Under the pieces are notes generated by a model. It was not told the origin of the DNA. It made no database searches and worked only from the letters and a program-made list of their open reading frames with translations. Of a DNA stretch of 64,000 nt, positions 1-64,000 are shown piece after piece. The translations under genes and the position numbers were made by a program. The stretch is from Thermoflexus hugenholtzii JAD2 (GTDB taxonomy: Bacteria; Chloroflexota; Chloroflexia; Chloroflexales; Roseiflexaceae): positions 1 to 64,000 of the forward strand of contig CAMCVW010000010.1 in assembly GCA_945881915.1 (NCBI GenBank). Reading direction: 5' to 3'. Numbering within the stretch: the first letter of the stretch is position 1; each line of letters begins with the position of its first letter.

Positions 1-2
1 CG

Positions 3-131
3 CCCGAGTACGAAGACTGCGCCGCTGCCGCACAACGACATGCGGTTCCCATTGCGCAGGTCTATGCGGCAGCGGTGGATGCCTACGCCCGCCGCGGCAA
101 CGCGCATAACGCAACTGATATACAAAATTAA
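3..131 (+). CDS. larC: LarC C-terminus (partial, 5' end outside window)
   Basis: An open frame enters from the left edge and stops at 129-131, giving 42 residues that begin PEYEDCAAAAQRHAVP. The PEYEDC-x-(A/R)A-x(4)-G/AVP pattern followed by VYAAAVDAYA is the usual carboxy end of LarC, the nickel-inserting enzyme that completes the nickel-pincer nucleotide cofactor of lactate racemase. Only the tail is visible, so the identity rests on this short motif. It is followed by about 100 bases of promoter-like sequence and then fabD on the same strand. Confidence 0.6.
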   Translation, partial: PEYEDCAAAAQRHAVPIAQVYAAAVDAYARRGNAHNATDIQN

Positions 132-140
132 CAATTTTGC

Positions 141-169
141 GCCACACAATCAGGAGATTCGTGTATACT
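141..169 (+). promoter_or_regulatory. possible fabD promoter
   Basis: A good -10 hexamer TATACT lies at 164-169, but no convincing -35 hexamer is found 16-18 bases upstream. It lies 90 bases before the preferred fabD start and just after the larC stop. Weak call. Confidence 0.35.
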
Positions 170-258
170 AACTGCATCCACTGTGTTGTGTAGTAACAAG
201 ACGGAATTGTGTTCGCGTGCTGTGAGGCACCAGCGTGCATGAATTGAGGAGTACCGCA

Positions 259-1254
259 TTGGAATTATTGCAAACGATCAAAAAACGCATTGCGCTGGTG
301 TTCCCCGGACAAGGTTCACAATATGTGGGCATGGGGCGCCTGCTGTACAACGTGTCGCCTGCGGCACGGCGGGTCTTTGATCGCGCAAACGAAGTCCTCG
401 GTTTTTCTTTGACGACCCTCTGTTTCGAAGGTCCGCAAGCGGAATTAGATGATACCTACAACGCCCAACCAGCGATTTTGACCGTGAGCATTGCCTGTCT
501 CGAAGCGCTGCGTGAGAAGCTGAGCCCACTAGGCATCAATGTGTCACCTGCGATGGTTGCCGGGCATAGCTTGGGCGAATTCACCGCGATGGTGGCTGCT
601 GGTTCGTTGCAGTTCGACGAGGCGTTGTTGTTGGTGCGTGAGCGTGGCCGGCTGATGGCCGAAAGCGCGATCAGTCGCCCGGGCGGCATGGCTGCCGTCA
701 TCGGCCTCGACGAGACGCAGCTGCGGGCCGTCGTCGACGAAGCGCAATCATATGGTGTGGTCACGATGGCCAACGCCAACTCACCTGGCCAAACCGTCCT
801 GTCGGGCGAAGTCGCCGCTTTGACGCGGGCCATGGAGCTCGCCAAAGAACGAGGCGCCAAGTTGGTGCAACGTCTGGCTGTGTCGATTGCATCACACTCG
901 CCGCTGATGCAGAACGCATCGGTGCGCTTTACCGAATTTGCCAACCAAATCGCCATGGCCGCACCTTCAGTGCCCTTGATTGCCAATATCAGTGCGTCGA
1001 TGCTGCACACCGTCGAAGAACTCCGTGCCGAAATCAACGGTCAGCTGACCCGCCCTGTCCAGTGGACCGGTAGCGTCCAGATGATGATCGAAGAAGGCGT
1101 CGATGCGTTCATCGAACTCGGCCCCAAACAGGTATTGACCGGCCTCATCAAGCGTATCAATACCCAAGTGCAGACGCTCAGCCTGTCGGATGTCGAAATC
1201 GTCAAGCTCCTCTATGGCGCAGACAGTGAATTGCCTGCTCAGGCGCTGAGCTAA
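259..1254 (+). CDS. fabD: malonyl CoA-acyl carrier protein transacylase FabD
   Basis: FabD moves malonyl groups from CoA to acyl carrier protein, supplying the extender unit for fatty acid synthesis in the cytoplasm. The start of the protein carries the family signature FPGQGSQY, the nucleophile elbow GHSLGEF holds the catalytic serine (about residue 104), and SIASHSPLM holds the catalytic histidine (about 213). A GTG at 235 would extend the protein by eight residues, but GAGGAG at 246-251 sits seven bases before TTG 259, so TTG is preferred. Length (331 residues) is normal. fabF follows after 18 bases, so the two are almost certainly co-transcribed; acpP and fabH are not in the window. Confidence 0.95.
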   Translation: MELLQTIKKRIALVFPGQGSQYVGMGRLLYNVSPAARRVFDRANEVLGFSLTTLCFEGPQAELDDTYNAQPAILTVSIACLEALREKLSPLGINVSPAMVAGHSLGEFTAMVAAGSLQFDEALLLVRERGRLMAESAISRPGGMAAVIGLDETQLRAVVDEAQSYGVVTMANANSPGQTVLSGEVAALTRAMELAKERGAKLVQRLAVSIASHSPLMQNASVRFTEFANQIAMAAPSVPLIANISASMLHTVEELRAEINGQLTRPVQWTGSVQMMIEEGVDAFIELGPKQVLTGLIKRINTQVQTLSLSDVEIVKLLYGADSELPAQALS

Positions 1255-1272
1255 GCGAAAGGCCTGCACTCC

Positions 1273-2511
1273 ATGCGACGTGTGGTCATCACCGGAGTCG
1301 GCGCTGTGACGCCGCTGGGCAACGATATCGAATCAACCTGGCAGGCGCTCATCGCCGGCCAGAGTGGTGTCAAAAACCTCACCAAATTCGACGGCACTGA
1401 GTACGCGGTGCGTATCGCCGGCGAAGTCCGTGATTTCGTGCTCGACCCCGCGGTCGACCCGCGTGAGGCACGGCGTGCTTCACAATACGTGCGCTATGCC
1501 CTCAACGCCTCGCTCGAGGCGCTGCGCAACGCCCAACTCGACCCACAGACGATGGACCGCGAGCGCCTCGGAGTCATCTACGGCACCGGTGCCGGCGGCA
1601 TTGACCTGATTGGCGACAATGTCACCGTTTTGAACGAAAAAGGCACCCGTCGCGTCGCGCCGACGCTCATCGCCAACATGATCGACGACGCCGCCTCGGG
1701 CTACATCGCCATCCAGACCGGTGCGCTCGGGCCCAACATGGCCATCGTGGCAGCCTGTTCGACCGGCGGCCACAACATCGGTGAAGCCTACGAGACCATC
1801 AAGCGCGACGATGCCGACGTCATCATCGCCGGTGGTGCTGAGGCTCCCATCGTCCCGGTCATCATGTCGGCCTTCACCAACATGCGTGGCTTGGCGAGCG
1901 ATAACGCTAATCCTACCTACGCGTGCAAACCGTTCGACATCCGTCGCGACGGCTTTGTATTGTCCGAAGGTGCTGGTGCGGTCATCCTCGAAGAACTCGA
2001 ACACGCCCTGCGTCGCGGTGCGCCCATCATCGCCGAGGTCGTCGGCTATGGTAACAGCAACGACGCCATAGATATGATCGCCGCCGGCGAAGACGGTGCG
2101 GGTCCCGCTCGGGCAATGAAGATGGCCATCCGCAAGGCCGGCATCCGCCCCGATCAAATCGACTACATCAACGCACACGGCACTGGTACGCCGCTCAACG
2201 ACAAGGCCGAGACGCGCGCCATCAAAACCGTCTGCGGCGACCACGCCTATAACCTTGTCGTCAATTCCACAAAATCGATGTTGGGCCATATGATGGGCGC
2301 AGCCGGTGCAGTCGAGTTGATTGTCACGGCGTTGAGCATCAAACACGGCATTGTCCACCCGACGATTAACCTCGAACAGCCGGACGAAAACTGTGACCTC
2401 GACTATGTACCCGGCGTTGCACGCGCACGGACGGTGAACATCGGCCTCTCGAATTCGATTGGCCTCGGTGGTCACAATTCGGCCATTATTGTGCGCCGTT
2501 ACGAACCCTAA
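1273..2511 (+). CDS. fabF: beta-ketoacyl-ACP synthase II FabF
   Basis: This condensing enzyme elongates acyl-ACP with malonyl-ACP. The thiolase-fold Cys-His-His triad is complete: Cys162 in AACSTGGHN, His302 in NAHGTGTPLND and His339 in KSMLGHMMGAAG, with the conserved Lys334 before it. The nucleophile motif is ACSTGG instead of the commoner TACATG, a variation seen within the family. At 412 residues the protein is full length. It sits 18 bases after fabD, and its stop overlaps the stop of the convergent gatD by four bases, which leaves no space for a separate terminator. Confidence 0.96.
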   Translation: MRRVVITGVGAVTPLGNDIESTWQALIAGQSGVKNLTKFDGTEYAVRIAGEVRDFVLDPAVDPREARRASQYVRYALNASLEALRNAQLDPQTMDRERLGVIYGTGAGGIDLIGDNVTVLNEKGTRRVAPTLIANMIDDAASGYIAIQTGALGPNMAIVAACSTGGHNIGEAYETIKRDDADVIIAGGAEAPIVPVIMSAFTNMRGLASDNANPTYACKPFDIRRDGFVLSEGAGAVILEELEHALRRGAPIIAEVVGYGNSNDAIDMIAAGEDGAGPARAMKMAIRKAGIRPDQIDYINAHGTGTPLNDKAETRAIKTVCGDHAYNLVVNSTKSMLGHMMGAAGAVELIVTALSIKHGIVHPTINLEQPDENCDLDYVPGVARARTVNIGLSNSIGLGGHNSAIIVRRYEP

Positions 2512-3236
2512 CGCATCCGCCGCAGCATGACTTGCTGGGCCGCTCCCTCTACTCGATCATCGAGTGGGGGGAGTTCTGCATAGCCGTAGCGGCGCTCGAG
2601 TGCTTTGGTCAGCAGAAAATCCGCAAAGTGTGGATTTTTGGGCAAGAACGAACCGTGCAGATAACAGCCGTATGTGTGATGTACCTGTGCTCCTTCGGTT
2701 TTGTCGGTGCCGTTGTTGCCCGCACCGGCGATGACGGTGCCGAATGGTCGCGCACCCGCGCCGAGGAACGTCTGGCCGCTGTGATTTTCGAATCCGATAC
2801 ACTGCCGCTGCGCGATGGGTACATCGACTTCGACGGCGATATTGCCGATATAGCGCTGCGTGCCGCCCACGGTGTGCACATCGAGCGCGCCGATGCCCGG
2901 CAACGTCTGACCGGCTTGGGTCAAAAAATAGTTGCCCAATAACTGATACCCGCCACAGATGGCCAGCATGACCAAGCCATCGGCGAGCGCGCTTTTGAGG
3001 GCACTGCCGTGGCGGGTGACGAAATCGTTGGCGATGAGCGCTTGGCCGCTGTCTTGACCGCCGCCAAAGAAGCACAGATCGTACTGCGCCCATTCGACCG
3101 TTGCGCCGGGGTGGATGGGGTCCACCGTCACGTCAATGCCGCGCCACAGGCAGCGTTGGCGCAGGGCAATGATGTTGCCACGGTCGCCGTAGATGTTCAT
3201 TTGGGCGGGGTACATATGTGCGATGCGTAGCTGCAT
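2508..3236 (-). CDS. gatD: lipid II isoglutaminyl synthase glutaminase subunit GatD
   Basis: This is a class I glutamine amidotransferase of the CobB/CobQ-like type. Such proteins pair with MurT to amidate the D-glutamate of the peptidoglycan stem peptide. The amino end (MYPAQMNIYGDRGNI) is characteristic of GatD, the nucleophile Cys94 lies in LAICGGYQLLG, and His194 lies in GCYLHGSFLPKNP; these match the catalytic Cys94/His189 pair known in Staphylococcus aureus GatD. Length 242 residues is typical. MurT normally sits directly beside gatD, yet here the gene has no partner: upstream is a 425-base gap and a divergent nuclease gene. Either MurT is encoded elsewhere or the amidotransferase serves another ligase. 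Confidence 0.88.
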   Translation of the reverse strand: MQLRIAHMYPAQMNIYGDRGNIIALRQRCLWRGIDVTVDPIHPGATVEWAQYDLCFFGGGQDSGQALIANDFVTRHGSALKSALADGLVMLAICGGYQLLGNYFLTQAGQTLPGIGALDVHTVGGTQRYIGNIAVEVDVPIAQRQCIGFENHSGQTFLGAGARPFGTVIAGAGNNGTDKTEGAQVHHTYGCYLHGSFLPKNPHFADFLLTKALERRYGYAELPPLDDRVEGAAQQVMLRRMR

Positions 3237-3299
3237 GATGTCTCCTGCGGTATTCCTGCGATTCTAACATGCTTTGTCCGCACCCACCGTGCAGATAAG

Positions 3300-3532
3300 T
3301 TATCCACAATGGTGGTGTTTTTCGTGGATAACGCGTGGACGAATCGGGAATGCCTGTGTTACGACAGGAGGCAGTAAAAAGCCTCGATGGCATACGAATC
3401 ACGAATGATTGAGAAAATCAGGGTGCAGAGTTATCCACAGTGTAATCACTACACAACTCAGTAGGTTTAGCGCGTTGGGATGCAATTTGTGATAATCGAC
3501 ACAATGCATACTTATCCACATATTGTGGATAA
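3300..3532. promoter_or_regulatory. DnaA-box cluster, candidate oriC or DnaA-binding locus
   Basis: The 425-base gap between divergent gatD and the sbcD-like gene holds three perfect DnaA boxes TTATCCACA at 3300-3308, 3431-3439 and 3512-3520 (plus strand), one perfect reverse copy TGTGGATAA at 3524-3532, and one single-mismatch reverse copy CGTGGATAA at 3323-3331. The last two perfect sites form an inverted pair three bases apart. AT-rich runs follow at 3601-3645 and could be an unwinding element. No dnaA or dnaN gene is in the window. Four perfect nonamers in 233 bases are far more than chance, but origin function is an inference. Confidence 0.65.
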
Positions 3533-3661
3533 GTATCGGGTATTTCGCTGACTGCAGCGTACCACCAATGGTCTGAGTGTCTGTAATGCAGATGACCGGA
3601 TTTTCTCAGAGTATGCGCGAAATTTTTGCATGTACAATAAAACCAACGAAAGCGAGGCCCC

Positions 3662-4906
3662 ATGTTGCGTGTGCTGCACCTAGCGGATTTACATATCGGG
3701 GTCGAAAACTACGGACATTACGATGTCGCGACCGGCATGCACACGCGTCTCGCGGACTTCCTCGCGCGCTTCGATGAAGCAATCACTGTCGGGATTGCTG
3801 CCAACGTGGATTTGGTGCTCATCGCGGGCGACATGTTCAAAAATCGCGACCCGCAGCCGCGCCACCAGCGCGAGTTTGCCATCCGCATCAAACGCATCGT
3901 CGACGCCGGCATACCCATTCTGATGCTCATCGGCAACCACGATGTGGCACCCGGGCGCGACACGGCCAATTCGGTCGCCGTCTACGAGGGACTCGATTAC
4001 CCTGGTGTGCGGGTTGCCCGCAAAGCAGATATTTTTCGCTATACAACGCCCAACGGCCCGCTCGCCGTGGTCGCCGTGCCGTGGATCCTGCGTGAGATGC
4101 TACTGAGCAACAACGATGCCCTGCGCACCGCCACACTGCACGAGCAAGAACCGATGATTCTGGCTATCATCGAACGCTACATCCGAGACAGCGTCGACAC
4201 GCTGATGACCGAGGATCCGAACCGACCAATCATCGTGACCTATCACGGCACGGTGTCGGGGGCGACCACCGGCATCGAACGCATGCTGACTCTCGGGCGC
4301 GAGATTGTGATGCCCCCCGCAGCGCTGACGCCGGCGGGCGTCGACTACGTCGCGTTGGGCCACGTCCACAAGCACCAAATCCTGCGCGCACAACCGCCGA
4401 TTATCTACCCGGGGAGCATCGAGCGTATCGACTTCGGTGAGATGGAAGAATTCAAAGGCTGCGTGCTGGTGTCGTTCGACGGCAAATCGGCGGCGTGGGA
4501 ATTCAAGCCGCTCCAGGCACGGCCGTTTGTGCGCATCGACGTCGACATCCCGGGCGAAGACGAATTCCCCACCGAACGGGTCATTCAGGTCATCGAACGC
4601 CACACACTCCACGCTGCCGTCGTCGCGGTGGTGGTGACCATCACCGATGCCGGTCAGGCGTTGTTCAGCTATCCGCTGGTACGGGCCGCGCTGGTGAGTG
4701 CCGGTGTGGCCCACATCGCCCGCATCGTCCTCGAGACGCCCGAGCAAAAGCAACAACGCATCATCACCAATGACGAAGCGGGCGACATCCCCGATCCAGT
4801 CACGGCACTCCAGCAGTACCTCGCGAAGCAGAATCACAGCGCCACCGAACTGACCGCCTTGATGGAATTGGGCACCGACATAATAGCGGCACGCGACGAA
4901 GCGTGA
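3662..4906 (+). CDS. sbcD: SbcD/Mre11-family DNA exonuclease subunit
   Basis: A calcineurin-like metallophosphoesterase of 414 residues, the nuclease subunit of SbcCD/Mre11-Rad50-type complexes that cut DNA ends and hairpins. All metal-binding motifs are in order: ADLHIG near residue 9, IAGDMF near 57, GNHD near 94, a TYHG histidine near 196, and GHVHKHQ near 238. The capping and C-terminal regions are longer than the bare phosphoesterase core, as in SbcD. RBS-like GCGAGG precedes the ATG. The SbcC ATPase partner is not adjacent; the next gene is an unrelated sugar nucleotidyltransferase 16 bases downstream. Some stand-alone DNA-repair phosphoesterases look alike, so the partner should be confirmed. 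Confidence 0.82.
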
Positions 4907-4922
4907 CACGAGAGGTGTAGGT

Positions 4923-7427
4923 ATGAAAGCAGTCGTCATGGCCGGGGGTGAAGGGTCACGCTTGCGACCGCTGACCCTCCACCGCCCCAAACCGATGGTC
5001 CCATTGGTCGACCGACCGGTCATCGGCCACGTCATCGAGTTGCTCAAACGCCATAACATCACCGACATCATCATCACCGTGCAGTACATGGCCAATGTCA
5101 TCCAAGATCACTTCGGCGATGGTTCGGCTTTTGGCGTCAACATTACCTACTCACTCGAAGACCGACCGCTGGGCACCGCAGGCAGTGTCAAACAAGCCGA
5201 AGCGCTGCTGACCGAACCGTTCATGGTCTTGTCGGGCGATGCCGTGACCGACATCGATTTGTCGGCAGTGATTGCCCGCCACCGCAGCGGTCCTGGCATG
5301 GCCACCATGACCCTCACACGGGTACCCAATCCACTCGAATACGGCGTGGCCATCTGCGACGACTTTGGGTATGTGACGGAGCTGGTCGAAAAACCCAGCT
5401 GGGGCGACGTATTCTCGGACACGGTCAACACCGGCATCTATATCTTCGAACCGGACGTCTTGGGCTACATCGCATCTGACCAGGTTGTCGACTGGGCCAA
5501 AGACGTCTTCCCACGTATCCGCGCTGATCAGCACGGCATCAAAGGCTGTGTCGTCGAAGGCTATTGGACCGACGTGGGAACCATCGAAGAGTACGTCCGT
5601 GCCACGCGTGACTACCTCGAGGGCCGGGTCAACCTGCCACGGGTCGGTCATTGCATCCGCGGCGATGTCTGGGCCGATGGCGAGGTCGAAATAGCCCCCG
5701 ACGCCGTGTTGCAAGGCGACATCTATCTGGGCCTGGGCGCCAAAATCAAAAGCGGCGCACACATCATCGGGCCCACGGTCATCCGTGATTACTCCATCAT
5801 CGATAGTGGCGCCGTCATCGATCGCAGCATCATCTGGCGCAACTCCTACGTGGGCGAACGCGCAGAACTGCGCGGTGCGGTCGTGCTGCGGCAGTGCAAC
5901 ATCAAAAACCGTGCCGTCCTGGCAGAAGGGGTCGTCGTCGGCGACCAGACGATGATCAATGCCGGTGCGCTCATCGGCACCAACGTCAAAATCTGGCCGG
6001 CCAAGGAAGTCGACGAGAGTGCCACCATCACCAGCAGCATCATCTGGGGCTCGCAGGGGCGGCGCGTCTTGTTTGGTACACAGGGCATCACCGGTCTGGT
6101 CAACATCGATCTGACGCCCGAATGGTGCGCCCGCATTGGTGCCGCCATCGGCGCCGCCCTGCCGTCTGGGGCCACGGTGACTGCCAACCGCGACGCCCAT
6201 CACACCGCCCGTATGCTCAAACGGGCCTTGATGGCCGGTCTGCCCTCGGCTGGGGTGAATGTCGTCGAACTGCACAGCGTTCCACTGCCCGTCGCGCGCT
6301 ACATGACGCACGCCACCGGCTCGCAGGGCGGCATCCACGTCCAGGGTGCCTCGCACGACGAGCGTGTGGTCGAGATTCGGATTTTGGACAAAAACGGCCT
6401 CGACATCGACACCGCCACCGAGCGCCGCATCGAAGGCATCTTCTTCCGCGAAGACTACCGGCGCGCCTACTACAACGAAATCGGCCGCATCACGGATGTC
6501 GTCAATACGGTCGAAACATACAGCAGCGCTTTTCTCAAAACCTTGCGGGCCGATGTGTTCGCCGAAAACCGCTCGTTCCAGGTGGCAGTCGACTATGATC
6601 ACGCCAGCAGCTCTTCGATTTTGCCCGGCATCCTGCGCAAACTGGGTGTTCACTCGGTCGAGCTGAACGCGAATCTCGATGACGTCAATGCTGCCCAACA
6701 GCGCGAAAACGTCGCCGAAAACCTCGAGCGCTTGGCCCGTGTGACCCCCGTCCTCGGTGCAGATATGGGCGTGCGCATCGAAGCCAACGGCGAGCGCGTT
6801 TCGCTCATCGATGGCCGAGGGCGCCCTTTGCCGGCGATGTTGGTCCTGGCGGTGTTGGTCGATTTGTCGTTTGCTGCCGAGGGTGGCGGCGTCGTCGCCG
6901 TGCCGGTCAGCGCCCCACGCGTATTCGAAACCATCGCCGCCCGCCGTGGCGGGGCCATCGTCCGCACCAAAGGGACGCTGGCTGCATTGATGCAGCTGGC
7001 AGCCAAACGCCGCGACGTGTTGTTGTTGGGCGATGGTGCCGGCGCGCACATCTTCCCGCGGTTCTACCCCGTAGCCGATGGACTGTACACCATCGCCAAG
7101 AGCATCGAGTTGTTGTTGTCGCAAAAGATGCGCCTACAGGACGCCGTCGACTCCATTCCAGAATTCTTTACGACGCACCAGCGGGTCAGTTGTCGCTGGG
7201 ACAAAAAGGGCAGCGTGATGCGCCGCCTGAGTGAACTCTACGCGGAGCGGCGCCAGCAGACCAGTGACGGCTTGCGCATCGACAGCGGTGACGGCTGGGT
7301 CTTGCTCAGCCCCGATAGCGACGGACCGTACATCAGCGTGCATGCCGAAGGGACGAGTGCACCCCATGCCGGAGCCCTGGCCACTCAGTATGCCGATCGT
7401 ATTGGGACCCTCCAGGAAGAGGAGTAG
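4923..7427 (+). CDS. mannose-1-phosphate guanylyltransferase with phosphomannomutase-like C-terminal domain
   Basis: An 834-residue three-part protein. Residues 1-235 are a sugar-phosphate nucleotidyltransferase ([13 protein letters not shown] signature loop, Lys-containing [15 protein letters not shown] metal site, VEKPS). Residues 245-375 are left-handed beta-helix hexapeptide repeats (I/V-x-x-G pattern). Residues 385-834 resemble alpha-D-phosphohexomutases, but the active-site loop reads GASHDER instead of TASHNP (Ser477 kept) and the magnesium loop DGDxDR is reduced to ADMGVR, so mutase activity is doubtful. The same layout is known in long guanylyltransferases of cyanobacteria. Likely product is GDP-mannose for surface glycans; glucose-1-phosphate as substrate is possible. 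Confidence 0.82.
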
Positions 7428-7450
7428 GTGTTTGTTTTTGGGAAAAGTTG

Positions 7451-7481
7451 AAGGCGCAGGCTGCTCAAGCGGCCTGCGCTT
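7451..7481. terminator. hairpin between convergent genes
   Basis: GCGCAGGC at 7454-7461 pairs with GCCTGCGC at 7472-7479 around a ten-base loop, in the 80-base gap between the guanylyltransferase and cytidine deaminase genes that face each other. The T tracts on either side are short, so termination strength is uncertain. Confidence 0.55.
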
Positions 7482-7507
7482 CCTTGTCAATCGGGGCCGG
7501 CAGGATG

Positions 7508-7892
7508 TTATGCAGGCAAATCATTGGGATCGAACGCACCAGGCAGGAGCGCTGGGAGCGTCGTCTGTACCCATGCGCCGGCCGTATTGGCCAAGAAAAT
7601 AGTAGCGCCCGGGCACAACTCGGCCATCACCTGGCGGCAGCCACCGCACGGACTCACCGGCCCGGGCGTGTCGGCAATGACTGCGAGCGCGACAATCTCG
7701 CGGGCGCCGTGCGCATATGCGTTGTGGAGTGCCACGCGTTCGGCGCACATGGTGCTCGGGTAGGCGGCGTTTTCGATATTGCAGCCGGGAATAATCGTCC
7801 CGTCTGCGGTCAACACGGCTGCACCGACGTGGAACCGCGAATACGGCGCATATGCCTGGTCGCGGGCAGCGCGGGCGGCTGCAATCAGGGCG

Positions 7893-7912
<20 letters not shown>
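7508..7912 (-). CDS. cdd: cytidine deaminase
   Basis: A 134-residue zinc enzyme that converts cytidine and deoxycytidine to uridine forms in pyrimidine salvage. Cys56 and the proton-shuttling Glu58 lie in TMCAERVAL, and Cys89 and Cys92 in SPCGGCRQV, giving the complete tetrameric-type zinc site; FHVGAAV and NIENAAYPS are substrate-site motifs. An upstream ATG at 7969 is in frame, but GGGAGG lies five bases before the ATG at 7912, and that start gives the usual length. The start overlaps the end of the upstream CNNM gene by 20 bases, so translation is probably coupled. Confidence 0.95.
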
Positions 7913-9173
<1,261 letters not shown>

Positions 9174-9197
9174 AGCAATCCTTCCGACGGGCGGATT

Positions 9198-10166
9198 TTA
9201 GTTTTGAAAGAGCGCGCTGAGTGACAAGTCCTTATGGATGCGTAGGATTGCCTCGGCAAACAACGGCGCCACACTGATGGACTTGATGCGTGCCTGTGCG
9301 GCACTGGGGTCGAGGGGAATGGTGTCGGTGATGATGGTCTCGATGAGCTCGGAGTCGCGCAGTGCACTGATACCGTCCCCGGCGAAAATGCCGTGCGTGG
9401 CGCAGGCATAGACCTTGGTGGCGCCGCGTTGCAACAGCGAACGGGTTGCTTCGACCAACGTACCACCGGTCGAAATCATGTCGTCGACGATGACTGCTGG
9501 TCGGCCTTTGACATCACCGACCATCTCGAGCATCTCGACCGCATCAGGACGCGGGCGCTGCTTGGCGATGATGGCTAGGCTGGCTCCGATACGCTCGCGG
9601 AAGATGTTGGCGCGACCGACACCACCGGCATCTGGCGAGATAACAACGGGGTCCTTGAGGTTCAGGCTGCGCACATAGTCAGACAGTAATTGACCTGCTT
9701 GGAGGTGGTCAACGGGTATATCGAAGAAGCCTTCGATGGCGGGTGCATGCAAATCCATCGTCAAGACGCGATGTGCACCGGCAGTGCGAATGAGGTTGGC
9801 GACGAGTTTTGCCGAGATGGGCTCGCGGCCGGTGGTTTTCTTCTCTTGCTTGGCGTAGCCGTAGTATGGAATGACCGCCGTGATGCGGGCTGCCGAAGCG
9901 CGTTTGACCGCGTCAATCAGTAAGAGCAGCTGCATCAGGTTGTCGTTGACGGGGGTACAGGTGGGTTGCACGATGAAAACATCCGAACCACGGACATTTT
10001 CTTCGATTTTGATACGGGTTTCCCCGTTTTTGAAGGTGCTCACCAATGCGCGACCGAGATTGAGGTTGAGGCAGGCTGCGATGTCTGTGGCCAGGGCGAG
10101 GTTTGCGTTGCCGCTGAATACTTGAAGACGACCTTCCATAGGCATCGCTTGATCACGAGTGACCAA
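9198..10166 (-). CDS. prs: ribose-phosphate pyrophosphokinase
   Basis: PRPP synthase makes phosphoribosyl pyrophosphate from ribose 5-phosphate and ATP for nucleotide and amino acid synthesis. The pyrophosphate/ATP flexible loop (YYGYAKQEKK, TGREPISAKL), the MDLHAPAIEGFFDIPVDHL segment and the PRPP-binding loop VDDMISTGGTL are intact. The open frame reaches back to 10208, but that would overlap glmU. TTG 10166 follows AAGGAGGAGG and gives 322 residues, close to the family norm; ATG 10145 and 10139 are alternatives. glmU-prs adjacency is common in bacteria. Confidence 0.93.
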   Translation of the reverse strand: MVTRDQAMPMEGRLQVFSGNANLALATDIAACLNLNLGRALVSTFKNGETRIKIEENVRGSDVFIVQPTCTPVNDNLMQLLLLIDAVKRASAARITAVIPYYGYAKQEKKTTGREPISAKLVANLIRTAGAHRVLTMDLHAPAIEGFFDIPVDHLQAGQLLSDYVRSLNLKDPVVISPDAGGVGRANIFRERIGASLAIIAKQRPRPDAVEMLEMVGDVKGRPAVIVDDMISTGGTLVEATRSLLQRGATKVYACATHGIFAGDGISALRDSELIETIITDTIPLDPSAAQARIKSISVAPLFAEAILRIHKDLSLSALFQN

Positions 10167-10185
10167 GCCTCCTCCTTCTTGGGTA

Positions 10186-11223
10186 CTAGGGTCGGGCATT
10201 GCCGACAAGCGCGGTGTACGGAGTAATCCGACTGTTCACGTCTATTGTACTTTGTTTGATGAACGAATGGGGCACCTGACAGCCGGAGCCAATCATACTG
10301 TCATCCACGCTGGTATGGGGACCGATGATACAGTGCGCGCCGATGACGGTACGGCCCGTCAACACACATCCTGGCAGAATGACGCTATCGGCCGCTATGA
10401 CTACTTCGGGAGCTATCGATACCTGCAGGGGATGTGGAATCGTCACCCCGCTCGCCATCAATGCCTGGCACGTGCGGTCGAGGAGTATCGCTTCGGCGGC
10501 TGCCAACTGGAGGCGGTCGTTGACGCCCCAGGCGTCGTTTGGATCAGCAGCGTGGAGTGCACGGACCGAACCGACACCGAATTCGGCAACTGCCATGGCG
10601 ACCAAATCGGTCAGGTAGTATTCGTTGGTCAGCGGGTTTGGGGTGACGCGTGGCAACGCACTGCGTGCCCACGCCAGCGATAGCACCATGATGCCGCTGT
10701 TTGCTTCGCGGATGGTTGTTTGCTCCGGGGTGCAGTTTTTGGATTCGACAATCGCGGTCACCTGCCCGGCTTTGTCACGCACGACGCGACCGTACTGGTG
10801 TGGCGTGGGGACAGCAAAGCTGAGGATGCTCAGCGCGGCACCGTGGGCGACTTTGTCTGCCACTAATGCATCGATAGTGCTCGCCTGGATGAGCGGCGTG
10901 TCACCAAAAAGCACGACGACGTCGCCATCGGCAGCGCTGACGGCAGGGAGTGCTTGGAGCAATGCATGACCCGTCCCACGGCGCTCGTGTTGGGCGACGT
11001 AGACGTGTTGGTTCCCACATATAGATTGAATGGTGGCGTGAGTATGGGGAGCAACCACGATACAAATAGTGGAGGTCGAGACGTGTTGGGCGACGTCAAT
11101 GATGCGTGACAGCATCGGCCGACCGGCCAAATGGTGGAGGACTTTGGGGGTGGCAGACCGCATTCGTGTCCCATCGCCAGCAGCGAGGATCACAACGGAA
11201 CGGGTCTGGGAGGGGTGCGTCAT
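10186..11223 (-). CDS. glmU: GlmU-type UDP-N-acetylglucosamine pyrophosphorylase lacking the acetyltransferase end
   Basis: The amino domain is a complete uridylyltransferase: LAAGDGTRMRSATPKVLH signature, QHERRGTGHAL and LFGDTPLI. It would form UDP-GlcNAc, the precursor for peptidoglycan. The protein then begins a left-handed beta-helix (VVIAADSVILPG...) but stops after 345 residues, whereas bifunctional GlmU has about 456. The conserved acetyltransferase residues lie beyond this stop, so acetylation of glucosamine-1-phosphate must be done by another enzyme or the pathway differs. No frameshift is evident: the next gene, prs, starts 20 bases on with its own ribosome-binding site. Start chosen at ATG 11223; GTG 11241 adds six residues. 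Confidence 0.85.
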   Translation of the reverse strand: MTHPSQTRSVVILAAGDGTRMRSATPKVLHHLAGRPMLSRIIDVAQHVSTSTICIVVAPHTHATIQSICGNQHVYVAQHERRGTGHALLQALPAVSAADGDVVVLFGDTPLIQASTIDALVADKVAHGAALSILSFAVPTPHQYGRVVRDKAGQVTAIVESKNCTPEQTTIREANSGIMVLSLAWARSALPRVTPNPLTNEYYLTDLVAMAVAEFGVGSVRALHAADPNDAWGVNDRLQLAAAEAILLDRTCQALMASGVTIPHPLQVSIAPEVVIAADSVILPGCVLTGRTVIGAHCIIGPHTSVDDSMIGSGCQVPHSFIKQSTIDVNSRITPYTALVGNARP

Positions 11224-11257
11224 GGTTCGGCTCGCGTCCACATGATGCGAAAATAGT

Positions 11258-11331
11258 TGGCTGCCAGACTAGGATTCGAACCTAGACAGACGGATTCAAA
11301 GTCCGGAGTGCTACCATTACACAATCTGGCA
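11258..11331 (-). tRNA. tRNA-Gln (anticodon TTG)
   Basis: A full cloverleaf can be drawn. The acceptor stem TGCCAGA pairs with TCTGGCA, the D-loop region carries AATGGTAGC, the anticodon stem-loop has CTTTGAA with anticodon TTG (complement of 11297-11299), and the T-arm has GGTTCGAATCC. Discriminator G and an encoded CCA are present. It lies just upstream-facing of glmU on the same strand. Confidence 0.95.
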
Positions 11332-11343
11332 TCAACGGTTGAT

Positions 11344-11349
11344 AGTATA
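11344..11349 (-). promoter_or_regulatory. -10 element of the tRNA-Gln promoter
   Basis: On the minus strand TATACT lies 12 bases before the tRNA 5' end, the right distance for transcription to start just ahead of the mature RNA. The -35 region (TTCCAG at 17-base spacing) is weak. Confidence 0.5.
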
Positions 11350-11363
11350 CCACACCGAATCCC

Positions 11364-11411
11364 GGTCTGGAAAGAATTGCGCACAAATTCGCACACACAA
11401 CGTTCCAGACC
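11364..11411. repeat. 9-bp inverted repeat downstream of the anti-sigma gene
   Basis: GGTCTGGAA at 11364-11372 is the exact reverse complement of TTCCAGACC at 11403-11411, with a 30-base loop. It lies in the gap between the anti-sigma stop and tRNA-Gln. It lacks a U-tract, so it may be an mRNA 3' structure and not a strong terminator. Confidence 0.4.
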
Positions 11412-11425
11412 ACAGGGTGTGTGGT

Positions 11426-11968
11426 TCACTGACGGTTCTGAATGCCCTTGCGCACCCGTGATTTGTTGTTGCTATAGGCAAACCACCCCAACGCCACCAT
11501 CAAAATTCCAATCAACTGGATGCGTACGGATTCGAGCGTCAACAGCGTGGTTGCACCGACTGGACTGACTTTGGTCAGCCACTGATATGCCAGCGCGGGG
11601 CTGGCTGCAATATCGGACGCGTATGCACCGAATCCATAGGGTCCCGCAAATACCACCACCAGCTGGGCTGCGATGAGGATGGTCGACACCATGGCGACCA
11701 GCCCGATTGCAAATGCCAACAGCGCCGTCCACCACGGCTGGCGCCGCGGTGTCGGGGCAACGGCGTGATCGGCGGCGATCGCCAGGAGCGCTGCGGTCAA
11801 CGCAGGCGGGGCGGTGTGTCGCGTCAACGGCGCAAGTTGCTGGTCGATGAGGGCATTTTGGGCGGCATAATCGGTGCATGCTGTGCAACCGACCAGATGA
11901 TCAATGACGTCGGGTGTGTGCGATTCGCCGATGGCGATGCGTGTGCGAACGTCGCTACAGGTAGTCAT
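11426..11968 (-). CDS. membrane anti-sigma factor with HxxxCxxC zinc finger
   Basis: A 180-residue protein with the anti-sigma zinc-binding pattern His24-x3-Cys28-x2-Cys31 (HLVGCTAC) in a short cytoplasmic region, a first hydrophobic span at about 79-108, and a second near the end (LIGILMVALGWFAY). This is the layout of ZAS-type anti-sigma factors that hold an ECF sigma at the membrane. The ORF extends further upstream, but AAGGAG just before ATG 11968 marks the start, 22 bases after the sigma gene stop. The partner is therefore almost surely the preceding ECF sigma factor. The signal it senses is unknown. Confidence 0.8.
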   Translation of the reverse strand: MTTCSDVRTRIAIGESHTPDVIDHLVGCTACTDYAAQNALIDQQLAPLTRHTAPPALTAALLAIAADHAVAPTPRRQPWWTALLAFAIGLVAMVSTILIAAQLVVVFAGPYGFGAYASDIAASPALAYQWLTKVSPVGATTLLTLESVRIQLIGILMVALGWFAYSNNKSRVRKGIQNRQ

Positions 11969-11990
11969 ACGGGGCTCCTTGGGTCGGCGG

Positions 11991-12581
11991 TCAAACCAGA
12001 TGTGGATACTGTACGCTGATGAGTTCTGCCATTCGTTCTTTGCCACGACGGATGTGGCTTTTGACCGTGTTGAGCGGGATACCCATGATGTCGGCGATGT
12101 CTTGGTACTTCAGGTCTTCGAAGTAGAACAACGTCAACACTTGGCGATAGTGCGGTTCGAGCTGGTCGATGACGAGTCGGAGCGCAGCACCGAGCTCTTT
12201 GTGTTCGAGGACGCTCGGAGGATCGGCGGTGACGGAGGTATCGGGAACTTGACCAATCAAGTCGCGATCTTCTTCGCCGGGCTCACTCACCGGGTTGATT
12301 TGCAGCACCTGGCGCTTGCGCCGCCGTAATTCATCGCGACCGAGGTTGATGACCATGCGGTAGAGCCAAGTGGTGAAGCGACTCTCGCCGTTGTATTGGC
12401 CGATGGCCCGATAGAGGCGAATAAAAACCTCTTGGGTCAAGTCGGCTGCATCATCGGCATTGTGAAAAACCGTCATCGCCAGACTAAACACGTAGTGTTG
12501 TTGACTCATCACCAATTGCTCGAGGGCATCGCGGTCGCCGCGCTGGGCGAGCAAGATGAGCTCGGATGATGGTTCGGCCAC
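11991..12581 (-). CDS. ECF-family RNA polymerase sigma factor
   Basis: A 196-residue sigma-70 protein with only regions 2 and 4. Region 2 contains the core-binding DLTQEVFIRLYRAIG and the -10-reading part FTTWLYRMVINLGRDELRRRKR (split here over two helices). Region 4 contains the helix-turn-helix YQDIADIMGIPLNTVKSHIRRG. The linker between them is long and acidic (PGEEDRDLIGQVPDTSV). It is the first gene of a two-gene unit with its anti-sigma factor and is transcribed away from the Nudix gene. Target promoters cannot be told from this sequence. Confidence 0.93.
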   Translation of the reverse strand: MAEPSSELILLAQRGDRDALEQLVMSQQHYVFSLAMTVFHNADDAADLTQEVFIRLYRAIGQYNGESRFTTWLYRMVINLGRDELRRRKRQVLQINPVSEPGEEDRDLIGQVPDTSVTADPPSVLEHKELGAALRLVIDQLEPHYRQVLTLFYFEDLKYQDIADIMGIPLNTVKSHIRRGKERMAELISVQYPHLV

Positions 12582-12667
12582 GTGGTACTCCTCTGGTAGA
12601 TGTCACTCGTACCGATATGCTACCATGAAAGACGCTTATTCTGGCTCTTTGTTGCAGGGATTTGACC

Positions 12668-13099
12668 ATGTTGACACGAGATTTCACCGCGACGACTTTT
12701 ATCGTCCAAAACGCAGCGACGCTGTTGCTCTGGCACCGCAAATTACAGATGTGGTTACCGCCCGGTGGCCACATCGATCCGCACGAATTACCGCATGAAG
12801 CAGCCATCCGTGAGGTCTTGGAAGAAACAGGGTTGCACGTCGTACTCCAGACCGAACCGTACGCCTTGGGTACTGTGACGGTGCTGCCGCAGCCGTACTG
12901 CATGCTCCTCGAACCGATTGGTCCCGGGCACGAGCACATCGACCTGATTTACTTCGGTCGGGTCATCGGTGGGACATTGAATCCGTCAATCCGCGAAAGC
13001 GATGGTGTGCGCTGGGTCGACCATGAGGCGCTCGACGATCCGACGATTGCCGAGGATATTCGGGTGTTGGGACGGGCGGCGATAGCCAAGTATGAATGA
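12668..13099 (+). CDS. Nudix hydrolase
   Basis: A 143-residue protein with a complete Nudix box: GGHIDPHE followed seven residues later by REVLEETGL, matching G-x5-E-x7-REUxEExGU. These enzymes hydrolyse nucleoside diphosphates linked to other groups; substrate is not predictable here. The open frame begins with TTG at 12662, but ATG 12668 lies seven bases after AGGGA and is preferred. The stop codon TGA at 13097-13099 is inside the first unit (GAATGAG) of a heptanucleotide repeat tract, so the carboxy end abuts repeat DNA. Confidence 0.9.
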   Translation: MLTRDFTATTFIVQNAATLLLWHRKLQMWLPPGGHIDPHELPHEAAIREVLEETGLHVVLQTEPYALGTVTVLPQPYCMLLEPIGPGHEHIDLIYFGRVIGGTLNPSIRESDGVRWVDHEALDDPTIAEDIRVLGRAAIAKYE

Positions 13100-13149
13100 G
13101 GAATTATGAATGAGGAATTATGAATTATGAAATGTGCGATGTGCGATGT
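13094..13149 (+). repeat. heptanucleotide repeat tract A
   Basis: Eight contiguous 7-base units: GAATGAG, GAATTAT, GAATGAG, GAATTAT, GAATTAT, GAAATGT, GCGATGT, GCGATGT. The first unit provides the stop codon of the Nudix gene. The units differ from those of the large array downstream but share its exact period of seven. Confidence 0.8.
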
Positions 13150-13217
13150 GTTAGTGGTCTGCATGGTTTTTGTGTGAACACCCACAACAATGTTCATGCC
13201 AATCACTTACCACAACT

Positions 13218-13245
13218 CTAATTCCTAATTACTAACTACTCATTG
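13218..13245 (-). repeat. heptanucleotide repeat tract B
   Basis: Four contiguous 7-base units CTAATTC, CTAATTA, CTAACTA, CTCATTG. Read on the minus strand they become CAATGAG, TAGTTAG, TAATTAG, GAATTAG, close to the units of tract A, so A and B are degenerate inverted copies flanking 68 bases without visible features. Confidence 0.7.
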
Positions 13246-13281
13246 TTTATTGGCACAAAAAAACGAGGCACCCGCCTCGAA

Positions 13282-13477
13282 CCTGTAACCTGTAACCTGT
13301 AACCTGTAACCTGTAACCTGTAACCTGTAACCTGCAACCTGTAACCTGTAACCTGTAACCTGTAACCTGTAACCTGTAACCTGTAACCTGTAACCTGTAA
13401 CCTGTAACCTGTAACCTGCAACCTGTAACCTGTAACCTGCAACCTGTAACCTGTAACCTGTAACCTGTAACCTGTAA
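13282..13477. repeat. 28-copy heptanucleotide minisatellite CCTGTAA
   Basis: Exactly 196 bases made of 28 tandem copies of CCTGTAA. Three copies carry the single change CCTGCAA (13331, 13415 and 13436); the rest are identical. Because seven is not a multiple of three, every frame reads a seven-residue repeat without stops on the minus strand, which creates spurious open frames. The array lies between the Nudix gene and the 3' end of the ligase gene. Confidence 0.97.
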
Positions 13478-13486
13478 TATACGTAG

Positions 13487-13566
13487 TGCAGAACACCCAG
13501 AGGAACACGCCTGCCGTTGCTGTCTCTCGACCCTGGCGGGGTTCAGCATGTATCTGCCGTTCTGCA
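13487..13566. repeat. 80-base element bounded by 8-bp inverted repeats
   Basis: TGCAGAAC at 13487-13494 is the reverse complement of GTTCTGCA at 13559-13566. The interval carries no open frame and fills most of the space between the minisatellite and the ligase stop. It may be a terminator-like structure or a small repetitive element; copies elsewhere are not visible in the window. Confidence 0.35.
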
Positions 13567-13575
13567 CCGTGTGCA

Positions 13576-14940
13576 TTATAGCCGTGCGGAATGCGCCGTG
13601 TCAACCTGCCCCAAAAAGACTACCAACCAGAACAGAAAAGCCATATCGCTGACAAAGAAGAACTGATCGACCAGTCCATGGACCAACGTACTCAGCAGGA
13701 TGGCCAGTGCTACCGTATGGAGTGGCGATGGGTGACGCAGTGTGTTGCGGATTGTCGTTGCGACGATGGCAATCACTGCCAGCAATCCAACGGGCCCGAG
13801 GTTCAGCCACAGGTCAAGCACGAGGTTATGCGGATGGGCAGCGAATTGTTCGCTGGTGCCCACGAGGACGGGATCGATGATGCTGTGGCCGTATTCGGGA
13901 TTGTGATAGAAGTAGAACTGCCCCAGGCCGAGGCCTTGCGGTTTCAGCTGGATCCATCGGACTGCCTCTTGCCACAACAACACCCGCGCATCGAAGCTGC
14001 CGGCACTCGCCCCGCGCGTCAGCAGCGTCGCGACGATACCAAGCACGCCTGCACCGGTGAGTGCCACAATCAACCACGGACGGCGTCGGATGGCGTCGGC
14101 ACCGTAGTGATAGAGTGCAACGACGCCCACCGCGACGACGGTTGCCAACCATGCCCCGCGTGAAAACGAGACGACCAACCCGACCGCAATCACAGCGACC
14201 CAGGCCCAGGCAGCCCGGAGGCGCATGACCGGCCAGATGACGCACAGCAACGCCAGCGGCAGGATACGCTCGAGGAACAATCCCAGATTGTTGGCGTGGC
14301 CATAGACTGATGCAACCCGGCGGATATTGCCGGTCGCCACCACATTGTCGGCAAAGACCCGTTTGCTGCCGAGCAGCGGTACGAGGTCCATCCCAACAAA
14401 TTGCAAAATGCCGAGGCCGGCGACTATGCTGGCGCTGACGACCATCGAATGCACCAGGGTGCGTAATACTGATGGGTCGCGCTGCATGCTGCTGCGCAAC
14501 AACACATACCAGATGATTGGTTCGAGGATGACCCAACGGAGGCTGCGCAGCGCCTCGCCACGGCCCTCGGGCAACGCCCACAGGATGCTCACTGCTGCGG
14601 CGCCTGCCAGCAACACAATCCACGCATCGCTCCGCTGCAGGGTCACATCAATGCGACGGCGTTGCAGGCTGGTGATGGTCCAGCCGAACAGCGCCAGTAC
14701 CAGCACGAATTCGTGGATGGGGATGGCGGCGCTCTGGGTGAGTGCAACGGGGATGAGTGCGAATGGTGCGGTGGCTGGCACGAGACAGAGCAGCACCAGC
14801 GGCGCGGCCCAGGCAATGACTGCCAAAGTCAGCAGTGCTGCTGCTTTGAGGGGCAACGGACCGAGCTGAAGTGCCAGCAGCGCGAGGATGGCCAGCGGCC
14901 ATGGTGTGATGGCGATAGATGTACGCAGACGTTGGCGCAT
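13576..14940 (-). CDS. O-antigen ligase-like polysaccharide ligase/polymerase membrane protein
   Basis: A 454-residue protein with about ten to twelve hydrophobic spans and the periplasmic-loop signature of the WaaL/Wzy ligase family: the long loop contains RVLLWQEAVRWIQLKPQGLGLGQF and ends in HPHNLVLDLWLNLGPVG, where the H-(x)-HN motif is the conserved functional site. Such proteins polymerise or attach surface glycans. The frame is open to 15147, but ATG 14940 lies three bases after the stop of the preceding gene and starts the first membrane span, so it is preferred. It is the last gene of the LCP-GH-ADH-ligase operon. Confidence 0.85.
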   Translation of the reverse strand: MRQRLRTSIAITPWPLAILALLALQLGPLPLKAAALLTLAVIAWAAPLVLLCLVPATAPFALIPVALTQSAAIPIHEFVLVLALFGWTITSLQRRRIDVTLQRSDAWIVLLAGAAAVSILWALPEGRGEALRSLRWVILEPIIWYVLLRSSMQRDPSVLRTLVHSMVVSASIVAGLGILQFVGMDLVPLLGSKRVFADNVVATGNIRRVASVYGHANNLGLFLERILPLALLCVIWPVMRLRAAWAWVAVIAVGLVVSFSRGAWLATVVAVGVVALYHYGADAIRRRPWLIVALTGAGVLGIVATLLTRGASAGSFDARVLLWQEAVRWIQLKPQGLGLGQFYFYHNPEYGHSIIDPVLVGTSEQFAAHPHNLVLDLWLNLGPVGLLAVIAIVATTIRNTLRHPSPLHTVALAILLSTLVHGLVDQFFFVSDMAFLFWLVVFLGQVDTAHSARL

Positions 14941-14942
14941 GG

Positions 14943-16076
14943 TCACCACGCAGCAGCAATCATCGATTCCCACTGGGCGCTGGTGGGGACGACGGGCGAA
15001 AGACTGATGAGGCGTTCTTCGCCGCGGAAGAGTGCGGTGAGTTCTGATGGGCTGGGGTTGTGCGGTGCGATGAGCGTGCGTAGGGTTGGAGCGCCACAGT
15101 CCGTCAAAAAGCGGGTGAGCGACGCCGGTAATTCGCGCGCAGAGCATCCGAGTGCGCGGGCAATCTGGGCCGTAGCGGCGGGGCGTGCTGGTGCCACCAA
15201 TGCCATGATCTGCGGCAACATGACCACACAGGCTGGTCCATGTGGCACATGATATGCGCCGCCTAACGCGTGCCCAACGGCATGGCCGAGGTGCAAACGG
15301 CCGCTCAAGAAGGCCATCCCGGCCATGGTGGCGGCGCTACTCATCGCGGCGCGGTCGGCAGGGTTATGCCCGTTTTTGATGAGACGTGGGAGTGCGTCGA
15401 CGATGGTCTGTATCGCGCTGATGGCCAACGCGTCGCTGTGCGGTGATGACATCGTAGAAGTCAACGACTCGAGGCTATGGGCCAGCGCATCCATGCCGGT
15501 CGCCATAGTCAGGCTGGCCGGCATCGTGGCACACAAATCGGGGTCGACCAACGCCACCGCAGGCGTCAGCGCGGGATGGCGGACGAGCAGCTTGCGCTGT
15601 GTGCGCGGTTCGGTGACGACGGCCACAAACGTCACTTCACTGCCGGTACCCGCGGTGGTGGGAATGGCAATGAGTGGGAGCATGCGGGCCGGCGTGGCAC
15701 TGCCACCATGAAAGAATGGAGCGATGTGCGCCACATCGTGGGCCAGGAGCAGGCCAACAGCCTTTGCCGTATCGATGGCGCTGCCGCCGCCGACCGCCAC
15801 AATGCCGTCGATGTGGTGCTGCGTTACCCAGGCGGTGAGGTTTTCGATGGTGACGGCGGATGGGTCTGGTTCGACGGCGGTCGATTGGACTACGGTCAAT
15901 CCCGTTGCAGTGAGTGCGGCGGCGATCGTCGTGCCTGCCGGCGTTTCGGCCAAAAACGGGTCGATGAGCAAGAGAATCGTCTTCATGCCGAGCGCCTTGG
16001 CTTCGGTGCCGACAGAATATGCCACGCCGACGCCAGTGACGACGCGGGTGCTACTGAATTGTGTTTGCACGGTCAT
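14943..16076 (-). CDS. iron-containing alcohol dehydrogenase
   Basis: A 377-residue group III dehydrogenase. The NAD(P)-binding signature GGGSAIDTAKAVGL and IPTTAGTGSEVT are present, and the metal-site histidines lie in LGHAVGHALGGAYHVPHG. Such enzymes reduce or oxidise small alcohols, aldehydes or hydroxy-acids; the substrate is open. ATG 16076 overlaps the upstream stop in an ATGA junction, so the long in-frame extension to 16598 is not used. Its place inside a glycan operon is unusual: a sugar-derived or glycerol-like alcohol is a possible substrate, but this is inference. Confidence 0.88.
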   Translation of the reverse strand: MTVQTQFSSTRVVTGVGVAYSVGTEAKALGMKTILLLIDPFLAETPAGTTIAAALTATGLTVVQSTAVEPDPSAVTIENLTAWVTQHHIDGIVAVGGGSAIDTAKAVGLLLAHDVAHIAPFFHGGSATPARMLPLIAIPTTAGTGSEVTFVAVVTEPRTQRKLLVRHPALTPAVALVDPDLCATMPASLTMATGMDALAHSLESLTSTMSSPHSDALAISAIQTIVDALPRLIKNGHNPADRAAMSSAATMAGMAFLSGRLHLGHAVGHALGGAYHVPHGPACVVMLPQIMALVAPARPAATAQIARALGCSARELPASLTRFLTDCGAPTLRTLIAPHNPSPSELTALFRGEERLISLSPVVPTSAQWESMIAAAW

Positions 16077-17710
16077 AGATACCTCTTTGTGCTCATAGAG
16101 ATGCGCAAGATGAAAAAGGCCAGTGCCCCAGTCAGCACGAGGGGAAGTGCGTCGAACAGCCAGCGCCACGGTTGGTTGCGCCAGACGAGGAGCGCCGTGG
16201 GTGGTTGCCTGATGCCGCTGATGGTGACGGTATGAACGCCGTCCGCCAGGCCCCTGACCAGCACGGCGTCTCCACTGCCCGTCGAATGGTACTGCGCTGC
16301 TCCGTCGTCGACGCTCATACTCAGGTCCGCCGCCAGCCCGCGGATGCCCAGCGCCGTGCCGCTGAAGGTAATCCGGTATTGGGCGTCGCCGAATGATTGG
16401 ATGGCCGGGTGTGTCCAGGCATGACTGCCTGCGCCGGCGATGCTGGGGCGCTGCATGGCAGTTTGGATGATGCCGAAAGCAGGGTACGGGCTGAAGTCCG
16501 GAGCCATCACGGCGAAAAACGGCGTCGGATTGGCGGGGTCTGCAGCAGGGCCGCCCCAGCGTAACATCCACAGGTTCAACACGCCCAACCACGGCCATTC
16601 TGTCCGAGCCCGGGCGAGCTGCGTGACGATGTATGCGCCTTTTTGTTCTTCGCTCACCGGCGGCCCCCAGATAGTCCGTCGCTCGGGGGGGATACTGTCG
16701 GGAGCACTGTTGTAGCCGAACTCACTGACCCAGACAGCGGTGGCAGCATCACCGTGCTGGACCATCACTTCACGCAGCATCACAATTCGCGACACATCTA
16801 TGCGTGTGTCGATGGGACGATCAAGTTCGGCCCATGGGCGTAACGGGTTCCAGCGCAGGCGCACATAGCGGTGTTCGTCGGGTGGTTGGCCGAGGCCGTA
16901 TGCTTGGGCCGACATGATATCGAACGCATCTGCTGCACCAGCCCGATAACAGGCTGCCAAGTAGTCGAGCTCGCTCATCGGCGCGATGCGCGGTTCTTTA
17001 CCGTCGGTCGGGGACAAGCTGGGGAACAAAATGGTCACGTTGGGATTAGCGGCCCGCGCTGCTCTGCTGGCACGCGTCAGCAGGTCGGTGAAGGCAATTG
17101 GGTCGGGCAGCTCCCAGTTCCATTCATAGGCCAAGTTGGGTTCGTTCCAGAGTTGGATGTAGTGGAGCTGTGGGTAGCGGGCTGCCACTGCGGCCACAAA
17201 ACGGGCGTAGTCGTCGTAGTCGTCGGGCGGACCGGTGGAGTCACCGTTTTCGATGAGGCCGGCTTGGAATCGCGGCGTGGCAGCCACGCGCTGGCGGGCC
17301 CAGGCGGGGGGACGGTCGATGCGCACGATGAGTTCGATGTGATGCTTGGCCGCCATGGCCACAATCTGGTCGTATTTGAGCCAGGCGCTGTAGCTGTCGG
17401 GACTGTGGCGCCGGTCTTCGAAGTCGCCGCGACCGTGGATTTCGACGTCTTCCCAGGGCATTTGGATGCGTGCAAAACCCGCACCGAGGCGCGCAGCCTC
17501 AGCGAATGAACGGTCGACGACGGCCGGATCGGGCTCGTATTGGATGTTGTAGAGGTTGACGCCCAAGTGCGCCGCTGCTGCTGCCGGAGTGGCAACGTCA
17601 GTCGGGCCAATGCTCACGCCGCGGTGCCACGCGTTGTCGAGGATGGTCGTGCCGATGAGGAGCGCAACGCAGGCCAGCCATGGCAGGTGGAAGCGCACAA
17701 ATCGGTTCAT
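16073..17710 (-). CDS. membrane-anchored glycoside hydrolase of clan GH-A (GH5/GH39-like)
   Basis: A 545-residue protein with an N-terminal hydrophobic anchor (about 8-28) and a C-terminal span (LPLVLTGALAFFILRI), enclosing a TIM-barrel hydrolase. The acid/base Glu190 lies in LWNEPNLAYEW and the likely nucleophile Glu330 in VWVSEFGYNS, spaced as in clan A enzymes. A beta-sandwich-like region (residues 420-510) precedes the last span. Exact family and substrate cannot be set. The start ATG 17710 overlaps the LCP stop by ATGA, and its own stop overlaps the dehydrogenase start the same way, so it is translated as part of a coupled envelope-polysaccharide operon. Confidence 0.8.
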   Translation of the reverse strand: MNRFVRFHLPWLACVALLIGTTILDNAWHRGVSIGPTDVATPAAAAAHLGVNLYNIQYEPDPAVVDRSFAEAARLGAGFARIQMPWEDVEIHGRGDFEDRRHSPDSYSAWLKYDQIVAMAAKHHIELIVRIDRPPAWARQRVAATPRFQAGLIENGDSTGPPDDYDDYARFVAAVAARYPQLHYIQLWNEPNLAYEWNWELPDPIAFTDLLTRASRAARAANPNVTILFPSLSPTDGKEPRIAPMSELDYLAACYRAGAADAFDIMSAQAYGLGQPPDEHRYVRLRWNPLRPWAELDRPIDTRIDVSRIVMLREVMVQHGDAATAVWVSEFGYNSAPDSIPPERRTIWGPPVSEEQKGAYIVTQLARARTEWPWLGVLNLWMLRWGGPAADPANPTPFFAVMAPDFSPYPAFGIIQTAMQRPSIAGAGSHAWTHPAIQSFGDAQYRITFSGTALGIRGLAADLSMSVDDGAAQYHSTGSGDAVLVRGLADGVHTVTISGIRQPPTALLVWRNQPWRWLFDALPLVLTGALAFFILRISMSTKRYL

Positions 17711-19140
17711 GGTGTACCCTGCCATTCCTTGACGATGCGCGGGATTGCACCTTCGACCGGGTACATCGCGTAGCGGTTTTCGCCCGTACCATAGACAATA
17801 TCACGGAACACATGGAACGAAAAATTACCTCCGGGTGTCGCTCGCATCTGCCATGCCAATGCGATGATCAAATCACGTGGCATGGTGGTCGTGGCATGGC
17901 CGATGAGTGCATCGGTCAACTGCGCGGTCGTCTCGACCGTCTGCAGAAAATTCCCCTCCCGCAGGCGATTCGCTATGCCGGCGATGACCGCTTGCTGGCG
18001 CGTCATCCGCTCAAAATCATTATCTGGATGTCGTATCCGACTATACGTCAGCGTGGTGATGCCATCCATCGTGAATGTCCCCGGCTCGAACGATACCTCG
18101 CGGAACTTGTAGTCCATGGTGGGGAAGCGCGGGTCATACAGGCTCTTGGTGACTTGGACTGGCACTCCACCCATGGTGTCGATGATGTTGATAAAGCCCT
18201 GGAAGTCGACCAGGAGCGTATAGTCGATGGGCACTCCTACCACCTGCCCGATGGTCTGCTGGGCTAGCGCAAAACCCCCACCGAGTGCAGGGTAGACGTC
18301 ACCGTAGACATGCGCTGCATTGATGCGTGCCCAACCATAGCCCGGGATCGAGACAAGCAGGTCACGGGGTATCGACAGCATCGCAATGCGCTGCTTGGTC
18401 GGATCTATGGCCAACAAAATGATTGCATCGGTCCGCGACGGTGATGATTCCGCTGGCCGCCGATCAGAGCCAAGCAACAAAATCGTCAACGGTTTATCGA
18501 ATGTGGTCAATACCGGCTCGGGTTGCGCGGAAGTAGCCGGTATGGTCGTCCCTGCGCTGACATCGGTCGATGGAGCGGCAGGTGATTCGCTCGTTGCAGA
18601 GCTGATGACCCCCAGATTTGTGTAGATGCGTGTCCCGTTTTGGATGAGCGCACGTACATCGCCACCGTATGCAGCTATCAATGCAACCAAAATTCCACCG
18701 ATGACAATGAGTGCCCAGGTGAGCGATCCGAATGTACTCTGGCGAGGTTGAGCCAATTTGATTGGCTGGCGTGGCGCTGGTTTTGCTGGTTTTGCTGGTT
18801 TGGGATGTGCCATGGCATGGCGCGGACCGGCGTCGGCACTCGGTTCGGCGACGGCAGCAGGGGTGGCACTGCCGGCTGAGGCTTCTGCGGGAGCTGCATG
18901 TTCGTCGGCTGGCGGCACTGCAGTGGGGCGTTTGAGGAGGAACGCCAACATATCGCGGGTCGATGCTCGATTGGGGGGATTGAGGAGGCCGCCGAGGAGG
19001 GTCTGATGTGTGCCATACAGCGCGCGGGTGCATTCGGCACAATCTGCAAGGTGTGCATCGACGAGGTGTTGTTGGGGACTGCCGGGGGTGAGTTTTTGGG
19101 AGCGCACCAATGCGCGGATGCGTTGGCAGTCGTTGGACAT
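17707..19140 (-). CDS. LytR-CpsA-Psr family protein with N-terminal anti-sigma-type zinc finger
   Basis: A protein of about 477 residues with three parts. The first 45 residues carry the zinc-finger pattern His-x3-Cys-x2-Cys (HLADCAEC, near residues 30-37). A long Pro/Ala/Lys linker follows, then a membrane span (TWALIVIGGILVALIAAY). The extracytoplasmic LCP domain has its hallmarks: ILLLGSDRRP, SRTDAIILLAID, SIPRDLLVSIPGYG and the arginine-rich TYSRIRHPDNDFERMTRQQ (each shortened). LCP proteins transfer glycopolymers from lipid carriers to peptidoglycan or other acceptors. The zinc finger is unusual for LCP proteins and suggests binding of a sigma factor or other cytoplasmic partner. It is the first gene of the operon. 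Confidence 0.88.
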   Translation of the reverse strand: MSNDCQRIRALVRSQKLTPGSPQQHLVDAHLADCAECTRALYGTHQTLLGGLLNPPNRASTRDMLAFLLKRPTAVPPADEHAAPAEASAGSATPAAVAEPSADAGPRHAMAHPKPAKPAKPAPRQPIKLAQPRQSTFGSLTWALIVIGGILVALIAAYGGDVRALIQNGTRIYTNLGVISSATSESPAAPSTDVSAGTTIPATSAQPEPVLTTFDKPLTILLLGSDRRPAESSPSRTDAIILLAIDPTKQRIAMLSIPRDLLVSIPGYGWARINAAHVYGDVYPALGGGFALAQQTIGQVVGVPIDYTLLVDFQGFINIIDTMGGVPVQVTKSLYDPRFPTMDYKFREVSFEPGTFTMDGITTLTYSRIRHPDNDFERMTRQQAVIAGIANRLREGNFLQTVETTAQLTDALIGHATTTMPRDLIIALAWQMRATPGGNFSFHVFRDIVYGTGENRYAMYPVEGAIPRIVKEWQGTP

Positions 19141-19196
19141 AGTTGTATCCACACCGAACGGTTTGTCAGTTAGGCGCTATTGTAGCATGTTCTGCT

Positions 19197-19225
19197 TTGA
19201 CATGACCATTTCGATGTGCTACGAT
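19197..19225 (+). promoter_or_regulatory. tRNA-Cys promoter
   Basis: TTGACA at 19197-19202 and TACGAT at 19220-19225 with a 17-base spacer, 11 bases before the tRNA 5' end. This is a near-consensus housekeeping promoter. Confidence 0.8.
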
Positions 19226-19236
19226 ACGTACGCGAT

Positions 19237-19311
19237 GGCGACGTCGCCAAGTGGTAAGGCAGAAGTCTGCAAAACTTCCATTCACCGGTTCAAATCCGGT
19301 CGTCGCCTCCA
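19237..19311 (+). tRNA. tRNA-Cys (anticodon GCA)
   Basis: The acceptor stem GGCGACG pairs with CGTCGCC, the D-arm carries AAGTGGTAAGGC, the anticodon stem GAAGT/ACTTC encloses a loop with GCA, and the T-arm holds GGTTCAAATCC. Discriminator T and CCA are encoded. The gene is preceded by a strong promoter. Confidence 0.95.
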
Positions 19312-19380
19312 TTTCCCCCTTCGGAATCGTTGTCGGTTCTGCAGGGGTTTTCTCTTTTTGGGTGGTGCAAGGAGGTCACA

Positions 19381-19755
19381 ATGACCGGCATCGACATCAC
19401 GACACTCGACTATGACGCACTATGTGATTTGCGTGACGAAGTCAATCAACGCATTTTGATGCTCAAAAAAGCCCCGCGACTACGCCTCGAAGATTCACTG
19501 CGACTCTTCGAAGACACCAAAACTGCCCTGACCGAGCGCGGCTTGACATGGCATTCGCTCGAACGCTGGCAGTGGATGGAGGGCGAAGTGCGCTTTTGGC
19601 TGAATCCTATTGATCAGACGCGCTATGCCACGGGATGGTTTGCCCTCGAGGACCTCATCGCGTGGTTGTCTGATGACGGCGTGATTGTTCGGAGTGCATC
19701 CCATGGTGCCGACATCCCCGTGCAGTGGATTTCTGTCGAAAATGACCGAGACTGA
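19381..19755 (+). CDS. small uncharacterised protein
   Basis: A 124-residue protein that I do not recognise. It starts at ATG 19381, six bases after a full Shine-Dalgarno sequence AAGGAGG, which makes expression likely. The first half is helical and charged (a CDLRDEVNQRILMLKKA helix followed by LRLEDSLRLFEDTK), the second half is rich in Trp (HSLERWQWMEGEVRFWL). No signal peptide, membrane span or metal motif is visible, so it should be cytoplasmic. It sits between tRNA-Cys and the glycosyltransferase cluster on the same strand. Confidence 0.7.
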   Translation: MTGIDITTLDYDALCDLRDEVNQRILMLKKAPRLRLEDSLRLFEDTKTALTERGLTWHSLERWQWMEGEVRFWLNPIDQTRYATGWFALEDLIAWLSDDGVIVRSASHGADIPVQWISVENDRD

Positions 19756-19839
19756 TATGCAGAGTGTATCCCGCAACCAACCGTCCCGATCGACACCATC
19801 ACGGGTAGCCGTGCTGGTGTTTTTGTGGGGGAGTACCCG

Positions 19840-20796
19840 ATGCCGCTGATTGCACCACAGAATGCCACGGTGGGCGTGGCGATTGTCTCGTACAACACCG
19901 TCGATCTGCTCCGCGATTGTCTGGATTCGCTGGCCCACAGCAGCGTCGCCATGGCCGTCGTCGTCGTCGACAACGGGTCGACCGATGCCAGCGTCCCGAT
20001 GATGCAGGCCGAATTCCCGCTGGTGCACGTCTTCGTCCCCGGCAGCAACGTGGGTTTTGCACGGGGTACCAATCAGGGTATACAGCAATTGCTGGCCGAT
20101 GCGCCGGCGTTGCAGTATGTGTTGTTGCTCAACCCCGATACGGTGGTCCACGCCGGTGCGCTGGAACAGCTCGTTGCATTTGCCGATGCGCATCCGCGCG
20201 TCGGCGTGGTATCGCCACGGCTGTTGAATGTGGATGGATCGCTGCAACGCGGGGTTTTTCGCTTCCCCACACCACTGATGACGCTGTTCGACCTGTTCCC
20301 GCCGGGTGAGGTGACGCCGGGCCGATTCGCTGATTCGTGGTGGCATGGCCGCTACCCGCAGGAAGTCGACGCGACCCAACCGTTTGCCGTCGATCATCCC
20401 CTCGGGGCTGCCATGTTGACGCGTGTGTCGGTGCTGACAGAAGTCGGGATGCTCGACGAAGACTACTTCATGTATGTCGAAGAGATCGACTGGTGCATGC
20501 GTGTGCGCCGGGCTGGCTGGGCCATCTGGCAGCAGCCAGCGGCGCAGATTACCCACGTCGGCGGGGCGTCGTCTCGGCAGTTCCGGGCCGCCATGACACT
20601 GGCGTTGTGGCGCAGTCGCATGCGCTATTGGCAGCAGTGGTGTAGCCCGCGCGAGCAATGGTGGCATCACACCATCCTTGCCCTGGGTATCTGGCGCATG
20701 CGCTGGGTTGCGGCCCTTGCACATCGCCGCGGGATCTTGAACGAAGCGCAGTATCATGAATTATTGGCCGTCTATCGGACGTTGCACTTCCTATGA
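19840..20796 (+). CDS. family 2 glycosyltransferase (rhamnosyltransferase-like)
   Basis: A 318-residue GT-A enzyme. The nucleotide-sugar site reads VAIVSYNTVDLL and VVVVDNGSTD, the metal-binding motif is LLNPDT, and the acceptor-side motif MLDEDYFMYVEEIDWCMR is characteristic of GT2 members that transfer rhamnose or similar sugars. GGGGAG lies before ATG 19840, which is preferred over GTG 19825. Its stop overlaps the next glycosyltransferase start by four bases, so the three transferases are translationally coupled and probably build one surface glycan. Confidence 0.9.
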   Translation: MPLIAPQNATVGVAIVSYNTVDLLRDCLDSLAHSSVAMAVVVVDNGSTDASVPMMQAEFPLVHVFVPGSNVGFARGTNQGIQQLLADAPALQYVLLLNPDTVVHAGALEQLVAFADAHPRVGVVSPRLLNVDGSLQRGVFRFPTPLMTLFDLFPPGEVTPGRFADSWWHGRYPQEVDATQPFAVDHPLGAAMLTRVSVLTEVGMLDEDYFMYVEEIDWCMRVRRAGWAIWQQPAAQITHVGGASSRQFRAAMTLALWRSRMRYWQQWCSPREQWWHHTILALGIWRMRWVAALAHRRGILNEAQYHELLAVYRTLHFL

Positions 20797-21572
20797 GCAG
20801 TATCGCCGTCGCACCCATCAGTGTCGCCATCATTGCCAAAAACGAAGCCAAACACCTGGCAGCGGCACTCGCGAGTGTCACCGAGTGGGTGGCCGAAGTG
20901 GTGGTCTTGGTCGATGCATCCACCACCGATGACACTGCAGCGATTGCGCTTGCACACGGCGTGCGGGTCGAATCGGCGCCGTGGCGTGGCTTCCCCAATC
21001 AGCGCAATCTGGCGCTGGAGTTGTGTCGCCAGCCCTGGATTTTTTTCCTCGATGCCGACGAACGGGTCGAACCAGCGTTGCGGCAGGAGCTCATCGATCT
21101 GGTAAAAACCGCCCCTGCGAAACTGGCAGGCGCATGGGTGCCACGCCACAACGTCTTTTTTGGGCGGGTTTTGGTCGGCGGGGGCTGGTACCCCGATCGG
21201 CAATTGCGGTTGCTCCGGCGTGGCGCGGCCCATTACGATCCCGCACGGGCGGTGCACGAAGTCGCCACGGTCAGTGGCGACACCATCGTCTTGCAGGGGC
21301 ACATCCGGCATTTGAATATCGAATCATTCGGTGAATTGTGGCGCAAACAAGCAGACTATGCGCGTCGTGAAGCACAGACGTTCCATCGCGAAGGACGGCG
21401 TACCCGTCTGCGCAATTACATCGGTGCGCCGTTGCGTGAGTTCCGCTCCCGCTATCTCACAAACGGCGGCTGGCGCGATGGCTGGGTCGGTTTCGTTTTG
21501 GCACTGGTGATGGCCTGGTATGCGGCGCAGACCTTCGTCTACCTGGCGCGTCTGGATGGAGGCAGGGCATGA
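20793..21572 (+). CDS. family 2 glycosyltransferase (WaaE/KdtX-like)
   Basis: A 259-residue GT2 enzyme with ISVAIIAKNEAKHL at the start, LVDASTTDDT, the IFFLDADERV metal motif and GGWYPDRQLRLLRRG, the pattern of the lipopolysaccharide-core glucosyltransferase WaaE subgroup. A hydrophobic stretch near the end (GWVGFVLALVMAWYAAQTF) suggests membrane association. Both its start and its stop form ATGA overlaps with neighbouring transferase genes. Donor and acceptor sugars are not predictable. Confidence 0.9.
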   Translation: MSSIAVAPISVAIIAKNEAKHLAAALASVTEWVAEVVVLVDASTTDDTAAIALAHGVRVESAPWRGFPNQRNLALELCRQPWIFFLDADERVEPALRQELIDLVKTAPAKLAGAWVPRHNVFFGRVLVGGGWYPDRQLRLLRRGAAHYDPARAVHEVATVSGDTIVLQGHIRHLNIESFGELWRKQADYARREAQTFHREGRRTRLRNYIGAPLREFRSRYLTNGGWRDGWVGFVLALVMAWYAAQTFVYLARLDGGRA

Positions 21573-22555
21573 CGACGCAACCGGCGCGTGATTCCGCCTC
21601 GGCGCTGGATGTGGTAATCGTGTCGTGGAACACGCGTGAATTGTTGCGCGCGTGTCTGCGCCAGCTCCTCGCCGAGGATGTGGTGCGCCGTGTGGTGGTG
21701 GTCGACAATGGCTCCCACGATGGCAGCGCGACCATGGTCGCCGCTGAATTCCCCGAAGTCGTGTGTATCGCCGAGCGTACCAATCACGGCTTTGCAGGGG
21801 GCAACAATATCGGGCTGCGCCTGGTTTTGGCAAACAATCCAGCGCCGTATATCTGTAGCCTCAACCCAGACACACGCGTCCAGCGCGGTGCGCTGCAGCG
21901 GCTGGTGACGTACCTGGCGGGGCATCCCGACGTCGTCGGTGTCGGGCCCATGCTGCGCTATGGTGATGGCACATGGCAGTCGTCGCGCCGGCGCTTCCCT
22001 ACCCTTGGTACCTACCTGGCCGAAAGTACGCCGCTGGCCCAATGGTGGCCCAGCAATCCCTGGATTGGTCGCTATCAGATGACCGATCAGCCCACGGATG
22101 ATATCACGGCCGCTGATTGGTTGGTCGGGGCGGCGTTGGTGGTGCGCAGTGAGCGGGTCCAGGCGGTTGGCTTGTTCGACGCCGGGTTCAAACTCTATTC
22201 CGAAGAACTCGAATGGCAACGGCGATTGACCGCGGGTCAGCCCGGCTGTATGGCCTACCTCCCCACCGCCGTCGTCGACCACTACGAAGGCCAGAGTAGT
22301 AGTCAGATTCCGCTGCAGCGGCTGGTGTGGTTCGTCGACAGTCGGCTGCGCGATGCCCAGTTGGCGCTCGGCGCCGTCCGTCGATTGGTCATCCAAATCG
22401 GCTATCTCAAAATGTACACAATCGAATGGTTAATTGAGGCCAGCAAGTGGCTCCTCGGGCATCGGCGTGCGCTCCGTGCCGAGCGCATGCGTACCTACGG
22501 TGCGGTCATCCGAGCGGTCATACAGTGGCGCATGCTCCCCGTACAGATATGGTAG
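21569..22555 (+). CDS. family 2 glycosyltransferase
   Basis: A 328-residue GT2 enzyme similar in plan to the first gene of the cluster: VVIVSWNTRELL, VVVVDNGSHDGS, CSLNPDTRV and the acceptor region LFDAGFKLYSEELEWQRRL. The catalytic site is intact (EELEW in place of EEIDW). The C-terminal 60 residues are amphipathic and basic and may bind the membrane. It starts at an ATGA overlap and is the last of the three coupled transferases; a 91-base gap separates it from the FAH gene. Confidence 0.9.
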   Translation: MTTQPARDSASALDVVIVSWNTRELLRACLRQLLAEDVVRRVVVVDNGSHDGSATMVAAEFPEVVCIAERTNHGFAGGNNIGLRLVLANNPAPYICSLNPDTRVQRGALQRLVTYLAGHPDVVGVGPMLRYGDGTWQSSRRRFPTLGTYLAESTPLAQWWPSNPWIGRYQMTDQPTDDITAADWLVGAALVVRSERVQAVGLFDAGFKLYSEELEWQRRLTAGQPGCMAYLPTAVVDHYEGQSSSQIPLQRLVWFVDSRLRDAQLALGAVRRLVIQIGYLKMYTIEWLIEASKWLLGHRRALRAERMRTYGAVIRAVIQWRMLPVQIW

Positions 22556-22646
22556 GATGAACGCGTCCCACGCCTGAATGTGTGAATCGTATGTCCTGGC
22601 GACGAGGGTCTCTTGGGAGCCCCTGCAATAGACGAAGGAGATTATT

Positions 22647-23522
22647 GTGCGACTCGTAACCTTGCAGACCAAAAGCGGCAGTGTGCACATCGGTGCAATG
22701 CGCAACAACGACACCGAAATTGTTTTGCTCGACAGTGTGGCTGCTTCGATGCTCGAGCTCATCGACGGCGGTGCAGACGCACTTGCTCGCGCCAAATCAA
22801 CCTTTGCCGCAGCAGCGAGCGTCATCAAACGTGCCGATGTGACGCTCTTGGCCCCCATCCCACGGCCCAAACAAAATGTCATGTGCTTGGGAATGAACTA
22901 TGTGGCCCATGCCATCGAGTCCGATTTGGCTCGCGGTCGTGAGCCCAAATTGCCGGAATTCCCGGTTTTCTTCACCAAAGCACTCAATTCCGTGTGCGGT
23001 GACGGCGCCGAAGTGCCCCTCGATCCCAATGTGACCGGGCAGCTCGACTACGAGGTCGAATTGGCCTATGTGTTCGGTAAAACCGCCAAGAACGTCAAAA
23101 AAGAAGACGCATTGAGCTACGTCTTCGGCTATACGATTCTCAACGATGTCTCGGCCCGTGACCTGCAGAACCGCCACCAGCAGTTCTTCAAGGGCAAAAG
23201 CCTCGACAACAGCGGACCCATCGGGCCGTGCATCGTCACCGCTGACGAAATTCCCAATCCCGCCGGCTTGGCAATCAAGTTGCGCTTGAACGGCGAAGAA
23301 CGCCAGCATTCCGACACCGGCGATCTGATTTTCGACATCCCTACCAGCATCGAATATCTGACCCTGGGCACGACCATCGAGGCCGGCCAGATTGTCTGCA
23401 CCGGCACTCCCGCCGGCGTCGGCATGGGCAAAACCCCACAGCAGTGGCTCAAAGCCGGTGACGTCATGGAAGCCGAAATTGAAAAAATCGGCATCCTCAC
23501 CAACAAAATCGTCAAGGCCTAG
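22647..23522 (+). CDS. fumarylacetoacetate hydrolase family protein
   Basis: A 291-residue member of the FAH superfamily, which includes hydrolases, isomerases and decarboxylases of short oxo-acids. Metal-binding residues are visible in QLDYEVELAYVFG and in the NDVSARDLQNRHQQFFKGKS region; IVCTGTPAGVGMG closes the active site. GTG 22647 follows AAGGAG by seven bases. The protein has the usual length of the HpcE/2-hydroxyhepta-2,4-diene-dioate isomerase-like group, but the substrate is uncertain; oxaloacetate decarboxylase or acylpyruvase activity are options. It is a single-gene unit ending in a strong terminator. Confidence 0.9.
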   Translation: MRLVTLQTKSGSVHIGAMRNNDTEIVLLDSVAASMLELIDGGADALARAKSTFAAAASVIKRADVTLLAPIPRPKQNVMCLGMNYVAHAIESDLARGREPKLPEFPVFFTKALNSVCGDGAEVPLDPNVTGQLDYEVELAYVFGKTAKNVKKEDALSYVFGYTILNDVSARDLQNRHQQFFKGKSLDNSGPIGPCIVTADEIPNPAGLAIKLRLNGEERQHSDTGDLIFDIPTSIEYLTLGTTIEAGQIVCTGTPAGVGMGKTPQQWLKAGDVMEAEIEKIGILTNKIVKA

Positions 23523-23563
23523 GTTCTATTGCTGCTCGAGCGGGGTGGGGTGTATTGCTGGGG

Positions 23564-23604
23564 ATTGAGCAGGGTTTATTGCAATAAACCCTGCTCAATT
23601 TTTG
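23564..23604. terminator. bidirectional intrinsic terminator
   Basis: A perfect 36-base palindrome (ATTGAGCAGGGTTTATTG at 23564-23581 and its reverse complement at 23582-23599) is followed by a T run on the plus strand and preceded by weaker T content on the minus. It serves the FAH gene and overlaps the last codons of the convergent MFS gene. Confidence 0.9.
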
Positions 23605-24845
23605 CGTCCTATCTTCAACACGTAGAGCAGTACGACACCTACCAAACGTATCCCACCGGCGACATACAACGCGATGTGATAATCATACTGTGTCGCCAAA
23701 AATGTCCCCACCAGCGGCATGACGAGCGTGGCTACATAGCCGGTCAGCTGTTGGAGTGCGACGAATGAGGGCACGCGATCGCGTGGCATCGTTTCGAACG
23801 CCAAATCAAAAAAGACCAACTCCTTGCCCGACCCGATGAAGCCTGCGAGCCCTGCCAGTAGCGTGATGAGGAGAATCGACTCGGTCATGCCCATAAACAG
23901 TGGGTAGAGTGCCAACGCCATCGTGGAGGCAAACAGCACGGGCAGATTCCCCCGTTTGGCCGTCACCCGCGCCCAGACGAAGTAGGCTATCAAGAGTACT
24001 CCACTATTGACGGTATTGACCAACCCAATCGAAAAATCGCTCGCCTTGACGACGTGTACCCAATACAGCGGGAACAACGGCATGGCCATCCAGATACCAC
24101 AATTAAAGACAAACGTGGCCGTGATGTAGCGACTGAAGGCCGGCACTTCGCGCAGCATCCCAACGCTCTCGGTCAGCAGTGCACGCAAACCCGTTTTGTG
24201 GGATTGACTATTCGGAACGGTATCGATATCGATCCGGGACGAAAAAAAGAAACTCAACATCCCGCCCAAAAACGACACCAAAAAAACGATTTGATAGTTG
24301 ATGGGGAAGCTGAACTGCTCCAGGAACCAACCCGCGCCTGCCACCGACACCGCAGTGGCGGCCCCTAACGTCGACCAGCGCCAACTCATCAGCTGCTGCC
24401 GGCGTTGTGGGCCTGCAGCTGCTCCCATCACCACCGTGAATGTGATGTTGACGATGGTCTGTGGAATGGTGGCAATTGCCCAGATGATAATCACCGCCGT
24501 CGGGATGAAGTCAATCGGGAGGAAGAACGGCAGCAGCCCCGTCACCGCATAGGTCGCCTGTACCCAGACCCGTGCACGCGAGTACCACGGCACGACATCG
24601 GTTTGGCGCTCCAACATGCGCCCCACCGGTATGGCGAGCAGTAGTCCAGTGAATGCCGGCATTGATGTCAACAAACCGACGAGTAACGGTGAAGCGCCCA
24701 AACGAGCCAAAAAGACGGCCAAGAACGTCGCGATGCCGCCGACAATACCCACGCCGATCCCGTCGATGACAACACTCCGCTGATTGCGGACCATCACCAC
24801 TTCGTCAGGCGAGAGGCCAGTGAGGGAGCGGAACGGATTGAGCAT
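23595..24845 (-). CDS. major facilitator superfamily transporter
   Basis: A 416-residue membrane protein with about twelve hydrophobic spans. The inter-span pattern after the second helix reads IPVGRMLERQTDVVPWYSR, a variant of the MFS A-loop, and a long polar stretch between the halves (SSRIDIDTVPNSQSHKTGLRA) is the central cytoplasmic loop. Substrate cannot be predicted. The frame opens at 24893, but that would run through the terminator hairpin of the upstream gene; ATG 24845 lies just after the hairpin and is preferred, although no clear ribosome-binding site is seen. The stop lies in the shared terminator. Confidence 0.8.
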   Translation of the reverse strand: MLNPFRSLTGLSPDEVVMVRNQRSVVIDGIGVGIVGGIATFLAVFLARLGASPLLVGLLTSMPAFTGLLLAIPVGRMLERQTDVVPWYSRARVWVQATYAVTGLLPFFLPIDFIPTAVIIIWAIATIPQTIVNITFTVVMGAAAGPQRRQQLMSWRWSTLGAATAVSVAGAGWFLEQFSFPINYQIVFLVSFLGGMLSFFFSSRIDIDTVPNSQSHKTGLRALLTESVGMLREVPAFSRYITATFVFNCGIWMAMPLFPLYWVHVVKASDFSIGLVNTVNSGVLLIAYFVWARVTAKRGNLPVLFASTMALALYPLFMGMTESILLITLLAGLAGFIGSGKELVFFDLAFETMPRDRVPSFVALQQLTGYVATLVMPLVGTFLATQYDYHIALYVAGGIRLVGVVLLYVLKIGRKN

Positions 24846-24854
24846 GGGTTGACC

Positions 24855-24884
24855 AAAAAACAAAACCGGCGCTGTAAGCGCCGG
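24855..24884 (-). terminator. intrinsic terminator of the 74-residue membrane protein gene
   Basis: CCGGCGCT at 24866-24873 and AGCGCCGG at 24877-24884 form a perfect 8-bp stem with a 3-base loop. On the minus strand it is followed by TTTTGTTTTTT. It ends only nine bases upstream of the preferred MFS start codon. Confidence 0.85.
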
Positions 24885-24900
24885 CTTTGACAACGATTGA

Positions 24901-25125
24901 TTAAGCCCGTTTGTTGAGTGATTCTTCCCAGGTTGGCTTGGCCGGCGCAGCTCCTGAGGTGGGTTTGTGGCGGAAGGCTAACACAATACCCGTGATGAGC
25001 ACCACCAAAATCAATCCATACACGCCAGAGGCGACGATAGATTCGGTAGACAAAAATTTGATGCCGAATGTGATAAAGGGATATGCGAATACCAGAATGG
25101 CAACCAGGTTCCAAGGCTTCTTCAT
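24901..25125 (-). CDS. small two-span membrane protein
   Basis: A 74-residue protein of unknown function. Two hydrophobic stretches (NLVAILVFAYPFITFGIKF and VYGLILVVLITGIVLAF) are followed by a polar tail KPTSGAAPAKPTWEESLNKRA. GGGAG lies six bases before ATG 25125, and an intrinsic terminator follows the stop, so it looks like an independent expressed gene. No relative is recognised. Confidence 0.7.
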   Translation of the reverse strand: MKKPWNLVAILVFAYPFITFGIKFLSTESIVASGVYGLILVVLITGIVLAFRHKPTSGAAPAKPTWEESLNKRA

Positions 25126-25249
25126 GATGACTCCCAACTCAAACGTGTCGTTAACCCTATGTTACCACAGGATTGCAGCGGTGCTGCAACACTACTGCAT
25201 GTCGTAATGGTATGATGGTTTAGCTTGGGGTAATCAGTAGGGATCAACA

Positions 25250-26515
25250 ATGCCAGAAATTCACGTCCTCGATGGAGGATTACGCGTCGTCATCGAACCC
25301 CTGCCGCATACCCACTCGGTGTCACTCAGCTGTACTATTTGTGTTGGTTCCGGTCACGAAGACGACGATCAGAGTGGCATGGCGCACTTCGTCGAGCATC
25401 TCCTCTTCAAAGGCACCCCGCGCCGCCCCAACCCCAAAATCCTCATCGAAACCATCGAAGGCGTCGGCGGCATGATTGATGCCTATACCAACGTCGAATC
25501 GACGGTCTATTCGGTCAAAGTCGCCCACATTCACCTCGAACGCGCCATCGACGTGCTCGCAGATATGCTGCAACATCCCAATATGTCGGTTGTCGACGTC
25601 GACAAAGAACGGCGCGTCATCCTCGAAGAAATAAGCACCACCGCCGACACGCCCTCCGAACTGGTCCACCTCCTCGCCGATACTGCCATGTGGGGCGCGC
25701 AACCTCTGGGTCGAGATATCGCAGGCAGCGAGGCCACCGTCGGCAGGTTCCAGAGGGATGCGTTGTATGCCTTCTACCAAAACTCCTACACCCGCTCCAA
25801 CCTCATCATTTCGGTCGCCGGGAACGTCGACAGCGCCCAGGTTCTCGCCCTCATAAATGCAGCTTTTGTCGACATGCCGACCGGCACGCCAGCCGTCATC
25901 CGGCCGACATTGCCAGCCCTGGCTGGCCCCAACGTCTCGGTCCAGTTCGACGACAGCGAGCAGGTCCACTTCTGTGTTTCGCTCCTCGGCCTGGGGATGG
26001 ACGACCCTGATCGCTGGGCCATGCTGGTGTTCGATTCGGTCGTCGGCGGCAATTCTACCTCGCGCTTGTTCCAAGAAATCCGCGAAGAACGGGCCTTGGC
26101 GTACACCATCGGTTCGTATAGCCGCGAATTCCGCGATGCCGGCAAATGGGTCGTCTCGGCCAGTGTCGACACCGATACCATCGACGAAACCGTCACTGCG
26201 GTCATGAATGTCCTGCGCGACGTCAAAGCCAACGGCCTGACCCAAGAAGAGCTTGCCCAAATCAAAGAGCAAGTCAAAGGCGGCATGCTCTTGTCGCTCG
26301 AAGACACCATGTCGGTGTCGTCGCGGAACGGCTCACACATGCTCCGCTATGGTCGCATCATTTCTGTCGAAGACGTTATCAGCTCCGTCGAGGCCCTCAC
26401 CTTGGCCGACATCACCCGTGTCGCACTGCGCGTCCTCCAACCCGACAACCTGCACTTGACCATGATTGGTCCCGTCACTGACACCGCAATTGTCGCCAAG
26501 CAGCTCCATTTGTAG
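25250..26515 (+). CDS. M16 family zinc peptidase (processing-peptidase-like)
   Basis: A 421-residue insulinase-fold protease. The inverted zinc motif HFVEH places His46, Glu49 and His50, and the third ligand is Glu126 or Glu127 in VILEEIS, 76-77 residues later as expected. The second half keeps the SSRLFQEIREERALAY-type motif (here TSRLFQEIREERALAYTIGS, part of the substrate-binding R/Y pair), so both M16 repeats are present. These proteases degrade or process peptides, typically in pairs or as homodimers. The gene is alone, 124 bases from the divergent small membrane protein gene, and ends in hairpins. Confidence 0.93.
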   Translation: MPEIHVLDGGLRVVIEPLPHTHSVSLSCTICVGSGHEDDDQSGMAHFVEHLLFKGTPRRPNPKILIETIEGVGGMIDAYTNVESTVYSVKVAHIHLERAIDVLADMLQHPNMSVVDVDKERRVILEEISTTADTPSELVHLLADTAMWGAQPLGRDIAGSEATVGRFQRDALYAFYQNSYTRSNLIISVAGNVDSAQVLALINAAFVDMPTGTPAVIRPTLPALAGPNVSVQFDDSEQVHFCVSLLGLGMDDPDRWAMLVFDSVVGGNSTSRLFQEIREERALAYTIGSYSREFRDAGKWVVSASVDTDTIDETVTAVMNVLRDVKANGLTQEELAQIKEQVKGGMLLSLEDTMSVSSRNGSHMLRYGRIISVEDVISSVEALTLADITRVALRVLQPDNLHLTMIGPVTDTAIVAKQLHL

Positions 26516-26532
26516 TCATGGAAAAATGACGT

Positions 26533-26561
26533 GCCGGCGCTCCTCGAAAAGGAGGGCCGGC
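26533..26561 (+). terminator. hairpin after the M16 peptidase gene
   Basis: GCCGGCGCTCC pairs with GGAGGGCCGGC apart from one mismatch, loop TCGAAAA. It begins 18 bases after the stop. The U-tract is poor, so it may act together with the stronger hairpin at 26623. Confidence 0.5.
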
Positions 26562-26622
26562 GTTCCCAGCGCAGACGTGTATCGACATGCCAGCGGGCGT
26601 CATGCATCGTGCACGCGTTGTT

Positions 26623-26656
26623 AACCCCATCACACGCATCGGCGTGCGGTGGGGTT
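26623..26656. terminator. terminator between convergent genes
   Basis: AACCCCA at 26623-26629 pairs with TGGGGTT at 26650-26656, with an inner CACGC/GCGTG stem, followed by TTTTGAG on the plus strand. It lies between the M16 gene and the converging membrane protein gene. Confidence 0.65.
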
Positions 26657-26669
26657 TTGAGCTTTCCAA

Positions 26670-27176
26670 TTAGTGATTGTGTGAGTCACCTAATGGGAAC
26701 GATTGTACTGCCGCGCCCGCGGTCACTGCCAACCATAGAATAATCAACACAAAGCGGGCATTGGCACTACGCAGTACGAGCCACGGTGAACGGGCAAACG
26801 TGTACCACACGTTGAGTGCCAAATGGATCGCCAACGGCACCCAGGCAATCGCCATCAATACCTGGCTGGCCCCCAGTGCCGGTATCGAAAAAATAGGCGT
26901 CGTAACCAGCATCACCAACCAGGCATCGACAATATACACGTCCCGCAAGGTTTTGGGTGGAATCCGCGGCCATCCGTGCATTTTGGCAGCGATGTACGCA
27001 TGGTAGACCAGCCAGATAAAGCTCGTCATGAAGAAGATTTTGGGCACATCGGGACCATCGGCCACCAGCGATGATTCGCCATGCCGATGCGGATAGATGT
27101 AGTGAATCAACAGATAACCGATTGCAAAAAACCACGACAAATAGCGGTTGTACACCACAAGTTGCTTCATATTCAC
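26670..27176 (-). CDS. uncharacterised integral membrane protein
   Basis: A protein of about 168 residues with four to five hydrophobic spans (for example WFFAIGYLLIHYIY, VPKIFFMTSFIWLVYHAYIA, WLVMLVTTPIFSIPALG, VLMAIAWVPLAIHLALNVW, FVLIILWLAVTAGAAV). Histidines cluster near the first span (HYIYPHRHGE) and at the end (DSHNH). No known family is recognised. GGAG lies eight bases before GTG 27176; ATG 27170 is the alternative start. It is 65 bases from the next minus-strand gene. Confidence 0.65.
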   Translation of the reverse strand: MNMKQLVVYNRYLSWFFAIGYLLIHYIYPHRHGESSLVADGPDVPKIFFMTSFIWLVYHAYIAAKMHGWPRIPPKTLRDVYIVDAWLVMLVTTPIFSIPALGASQVLMAIAWVPLAIHLALNVWYTFARSPWLVLRSANARFVLIILWLAVTAGAAVQSFPLGDSHNH

Positions 27177-27240
27177 AAAAAACACTCCTCTTCGCCCGAA
27201 TACCCCGTATGGGTCCCGGTGTTCGTTGCTCTGTGTGCAG

Positions 27241-27603
27241 CTATGCGAAGAGAAGTCTTTTGGGTGGTGGAATGACGGGTCGACTCTGCCAACTGGGCAT
27301 TGCCTGCGGCATCACGGCGACGCGGTTGCCTGCTCGTAGCACTACCCCGATAGAGACCACTATGAGGATTACCAGTGCCAACGCTTGGAGTGTGTCTACA
27401 CCGATGCGTGGTGGTGCTGATTGTGCGGGATGCTGCTCGTGCATGGAGCAGACGTAGGGGTGCTGATGTGCATGCCCCGTGCTACTGCAGTCAATGATGC
27501 ACCACAGCGGAATAACGACTGCACACCAAGTCCACACCAATACCAGCATGAGTAGCGGTATCTGGCGTTGGCGCATGGATTGGTGGCAGGTCGCGAGCGA
27601 CAT
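27241..27603 (-). CDS. small membrane protein, possibly part of the opp operon
   Basis: A frame of 120 residues with two hydrophobic segments (IPLLMLVLVWTWCAVVIPLW and TLQALALVILIVVSIGVVL) separated by a Cys/His-rich loop (CIIDCSSTGHAHQHPYVCSMHEQH), which might bind metal. It starts three bases after the oppF stop; a later ATG at 27576 would also work. No family is recognised. The DNA has coding-like composition, but the call is less sure than its neighbours. Confidence 0.5.
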   Translation of the reverse strand: MSLATCHQSMRQRQIPLLMLVLVWTWCAVVIPLWCIIDCSSTGHAHQHPYVCSMHEQHPAQSAPPRIGVDTLQALALVILIVVSIGVVLRAGNRVAVMPQAMPSWQSRPVIPPPKRLLFA

Positions 27604-27606
27604 GCG

Positions 27607-28581
27607 CTAGACCTTGTCCCAGAAGTGGCAGGCAGCCCAGCGTCCAGGCGTTTTTTCTTCGAGGGCGGGTTCGTTCGTTTTACACAAATCCGTTGCCATC
27701 CAGCAACGCGTATGGAATCGACAACCGCTCGGCGGGTTGGATGGGCTCGGTACGTCGCCCTGGAGCACGATGCGCTCGCGGTTGGCCGTTGGATGTGGTA
27801 CCGGGACAGCGGCTTTGAGGGCTTTGGTATAGGGGTGGAATGGCCGTGCAAAGATGTCGGCCCGTGGCGCCAATTCGACCATTTTGCCCAGATACATCAC
27901 ACCGATGCGCGTCGACACATACTCGACCACTGCCAAGTTATGCGCCACAAAAAGGTACGTCAAACCCAACTCGTGCTGCAATTGGATGAGCAGATTGAGT
28001 ACCTGTGCCTGAATACTGACGTCGAGCGCCGATACCGGCTCGTCGAGCACCAACAACTCGGGCTCCATGATGAGTGCCCGGGCGATGCCGATGCGTTGGC
28101 GTTGCCCGCCCGAGAACTCATGCGGGAATCGTTCGAGTAGCGCCGGCGACAGCCCGACTTTGGCCATAATGGCTTCGACTTTTGCTTGCTGTTCGTCACG
28201 ATTGCCCACGCCGTGGATGACCAGGCCTTCTGAAATACTTTCGGACACGGTGCGGCGCGGATCGAGCGATCCATACGGGTCTTGGAAGATAATCTGCATC
28301 TTGCGTCGGAATGCTTTTTGTTGGCTTCGATTTGCCGACAACACCGGTTCGCCATTGAACAATACTTCGCCGGCGGTCGCAGGGATGAGGCGCAACAGGG
28401 TGCGGCTGACCGTGGTTTTGCCACAGCCGGACTCACCGACCAACCCCAGCGTCTCGCCTTTGTTGATGCTGAACGACACATCGTCTACGGCGCGCACCTG
28501 ACCGGTGACGCGACGCAGCACACCGGTGCGAATCGGGAAGTATTTGACCAAGTTTTTGACTTCGAGCAGTGGTGTGGTCAT
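27607..28581 (-). CDS. oppF: oligopeptide ABC transporter ATP-binding protein OppF
   Basis: A 324-residue ATPase of the dipeptide/oligopeptide importer family. Walker A is GESGCGKTT, the Q-loop FQDPYGSLDPR, the signature EFSGGQRQRIGIARAL and Walker B LLVLDEPVSALD. The C-terminal oligopeptide/dipeptide extension (GCRFHTRCWMATDLC) carries the cysteines that bind an iron-sulfur cluster in relatives. Start ATG 28581 overlaps the oppD stop by ATGA. It pairs with OppD on the cytoplasmic face of the permease. Confidence 0.95.
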   Translation of the reverse strand: MTTPLLEVKNLVKYFPIRTGVLRRVTGQVRAVDDVSFSINKGETLGLVGESGCGKTTVSRTLLRLIPATAGEVLFNGEPVLSANRSQQKAFRRKMQIIFQDPYGSLDPRRTVSESISEGLVIHGVGNRDEQQAKVEAIMAKVGLSPALLERFPHEFSGGQRQRIGIARALIMEPELLVLDEPVSALDVSIQAQVLNLLIQLQHELGLTYLFVAHNLAVVEYVSTRIGVMYLGKMVELAPRADIFARPFHPYTKALKAAVPVPHPTANRERIVLQGDVPSPSNPPSGCRFHTRCWMATDLCKTNEPALEEKTPGRWAACHFWDKV

Positions 28582-29564
28582 TGTGCAGGTGCTCCCTCTG
28601 AGGCATACAGCCAACATCGGACTTCTCGACCCTGGTGCTGCACAAGCGGTGGCGCCTTGTCGCAGGCGTCGTAGCGTTTGGTGCAGCGGTCGGCGAAGCG
28701 GCAGCCGCGCGGTGGCTCAATCATCATCGGCACGGTACCCTCGATGGCGTGCAAGGTGCGGTTACTCGCATCACCGAGGACGGGCATTGAGTTGAGCAGT
28801 GCCACCGAATACGGGTGGAGTGGTGTTTCGAAGAGTTCGTGGACCGAGGCGTTTTCGACAATCTGACCGGCATACATCACGATGACCCGATCGGCCATTT
28901 CGGCAATCACGCCCAAATCGTGAGTAATCAACATAATCGATGTGTTGACGGTTTTGCGCAGTTCACGCATCAATTCGAGGATCTGCGCCTGGATGGTCAC
29001 ATCGAGTGCGGTGGTCGGTTCGTCCGCAATCAAGAGCTCTGGATTGCAGGCCAACGCCATGGCAATCATGATGCGCTGTGCTTGCCCGCCAGATATCTCG
29101 TGCGGGTATGAATTGATGCGCTGCTCAGCATCGGGCAAGCGGACCAGCTTGAGTAACTCGATGGTGCGTATTTTGGCCTGCTCGAGGGTCAGATTTTGGT
29201 GAATCTGCAGGGCCTCGGTGATTTGGCTGCCCACCGTATAGACCGGGTTGAGGCACGACGTCGGTTGCTGGAATATCATCGAAATCCGGTTGCCGCGGTA
29301 CGTGCGCATCTGTTCTTCGCTGAGCGTCAACAAATCGGTGCCCGCAAAGCTGATGCTGCCCTCGACGATTTCACCCGGGTCGCCAATCAGACGCATAATC
29401 GACAACGAGGTGACGCTCTTGCCGCTGCCCGATTCGCCCACGATCCCCAGGGTCGTGCCCAACGGCACATCAAAGCTGATGTCGTCGACGGCTTGGACTA
29501 CCCCACCAGGGGTGAAAAAATACGTCTTGAGATTTTTGACGGACAGGAGTGGTTGTGTGGTCAT
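28578..29564 (-). CDS. oppD: oligopeptide ABC transporter ATP-binding protein OppD
   Basis: A 328-residue ATPase with Walker A GESGSGKSVT, Q-loop FQQPTSCLNP, signature EISGGQAQRIMIAMAL and Walker B LLIADEPTTALD, plus the C-terminal GCRFADRCTKRYDAC extension typical of the family. The start overlaps the oppC stop and the stop overlaps the oppF start, both as ATGA, so D and F are made in stoichiometric amounts. Confidence 0.95.
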   Translation of the reverse strand: MTTQPLLSVKNLKTYFFTPGGVVQAVDDISFDVPLGTTLGIVGESGSGKSVTSLSIMRLIGDPGEIVEGSISFAGTDLLTLSEEQMRTYRGNRISMIFQQPTSCLNPVYTVGSQITEALQIHQNLTLEQAKIRTIELLKLVRLPDAEQRINSYPHEISGGQAQRIMIAMALACNPELLIADEPTTALDVTIQAQILELMRELRKTVNTSIMLITHDLGVIAEMADRVIVMYAGQIVENASVHELFETPLHPYSVALLNSMPVLGDASNRTLHAIEGTVPMMIEPPRGCRFADRCTKRYDACDKAPPLVQHQGREVRCWLYASEGAPAQ

Positions 29565-30586
29565 GCTGCGGCACTCCGATCACGAATTGCTTTGAGTAAG
29601 GCATCGCGCTTGGAACGGGTCACTTCGACCTGGACGCGCGGGTCGAGGGCGTCGCGCAGACCATCACCGATGTAGTTGATGGCCAACGAACAAATCAAAA
29701 TCGGCAGTGTCGGCACCAGCGGCATCCATGGGTAGTTGAACATATAACTGTTGGCAAACGACAACATGTTGCCCCAGCTAGGGGTCGGGTCTTGGATGCC
29801 GAACCCGAGGAAGCTGAGCGCTGATTCGGCCACTAGCGAGCCACTCAAACCCAACGTGTAGGCCACGATGATGGGCGGCATCGCGTTGGGCAACACGTGG
29901 GTGATGATGTTGTGCAGGTGCGAAGCGCCCAAGGCACGCGACGATTCGACGTACAACTGCTCGCGGATGGACAAGACCATGCCCCGCACAAACCGGGCCA
30001 CACCGGTCCAACCCAGCGCGATAAAGATGACCATGATCATTACCACCTGCTTACCCTCGCGTTCGTTGATCGCCATGATGGCGCCGACAGCCTGCGATAG
30101 CAATGCGGGGATGGGGATGTCGTCACCGTTTTGGATGGCGATCGAGCCCGCAATCAGGAGTAACGTAAAGGTCGGGAAGGTCGATATGAACTCGATCATG
30201 CGCGAGGTAAACGTATCGATGAAGCCACCGAAGTACCCCGCAATCAAGCCAATCACGATGCCGATGAAGGTCGATACCGTGGTCACGGTTAACGCGGTAG
30301 TCAACGAGACACGGGCTGCATAGATGAGCCGCGTGAAGTAGTCGCGGCCCAGGTGGTCCGTGCCGAACACATGGTACGACCCGTCCTGTGCGCTGCTGAA
30401 TGGCGAGGTATAGGCGTTGTCGAGCGAAATTGCATCGCGTTTGTACGGCGCAATGACGCTGGCAAACATCGATAGGACATAGATGGTCGCTATAAGGTAC
30501 AGGCACCACATCGCAACTCTATGGGTCTTGAAGCGGCGGAAGATGAGCGTCCATTGACTTGCTGGTCGTTGATTCGGTGTCGTCAT
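29561..30586 (-). CDS. oppC: oligopeptide ABC transporter permease OppC
   Basis: A 341-residue permease with an N-terminal cytoplasmic segment, a first span (MWCLYLIATIYVLSMFASVI), a periplasmic loop with HVFGTDHLGRDYFTRLIYAA (split), and the binding-protein-dependent transport domain whose EAA loop reads ESSRALGASHLHNIITHVLP. These features separate OppC from OppB. It is the second permease subunit and is coupled to oppD by an ATGA overlap; oppB ends 13 bases upstream. Confidence 0.94.
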   Translation of the reverse strand: MTTPNQRPASQWTLIFRRFKTHRVAMWCLYLIATIYVLSMFASVIAPYKRDAISLDNAYTSPFSSAQDGSYHVFGTDHLGRDYFTRLIYAARVSLTTALTVTTVSTFIGIVIGLIAGYFGGFIDTFTSRMIEFISTFPTFTLLLIAGSIAIQNGDDIPIPALLSQAVGAIMAINEREGKQVVMIMVIFIALGWTGVARFVRGMVLSIREQLYVESSRALGASHLHNIITHVLPNAMPPIIVAYTLGLSGSLVAESALSFLGFGIQDPTPSWGNMLSFANSYMFNYPWMPLVPTLPILICSLAINYIGDGLRDALDPRVQVEVTRSKRDALLKAIRDRSAAA

Positions 30587-30599
30587 TGATGATTCTTTT

Positions 30600-31799
30600 C
30601 TACGAAAGCCGAATGCGCGGATCGAGGATGCTGTACAAAATATCGGTAATCAAGTACCCCACCAGCAGCAAAAAGATACTCACCATCGTCAATCCCATCG
30701 TGACGCTGTAATCGTTGCGCTCGATGGAGTCGACCAGCAATCTGCCCAATCCTGGCCAATTGAATACCGCCTCGGTAATCGCTGCCCCGCCGAAAAGCTC
30801 GGCCATGACACCGGCCAGCAAGGTGATAAACGGCAAAATTGCATTGCGCAAAGCATGCTTGAGCACGACGGTGCGCTCGCGTAGCCCCTTGGCGCGGGCC
30901 GTGCGTACGTAGTCTTGGCGCAACACTTCGAGCATACCCGAGCGGATAAATCGACTGTAGCCGGCGATATTCACAAACACCAATACACCGAGCGGCATGA
31001 TGAAGTGCAGCACACGGTCGAGCGTCGATGAGGCAATCACCTCGCCGATGTAGGGGATGACGTAGTCTTTGTTGCTGACGGCATTCCCCGGCGGCAGATA
31101 GATAAAGCCTGCTTCTTTTGCACCAACGGCAAACACCAAAATGCAGATGATACCGATGACGAACGTCGGCAATGATGACCCAACGAACGAGACAGTCGTC
31201 ATCGTATAGTCGAAGCGCGAGTACTGCCGCACGGCAGAGTAGATGCCCAAGGGCACACCAATGGCAATCGAAATCAATATTGAAGCGCCCATCAACGTCA
31301 ATGTATATGGCAGCCGACTGGCGATGAGTGTCGAGATTGGGCGGTCACGCAACATGACCTGTGACAGACCGAAGTCGCCGAAGAGAATCCCGCGCGAGGT
31401 GCGCCGATCGACAAGGTTCGCATAGGTAATCGGGACTTCGCACCCTTCTTCGATTATTTCGGTGCGACCATCAGGGTAGCGGAGTCGGACTTTGGCGGGG
31501 ATTTTGCAACCGACCTCGACATCCGCGAGGAATGTCTGACCGGCAATGGTGACCGGGCCAGATGGGAATCCGACCAACCAGCGCGTAAAGCGATACGGGA
31601 CAAACAAATCGAGTTCGAAGCGTTGTTTGATGCGTGCGATGTCGTCGGCCGAGATTTTGTTGCGACCGCTCTGTTGCGTCTGACGCATACCCGTCATCGG
31701 ACCACCCGGTGCGAAGTAGAGCAACACAAAAGAGACCACCGCGGAGGCGATGAGGACGATGAACATTTGAATCAGACGACGGATGAGGAATGTCGCCAT
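30600..31799 (-). CDS. oppB: oligopeptide ABC transporter permease OppB
   Basis: A 399-residue permease that opens with the family start MATFLIRRLIQMFIVLIAS and carries the EAA loop TARAKGLRERTVVLKHALRN. Between the first and second spans there is a long extracytoplasmic insert (residues about 40-150), larger than in the E. coli protein (306 residues) but known in longer members of the family. AGGGAG precedes ATG 31799; the open frame extends to 31901 but that part overlaps the intergenic hairpin. It is separated from oppA by 147 bases containing that hairpin. Confidence 0.93.
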   Translation of the reverse strand: MATFLIRRLIQMFIVLIASAVVSFVLLYFAPGGPMTGMRQTQQSGRNKISADDIARIKQRFELDLFVPYRFTRWLVGFPSGPVTIAGQTFLADVEVGCKIPAKVRLRYPDGRTEIIEEGCEVPITYANLVDRRTSRGILFGDFGLSQVMLRDRPISTLIASRLPYTLTLMGASILISIAIGVPLGIYSAVRQYSRFDYTMTTVSFVGSSLPTFVIGIICILVFAVGAKEAGFIYLPPGNAVSNKDYVIPYIGEVIASSTLDRVLHFIMPLGVLVFVNIAGYSRFIRSGMLEVLRQDYVRTARAKGLRERTVVLKHALRNAILPFITLLAGVMAELFGGAAITEAVFNWPGLGRLLVDSIERNDYSVTMGLTMVSIFLLLVGYLITDILYSILDPRIRLS

Positions 31800-31897
31800 G
31801 GAGCGGCTCCCTACTTCTACAACAGTGTGAATGACACGGAGCACGGGGATGGCCGTCGCGAATAGCACGGGGCAGTCCAAAACGGTCTGTGTATGAT

Positions 31898-31932
31898 ACA
31901 CCCCCCAACATGCAATGCACGTTGGGGGGTGT
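31898..31932 (-). terminator. stable hairpin between oppA and oppB
   Basis: ACACCCCCCAAC at 31898-31909 is the exact reverse complement of GTTGGGGGGTGT at 31921-31932, a 12-bp stem with an 11-base loop, 14 bases after the oppA stop. No U-tract follows on the minus strand, so it more likely stabilises the oppA mRNA or only partly reduces read-through, keeping the binding protein in excess of the membrane parts. Confidence 0.7.
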
Positions 31933-31946
31933 GCGGGTAGGGATGC

Positions 31947-33881
31947 TTACTTGATAAACATGTTCATGTCGACGTGTTCCCAGGTTGGGGAAGCAATCGT
32001 CACGACCTGAACCTTGCCCTTGGCGGCGGCATCGACGACCGATTGGACTTCGGCGCCGGCACCCAGGGTTTCGCTACCGAGGACGTCAATATCGCCGGTC
32101 AGCAATTGAGCGACAGCCTGATTGGTGTCTTCAAAGAACTGAATGGTGATGGTCTTGAGCTTCGGAGCGGTGCCACCGTAGTTTTCGTTGGCTTCGAAGA
32201 CCATCTTCTGGCCTTTTTCCCACGAAACGATTTTGAATGGTCCGTTGCTCCATGGCATTTCGGCCACTTCTGGCAACGTTGGCCAATCCTTGGCAGGTAC
32301 GTCGGCGAGGGTCTTGCCCTTGTAGGCGCCTTCGCTCTCGATTGGCTGCTTGGATGGTGCGGGGCCGAAGCCGCCGGTGTAGAACGTTGGCCACTGCACG
32401 CCCGGCACGAAGACCAGGGTCTGCTTGGTGTCGCTCTCTTGGGTGAAGGTCATGACGGAATCACAGAAGGTGAAGGTGGTTGCGCCGGACTCTGGGTCAC
32501 AAGTGGTCTTGTGGCCGAGTTCGAAGTCAGCCTTGGTCACCGGGGAACCGTCTTGCCACTTCATACCGGGCTTGTACTCGAAGCTGACCGACAACTGCTT
32601 GAGGGTCAATGGTGCAGCGCCGTCCCAAACGACGACTTCGCCGGCTGCATTGGTGACTTCGACGTCTTTGGCCAGAGCAACCGGCTCGCCGGCTGTGCTC
32701 CAGACCATGTCGCCGGCCTTGACTTCGATGTCAGCGTTGGTTGCACCGTCGCCCAATGAAGGCAACTTGGTGAAGCCGACTGCCTGATAGTCGTAGTCCA
32801 GTGAGGTGACAGCCAATTGGCTAATCAACTGCACTGCGGTGACTGCCACTGCGGCGCTCTCGACCAGGGTGTAGAGCGATGCTGGTTCTTGGGTGAAGCC
32901 GAGGACGATAGCGTCCGTGCCCGGCAATTCCCATTCAGCGGCGTTGTGGGTGTAGTATTCGGTTGGGTTTGGCTTGAAGTTCTTCAAGTTCACGTTGGCA
33001 GCAGCTGCCTCGGCGCGGTTGAACAACGGCAAGCTGACCATGTCCTTGGTGAATTCCTGCTGGACGATGGCGTACTGCTTGACGCGCTCGGCGCGGTCCA
33101 ACGTGTTGTTGGCGGCGACGATTGCCTTCGAGGCAGCTTCGTTACACCAGCCCATGCCGTTCTGGCCTTCCCAGTTGTTGCCGGGAGTTGGGATCTGGTT
33201 ACAGGCGTAGAGCGAGATGCCGCCGGGATCAGCAGAACCGACCCATGCGAATGCGCCCAATTCGTAGTCACGACGGGACAAGCCGGTCGTGTCGCCGAAC
33301 CACCAGGATGCTGGTGCGTGCGTGCGGGCAATCGTGATGCCACAGTTGTCTGCCAACTGCTGCTCGAGCACGGTGGCCCAGGTCTGGCGGAAGCCAGCGT
33401 TGGTCGTCGTGAAGCGCAAGAACAATGGCGCGCCGGTCTCGACGTTAGCGCCTTCTTCGTAGCCGGCTTCCTTCAACAACGCCTTGCCCTTTTCGGGGTC
33501 AAATGCGTAGGTGGTGATGCCTTCGGTGGCTGCTGCCCAATGGCTCTTGGGCAAGAACGTGTCCATCAACAGACCCTGCTGCTGCTCGTCGCTCAAGAAC
33601 GGATAGACCGACTTGATCAATTCAGGACGGTTCGTGCAGAAGGCAATTGCTTGCCGGATGCGCACGTCGCCCAACAACGGATGCGGTGTGGTGAATGATG
33701 TGTCCTTGACTTCCGGTGCGACTGCTTCTACTGGGGCGACCGGCTCGGCGGTCTCCCTCACCACGACGGTTTCCTTGATGACTTGCACTTCTGGGGCACT
33801 GCCACAGGCTGCAACCATCGGGATAACCAATGCCGTGATGAACAGCAATCCTGCACGACGCAACAACTGTTGCTTCAACAT
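31947..33881 (-). CDS. oppA: lipoprotein solute-binding protein of family 5, circularly permuted
   Basis: A 644-residue lipoprotein: signal peptide with lipobox VAAC (Cys26), a Val/Glu/Pro spacer to about 61, then the ligand-binding domain. Unlike normal OppA/DppA, the domain order is swapped. Residues 66-318 begin with HPLLGDVRIRQAIAFCTNR and DPEKGKALLKEAGYEEG, which in OppA/DppA start the C-terminal half. Residues 321-644 begin with TDAIVLGFTQEPASLY, the usual N-terminal start, and run through WQDGSPVTKADF and NGPFKIVSWEKG to TWEHVDMNMF, exactly where the ordinary protein would continue into HPL-DVR. The halves are complete, so the fold can close as a circular permutant. It is the first gene of the opp operon. 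Confidence 0.9.
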   Translation of the reverse strand: MLKQQLLRRAGLLFITALVIPMVAACGSAPEVQVIKETVVVRETAEPVAPVEAVAPEVKDTSFTTPHPLLGDVRIRQAIAFCTNRPELIKSVYPFLSDEQQQGLLMDTFLPKSHWAAATEGITTYAFDPEKGKALLKEAGYEEGANVETGAPLFLRFTTTNAGFRQTWATVLEQQLADNCGITIARTHAPASWWFGDTTGLSRRDYELGAFAWVGSADPGGISLYACNQIPTPGNNWEGQNGMGWCNEAASKAIVAANNTLDRAERVKQYAIVQQEFTKDMVSLPLFNRAEAAAANVNLKNFKPNPTEYYTHNAAEWELPGTDAIVLGFTQEPASLYTLVESAAVAVTAVQLISQLAVTSLDYDYQAVGFTKLPSLGDGATNADIEVKAGDMVWSTAGEPVALAKDVEVTNAAGEVVVWDGAAPLTLKQLSVSFEYKPGMKWQDGSPVTKADFELGHKTTCDPESGATTFTFCDSVMTFTQESDTKQTLVFVPGVQWPTFYTGGFGPAPSKQPIESEGAYKGKTLADVPAKDWPTLPEVAEMPWSNGPFKIVSWEKGQKMVFEANENYGGTAPKLKTITIQFFEDTNQAVAQLLTGDIDVLGSETLGAGAEVQSVVDAAAKGKVQVVTIASPTWEHVDMNMFIK

Positions 33882-33995
33882 GCGGTACTCCTCACTGTTC
33901 TTCTTCCTTGGTTACGTCCACGCCGCTTGTACGCGAAAATACGCAACGGATTCGTCACGTGCGTTCGTTCACAAGGTTGAGTATTCGTAAGTTTC

Positions 33996-34024
33996 ATGGT
34001 ACCTGATAATTTGCTTATAGTCAA
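33996..34024 (-). promoter_or_regulatory. oppA promoter
   Basis: On the minus strand TTGACT (complement of 34019-34024), a 17-base spacer and TACCAT (complement of 33996-34001) form a clear sigma-70-type promoter about 110 bases before the oppA start. Confidence 0.7.
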
Positions 34025-34192
34025 CGGGATTTGAGCGTGCATTTGACAACATTTCGCATGCTGGTGCCATGCTCCGGTCCGGTGCGGTGGGGTGTATTTT
34101 CGCCCCCAAAAACCACCAAAACGGCTGTTCCGCATCCCCGTGCGTCAGCCCGAAAAACAGTCGCCGTACCTCCACCGATTCGCTTTTTCTTC

Positions 34193-34221
34193 TTGACACT
34201 CCAAACGCACCATGATAGTAT
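34193..34221 (+). promoter_or_regulatory. nrdJ promoter
   Basis: TTGACA at 34193-34198 and TAGTAT at 34216-34221 with a 17-base spacer, giving a start near 34228 and a leader of about 190 bases before nrdJ. No B12-box typical of cobalamin riboswitches is visible in the leader. Confidence 0.8.
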
Positions 34222-34224
34222 TCA

Positions 34225-34273
34225 TTCATACATTTAGTGACTTCCCACCAGTCCACACCACTATATGTTGTGT
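34225..34273 (+). promoter_or_regulatory. pair of NrdR-box-like operators
   Basis: CCACTATATGTTGTGT at 34258-34273 matches the NrdR consensus acaCwAtATaTwGtgt at 14 of 16 positions. A weaker copy ATTTAGTG lies at 34232-34239 within a 16-base site starting at 34225, 33 bases (about three helical turns) upstream. The sites cover the transcription start just downstream of the -10 element, the position expected for repression of ribonucleotide reductase genes. Confidence 0.6.
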
Positions 34274-34418
34274 TTGCTCGGCTGAATCTAGAAGCATTTG
34301 GCTTTCTGAAGACGTCGCAAATGTGTCCGACGGCTTGTAGTACAGACGTTTTTTACGACTGCACTGACAGCCATTGTTTTTTCTCAATTCCGTTTGATGT
34401 ATGGGTAAGGGGTTCGCA

Positions 34419-36704
34419 ATGACACTCGAAGAAAAAATGGAACAACCGGCATCGACGTCCAACAACGACGATGCAGTAACAGCCCCTACGACCATCCTCA
34501 AACGCGATGGGCGCCGGATGGAATTCGATGCAGACCGCATCGAAAAGGCCATCACGCGCTGCTTCCAGAGCTTTGGACGCGAGCCGAGTACCGCCGTCAC
34601 GGAACTGACCCGCCGTGTGGTCAACATCGTCGCCGCCAAAGCATCCCGCGGCGTACCGAGTGTCGAGGAAGTCCAAGACATCGTCGAAATGGTGCTCCAA
34701 GCAGCTGGTGAGTTCGAGGCAGCCAAGCGCTACATTTTGTACCGCGCTGACCGTGCCAAAGAACGCGAACGTCGCCCGGTCCCCGACGACGTACGTACCG
34801 CTTTTGCTGCATCCGACGTCTACTTCCCCACCCCACTGCAGAAGTTCCAGTTCTTCGATAAGTACTCGCGCTTCAACTATGACCTCGCCCGGCGCGAAAC
34901 ATGGATCGAAACGGTCGATCGCTCCGTCGATTACCTGCACGAACTCGCCGGTGATCGCCTGCCCAGCGAGACCTATCAGCGCATCCGCAAAGCCATCCTC
35001 GAGATGCGCGCGATGCCCTCGATGCGTCTGTTGGCCATGGCAGGTCCTGCTGCCCGCCGCAACAACATTGCCATCTACAACTGCTCATACCAGCCCGTCG
35101 AATCAATCGATTCATTCGTCGAGGCTCTGATAATCTCGATGGCTGGGTGTGGCGTCGGCTTCTCGGTTGAGAGCAAGTATGTCGAAAACTTCCCACGCAT
35201 CAAGCGTCAGACCGGTCACGCCCCGTCCCACTTCACCGTCGAAGACTCGGCCGAAGGTTGGGCTGATGCACTGCGCTTCGGTATGCAGACCTGGTTCGAC
35301 GGTGGCGACGCGCGCTTCGACCTGTCGGGCTTGCGTCCCGCTGGTATCGCCCTCAAAATCAAGGGCGGTCGTGCCTCCGGCCCCGAGCCGTTGCGCGTGA
35401 CTCTGGACTTCATGCGCCGCCGCATTCTGTCACGCCAGGGCTCGTTCCTGCGGCCCATCGACGCCCACGACATGATGTGTGTGGTCGGGAATGCTGCAGT
35501 ATCGGGTGGTGTACGCCGGACGGCCATGATTTCGCTCTTTGATCCCGATGATACCGAGATGCTCTCGTCCAAGAGCGGCGACTTCGAGCGCGAAAACAGC
35601 CACCGCTGGAATGCCAACAACTCGGCCGTCTGGCCAGTCGGTGGGCTCACCCAGCAGGCGTTCATTCATCAATTCATGGAAATGGTCGACTCCGGTCGTG
35701 GCGAGCCCGGCATCTTCAATCGCGAAGGCGCCAACACGATGAAGCCCGCCCGACGCAAAGAAGCCGACTTCGGTACCAATCCCTGTGGCGAAATCAACCT
35801 GCGCCCGTGGCAGTTCTGTAACCTCACCGCTGCAGTGGCCCGCGTCGACGACACCTTCGAATCCCTGCGCGAAAAGGTCGAAGTCGCTACCATCATCGGC
35901 AGCATCCAGTCGATGGCCACCGACTTCCCCGGTTTGCGCCCGCAATGGCGCGCCAACTGCGAAGAAGAGCGCCTCCTCGGCGTCGACATCACCGGCCAGA
36001 TGGACAGCGCCGCCGCCCAAGATCCACAGTTCAAACGCCAGCTGCGTGAGATTTCGATCGAAGTCAACCGCGCAACTGCCGCCAAGCTGGGCATCAACCA
36101 GTCGGCTTCCATCACCTGCGTCAAGCCCAGCGGCAACTCGTCGCAACTCCTCAACTGTGCCAGCGGTCTGCACCCTCGTTGGGCCCCGTACTACATCCGC
36201 AACGTGCGTGTGTCGATTCACTCACCCATCTACAAAGTTTTGCGCGATGCCGGCGTCCCCATGGACCCCGAAAACGGCCAGAACGTTGATAATGCCACCA
36301 CTTGGGTCGTCCACTTCCCGATGAAGGCCCCAGAAGGTGCGACCACCCGCGCCGACGTCAGCGCCCTCCAGCAGAGCGAGTTCTGGTTGCAGAACAAACT
36401 CTTCTGGACCGAGCACAACCCATCCGTCACCATCACCTACAAGCCCGACGAGGTCTTGGAATTGATGAAGTGGGTCTGGGAGCATCGCGAGCAGGTCGGC
36501 GGTATGTCGTTCTTGCCCAGCTTCGATGCAAACTACGCCCAGATGCCGTATGTCGAAATCGAACAGAACGAATACGAGCGCCTCGCCGCCGAATTTCCCG
36601 AAATCGACTTCTCCAAAGTCTGGCGCTACGAAGAGAACGACCTCACCAACGCAGCCCAAGAACTCGCCTGCGTCGGCGGTTCCTGTGAAGTCTCACTCAC
36701 CTAA
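34419..36704 (+). CDS. nrdJ: adenosylcobalamin-dependent ribonucleotide reductase (class II, monomeric type)
   Basis: A 761-residue class II reductase that makes deoxyribonucleotides from ribonucleotides with adenosylcobalamin. An ATP-cone regulatory domain opens the protein (ILKRDGRRMEFDADRIEKAI). Active-site cysteines are Cys222 (IYNCSYQP), Cys456 (TNPCGEI) and Cys467 (WQFCNLT), and the C-terminal electron-shuttle pair is Cys751-x4-Cys756 (ACVGGSCEV). This matches Lactobacillus RTPR, which however lacks the ATP cone. ATG 34419 follows AAGGGG and is preferred over ATG 34401. Likely NrdR control is described with the promoter. A terminator follows. Confidence 0.95.
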   Translation: MTLEEKMEQPASTSNNDDAVTAPTTILKRDGRRMEFDADRIEKAITRCFQSFGREPSTAVTELTRRVVNIVAAKASRGVPSVEEVQDIVEMVLQAAGEFEAAKRYILYRADRAKERERRPVPDDVRTAFAASDVYFPTPLQKFQFFDKYSRFNYDLARRETWIETVDRSVDYLHELAGDRLPSETYQRIRKAILEMRAMPSMRLLAMAGPAARRNNIAIYNCSYQPVESIDSFVEALIISMAGCGVGFSVESKYVENFPRIKRQTGHAPSHFTVEDSAEGWADALRFGMQTWFDGGDARFDLSGLRPAGIALKIKGGRASGPEPLRVTLDFMRRRILSRQGSFLRPIDAHDMMCVVGNAAVSGGVRRTAMISLFDPDDTEMLSSKSGDFERENSHRWNANNSAVWPVGGLTQQAFIHQFMEMVDSGRGEPGIFNREGANTMKPARRKEADFGTNPCGEINLRPWQFCNLTAAVARVDDTFESLREKVEVATIIGSIQSMATDFPGLRPQWRANCEEERLLGVDITGQMDSAAAQDPQFKRQLREISIEVNRATAAKLGINQSASITCVKPSGNSSQLLNCASGLHPRWAPYYIRNVRVSIHSPIYKVLRDAGVPMDPENGQNVDNATTWVVHFPMKAPEGATTRADVSALQQSEFWLQNKLFWTEHNPSVTITYKPDEVLELMKWVWEHREQVGGMSFLPSFDANYAQMPYVEIEQNEYERLAAEFPEIDFSKVWRYEENDLTNAAQELACVGGSCEVSLT

Positions 36705-36722
36705 TTCCTCATTATCCCCATC

Positions 36723-36757
36723 GACCCGGTGCGCTCCTGCGTGCCGGGTCTTTTTGT
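36723..36757 (+). terminator. nrdJ intrinsic terminator
   Basis: GACCCGG at 36723-36729 pairs with CCGGGTC at 36744-36750, with inner GCG/CGT-type pairing, followed directly by TTTTT. It starts 18 bases after the nrdJ stop. Confidence 0.85.
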
Positions 36758-36768
36758 GCATACCATAC

Positions 36769-37311
36769 GAAAAGCAAGAGGGCAGACCTCGACTTTCCGC
36801 ACAAATGAGTGCAGATGCCGGACGAGCGTCATGCCTGCGCAGCGCTGAAATTCAGTGTGTCGCGTGGAATCCGAGCCGCAGATTTTTCACATGATGCTGG
36901 CCAAAAGCAAGACGGCAGACCTGGACTTCCCGCAATATTATGTGCAGATGCCGAACGAGAGTCATGCCTGCGCAGAGCTGAAACTCAGTGTGTCGAGGGG
37001 ATCCGAGCCGCAGATTTTTCACCTGATGCTGGCGAAAAGCAAGCGGGCAGACCTGGACTTCCCGCAACATGTTGTGCAGATGCGGGACGAGAGTCATGCC
37101 TGCGCAGAGTGAAAATTACACTGTCGAGTGGAATCCAAGCCGCAGATTTTTCACATGATGCTGGCGAAAAGCAAGCGGGCAGACCTCGACTTCCCGCAAT
37201 ATTTTGTGCAGATGCCGGACGAGAGTCATGCCTGCGTAAAGTGAAAATCACTGTGTCGAGTGGAATCTGAGCCGCAGAATTTTCACCTGATGCTGGCGAA
37301 AAGCAAGAGGG
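36769..37311. repeat. four-copy 132-bp tandem repeat array
   Basis: The unit AAAAGCAAG..GGCAGACCT..GACTTCCCGCA recurs with its GGCAGACC anchors at about 36782, 36915, 37047 and 37179 (periods 133, 132, 132). A fifth unit is cut after AAAAGCAAGAGGG near 37311. Units differ at scattered positions. Each has GTCATGCCTGCG, GTGTCGAG and GTGAAAAT...ATTTTTCAC, the last able to form a hairpin. Since 132 is divisible by three, open frames run through on both strands, but none has a ribosome-binding site or a known fold. Nothing else is seen in 36758-37480. Confidence 0.9.
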
Positions 37312-37506
37312 GAATAGATATATTCTGCTTTGCCGGATTGCTCAGGAGGGCAACCCGTGTCATCGTTTTGACCAAAAATAAGAATGATGAAGCAATGGTC
37401 AGTCGCGGATTTTCGCATGAGAAAAGCACAAAACGCGGGTTGGTGTGCATTGCGCCATGGCCTAATCCGTGGCAAGATGACTCTGCACAAGAAAGGAGCA
37501 ATTCCC

Positions 37507-38484
37507 ATGAGTGTCAAGTTTGGTGTATTTGTCCCACAGGGGTGGCGTTTGGATCTCGTCGAAATCGACAATCCGCTCGCCCAGTACGAAGCCATGACCG
37601 CAGTCGCCCGTCGCGCCGAGGCAGCCGCCTTCGATTCGATTTGGGTCTACGACCACTTCCACACCGTCCCCACCCCTGAGATCGAGACGACCTTTGAATG
37701 CTGGTCTATCACTGCCGGTCTGGCCCGTGATACCAAGACCATCAAAATCGGGCAGATGGTCACCTGCAATGGGTACCGGAATCCCGCCTTGCTCGCCAAA
37801 ATCGCCTCGACCATCGACGTGATGAGCGCCGGACGGTTGTTGTGTGGCCTCGGTGCTGGTTGGTACGAGCACGAGTGGTTGGCCTACGGCTATGGCTTCC
37901 CCGAAATCCCCGAGCGCATGCGTGCATTCCGTGAAGCGGTCGAAATCATCGTCAAGATGTGGACCGAAGAAAAGCCCGTCTACGCAGGCAAGCACTATAC
38001 CATCAACGGCCCTATCAACGAGCCCAAGGGCATCCAGACGCCACACATTCCACTCTGGTTGGGTGGCGGTGGTGAGAAGGTCACCCTCAAACTCGTCGCC
38101 AAGTATGCCCAAGCCTGTAACGTCGGTGGCGGCAACGCCGAAACCGTCGCGCAGAAGCTGGCCATCCTCAAAGAGCACTGCGACACCCTCGGTCGTGACT
38201 ACAACGCCATCACCAAGAGCACCAACATCAACGTGTTTATGCTCGACAAAGGTGAAGACGCCGAAAAGGCTACCCTCAAAGTCCGTACCGCGTACAACGG
38301 CGCAGTGACGTCGCTCGAGGACTACCAAAAGAACGCCGTCGTAGGCACCGCTGACGTCGTCGAAGCCAAGATCGAGTCATTAGTCGCCGCAGGTGCCGAT
38401 TACATCATCGGGTATCTGCCGCGTGTCGCCTACGAACAAGACCGCGTCGACCAGTTTGCCGCTGTCGTCAAGAAGTATTCCTAA
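37507..38484 (+). CDS. LLM-class F420/flavin-dependent oxidoreductase
   Basis: A 325-residue luciferase-like TIM-barrel oxidoreductase. The start MSVKFGVFVPQGW, the DSIWVYDHFHTVP segment, IKIGQMVTCNGYRNPALLAKIASTID (split) and GRLLCGLGAGWYEHEW are characteristic of the F420-dependent subgroup related to methylene-H4MPT reductase and glucose-6-phosphate dehydrogenase. The cofactor could be F420 or FMN. AAAGGAG lies nine bases before ATG 37507. It is flanked by a repeat array and a perfect terminator, so it is a single-gene unit. Its physiological substrate is unknown. Confidence 0.9.
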   Translation: MSVKFGVFVPQGWRLDLVEIDNPLAQYEAMTAVARRAEAAAFDSIWVYDHFHTVPTPEIETTFECWSITAGLARDTKTIKIGQMVTCNGYRNPALLAKIASTIDVMSAGRLLCGLGAGWYEHEWLAYGYGFPEIPERMRAFREAVEIIVKMWTEEKPVYAGKHYTINGPINEPKGIQTPHIPLWLGGGGEKVTLKLVAKYAQACNVGGGNAETVAQKLAILKEHCDTLGRDYNAITKSTNINVFMLDKGEDAEKATLKVRTAYNGAVTSLEDYQKNAVVGTADVVEAKIESLVAAGADYIIGYLPRVAYEQDRVDQFAAVVKKYS

Positions 38485-38505
38485 GCCGCATAGGTTCTTG
38501 GTTCG

Positions 38506-38540
38506 TCCCGCACTGTTCTGCAGAACAGTGCGGGATTTTT
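38506..38540 (+). terminator. terminator of the LLM oxidoreductase gene
   Basis: TCCCGCACTGTTCTG at 38506-38520 and its exact reverse complement at 38521-38535 form a 15-bp palindrome followed by TTTTTG. Confidence 0.92.
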
Positions 38541-38563
38541 GTTATCTCATGCGGGTATCGCAC

Positions 38564-38594
38564 AAAAAACCACCCCATCGTGCGATGGGGTGGT
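38564..38594 (-). terminator. terminator of the rpoB-rpoC operon
   Basis: On the minus strand ACCACCCCATCG and CGATGGGGTGGT (complements of 38583-38594 and 38569-38580) form a perfect 12-bp stem with a two-base loop followed by TTTTTTG, 25 bases after the rpoC stop. Confidence 0.92.
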
Positions 38595-38618
38595 CGTGCC
38601 GTTCGGAAGCCGAAGGGT

Positions 38619-43445
<4,827 letters not shown>

Positions 43446-43476
43446 ACTGTCTACTCCCTGAAGGGGTTACCCCCTC

Positions 43477-46400
43477 CTATTCGTCGCGTTCTCGACCCAT
43501 GATGTTGATGCCATCGAGCTGAATTGAATCGCCGTCGTTTTCGTCGTTGAGCTGGACCGGTTCTTCGTCTTCTGAGAGGACGTCGACCGACAACCCGAGC
43601 GACTGGAGTTCCTTGATGAGCACCTTGAACGATTCCGGCACGCCGGCTTCTTGGATTGCTTCACCCTTGACGATTGCTTCGTACGTCTTGACACGACCGA
43701 CCACGTCGTCCGACTTGACCGTCAACATCTCTTGCAAGATGTAGGCAGCGCCGTAGGCTTCGAGTGCCCAGACTTCCATTTCGCCGAAGCGTTGACCACC
43801 GAATTGTGCCTTACCACCCAACGGCTGCTGGGTGACCAAGCTGTATGGACCAGTCGAACGTGCGTGGATCTTGTCTTCGACCAAGTGGGCCAGCTTGAGG
43901 ACATATACATACCCGACCGTGACCGGGTTGTGGAACAGGTTGCCGGTACGACCGTCGTAGAGTGACACTTTGCCGTCAGTTGGCAATGATGCCTGCTTCA
44001 ACCAGTCGTGGATATCTTCTTCGGAAGCACCGTCGAACACCGGCGTTGCAATACGCATACCGAGCTTTTCTGCGGCCCAACCGAGGTGGGTTTCGAGGAT
44101 TTGACCGAGGTTCATACGGCTCGGCACACCGATGGGATTGAGGATGATGTCGACCGGAGTGCCGTCTTCGAGGAACGGCATGTCTTCGATGGGCAAAATC
44201 CGGCTGACCACACCCTTGTTGCCGTGGCGTCCGGCCATCTTGTCGCCGGCCGAGATTTTGCGCTTCTGACAGAGCAGAATCTGCACCTTCTGGTTGACAC
44301 CGACCGACAAGTCGACATCGGGGTTTTCGGTGCGGTCGAAGCGCTTGACGCCGATGACCTTGCCGCGCACGCCGTTTTGGACGCGCAACGAGCTGTCTTT
44401 GACTTCACGTGCCTTTTCACCAAAGATGGCCCGCAACAGACGTTCTTCGGCGGTCAGTTCGGTCTCGCCCTTGGGGGTGATTTTGCCGACCAAGATGTCA
44501 TTGGGGTGCACTTCGGCGCCGACGTAGATGATACCGCGCTCGTCCAGGTTGCGCAGGCTTTCTGGCCCGACGTTCGGGATGTCGCGGGTGATTTCTTCGG
44601 GTCCGAGCTTGGTCTCGCGCGCTTCGATTTCGTAGCGCTCGATGTGGATCGAGGTAAAGACGTCTTCGCGCACCAATCGCTCGCTGACGAGGATGGCGTC
44701 TTCGAAGTTGCCGCCCTCCCAAGGCATGTAGGCCACCAAGACATTCTGCCCAAGTGCCAATTCGCCGTGGTCGGTCGATGAAGAATCAGCGATGACTTCA
44801 TTCTTCTTGATTTTTTGACCACGGACGACCGATGGGCGCTGATTGATACAGGTGTCTTGATTGGAGCGCATGAATTTGCGCAGGCGGTACTCGTCACGGG
44901 CGATCTCGCCGGCTTCGGTGATGACCGGGTTGCCCATGGCATCGGTCTGCTCGACGATGATGGTGTCGCCACTGACGCTCAGGACGGTGCCGGCACGGCG
45001 GGCAACGACCACCTGACCGCTGTCGCGGGCTGCCAAATGCTCGATGCCGGTGCCGACGATGGGTGCATCGGGGCGCAACAGAGGCACGGCTTGGCGTTGC
45101 ATGTTCGAACCCATCAATGCACGGTTAGCATCGTCGTGCTCGAGGAATGGAATCAGCGCGGTTGACACGCTGACCACCTGCTTGGGCGAGACGTCCATGT
45201 AGTCGATTTTGGCGATGTCCATGTCTTCGAATTCACCGTTGTAACGGCATGATACTTCGCTGGCACGGAATCGACCTGCTTCGTCCACGAGGGCGTTGGC
45301 CTGGGCGATGGCGTATTTTTCTTCTTCGTCAGCCGTGATGTACTTGACATCGCGTGAGACGACGGGGTGAATCTGGACGGTGCGCAATGGCAGTGCTGCG
45401 ATGCGCTTGGCAATGGCGGCGGTGATGATTGAACCTTCTTCGGCGATGGTCTTGCCGGTTTCGGGGTCGACGATGTCCTCACGGAGCTTCTGATGCGTCA
45501 GCAGCTGGGCCGAGACGGAATGCAGCAAGTGTGTGATTTCTTCTTCGGGGTCAACCTTTTTGGCTGGCGCAGTCAATGTACTGCCCTGCACCAAGAGCAA
45601 ATCACCGTTGATGATGTCGCGGTATTCGCGCTGGGCGATGACGGCTGCTTTGCCTTTGATGAGTTCTTTGGCTTCTTCGAAGATGCCTTGGGCAGTCTGG
45701 ATTTCGCGGTAGACGCGGCGATAGGGGGTCTCGAGGAAGCCCATCTCGTTCACACGGGCGAAGGTCGACATGGTGCCGATCAAACCGATGTTCGGACCTT
45801 CCGGTGTTTCGACCGGGCAGATACGACCATAGTGCGAATGATGGACGTCACGGACTTCGAAGCCAGCGCGGTCACGACTCAAACCACCAGGTCCCAATGC
45901 AGACAGACGCCGTTTATTGGTCAGTTCGGCCAATGGGTTAGTCTGGTCCATGAATTGCGACAACTGGGAGCCGCCGAACCACTCGCGGATGGCCGCGAGC
46001 ACGGGGCGGATGTTGATGAGGGAGTTCGGCGTTGCGGAGTCAGTTTCGACCAGCGACATACGCTCTTTGATGACGCGCTCCATGCGCAACAGACCGACGC
46101 GGAACTGCTGCTGGATCAACTCACCGACGGTGCGCACGCGGCGATTGCCGAGGTGGTCGATGTCGTCGGCCTTCATGCCCGGGTGGCCGTTATTGAGCTG
46201 GATTAAGCGCTCGATGATTTTGTAGATGTCGCGCACCAGAAGGACGCGCACGTCCAGGCTCGGTGGGTCCATCGTGCCGTCGCGCTCGTAGAGGTTTTTG
46301 TTGAGCTTGTAGCGACCGACTTTGGCCAGGTCATAGCGGCGCTCCGAGAAGAAGTACGACTCGAGCAGGGACTTGGCGTTGTCGAGGGTCGGTGGATCAC

Positions 46401-47250
46401 CGGGGCGCAAGCGCTTGTAGAGCTCGATGAGGGCTTCTTTGGCGTTGTGCGTATTGTCTTTGTCGAGCGTGGTCCGCAGGTACTTATGCTCGAATTTTTC
46501 TTCGAGGGTGCCAAATACCGCTTCGATGTGCTCGTTGTGGCCATTGCTGGTCAACTCGCTGTCGTCACACCAGCGGCCTTCGCCGTTGACGCCTGGGCGC
46601 CAGGCAAGCACCGCGCGCAACAATACGGTGACGGGGATTTTGCGTTTGCGGTCGACCTTGACAGATACGACATCGCGGCGGTTGGTCTCGAACTCGAGCC
46701 AGGCACCACGGTTGGGGATGAGTTTGGCGGAGTGCAAGTCGCGGCCGGTGTTGGGGTCGCGCTCGGCACTGAAGTAGACGCCCGGGGAACGAATCAATTG
46801 CGAAACGACCACACGCTCGGCGCCGTTGATGACAAAGGTACCGTTTTCGGTCATCAAGGGGAAGTCGCCCAGGAAGGTGTCGGACTCTTTGATTTCGCCC
46901 GTGCTGAGAATACGCAACTGCACGCTGACGCGCAACGGCGCAGAATAGGTCAAGTCATATTCACGGCATTCGTGCTCGTCGTGGCGGGGTGTGCCAAAGG
47001 CAAACTCGCCGAAGCGCAGTTCGAGGTTTTTGCCGGTGAAGTCAGTGATTGGCGAAATCTCGCGGAACAGCTCCTTCAAGCCCTCGTGTCGAAACCAGTT
47101 GAAACTCGCAATCTGGGTTTCGATGAGATTAGGCACGTCAATCGCGTCACGCTCTTGACCGAAGGTGTGCCGCACATTGCGTTCTTCTGCACGTGGTCCG
47201 TTGGGAAGAATCAGCGGTGGCAATGCGACATGGACATTCTTAGGAGACAT
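43477..47250 (-). CDS. rpoB: RNA polymerase beta subunit
   Basis: A 1257-residue beta subunit with the usual motifs: [20 protein letters not shown] (rifampicin cluster I), [16 protein letters not shown], and near the end [20 protein letters not shown] and YEAIVKGE. In cluster I the residue equivalent to E. coli His526 is Asn (Asn445 here). The acidic tail ends [19 protein letters not shown]. The gene starts its own operon with rpoC; the ribosomal protein genes that often precede rpoB are absent, and a promoter lies about 180 bases upstream. Confidence 0.98.
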
Positions 47251-47427
47251 GGAAACCTCGCTTCAATCGGGCGGTAACCAAGTTGTACCGGGATCCTGTA
47301 TCACGCGTAATGCAAAAAACACCCTACCCGGCGGTGGTCGTCTGTTGTGGACGCTTTTGCCTGGTATCGTGTAGCTCCGTGCATGGATTCGCAAAATCGC
47401 TAGCGAAACTGTAGAGAGTACAGTCAC

Positions 47428-47455
47428 TATATAGCGAAGGTGAATGATACTACAA
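47428..47455 (-). promoter_or_regulatory. rpoB promoter
   Basis: On the minus strand TTGTAG (complement of 47450-47455), a 16-base spacer and TATATA (complement of 47428-47433) form a promoter, leaving a leader of about 170 bases before rpoB. The rest of the 387-base divergent gap to ricT shows no gene. Confidence 0.6.
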
Positions 47456-47637
47456 AATGTAATCGATGTCAAACATGGGAATGCGTTTTTCGCAGGTTAC
47501 CCAAGCCATATGCCTCGTGAGAAAAAGCGCAGGAGCGCATTCTCATGCAAATCTCAGCATGTTGCGCTGGTATGGTACAATCGTTGCACAAAAGAACTTT
47601 GTGCACCAGAGTGTGTGTGAACCGTAAGGATATATTC

Positions 47638-49317
47638 ATGCCCAATGTCGTCGGCATCCGATTCAAGGATTCCGGAAAAACATACTACTTCGACCCTGCC
47701 GAAGTAAGCCCGCTCGACCTCGGTCAGTCGGTGATTGTTGAAACCGCTCGTGGGCTCGAAATGGCCCGCGTCGCCGAAATCGCCCACGACGTCGAAGAAT
47801 CCACCATCGTCGGCGAGCTCAAGCCAGTCATGCGCCTCGCCGTCCCCGAAGACGACGCCCGTTGGAAGCAACTCAACAGTCGCCAAGACGAACTTTTGCG
47901 TCGCTGTCAAGAAAAAATCGCCGAACACGAGCTGCCCATGGGCCTGGTCAAGGCCGAATACAGCTTCGACGGATCGCGGCTGACGTTCTACTTCACTGCC
48001 GACAAGCGCGTCGATTTCCGCAACCTGGTACGTGATTTGGCCCGTACCTTCCGGACCCGCATCGAATTGCGCCAAATCGGACCCCGTGACGAAGCCAAAC
48101 TGCTGGGCGGCATCGGGCCGTGCGGGCGTATTTTGTGCTGTGCGACGTTTTTGCCAGACTATGCCCGTGTGTCGATCAAAATGGCCAAAGACCAGGATTT
48201 GCCGCTCAACCCCGCCAAAATCAGCGGCGTCTGTGGTCGATTGCTGTGCTGCTTGGCCTATGAGCACGAGCAATATATCGAAATGAAGGCCGAAATGCCG
48301 CGCCGCGGTGCTTGGGTACAGACCCCCGAGGGACCCGGCGAAGTATGGAGTGCCAATGTGCTGCGCGGTACCATCACGGTGCTGCTGGCGGCCACGGGTG
48401 TGCAAGAAGAATTCACCCCCGACAAAATCCTCGAATCGACCCAAGAAGTCGTCGCCACCGCCAAAGCGCGCAACGCCGAAGGGATTACCCCCGTCGTGCG
48501 TGAAAACAAGCGCGGCGAGCGCCGCCTGCTCCGCGAAGAATTCGAATCGTCCGACCAGCTGGCTGCATTGGCGGCCCTCGAAGACCGCCCCGAAGACCGG
48601 GCCACTGCCGATGACCTCGGTGTGGCCGTGCGCGTGCCCAATCGCGGCCGCGAAGGCGGGCAGGGTGCGGGGCGTGACGATCGTCGTGGGCCACCGCAAC
48701 AACGGCCGAGCGGCGACCGACCGAACCGACCATTCAATGCCGACCGACCGCCAGTCGCCGGCACACCGGTTGGACGTGACGACCGCCGTGGACCACCGCA
48801 ACAACGACCGAGCGGCGACCGACCATTCATCGACCGACGGCCAGGCGCAGACCGGCCACAAGGTGCCGAACGGCCGCAGAGCGACCGACCGTTTGGTGAG
48901 CGCCGCCCGCAGGGTGATGGTGCCCCGCGCCAGGGTGGTGATCGGCCATACGTGCCCAATCGCCCGGCCCCAGCAGATGCCGCGCCACCGGCAGCACCTC
49001 GTGAAGGGATGGAGTTGCCCGAAGAACGTCGTGCAGGTCACCCACGACCAGACAGTGGTCGCCCGAGTGGAGAACGTCCACCAGCAACCGATCGTCCGCA
49101 GAGTGAGCGTCCGCCGCGCCAGGGTGGGGATCGCCCGTATGTGCGACCAGAGCAGCGCGACGCCGAGCAGGTCGATCGTCCACAGCAACCTAGTACGTCA
49201 CAAATCCCGAGCCCGAGCGATGGCGGCGACGACTTTTCGGTACCACAGACCCCACCGGCTCCCGGTGGCGACACCGAGCAGATGCGCCGCAGACGACGTC
49301 GGCCGATGGGGAACTAG
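47638..49317 (+). CDS. ricT: RicT/PSP1-domain protein with long disordered tail
   Basis: A 559-residue protein. Residues 1-270 are the PSP1/RicT core with both cysteine motifs, GPCGRILCC (Cys162, 167, 168) and GVCGRLLCC (Cys199, 204, 205). In Bacillus subtilis RicT (YaaT) works with RicA and RicF in an iron-sulfur complex that promotes RNase Y processing and phosphorelay. Residues from about 335 to the end form a low-complexity tail rich in Arg, Pro, Asp and Gly; the block GRDDRRGPPQQRPSGDRP occurs twice and RQGGDRPYV twice. Such a tail is expected to be disordered and could bind RNA. ATG 47638 follows TAAGGA; the frame opens earlier at 47545. Confidence 0.88.
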   Translation: MPNVVGIRFKDSGKTYYFDPAEVSPLDLGQSVIVETARGLEMARVAEIAHDVEESTIVGELKPVMRLAVPEDDARWKQLNSRQDELLRRCQEKIAEHELPMGLVKAEYSFDGSRLTFYFTADKRVDFRNLVRDLARTFRTRIELRQIGPRDEAKLLGGIGPCGRILCCATFLPDYARVSIKMAKDQDLPLNPAKISGVCGRLLCCLAYEHEQYIEMKAEMPRRGAWVQTPEGPGEVWSANVLRGTITVLLAATGVQEEFTPDKILESTQEVVATAKARNAEGITPVVRENKRGERRLLREEFESSDQLAALAALEDRPEDRATADDLGVAVRVPNRGREGGQGAGRDDRRGPPQQRPSGDRPNRPFNADRPPVAGTPVGRDDRRGPPQQRPSGDRPFIDRRPGADRPQGAERPQSDRPFGERRPQGDGAPRQGGDRPYVPNRPAPADAAPPAAPREGMELPEERRAGHPRPDSGRPSGERPPATDRPQSERPPRQGGDRPYVRPEQRDAEQVDRPQQPSTSQIPSPSDGGDDFSVPQTPPAPGGDTEQMRRRRRRPMGN

Positions 49318-49330
49318 TTGTCTCTACACC

Positions 49331-49363
49331 ACCGCCCGGACCAATTGGTCCGGGCGGTTTTTT
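49331..49363. terminator. terminator between ricT and rpoC2
   Basis: ACCGCCCGGACCAA at 49331-49344 and its reverse complement at 49345-49358 form a perfect 28-base palindrome followed by TTTTTTG on the plus strand. It ends ricT and also lies just past the stop of the convergent second rpoC. Confidence 0.9.
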
Positions 49364-49383
49364 GTGTGGGGTGTGAACGTAGT

Positions 49384-52300
49384 TTAGTGCTGGTTAGTTC
49401 GTAGGAGTTTAATTGCAGCCAGTTCGTGATCGAGTTCCAGAAAACTCTCAAATGGGAGCTCGAGAATGAGTTCGCAGAGTTCGTTGAGTGATTTGATTGT
49501 GATGTAACGTTGCTTGAGCGATTGATACGCATTCGAGGTGCGTAACGCTGCTATTTGATAGAGTTGTTTTATGGTCGTGAGTTCGGCGTCGTGTGTCGTC
49601 AAGAGCGATATCTCTGCACGAATCAGTACGTTGAAGAGCGATTCTCGGTTGTGTGATGCTAAATATTCGACGAGGAGTGTATCGGTTACGCTCGGTACGG
49701 CTGCTGCTGATTGCTGTCCAGGATGGGTGTGTTTTGTAATTGTTGGGGAATTCGTTGGTAGTCTTTGCTGAGGGCTAGGAGTGGCAACGTAGTATTCGTC
49801 CATGGTTTTCTTCTTTGCACGTGCCTTCATGGTTTTGGCTGGTGCTTCAGCAGGAGAAACTTCATCCGGTGCATCCTCGGCTGGTACTTCAGAGATGACC
49901 GGTACGTCAACGACTGGAGCTTCGACTGCGACGTCAGCGACGGGTTGGGCGACTTCGGCCAGGGTGGTGAAGTCGAGGTCCGGAGCGTTCATGTCTTTGC
50001 GCAACTGCTCGAGGAGTGCCATCGCAGCGGCGTCTTCGGGACTGAGTGTCGCGCTACGAGTGATTCGACCTTTGGGTTCCACAGCGACAGCGACTGCGTG
50101 CTGTGGTGCATCGGATTCGTAGTCGCCACGCATGTATTCTTCTTCTTCGGCATCCAGACGTGCGTTCTCGATTTCGATGGCACGGAGGCGTTCTGTTTCG
50201 CGGTCCGCAGCAGCTGCCACCAGGCGACGTGCTTCGGCGCCGGTACCGGCTGGGATAAGCTTGCCGATGACGACGTTTTCTTTGATGCCACGCAGGTAGT
50301 CGATTTTACCGGAGATGGCGGCCTCGGTGAGCACGCGGGTGGTCTCTTGGAACGACGCAGCGGACAAGAAGCTATCGGTCGTCAGCGATGCCTTGGTGAT
50401 ACCGAGCAGCAGCGACGATGCAAGTGCGGGCATGCCGCCCTGGGCCCAGACATCGGCGTTGACGCGGTCAAACTCGGCCTGATTGACGGTTTCGCCAGGC
50501 AAGTAATGCGTGTCGCCGGTTTCGTCGATGCGGACGCGGCGCAGCATCTGCCGGATGATGACTTCGAGGTGCTTGTCGTTGATGTCCACACCTTGTGAAC
50601 GGTACACCTTTTGGGCTTCCTTCACCAGGTAGGACTGCAGCGCGTCACGACCTTGAATCTGGAGCAATTCCTTAGGATGGGCAGCGCCTTCGGTCAAGAG
50701 CTGGCCGGTGAAGACGCGTGTTCCATCGTTCTGACCTTTGCGCAGACGAGCGGTGGTGGCGACGATAGTGTCGACTTCTTCGTGGTAGGTGTCGACGACG
50801 GTCAGTACATTGCCCGAAACCATGGCGACACCGTCTTGGCGGGCGCGAATCGTCTGACCACCGAGGTCAGTACGATTGCTCCGAGCGATGACTTGGTTCT
50901 TGGTGACGCGCTCGCCGTTTTCGACCACTGAGACGTAGTGCTTGGGCATAATCTGCTCGTCATAGACGCTACAGTCATCGACGATGTGCAGGGTATGGCG
51001 GCCTTCTTCTTTGTGTTCGCTGAGCAAACCATCTTGTTCGGCGAGGACGGCGCGGGTTTTGGCCTGCACACGGGCCTCGAAGATTTCGATGATACGAGGC
51101 AACCCTTGGGTGATGTCGTCGGCCAGCATGGTGCCGCCTGTGTGCCACGTCCGCAAGGTGAGTTGTGTGCCGGGTTCACCGATGGATTGGGCGGCGATGA
51201 TGCCGACCGCTTCACCGAGTTCGACCAATTTGCCCGTCGCCAGGTTGCGACCATAGCACTTGCGGCAGATGCCGTACTCAGCTTGGCAATAGAGTGGGGT
51301 GCGCACATTCACGAAGGTGATGTCGTTTTTGACGAACTCACGGGCCAGGTCTTCGTGGATTTCTTCGCCGGCAGGCACGAGGACCGAACCGTCTTTGCGG
51401 AGGATATCTGCTGCAGCAGTGCGTCCAATGACACGTGCCGGGAGGACCTTCATCACTTCGACATCATCGGAACTGTGCAACAGCAGGGATTCCTTGCTGC
51501 CGCAGTCGTCGATGGTGACGATGTTGTCTTGGGCGACGTCGATGAGACGACGGGTCAGGTAACCGGCGTCTGCGGTACGCAACGCGGTGTCGGCTAGCCC
51601 CTTACGACCACCGTGGGTGGATAAGAAGAACTCGAGCACGGTCAAGCCTTCGCGAAAGTTCGATTTGACGGGTAAATCAATAATCTTGCCGGTTGGGTCG
51701 GCCATTAAACCACGCATGCCAGCCATCTGTGTCAGTTGATCGATATTGCCGCGGGCCTTTGAGGTAACTATCATCGACACCGGGTTGAAGCGCTTGGTCT
51801 CGGGGTCGATCTTGACTTCGTTGAGCTCACGCACCAGTTTTTTCATCTTCTTGCCGGCTTCGGTCCAAATGTCGATGACTTCCTTGTAGCGCTCTTCGTC
51901 GGTGGTCAAACCTCGGCGATAGCGGCGATCTGCAGCGATACGATCAGCTTCGGCGCGATCGAGCTCGACCTTCTTTTCCTTTGGTATACCAATGTCGACC
52001 ACGCCGATGGTCATTCCCCCACGTGTGGCGTAATGAAAGCCCAGCGTCTTCAGCTTGTCCGCCTGCTCCGCAGTCCGCTCAGAACCGTAGTAGCGCTGCA
52101 GCTCCTCGGGTGAGAAGTGGCGCTCGGGGTACATTGGACGGATGGTGTCGAGATTGGCCTCGGTCAAGTGGTCTGGATTGGTGTAGTAGCTGTAGCAATC
52201 AGCGATGATGTGCTTGAGGCCGTTCTTGTCGACTTCGTGGTTGCGGTACTGGAGAGGCGGCAACAGTTCGCGGTTGAAAATCAAGCGACCCACGGTCGTC

Positions 52301-54600
52301 TCGAGCAGCATGCGCATCTTGCCGTCGACACTATCGGGCAGCGGGCGAACGCTGGCTGGCACCTTCGAGCCGTCGGCACGAATGGTTTTGATGTTGTCGC
52401 CCTGGATGGTGACACCTTCCATGCGGACCCAGACCGGTGCTTGGATGTCGAGCACACCCTTGTCGAATGCCAACAGGGCTTCATCGGCGCTGGCGAAGAT
52501 TTTGCCGGCACCTTTGCCACCTTCGTTGACGATGGTCAAATAGAAGCAACCCAACACGATGTCTTGTGACGGCGTGATAATCGGGTCACCGGTGGCAGGG
52601 GACAAAATGTTGTATTTCGAAAGCATGCGCAAGCGTGCTTCTTCTTGGGCTTTGCGTGACAACGGAACGTGCACAGCCATTTGGTCACCGTCGAAGTCGG
52701 CGTTGAAGGCCGTACAGACGAGCGGATGCAATTGGATGGCAGACCCTTCGATGAGTTTGACCTCGAATGCTTGGATCGACAGACGGTGCAAGGATGGTGC
52801 GCGATTCAAGAGCACCAAGTATTCCCTGATGATTTCTTCTAGCACATCCCAGACCTCGGGTATGACCCGTTCGACCAGCTTCTTGGCGGCTTTGATATTG
52901 CTGACAATGCCGTTGGCGACTAAGCGTTGCATGACGAACGGCTTGAACAGCTCGAGTGCCATTTTTTTTGGTAACCCACACTGATGCAACTTCAGAGAAG
53001 GTCCCGGCACAATGACCGAACGTCCCGAGAAGTCGACGCGCTTCCCGAGCAAATTCTGCCGGAACCGACCCTGCTTGCCCTTGAGCATGTCGCTCAATGA
53101 CTTCAGGCGGTGCTTGCCCTTGCCGCTGACGGCACGGCCACGGAGACCGTTGTCGATGAGGGCATCGACGGCTTCTTGGAGCATGCGCTTTTCGTTGCGC
53201 ACGATGATGTCGGGAGCATTGAGCTCCATCAAGCGCTTGGTACGGTTGTTGCGGTTGATGACGCGGCGATACAAGTCGTTCAGGTCCGACGTCGCAAAGC
53301 GACCGCCGTCGAGTTGCACCATCGGGCGCAAGTCGGGTGGGATGACAGGTAACATAGTCATAATCATCCACTCGGGCTTGTTGCCGCTCTTGCGGAAGGC
53401 TTCGACGACGCGCAAGCGCTTTGTCAGTCTCTTGCGATTGAAGCTGTTGTGGGCGGCATTTATGTTGTTTTGGAGCGTTTCGGCGAGATCATCGAGATTG
53501 ACTGTACGTACCAAGAGATCGCGAATGGGACCTGCGCCCATCTCGGCCTTGAAGACACCGGGAGCGGTTTCCTTCAGGTCGCGATAGTCGGTTTCGCTGA
53601 GGATGCGTTTTGGCTTGATGGAATCGACAAAATCGATTTTCTGCTGCATTTCTTTCAGCAGGCCATCGATGTCGCGGTCTTGCTTTTCGCTGATGAGGTT
53701 CTGATGCTCACGGGCACTCTGTTCGCGTTGCGCGCGCGAGGCGTCGCGGATGAGGTCAGCGTCAGCTCGCAGTTTTTCCGCGTCTTCCAATTGCTTTCTG
53801 AGGGCGGCCGTCTGTCGTTCGTACAACTCGTCCAATTGGTCGAGGGTGTCTTCGGTAATCTTGCGGCCTTCTTCGATGAGCACCTGGGAGCGGAACGCAA
53901 TTTCTTCTTCGACGAGCTCGTCCTCGCGATTGCTCAAATCTTCTTTGAGGGTCTCGTATTCGAGCTTGAGCGCGCGATACTGTGCATCGATGTCGGCCTG
54001 CTTACGGGCAGGTTCAATCGATACTGTTGGAGTTTTCTCTTCGGGGTCGCGCTTCTGCAAATTGGCAGAGAGCGTCGTGGCAATCTGACCTTTTTTGCTG
54101 TCTGCATCGACTTTGAGGGCTTTGATGCGGTCGGTATAGCGTGCTTCGATTTCGGCACGCATATCGCCACGGGCTTCTTCGTCGATGTTTGTGACGATGT
54201 AGGCTGCGAAGTAGAGCACGCGCTCGAGGTTGCGGGGCGTGATGTCCAGCAACAGGCTCAAGCGGCTCGGTGAGCCTTTGACAAACCAGATATGGCTGAC
54301 CGGTGTGGCCAGTTTGATGTGGGCCATGCGTTCACGGCGAACCTTCGACCGGGTGACTTCGACGCCACACTTGTCGCAGACAACGCCCTTGAAGCGCACG
54401 CGCTTGTATTTGCCGCAGTAGCACTCCCAGTCACGGGTCGGGCCGAAGATCTTTTCGCAGAACAGACCGTCGCGCTCCGGTTTGAGGGTGCGGTAGTTGA
54501 TGGTCTCGGGCTTGGTGACCTCTCCGTACGACCATCCCTTAATCGCTTCCGGCGACGCCAGACTGAGACGAATAGAGCTGAAATCGTTGATTTCGACCAT
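49384..54600 (-). CDS. second, divergent RNA polymerase beta-prime subunit with extra C-terminal domain
   Basis: A 1738-residue paralogue of RpoC, collinear with the canonical copy up to about residue 1540 and keeping NADFDGDQ (Asp635/637/639), both zinc sites and the bridge helix. It is not a pseudogene: no stop or frameshift. Changes fall at functional sites. The trigger loop reads [11 protein letters not shown] (Phe1152 to Trp, VAS to TML), the rudder DNGRRGRA becomes DNGLRGRA, and the switch-2 region [15 protein letters not shown] becomes [16 protein letters not shown] Pro/Ala/Glu linker leads to a new helical domain (about 1637-1738, [18 protein letters not shown]...) of no recognised family. 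ATG 54600 follows TAGG; GTG 54609 is also possible. Confidence 0.95.
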
Positions 54601-54610
54601 GGTATACACC

Positions 54611-54633
54611 TATCTCACGCATTACGTGATATA
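54611..54633. promoter_or_regulatory. palindrome in the second rpoC leader
   Basis: TATCTCACG at 54611-54619 and CGTGATATA at 54625-54633 are inverted copies with one mismatch and a five-base spacer, 11 bases before the start codon. It could be an operator or an RNA hairpin close to the ribosome-binding site. A related string occurs in the rpoB leader. Confidence 0.45.
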
Positions 54634-54664
54634 GCCTACCATACTCTCTGGGCACAAAATCACC

Positions 54665-54937
54665 CTACTTCTTGGGCGCACTCGCCGCCGCTGCGGCCAC
54701 AATCTGGGCCAAATAGGTCTGCCAGGCAGCCCGGTTGGCGTAGGCGATTTTGCGGACCTGCACCAGGTCGCCCGTTTCGGCGGCGTCGACCGAGGCGGCC
54801 AGGGTCTCTTGGAAGGTGCGGGCCATCTCGGCCACCGCCGAGCGCAGCTCGGTGTTCATCGCACGCTGGCGTTCGAGTTCTTGTTTGTAATAGTCTTGTA
54901 GGCGTACGGCTTGGGCGAGTGCATCATCGTGGCTCAT
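54665..54937 (-). CDS. small helical (coiled-coil-like) protein
   Basis: A 90-residue protein that I do not recognise. It is almost all helix-forming, with a heptad-like stretch (LQDYYKQELERQRAMNTELR) and an Ala-rich end (LAQIVAAAAASAPKK). No membrane span or metal site. The start ATG 54937 lies 13 bases after the FemABX-like stop, and the second rpoC begins 55 bases downstream, so the three are probably on one transcript. The long upstream frame to 55003 would overlap the transferase gene. Confidence 0.65.
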   Translation of the reverse strand: MSHDDALAQAVRLQDYYKQELERQRAMNTELRSAVAEMARTFQETLAASVDAAETGDLVQVRKIAYANRAAWQTYLAQIVAAAAASAPKK

Positions 54938-54950
54938 GGTGGGGCCTTTG

Positions 54951-55985
54951 CTAGATATTGAATCGGCTCGCCGCGTAGCGATAGACCAGCGGCAGGAGCA
55001 CATCGGTATAGGCTGGATAAAAACTCACTTCGTGGCCGCCGAAGCCCTTCTTGAAGCGGATCAACCCCGCCATTTCGGCAGGCGCCTCAAGCGGACCATC
55101 GGCCACATCCGTCCGCTGCGGAATCCCCCACAGGTCATACGTCGCACACCCCTGTTCCTTGGCCCACTGGATGGCGTGCCACTGAATCAGATGGTTCGCC
55201 GCGCATTGGAACGCCTCGGCGTTGGATCCACCGTACAAATAACAGGCCGTCTGCGCCGAAGCAACCATCATCGCTGCGGCCACCGGTGCGCCTTGATACG
55301 CTGCAATCAGCAGCAGTACCCGTTGTTTTTGACGGAAGCGTTCCCACACCTCAGCATAGTACGCTTTGCTATGGACGGCAAAACCCGCCCGCGCACCGGT
55401 CTCGGCCATCAACGCCACAAACACATCCAGGTCTGCATCGGTGGTGCCCACGCGAATGGTCACACCCAGCTTCTGCGCCTTTTTGATGTCGGCCCGATGC
55501 CCTTTGGTCATCGCTGCCAGCAACGCATCGGTGTGGGGTTCCAGATCCACGTGCACACTGTGCTGCGGTTGCGTACTTGCGCTCGTCTGCATTCCTGCTC
55601 CGCCCAACACCCGCGTGACGATGCGCTCGCGGTTGGATCCGACGACCATGTTCGGTTCCATCCGAATGAACACCGCCCGTTGTTGTTTGGCCTGTGCGCG
55701 CAGCGCCGCCAGCAACGCCTGATTGAGCAACTGGTCGTCGCCGAAGACGGGACCGCGTGGAATGTACCAGGCAGATAACCCGTAGCGCTGCTTGATCAGG
55801 ATCTGGGCGCCTGCCAACAATTCGTCGTTGTCGCAAATGCCGATACGTAGGCACCCCCAGCCGGTGGTCTGTTTGACCGTCGCCCAACGACTCTGCTGGA
55901 GCAGGTGCCCCTCGGGGTGCTGGTCGACGAATGCGTCCCAACGGCTTGTATCAGGCTGAATGACGGAGATAGCAGGATAACTCAT
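54951..55985 (-). CDS. FemABX-family aminoacyltransferase
   Basis: A 344-residue protein with two GNAT-like folds typical of FemABX enzymes that add amino acids from aminoacyl-tRNA to the peptidoglycan precursor. Typical features are QSRWATVKQTTGW near the start, YIPRGPVFGDD, the lysine-rich KGHRADIKKAQKLGV and, near the end, LIRFKKGFGGHEVSFYP. Related proteins build peptide bridges or confer resistance to lysostaphin-type enzymes. With GatD in the same window, it supports a peptidoglycan-containing envelope with modified stem peptide. The gene follows the PIG-L deacetylase gene by 12 bases. Confidence 0.9.
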   Translation of the reverse strand: MSYPAISVIQPDTSRWDAFVDQHPEGHLLQQSRWATVKQTTGWGCLRIGICDNDELLAGAQILIKQRYGLSAWYIPRGPVFGDDQLLNQALLAALRAQAKQQRAVFIRMEPNMVVGSNRERIVTRVLGGAGMQTSASTQPQHSVHVDLEPHTDALLAAMTKGHRADIKKAQKLGVTIRVGTTDADLDVFVALMAETGARAGFAVHSKAYYAEVWERFRQKQRVLLLIAAYQGAPVAAAMMVASAQTACYLYGGSNAEAFQCAANHLIQWHAIQWAKEQGCATYDLWGIPQRTDVADGPLEAPAEMAGLIRFKKGFGGHEVSFYPAYTDVLLPLVYRYAASRFNI

Positions 55986-55997
55986 GGCAGCCTCCCA

Positions 55998-56777
55998 CTA
56001 CGGGCGCGTATACCAACGCTCGGCAGGCGCACCGGCACCGATGTCGCGGTGGTAGCTGGTCAACTGTTGGCCGACGGTCTCGGGATCACCAAACAACGCC
56101 GCCATTTGACTGTCATAGCACTGCACGGCAGCGATTTTGGCGGCCAATGCTGGTCCGATGTCGGTCGTGTGCAAAATCGGGTGAATCAACGCGCGCCGTG
56201 TCGCCAAAAACTCCGGCGTCAGCGCATAGGGCACTTCTTCGTAGAGCGATAACACGCCCTTCGGCAGCACGGCTTCGGCGGCGGCCAGCACATTCAGATG
56301 GTCGACGTGCATGCCCACGCCGGCCGGCACCAACCAGCGCGGCGCCTGCACGCGGGCAGTGATGTCACGCAGCACAGGGGTCAGTTCGCGCGCCAGGGTA
56401 TCGGCTGCATGCGGGGTGGCAAACAGTGTCTCGCGGCTGTAGTAGTCGTTTGGCATGCGATAGATGGCATCGTCGAAGTTGAGCCAGATCGAATCAACCC
56501 CTAACACGCCCATCGCCTTGCGGTCCTCGCCGTGGCGCACGGTCACGGCTTCGGCGTGGTCCAAACCCCATTCGGCGTGGAATTCGACCGCCAGCGCGCT
56601 GTAATTCTGCGTCTCGGGTGGGACCGCGGTACAGACGGTCACCACCAGGGTACGCAAACCTGCTTGGCGCGCCATGATGAGTTCGCCGCCGCACGACAAG
56701 GCTGCATCGTCCAGATGGGGCGACAGGCAGACCAGGTCGTAGGCGTGGGTCAGGTCAGATACGTGACGGTAGTGCAT
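55998..56777 (-). CDS. PIG-L family deacetylase (LmbE-like)
   Basis: A 259-residue zinc-dependent deacetylase. SPHLDDAALSCGG near residue 19 supplies the metal-binding H-x-D-D, and GMHVDHLNVLAAAEAV supplies the distal metal histidine. The family removes acetyl groups from N-acetylglucosamine-containing substrates such as GlcNAc-inositol, mycothiol or bacillithiol precursors and glycolipids. GAGGAG precedes ATG 56777; the frame opens earlier but would overlap the upstream gene. Its spacing to that gene is only four bases. Substrate uncertain. Confidence 0.9.
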   Translation of the reverse strand: MHYRHVSDLTHAYDLVCLSPHLDDAALSCGGELIMARQAGLRTLVVTVCTAVPPETQNYSALAVEFHAEWGLDHAEAVTVRHGEDRKAMGVLGVDSIWLNFDDAIYRMPNDYYSRETLFATPHAADTLARELTPVLRDITARVQAPRWLVPAGVGMHVDHLNVLAAAEAVLPKGVLSLYEEVPYALTPEFLATRRALIHPILHTTDIGPALAAKIAAVQCYDSQMAALFGDPETVGQQLTSYHRDIGAGAPAERWYTRP

Positions 56778-56781
56778 TGAT

Positions 56782-57777
56782 CTACTCCTCGTCGTCGTCA
56801 TCGTCTGTTTCGAAGGCAGCCCGATCACGGTCGCTGGGGCCGGGCTTCCACCCACCGAACACGTCGCCAGCGCCTTCGTGGTCTTCGAGGGCGGCCATGG
56901 CAGCGTCGCGTTTGGCGGCGTCACGACCAGCTGCGTGTTGTTTGAGGACTTTGATGGAACGGTCGTCGCCGATGCTTCCGAGTGCATCGATGGCCGCAAC
57001 CGCTATTTCGATGTCATCGTCTTGGCTGGCCACGATCAATAACGGCACGAGTTTGTCTGCTTGATCGCCAAAATCACCGCAGGCCCGGGCAGCTTCGTAG
57101 CGGAGTGCTGGGGTGCCGCGTTCGAGCCCTTCACGCACCATCGGCAGCCAACCCGTATCGCCGCTGCGCCCCATGGCCACCATGGCGCTCTCGCGCAGCG
57201 CACCTTTGTCGCTCTGCCATGCCATGCGGATGGCGCTGCTGATGGCGTCGTCGCTGACCCAGCCGAGGGCCTCGAGGATGCGGCGGTAGAGGTCGACGTT
57301 GTTGACCTCGGCGATTAACGCGGTCATCAATGCGGTGGTGAGCTGTGCAGCCGTCGCGGGTGTTAGCTCGTCCATGGCAGCCAGCTCGGTGAAGCGGGCC
57401 AATCCCAGGGCTGCGGCAACGCGCACGGTCGGTTCGGGATCGTGATTGAGCAGTTGGAGGAGCGGTTCGATGACGCGCGGATGCTCTTCTTCGGACAAGC
57501 CTTCGATAGCACGGCGGCGCACTTCGGCGTCGCCATCTGCCAACAGCCAGCGCATCACGGGGCGGAAATCGAGATCCAAGTTGTCTTCGCTTATTTCGTT
57601 CAACAGTTGGACGATACGGGTCCGACCGTCGCGGGGGATGAGCAACCAATCCGTCCAAAAGACGACGTGATCACGTTCGCGCATATCGGTCAAAATTCGC
57701 AGCCGAGCCCGGGTGATGGTGCTCGGTTGGCGGAACATCTGGAGTGTTCCGCTCAGCGTATTGGTGTCATTGGTCAT
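56782..57777 (-). CDS. HEAT-repeat protein with acidic tail
   Basis: A 331-residue protein built of HEAT-like helical repeats: segments such as DAEVRRRAIEGLSEEEHPRVIEPLLQLL (split), EPTVRVAAALGLARF, KGALRESAMVAMGRSGD, TPALRYEAARACGDFG and DDIEIAVAAIDALGSIGDDRSIKVL recur about every 31 residues. These form a protein-protein interaction scaffold. The tail ends FETDDDDDEE. AGGAGCC lies five bases before ATG 57777. A terminator-like hairpin separates it from the 624-residue gene upstream. The role is unknown. Confidence 0.82.
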   Translation of the reverse strand: MTNDTNTLSGTLQMFRQPSTITRARLRILTDMRERDHVVFWTDWLLIPRDGRTRIVQLLNEISEDNLDLDFRPVMRWLLADGDAEVRRRAIEGLSEEEHPRVIEPLLQLLNHDPEPTVRVAAALGLARFTELAAMDELTPATAAQLTTALMTALIAEVNNVDLYRRILEALGWVSDDAISSAIRMAWQSDKGALRESAMVAMGRSGDTGWLPMVREGLERGTPALRYEAARACGDFGDQADKLVPLLIVASQDDDIEIAVAAIDALGSIGDDRSIKVLKQHAAGRDAAKRDAAMAALEDHEGAGDVFGGWKPGPSDRDRAAFETDDDDDEE

Positions 57778-57793
57778 TACTGGCTCCTGATAG

Positions 57794-57825
57794 AAAAGAG
57801 GGGATGAGCCGCAGCTCAGCCCCTC
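57794..57825 (-). terminator. attenuator/terminator upstream of the HEAT gene
   Basis: On the minus strand GAGGGG-c-TGAGC and GCTCA-t-CCCCTC pair with a single internal mismatch and are followed by TTTTC. It lies between the 624-residue protein gene and the HEAT gene and ends just before the HEAT ribosome-binding site, so it may only partly block read-through. Confidence 0.65.
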
Positions 57826-57853
57826 GTCCATGCCGTCCGCGTCCGCGTGCAGC

Positions 57854-59728
57854 TTATTCGTCGTCGTCGTCGTCGCCGTGTCGGTCGAATCCGCCACCGC
57901 TGCGCTCGTTGACCACCTCGTCAGCGCGGCAGTCCCACAAGCCGGAGGCGTTGTTGGCCACACGGCAGTTTTCTGCCTCGTGCAGGGCATGCATGAGGTA
58001 GCTGCGGGTGATGCTCCGGTAGATTGACATCACGTTGAACAGCTGTTCAAAGCTCATGCGATAGACGGGCTCCTGTTTGGTGCCCACTTCTTCGCCGAAG
58101 CCCATAAAGATATGATCGATGAGCGTGTTGATATTCTTGCGCTCGGCGATTTCGAAGAACTTGATGCGACGAATGCGGCCGACAGCCAACTGTGTGGGCA
58201 ACATTTCTTCGTCGACTTCGCAGTTGATGTGCAACTCGCCGAACGCGAATTTGCTCTTCTTTTTGCTGTCGTCGATGAAGAGTAATTGCTCGGTCCGCTC
58301 ATCGGCCTCGGCGTATGTCACCGATACCACATTGGGCTTGCTGGTGCGCTTGAAGGTCAGAATTGCACCGGGGACCAGCACATCGCGGAAGAACTCTTCG
58401 AAGCCCTGCAACCAGCCACCGCGATTGCCCACGGGGAAGCGCATGTTGATGCTGACGCTGAACGACTCCAACTGGGGTACTTCGAACTGGACCACTGCCG
58501 CACCCTGGCGATTGATGACCGCGCTAGGCAAAATCGCTGCGAGTGCATCGGTCAGTGGCAGAATGCCGTATTCCCATTCGAAGAACGTCAACGTATGCGT
58601 GACACTGCCCTTGGCCTGGATGGCCTCGACCGAGGTAACATTGGTGCTGTCGTCGAAGCCCTCTTCGAGGTGGTTGACGAAGCCTGCCATGTCTGCCGAC
58701 TTGAAGCGCTTGTTTGCCCCGACTTTGTCGAGTAACTTGCGGGTCGCCCACAGGTTGGCACCGGCCACACCGACGAACTCGAGGTCCTTCAGCATGCGGA
58801 AGTTGAGGGCGAAGCGCTGCTTCTCGAAGTCGGCTGCACGGCGATTGACGCGCAACACGTTGACGAGGATGTCGGTGTCTTCGACCGGCACGCCCATTTC
58901 GTTTTCGATGTATTCGGTGATTTGGCGCAGATCGTTCTTCGAGAAGGAACGGACGTCACTCTCGAGTGCGGTCTGATTGCCAAAGATAGCAATGCGCTTG
59001 GTCGAATCTTTTTCGATGACGCCACGCAGTGCAGACACGATGGCGTCACCATGTTGTGCCATGATGACGGCAGTCGGCTGGGCCAGATCGATGCTAATGC
59101 CCTGCGGCAGATTGATGCGTTGTGCATCCGAACTGCGTACGCTGGGTGACTTGATTCCGGCCGGCATAACGGCGGCTGCTTGCTCGCTGTCGCCGATGTA
59201 TTCGATGTCGTCGCTGCCTTCGTCACTGCCTTCGCTGGGCTCACTGCTGCCGTTCAACCAATAATCCGATACATAGACCGGGTCGATCTTGGGCATGATG
59301 GGCCGCGTGGTGGTGATGACGACACTCATATCGTCGATGGGCAATGGGTTTTCGGGCTCGTACAAGCGTGCAGCCAGGCTGTGGCTGGTATCGACGTGGA
59401 ACGGCTGGAATGCACCGTTGATGCCGGTGGTAATCAGTGTTTCGTCGCGCTCGACCGTGCCTTCGCTTTCGATGTCATCGACCTCGACTTTGATTGCTTC
59501 GAGGGCGAAAATCGCTTTGTTGGCATGCAACGCAGCGCTGACTTGTTTTTCGGCAGCGTCAAGGCTGACATTCAGGCGCTTGGCAAAATATGTGACGAGA
59601 TTGCTGAGGTGCTGCCGTAATGGCGCATCGCTCGAGAAAAAACGCCCCTGTTGGCGCAACAGTTCGTGAATCTGTTCGGCCAAAGCACGCTCACCGGGGC
59701 TACCGGCGAATGTTGGCAGGTTGGTCAT
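57854..59728 (-). CDS. large uncharacterised protein with acidic tail
   Basis: A 624-residue protein that matches no family I know. The first 85 residues are helical (ALAEQIHELLRQQGRF, HLSNLVTYFAKRLNVS); residues 150-185 are an acidic, Ser/Glu/Asp-rich linker (SSEPSEGSDEGSDDIEY); the remainder looks like a globular alpha/beta protein with IMAQHGDAIVSALRGVIE, LTFFEWEYGILPLTDALAAI and LFIDDSKKKSKFAF. The end is GGGFDRHGDDDDDE. It has no signal peptide or membrane span. Its start overlaps the stop of a 50-residue gene by ATGA. The shared acidic tail suggests that it and the HEAT protein act together or with a basic partner. Confidence 0.75.
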   Translation of the reverse strand: MTNLPTFAGSPGERALAEQIHELLRQQGRFFSSDAPLRQHLSNLVTYFAKRLNVSLDAAEKQVSAALHANKAIFALEAIKVEVDDIESEGTVERDETLITTGINGAFQPFHVDTSHSLAARLYEPENPLPIDDMSVVITTTRPIMPKIDPVYVSDYWLNGSSEPSEGSDEGSDDIEYIGDSEQAAAVMPAGIKSPSVRSSDAQRINLPQGISIDLAQPTAVIMAQHGDAIVSALRGVIEKDSTKRIAIFGNQTALESDVRSFSKNDLRQITEYIENEMGVPVEDTDILVNVLRVNRRAADFEKQRFALNFRMLKDLEFVGVAGANLWATRKLLDKVGANKRFKSADMAGFVNHLEEGFDDSTNVTSVEAIQAKGSVTHTLTFFEWEYGILPLTDALAAILPSAVINRQGAAVVQFEVPQLESFSVSINMRFPVGNRGGWLQGFEEFFRDVLVPGAILTFKRTSKPNVVSVTYAEADERTEQLLFIDDSKKKSKFAFGELHINCEVDEEMLPTQLAVGRIRRIKFFEIAERKNINTLIDHIFMGFGEEVGTKQEPVYRMSFEQLFNVMSIYRSITRSYLMHALHEAENCRVANNASGLWDCRADEVVNERSGGGFDRHGDDDDDE

Positions 59729-59877
59729 TCTTGCTCCTCCGTTTGGGCTTTCGTGCGTAGAATCTCTATATAACGCTCAGCAAGCCACGCGATGTCTTGC
59801 GGTTCGCCAGCTTCACGGAGGGCTTCGAGTAATTCTTCGATGCCGGTGCTGCCAAAGGATATCTGCTTGCCATCCAT
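59725..59877 (-). CDS. 50-residue conserved-looking small protein
   Basis: A short gene opening the minus-strand row: MDGKQISFGSTGIEELLEAL, then a helical, acidic remainder. GGGGAG lies eight bases before ATG 59877, and the stop overlaps the 624-residue gene start by ATGA, which argues that it is translated. The frame continues upstream to 60003 without such support. Function unknown. Confidence 0.65.
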   Translation of the reverse strand: MDGKQISFGSTGIEELLEALREAGEPQDIAWLAERYIEILRTKAQTEEQE

Positions 59878-60029
59878 GTGTATCCACTCCCCGTCACTGC
59901 GTAGTATAGTAATTGAGCATTTGATTATAGCATGCAGTGCCGAAAAGATGCAATATCGTGCATCCTGCGCTACTCCATCCCGAAATTCTTGCCAAAACGG
60001 CAATTCGACGTCCGCTGAGGAGTGTCGCA

Positions 60030-61508
60030 GTGCGACCAGTAGTCACCGCAAACCAGACCATCGGCGCCACGGCAGCCGAACTCCATACACACACCAGTGC
60101 TCGCGTCACCCGGGCTGGTCGCACCGTCGGCTTCGTCACCGCAACAGATTGCCATGCTGCCCTTCGGTATGGTCAGAGTGCTGCTGCGGTAGGCCTGATA
60201 GCTCGGGCTGACCCCGAGGCAGCGCGTCCTGGCGCGGCACCGCATGCGTTGCAGTGGGCCGACCTGGGTGCGCAGTGCGATCCAGTGCTGGTGCAGTTCT
60301 TGCAACAGTTGACCGATATCTGCGCCCAACACGCGGGCCGCATCTTCCTCGTCGGCGGGGTAGTACGGGCGCTGGCCCGGCCCGAAGTATTGACCGACCT
60401 CGATGTGGCCATCATCGGGGATTTCGACGTGCTCATCACGGCCATTGCTACTGCCACGGGCGGCGCCGTCGTCCAGCGCAGTGCATTCCAAACCGCGACG
60501 ATGACATTCCCCGCCGCGTTACAAGCGGTCTTGGGGATGGTCCAGTACGATCTCGTCGCGGCGCGCAGTGAAGCGTATGCCGCCGTCGGTGCATTGCCCA
60601 GCGTCGAACCAGTCGACGACATCCTCGTCGATCTGCGGCGTCGTGATGTGACCGTCAGCGCCATGGCAGTCGAGCTGCTCCCCAGCGGGCCGTTGCCGGT
60701 TTTTGATCCCTATGGGGGCTGGGCCGACCTGCAGGCAGGCCGCGCGCGGCTGGTGCATCCGCTGAGCTTCTTCGAAGATCCGACACGCCTGATTCGCCTA
60801 GCCCGCATCGTCGCGCGCCTCCATCTGCGGGTCGACGCGCGTCTGCGGGCGCTCATCGATTGGGCGTTGACGAGTGCTGTGTGCTCCCAGGTATCGCGCT
60901 TCCGTTGGCTCCAAGAACTCCAGCGCACCCTCGACGAAGGCAATCCCATGCCCGCGCTGCAAAAGGTACAGCAGTGGGGCGTTTTGGCCGCCATTCTGCC
61001 GGGTATGCGGGTCTCGGCTGCGGATGCCGCGTTGCTGATGGATATGCCCGCGACCGATCGTCTGGTGGTGTTGTTGTGGCGCTTGCCGCCAGCTGCACTG
61101 GGTGCAGTCATGCGGGAGTGGACCGAACTGCCCGTCTGGTACCGTGACCTGGTGGTAATTCGTGACAGCCGGCGCCACTGGCGGGCATGGCTCCGGCGGC
61201 GACCCAGTCGTTCCATCCGGGCGTTGGCTGGCTGTGCGCCCGCTGCATTGGGCACGGTGGCATTGATCGAACCCCTGCTGGCGCAGCTCTTGGCGCAGCA
61301 CGCAATTGCCCAGCAGCAGTACCCCATGCGCATCAAGGGTGGTGATTTGGTGGCTGCGGGTGTGCCGGCCGGACCACGGATCCGGCGGGGGTTGGAGGCC
61401 TTGCAGATACATTTATGGGATGCCGCGTGGGCCGGTGTGACTCCCTGTGAAACCGTCGCACAACAGCTCCGCTATGCCATCCAAAAAAGCACGACGACGC
61501 GGTCGTAA
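60030..61508 (+). CDS. CCA-adding/poly(A)-polymerase-type tRNA nucleotidyltransferase with CBS-like N-terminus
   Basis: A 492-residue class II nucleotidyltransferase. The catalytic head has FLVGGVVRALAR followed by LTDLDVAI (the G-G..R..D-x-D pattern), RRRDVTVSAMAVELL and DPYGGWADLQAGRARLVHPLSFFEDPTRLIRLAR (split), all hallmarks of CCA-adding and related enzymes; no HD domain is evident at the end. About 75 residues before the head resemble half of a CBS pair (GRTVGFVTATDCHAAL). GAGGAG lies seven bases before GTG 60030, preferred over the frame start at 59937. CCA addition matters for tRNA repair even where CCA is encoded, as in both tRNAs here. Confidence 0.82.
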   Translation: MRPVVTANQTIGATAAELHTHTSARVTRAGRTVGFVTATDCHAALRYGQSAAAVGLIARADPEAARPGAAPHALQWADLGAQCDPVLVQFLQQLTDICAQHAGRIFLVGGVVRALARPEVLTDLDVAIIGDFDVLITAIATATGGAVVQRSAFQTATMTFPAALQAVLGMVQYDLVAARSEAYAAVGALPSVEPVDDILVDLRRRDVTVSAMAVELLPSGPLPVFDPYGGWADLQAGRARLVHPLSFFEDPTRLIRLARIVARLHLRVDARLRALIDWALTSAVCSQVSRFRWLQELQRTLDEGNPMPALQKVQQWGVLAAILPGMRVSAADAALLMDMPATDRLVVLLWRLPPAALGAVMREWTELPVWYRDLVVIRDSRRHWRAWLRRRPSRSIRALAGCAPAALGTVALIEPLLAQLLAQHAIAQQQYPMRIKGGDLVAAGVPAGPRIRRGLEALQIHLWDAAWAGVTPCETVAQQLRYAIQKSTTTRS

Positions 61509-61567
61509 TGCTTTTGTCATGAGAAAAGGGTTTTGCGCGGTCATTTGGTGAACCGTCGCAACTCGGT

Positions 61568-61596
61568 TTGACCCTCGCCAGTCGGTGTGGTAGTAT
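61568..61596 (+). promoter_or_regulatory. rplI promoter
   Basis: TTGACC at 61568-61573 and TAGTAT at 61591-61596 with a 17-base spacer, about 75 bases before the rplI ribosome-binding site. The -10 is identical to that of nrdJ. Confidence 0.75.
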
Positions 61597-61678
61597 GAAC
61601 AGCATATTGTTTATCAGGCGGCGTGTGTCCGCATTCTCGCGCCGTCTTATGCTGCGCGGAAGTGAATAGGAGCCAATT

Positions 61679-62146
61679 GTGGCGACGAAGATGAAAGTAT
61701 TGTTGACCAAGAACGTCGAGAATCTTGGCACAGTCGGTGAGATCAAAGAAGTTTCTGGCGGCTACGGTCGCAACTATCTGTTGCCCCAGGGTTTTGCCAT
61801 TATCGCTACCCGTGGCGCCATCAAGCAGGCCGAAGAGCGCTTCGCCGCTCAGGCCAAGCGTGAAGCAGTGTTGCGCACCGAAGCCCAAATCATCGCCGAT
61901 CGTATCGCCGGTGTGACCTTGACCTTCTCGGAGCGCGTCGGTGAAAACGATCGCTTGTTCGGTTCGGTCACTGCCAGTGACATCGCCGAGAAGCTCAATG
62001 CAGCCCTCGGGATCGAAATCGATCGTCGCCGTTTGGACCTCGAAGAGCCCATCAAGAGCCTCGGCTCGTCCACCGTTCATTACCGCGTCATGGCTGGCGT
62101 CATTGCTAACGTGAACGTCGTCGTGACGGCCGCCAACGAAGCCTGA
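61679..62146 (+). CDS. rplI: 50S ribosomal protein L9
   Basis: A 155-residue L9 protein. The N-terminal RNA-binding domain (MKVLLTKNVENLGTVGEIKEVSGGYGRNYLLP, split) is highly conserved, followed by the long connecting helix (EERFAAQAKREAVLRTEAQIIADR) and the C-terminal domain. AGGAG lies seven bases before GTG 61679; ATG 61691 would remove four residues. L9 genes often precede dnaB, as here. Confidence 0.97.
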   Translation: MATKMKVLLTKNVENLGTVGEIKEVSGGYGRNYLLPQGFAIIATRGAIKQAEERFAAQAKREAVLRTEAQIIADRIAGVTLTFSERVGENDRLFGSVTASDIAEKLNAALGIEIDRRRLDLEEPIKSLGSSTVHYRVMAGVIANVNVVVTAANEA

Positions 62147-62174
62147 TCGCTCCCGCTTCGCTCCTTTGACCCAT

Positions 62175-62220
62175 ACGACTGTGATGTTCGGTATTCTCTT
62201 ACCACATCACAGTCGTTTAT
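62175..62220 (+). terminator. rplI terminator
   Basis: ACGACTGTGATGT at 62175-62187 and its exact reverse complement at 62204-62216 form a 13-bp stem with a 16-base loop followed by TTATTTAT. It lies between rplI and dnaB and suggests partly separate expression of the two. Confidence 0.75.
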
Positions 62221-62235
62221 TTATCGAAAATCATC

Positions 62236-63567
62236 ATGACACAGCCATCGCTCCCCAACAACATCGAAGCCGAGCGTGCCACGCTCGGGTCCATCCTCCT
62301 CAACCGTGATGCCCTCGCGGCTATCACCGCGTGGATCAAACCCGAGTACTTCTACCTCGAGCGCCACGGCCAAATCTATGAGGCGATGGTCGCCTGCTAT
62401 AACAACCGTATCCCGCCCGATACCCGTACCGTCGCCGAAGAATTGCGCCGCCGCGGTCACCTCGATCAGGTCGGGGGCTTGGTGTATCTGAGCGAAATGG
62501 TCGACACCGTCCCCACTTCGTATCACATCGAATACTATGCCCGCGCCGTCGAACGTACCGCCCTGCTGCGTCGCCTCATCGAGACGGGCGCGCACATCGC
62601 CGCCCTCGGCTATAACGAACAAGCCGAAATAGACGAGACCATCGACAAAGCCGAAGCACTCTTGTTCGACATCGCCCAAAAACGCACGTCGCAGGACTTC
62701 GTCCACATCTCGAAGGTCGTCGATAACTACTACGAGCAACTCAACTATCTGCAAGAACACCGGGGCGAAATCCTGGGCGTGCAGACCGGCTACCGCGACT
62801 TCGACCAGATCACCGGCGGGCTGCAACGCTCTGACCTGATTGTTCTGGCAGCACGGCCCGGTACCGGCAAAACGTCGTTTGCGATGAGTGTGGCCTACAA
62901 CGTGGCCATGTACTTCCAGCACACCGTCGCGGTGTTCAGCCTCGAAATGGGTCGCGAACAGCTCGTCCAACGCTTGATCGCCATGGAGACCCAGATCGAC
63001 ACCCATCGCCTGCGGCTCGGCCAGGTCCCCGACAATCAGCTCAAAACCGTCTTCGAAGCCATGGGTCGCTTGGCCCAAGCCCCCATTTACATCGAAGACA
63101 CCCCGGGTATTAGCATCATGGAGCTCCGCAGCAAAGCGCGTCGTTTGCAGGCCCAACACGGCTGCGACCTGATTATCATCGACTACTTGCAATTGATGTC
63201 GGGCAGAGGCAAAGAAAACCGCGTCCAAGAAGTCGGCGAAATCTCGCGCGGGCTCAAAGCACTCGCCCGTGAGCTCAATGTACCCGTCATCGCCTTGTCG
63301 CAATTGTCGCGCGCGGTCGAGGGCCGGCAGAGCCACATCCCCATGCTGAGCGACCTGCGTGAATCGGGCTCGATCGAACAAGACGCCGACATCGTCATGT
63401 TCATCTACCGCGATGAGCTCTACAACAAAGAATCCGACAAAAAGGGCATCGCCGAAATCCACATCGCCAAGCATCGGAACGGACCCGTCGGGGTCGTCAA
63501 CATGCGCTTTGACCCGTCGACCACGCGCTTCTCGGACTTGACGTATCGGACGCCAGAAGGGTACTAG
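62236..63567 (+). CDS. dnaB: replicative DNA helicase DnaB
   Basis: A 443-residue hexameric helicase that unwinds DNA at the replication fork. The N-terminal domain (NNIEAERATLGSILLNRDAL) is followed by the linker and the RecA-like domain with Walker A ARPGTGKTSFAMS, Walker B LIIIDYLQLMSG, motif H3 VPVIALSQLSRAVEGR and the DADIVMFIYRDELY and HRNGPVG motifs near the end. No intein is present. The stop is two bases before the dnaD-like gene. Confidence 0.98.
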   Translation: MTQPSLPNNIEAERATLGSILLNRDALAAITAWIKPEYFYLERHGQIYEAMVACYNNRIPPDTRTVAEELRRRGHLDQVGGLVYLSEMVDTVPTSYHIEYYARAVERTALLRRLIETGAHIAALGYNEQAEIDETIDKAEALLFDIAQKRTSQDFVHISKVVDNYYEQLNYLQEHRGEILGVQTGYRDFDQITGGLQRSDLIVLAARPGTGKTSFAMSVAYNVAMYFQHTVAVFSLEMGREQLVQRLIAMETQIDTHRLRLGQVPDNQLKTVFEAMGRLAQAPIYIEDTPGISIMELRSKARRLQAQHGCDLIIIDYLQLMSGRGKENRVQEVGEISRGLKALARELNVPVIALSQLSRAVEGRQSHIPMLSDLRESGSIEQDADIVMFIYRDELYNKESDKKGIAEIHIAKHRNGPVGVVNMRFDPSTTRFSDLTYRTPEGY

Positions 63568-63569
63568 CC

Positions 63570-64000
63570 ATGACGCCTTCTGCACACAATCGCACGGGCG
63601 TGGTGCCGCTCCCGGCTGACTTCATTGCCGTCCATCTACCGCGGATTACCAGCATCGTCGAACTCAAGGTGTCGCTCCACCTGTATGGCCTCATCACGGC
63701 TCAGACGACGCGGCCGCGACGAGTCAGTTGGGATACGTTGCTCTTCGACACCGTGCTCCAACAGAGTCTGTTGGTCGTGGCACCGAGTTCAGCCTATAGC
63801 GATGTATTGTCCGAAGGCTTGGCTGCTGCGGTGCAACGGGGCAGTTTTCTGCATACCGTCCGTCTCGACCAGCATGGCCGAGCCGTCAACTGGTATGTGG
63901 TCGATACCGTCGAAAACCGCCGCTGGGCCGATGTGCAGACCGACAGCGTCACCGCGCCGGTCGGTGAACCAGCCCCAGATGTGTTGCGCCTCTACGAGCA
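63570..64000 (+). CDS. DnaD-like primosomal replication protein (partial, 3' end outside window)
   Basis: The frame opens at ATG 63570, two bases after the dnaB stop, and stays open to the window edge (143 codons visible). The start VVPLPADFIAVHLPRITSI followed by VELKVSLHLYGLI resembles the N-terminal DDBH1 region of DnaD proteins, whose pattern is IP..FF...LP.I.d.aELKVtLy, and the last residues DVLRLYE match the beginning of the DnaD C-terminal domain. DnaD-type proteins load DnaB in Firmicutes, so the link with dnaB is sensible. Only half of the protein is seen. Confidence 0.75.
   Translation, partial: MTPSAHNRTGVVPLPADFIAVHLPRITSIVELKVSLHLYGLITAQTTRPRRVSWDTLLFDTVLQQSLLVVAPSSAYSDVLSEGLAAAVQRGSFLHTVRLDQHGRAVNWYVVDTVENRRWADVQTDSVTAPVGEPAPDVLRLYE

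Follow-up and report, generated by a model that had tools for sequence, protein, structure and literature searches.

The gene at 31947 to 33881 encodes a lipoprotein of the family-5 binding-protein type in which the two halves of the chain stand in swapped order. We interpret it as the substrate-binding protein of an Opp/Dpp-type ABC importer that underwent circular permutation once, in an ancient event within the Chloroflexota, and give this reading a probability of roughly 0.88. The window, i.e. the whole stretch of DNA that was analysed, comprises 64,000 nucleotides, and all features in the two lists below lie on its reverse strand.

Layout and predicted fold of the permuted protein

A first-pass annotation had described a protein that starts, behind its lipoprotein signal, with the C-terminal half, then continues into the canonical N-terminal start and ends within the old first half. 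The intact open reading frame of 644 aa has exactly this layout: the lipobox VAAC26 is followed by a tether, by TTPHPLLGDVRIRQAIA of the C-half and by EWELPGTDAIVLGFTQEPASLY, the old N-terminal start, and the chain ends with TWEHVDMNMFIK directly before the stop codon. The parts of the gene are as follows:

31947 to 33881 (−): circularly permuted family-5 solute-binding lipoprotein, 644 aa, intact frame, swapped relative to 2d5w, DppA and Pfam SBP_bac_5, with an AlphaFold model
33804 to 33881 (−): signal peptide and lipobox VAAC (Cys26), aa 1-26, assigned from the sequence; Cys26 at least 90 % conserved
33693 to 33803 (−): disordered tether from the lipid anchor to the new start, aa 27-63 (pLDDT below 50 for aa 22-60)
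32919 to 33692 (−): former C-terminal half, now first, aa 64-321 (DppA and Pfam matches)
32904 to 32933 (−): junction of the old C-terminus and the old N-terminus, aa 317-326, WELPGTDAIV (compared in 42 relatives and modelled)
31950 to 32918 (−): former N-terminal half, now last, aa 322-644 (folds alone; 2d5w and DppA matches)
within 31950 to 32918 (−): cut hinge strand, the final strand of the N-half, aa 624-639

A phmmer search against solved structures aligned aa 70-304 with residues 322-565 of 2d5w and aa 428-642 with residues 79-311, again in swapped order. The whole protein matched Pfam SBP_bac_5 significantly (156.1 bits, cut-off 32.4), with aa 1-321 on model positions 205-355 and aa 322-644 on positions 20-207 (of 368). 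Because each of these parts is present once, so that the model is covered once with the cut near position 206, each half is complete and single, as the annotation had held. The order of SBP_bac_5 and cluster C, with the N-half preceding the C-half, is reversed in the window protein, which is a derived, non-colinear variant of the family. As in a natural permutation, the sequence is rotated and complete, the old termini are joined and the new termini interrupt what is an unbroken stretch in relatives.

Structure prediction, which had been proposed as a check, yielded one confident protein. The full-length AlphaFold2 model, built with 42 permuted sequences, reached a pLDDT of 87.6 and a pTM of 0.82, and its C-half (aa 66-320) matched DppA 272-507 with a Z-score of 22.2 (3.3 Å over 228 aa). 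Folded alone, the N-half had a pLDDT of 90.7 and matched 2d5w (Z 21.8) as well as DppA from residue 1 (Z 19.4). All top structure matches of the predicted halves belong to cluster C, in line with the Pfam assignment to SBP_bac_5. The pTM, together with the separate match of each half to its linear counterpart, points to one bilobed unit. The last strand (aa 624-639) was confident in the whole model and not in the isolated N-half, which would be explained by packing of the severed hinge strand against the other half. The cut at the inter-lobe hinge, where the annotation had seen it, is borne out by sequence, profiles and predicted structure alike, and the new termini are at the site where the first hinge strand formerly entered the C-lobe. 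The permuted protein would work as a normal Venus flytrap with a hinge strand that is no longer covalently continuous, and its lipid tether would emerge at the border of hinge and C-lobe instead of the N-lobe.

The opp operon and the enlarged OppB loop

The main permuted lineage heads oppBCDF. In the window these neighbours are intact and coupled, as had been noticed in the first pass, with start and stop codons that overlap from oppC on:

31898 to 31932 (−): strong perfect hairpin in the gap that separates oppB from the gene of the binding protein (−31.4 kcal/mol, z −5.0)
30600 to 31799 (−): oppB permease with an enlarged TM1-TM2 periplasmic loop of 111 aa (BPD_transp_1, 151 bits)
31380 to 31568 (−): insert in the periplasmic loop of OppB, two invariant Cys, restricted to permuted operons
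29561 to 30586 (−): oppC permease (BPD_transp_1 and OppC_N)
28578 to 29564 (−): oppD ATPase, 4-base overlap with oppC (ABC_tran and oligo_HPY)
27607 to 28581 (−): oppF ATPase, start at the ATG of MTTPLLEVK as picked by the 4-base overlap with oppD (ABC_tran and oligo_HPY)

The hairpin possibly sets unequal expression. Two repeats were also observed in the window: a tandem array at 36768-37311 (132-bp unit, 4.1 copies, 88 % matching), which follows the long ORF 34401-36704 directly downstream, and 28 copies of the heptamer AACCTGT at 13280-13477 (96 % matching).

With an E. coli OppB sequence solely as a ruler for the loop borders, the TM1-TM2 periplasmic loop measured 98-114 aa next to 83 permuted proteins (counted as distinct loops) and 46-82 aa next to 8 linear proteins. 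The remaining four long loops come from permuted operons whose upstream gene has a frameshift, is truncated by the end of a contig or overlaps. The insert comprises about 50 residues with two invariant Cys and invariant flanks and is placed by alignment between the scoop region and the GDFG motif that follows. In the OppB tree, where rows were labelled by score and loop lengths checked separately, the insert-bearing proteins form one clade, and the OppBs of L105 (the nearest linear relative, see below) and of other linear operons branch just outside. A profile of the insert matched 44 of 400 phylum genomes, namely the 43 with the permuted gene and G059, whose contig stops 105 bases past OppB; this contig end aside, no genome among the 400 carried the insert without the permuted gene.

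In the DppABCDF system of E. coli, the scoop motif of DppB (TM1-TM2 region) enters the inter-lobe cleft of docked DppA (PMC12136057). By analogy, we infer that the insert may be linked to docking; adjoining the scoop region, it would adapt docking or sealing to the permuted geometry. The first-pass annotation had supposed an effect of the permutation on closure or on the contact with the permease, and the enlarged OppB loop makes this idea concrete and would fit a co-adaptation of permutation and insert. One co-adapted system, in which the tether and the ends at the hinge changed opening and docking, the OppB domain grips or gates and a distinct class of peptide-type importer arose, is a tentative proposal to which we would give somewhat less than even odds.

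The permutation could also be selectively neutral, with a protein that works exactly like its linear counterpart and an insert that is an unrelated passenger of the operon. Because permutation and insert share one operon and one branch, they could simply have been inherited together, a serious rival that is quite conceivable if short of probable, and both the tight gene linkage and a pocket motif common to the permuted proteins and their linear sister (AWVGQADPGG..NNWEGQN.MGWCN) are in agreement with it. Against neutrality, the insert is never seen apart from the permuted gene and has been kept in every permuted operon checked, with its invariant Cys and flanks, in several families of the phylum.

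At loci of Anaerolineales, among them L055, L059, L073 and L102, a linear family-5 binding protein is encoded just after oppF or just ahead of the permuted gene, so that a permuted and a linear protein may both deliver to one translocator.

Origin, conservation and spread

Separate maximum-likelihood trees were calculated for the N-half and the C-half. The permuted proteins included form one clade in both (100/99 and 100/100), and in both the nearest linear relative is L105:9652-11550 of genome G048, with supports of 100/98 (N-half) and 95/94 (C-half). Larger trees of each half agreed with this placement. This linear sister is colinear with 2d5w and, like the window protein, has the pocket motif and heads its own oppBCDF operon, whose OppD and OppF are 65-67 % identical to those of the window. 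It differs in its linear order, in an OppB loop of 64 aa without insert and in lacking the Cys82/Cys180 pair. As both halves share this sister, one gene was permuted once and not two genes fused, and since the wider relatives are linear, the linear order is the ancestral state. Where the permuted protein ends with WEHVDMNMFIK and starts with TTPHPLLGDVRIRQA, L105 reads WEHMDFNFNR-TDDLTQPSLLADLVIRQA; set against the two ends of the permuted chain, WEHMDFNFNRTDDLTQPSLLADLVIRQA of L105 places the ancestral linker on both sides of the cut. Permutations usually arise when a gene is duplicated in tandem and the outer halves are then lost. Here, the linear gene would have taken this route, while the signal peptide was kept; no duplication intermediate was seen among the sequences compared.

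A fusion of halves from two paralogous binding proteins would fit the stronger divergence of the N-half from the linear sister (31 % identity vs 49 % for the C-half) and the second, linear binding protein that is often nearby in Anaerolineales. However, the separate half-trees recover the same sister and keep the neighbouring linear proteins distant in both, and on this concordance we rejected the fusion as improbable.

The permuted protein is conserved in its joints. From W317 to I324 the junction has 8-9 residues in 42/42 relatives, and the C-terminus follows 9-12 residues past the invariant E635 (exactly ten in 39/42). The tether from the lipobox to the new start, with 23-74 aa in relatives, is the sole freely varying length among those compared. 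A domain-swapped dimer or oligomer, in which each cleft takes its C-half and its N-half from different chains, would be compatible with a monomer prediction, and the cut in the hinge does remove the covalent link by which the two halves of a chain are normally made to pair with each other. Nevertheless, only a short junction, modelled with high confidence (pLDDT 93-97), connects the old termini, the monomer model is confident overall, and we consider such swapping improbable.

C461 and C473 are invariant in the permuted set. In the aligned linear relatives, C82 and C180 are either both present or both absent, which suggests a disulfide, and C227/C246 covary likewise; the three invariant Cys pairs of the permuted set may form disulfides within the halves. 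Cys82/Cys180 was also considered as a staple specific to the permuted form and rejected, the pair being found in many linear relatives too.

The spread was followed in 60 near relatives and 400 genomes of the phylum; the closest relatives are Roseiflexaceae-named metagenome bins. Within the window's order, two families (f1, f4) often have the permuted gene, and it was not found in the sampled genomes of two others (f2, f3); four further families of the phylum have it as well. The collection finally comprised 100 distinct permuted and 53 distinct linear sequences, so the search for further permuted proteins that had been suggested revealed a distribution across the Chloroflexota. A scan of about 85,000 GTDB species, based on exact 8-residue patterns that distant permuted proteins elsewhere could escape, yielded 69 loci. 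All loci with both halves of the close family were permuted and of Chloroflexota type apart from a record labelled Singulisphaera, which is 81 % identical to the window protein and therefore probably a mislabelled bin; the single match in Acidimicrobiales is a distant linear protein. In plasmid records, no single place covered 80 % of the query.

With a dN/dS of about 0.11-0.16 against close relatives, the permuted gene is under purifying selection, and it is retained in dozens of species. An assembly error that misjoined a normal tandem pair of binding-protein genes in a metagenome bin, the case that the annotation had named against itself, or a pseudogene has a negligible probability: the source genome is a 63-contig assembly and two relatives have frameshifted copies, but the same order recurs in 100 distinct sequences from many independent assemblies, single-contig genomes included, with this low dN/dS and conserved lengths of junction and C-terminus, and on this independent conservation an artefact was ruled out.

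Permuted genes at L137:4550-6749 and L138:4303-6343 (G296 and G054) are split into two overlapping frames by a frameshift or a sequencing error. Permuted paralogs at L107:7035-9500 and L106:8431-9675 had no opp homologue in the stretch examined and carry a C-terminal extension ending in YLPIINR or FLPMVMR, and L106 has kept the C-half and lacks most of the N-half; these two resemble a binding domain that has been put to use outside a transporter. At L108:7887-9830 and L139:4412-6310, divergent paralogs of the permuted type (about 35 % identical) were without a neighbouring opp permease in the stretch examined, and downstream of L139 lies a linear binding protein of 958 aa with an extra N-terminal region.

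Ligand type and comparison with known systems

The NCBIfam equivalogs were missed by far (DppA: 49.5 vs 1005 bits; Opp4A: 109.9 vs 650 bits). Asp408 of DppA (Asp436 in the precursor) has no counterpart in the phmmer alignment, which is uncertain there; position 156, aligned to DppA Arg355 (Arg383 in the precursor), is K/R/E/S/Q in relatives and position 216 is Q/E/D/S, likewise in uncertain parts of the alignment. From the sequence, the canonical Arg355/Asp408 ligand pair of DppA is not evidently kept. Because of the missed cut-offs and this pair, the term 'oligopeptide-binding' of the first-pass annotation holds as a family name only: the family-5 type stands, the equivalence to DppA or OppA does not. 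According to its title, the structure of 2d5w, the best structural relative, contains a pentapeptide, so that import of a peptide-like solute is predicted, and as the pocket motif is shared with the linear sister, the type of ligand probably predates the permutation.

Here, a large binding protein of the peptide type is cut at its hinge. The event can be assigned to one branch, the nearest linear relative has survived next to the same set of transporter genes, and the permease shows a paired change. This makes the importance of a continuous hinge strand for flytrap closure testable, as well as the co-evolution of binding protein and permease. Domain annotation and profile searches that assume colinearity will misread permuted proteins of this kind.

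Biosensors commonly use binding proteins that were permuted by design, but natural permutations are, to our knowledge, rarely described. In the literature searched, which covered few subscription papers, we found no report of a permuted family-5 or cluster C binding protein. Natural permutation of a binding protein as such is already known from TpMglB-2 (below); the family-5 case is new within that literature.

The oligopeptide-binding protein 2d5w of Thermus thermophilus is the best PDB match for both halves and has a similar motif (NN.[QE]GQN..GW), but is linear. DppA and DppABCDF of E. coli (1dpp, 8z1y) share the two half folds and the gene set with the window; in contrast to the window protein, DppA has the linear order, and its ligand residues are not evidently shared. 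The TM1-TM2 periplasmic region of DppB contacts the binding protein (PMC12136057), and the same region holds the insert in the OppB of the window, whereas it was not seen in the E. coli OppB used as ruler. The naturally permuted TpMglB-2 (Tp0684) of Treponema pallidum, described as 'Type Ic / cluster Bc' (PMC4990184), resembles the window protein in being a lipid-tethered, clade-conserved component of an ABC importer, and its authors also proposed anchoring as a reason for the permutation (PMC4990184). TpMglB-2 has a cluster B sugar-binding fold in which the strand order of the N-lobe is permuted (PMC4990184), whereas the window protein is assigned to cluster C (family 5), has whole halves exchanged by a cut at the inter-lobe hinge and comes with a known linear sister and a paired insert in a permease loop.
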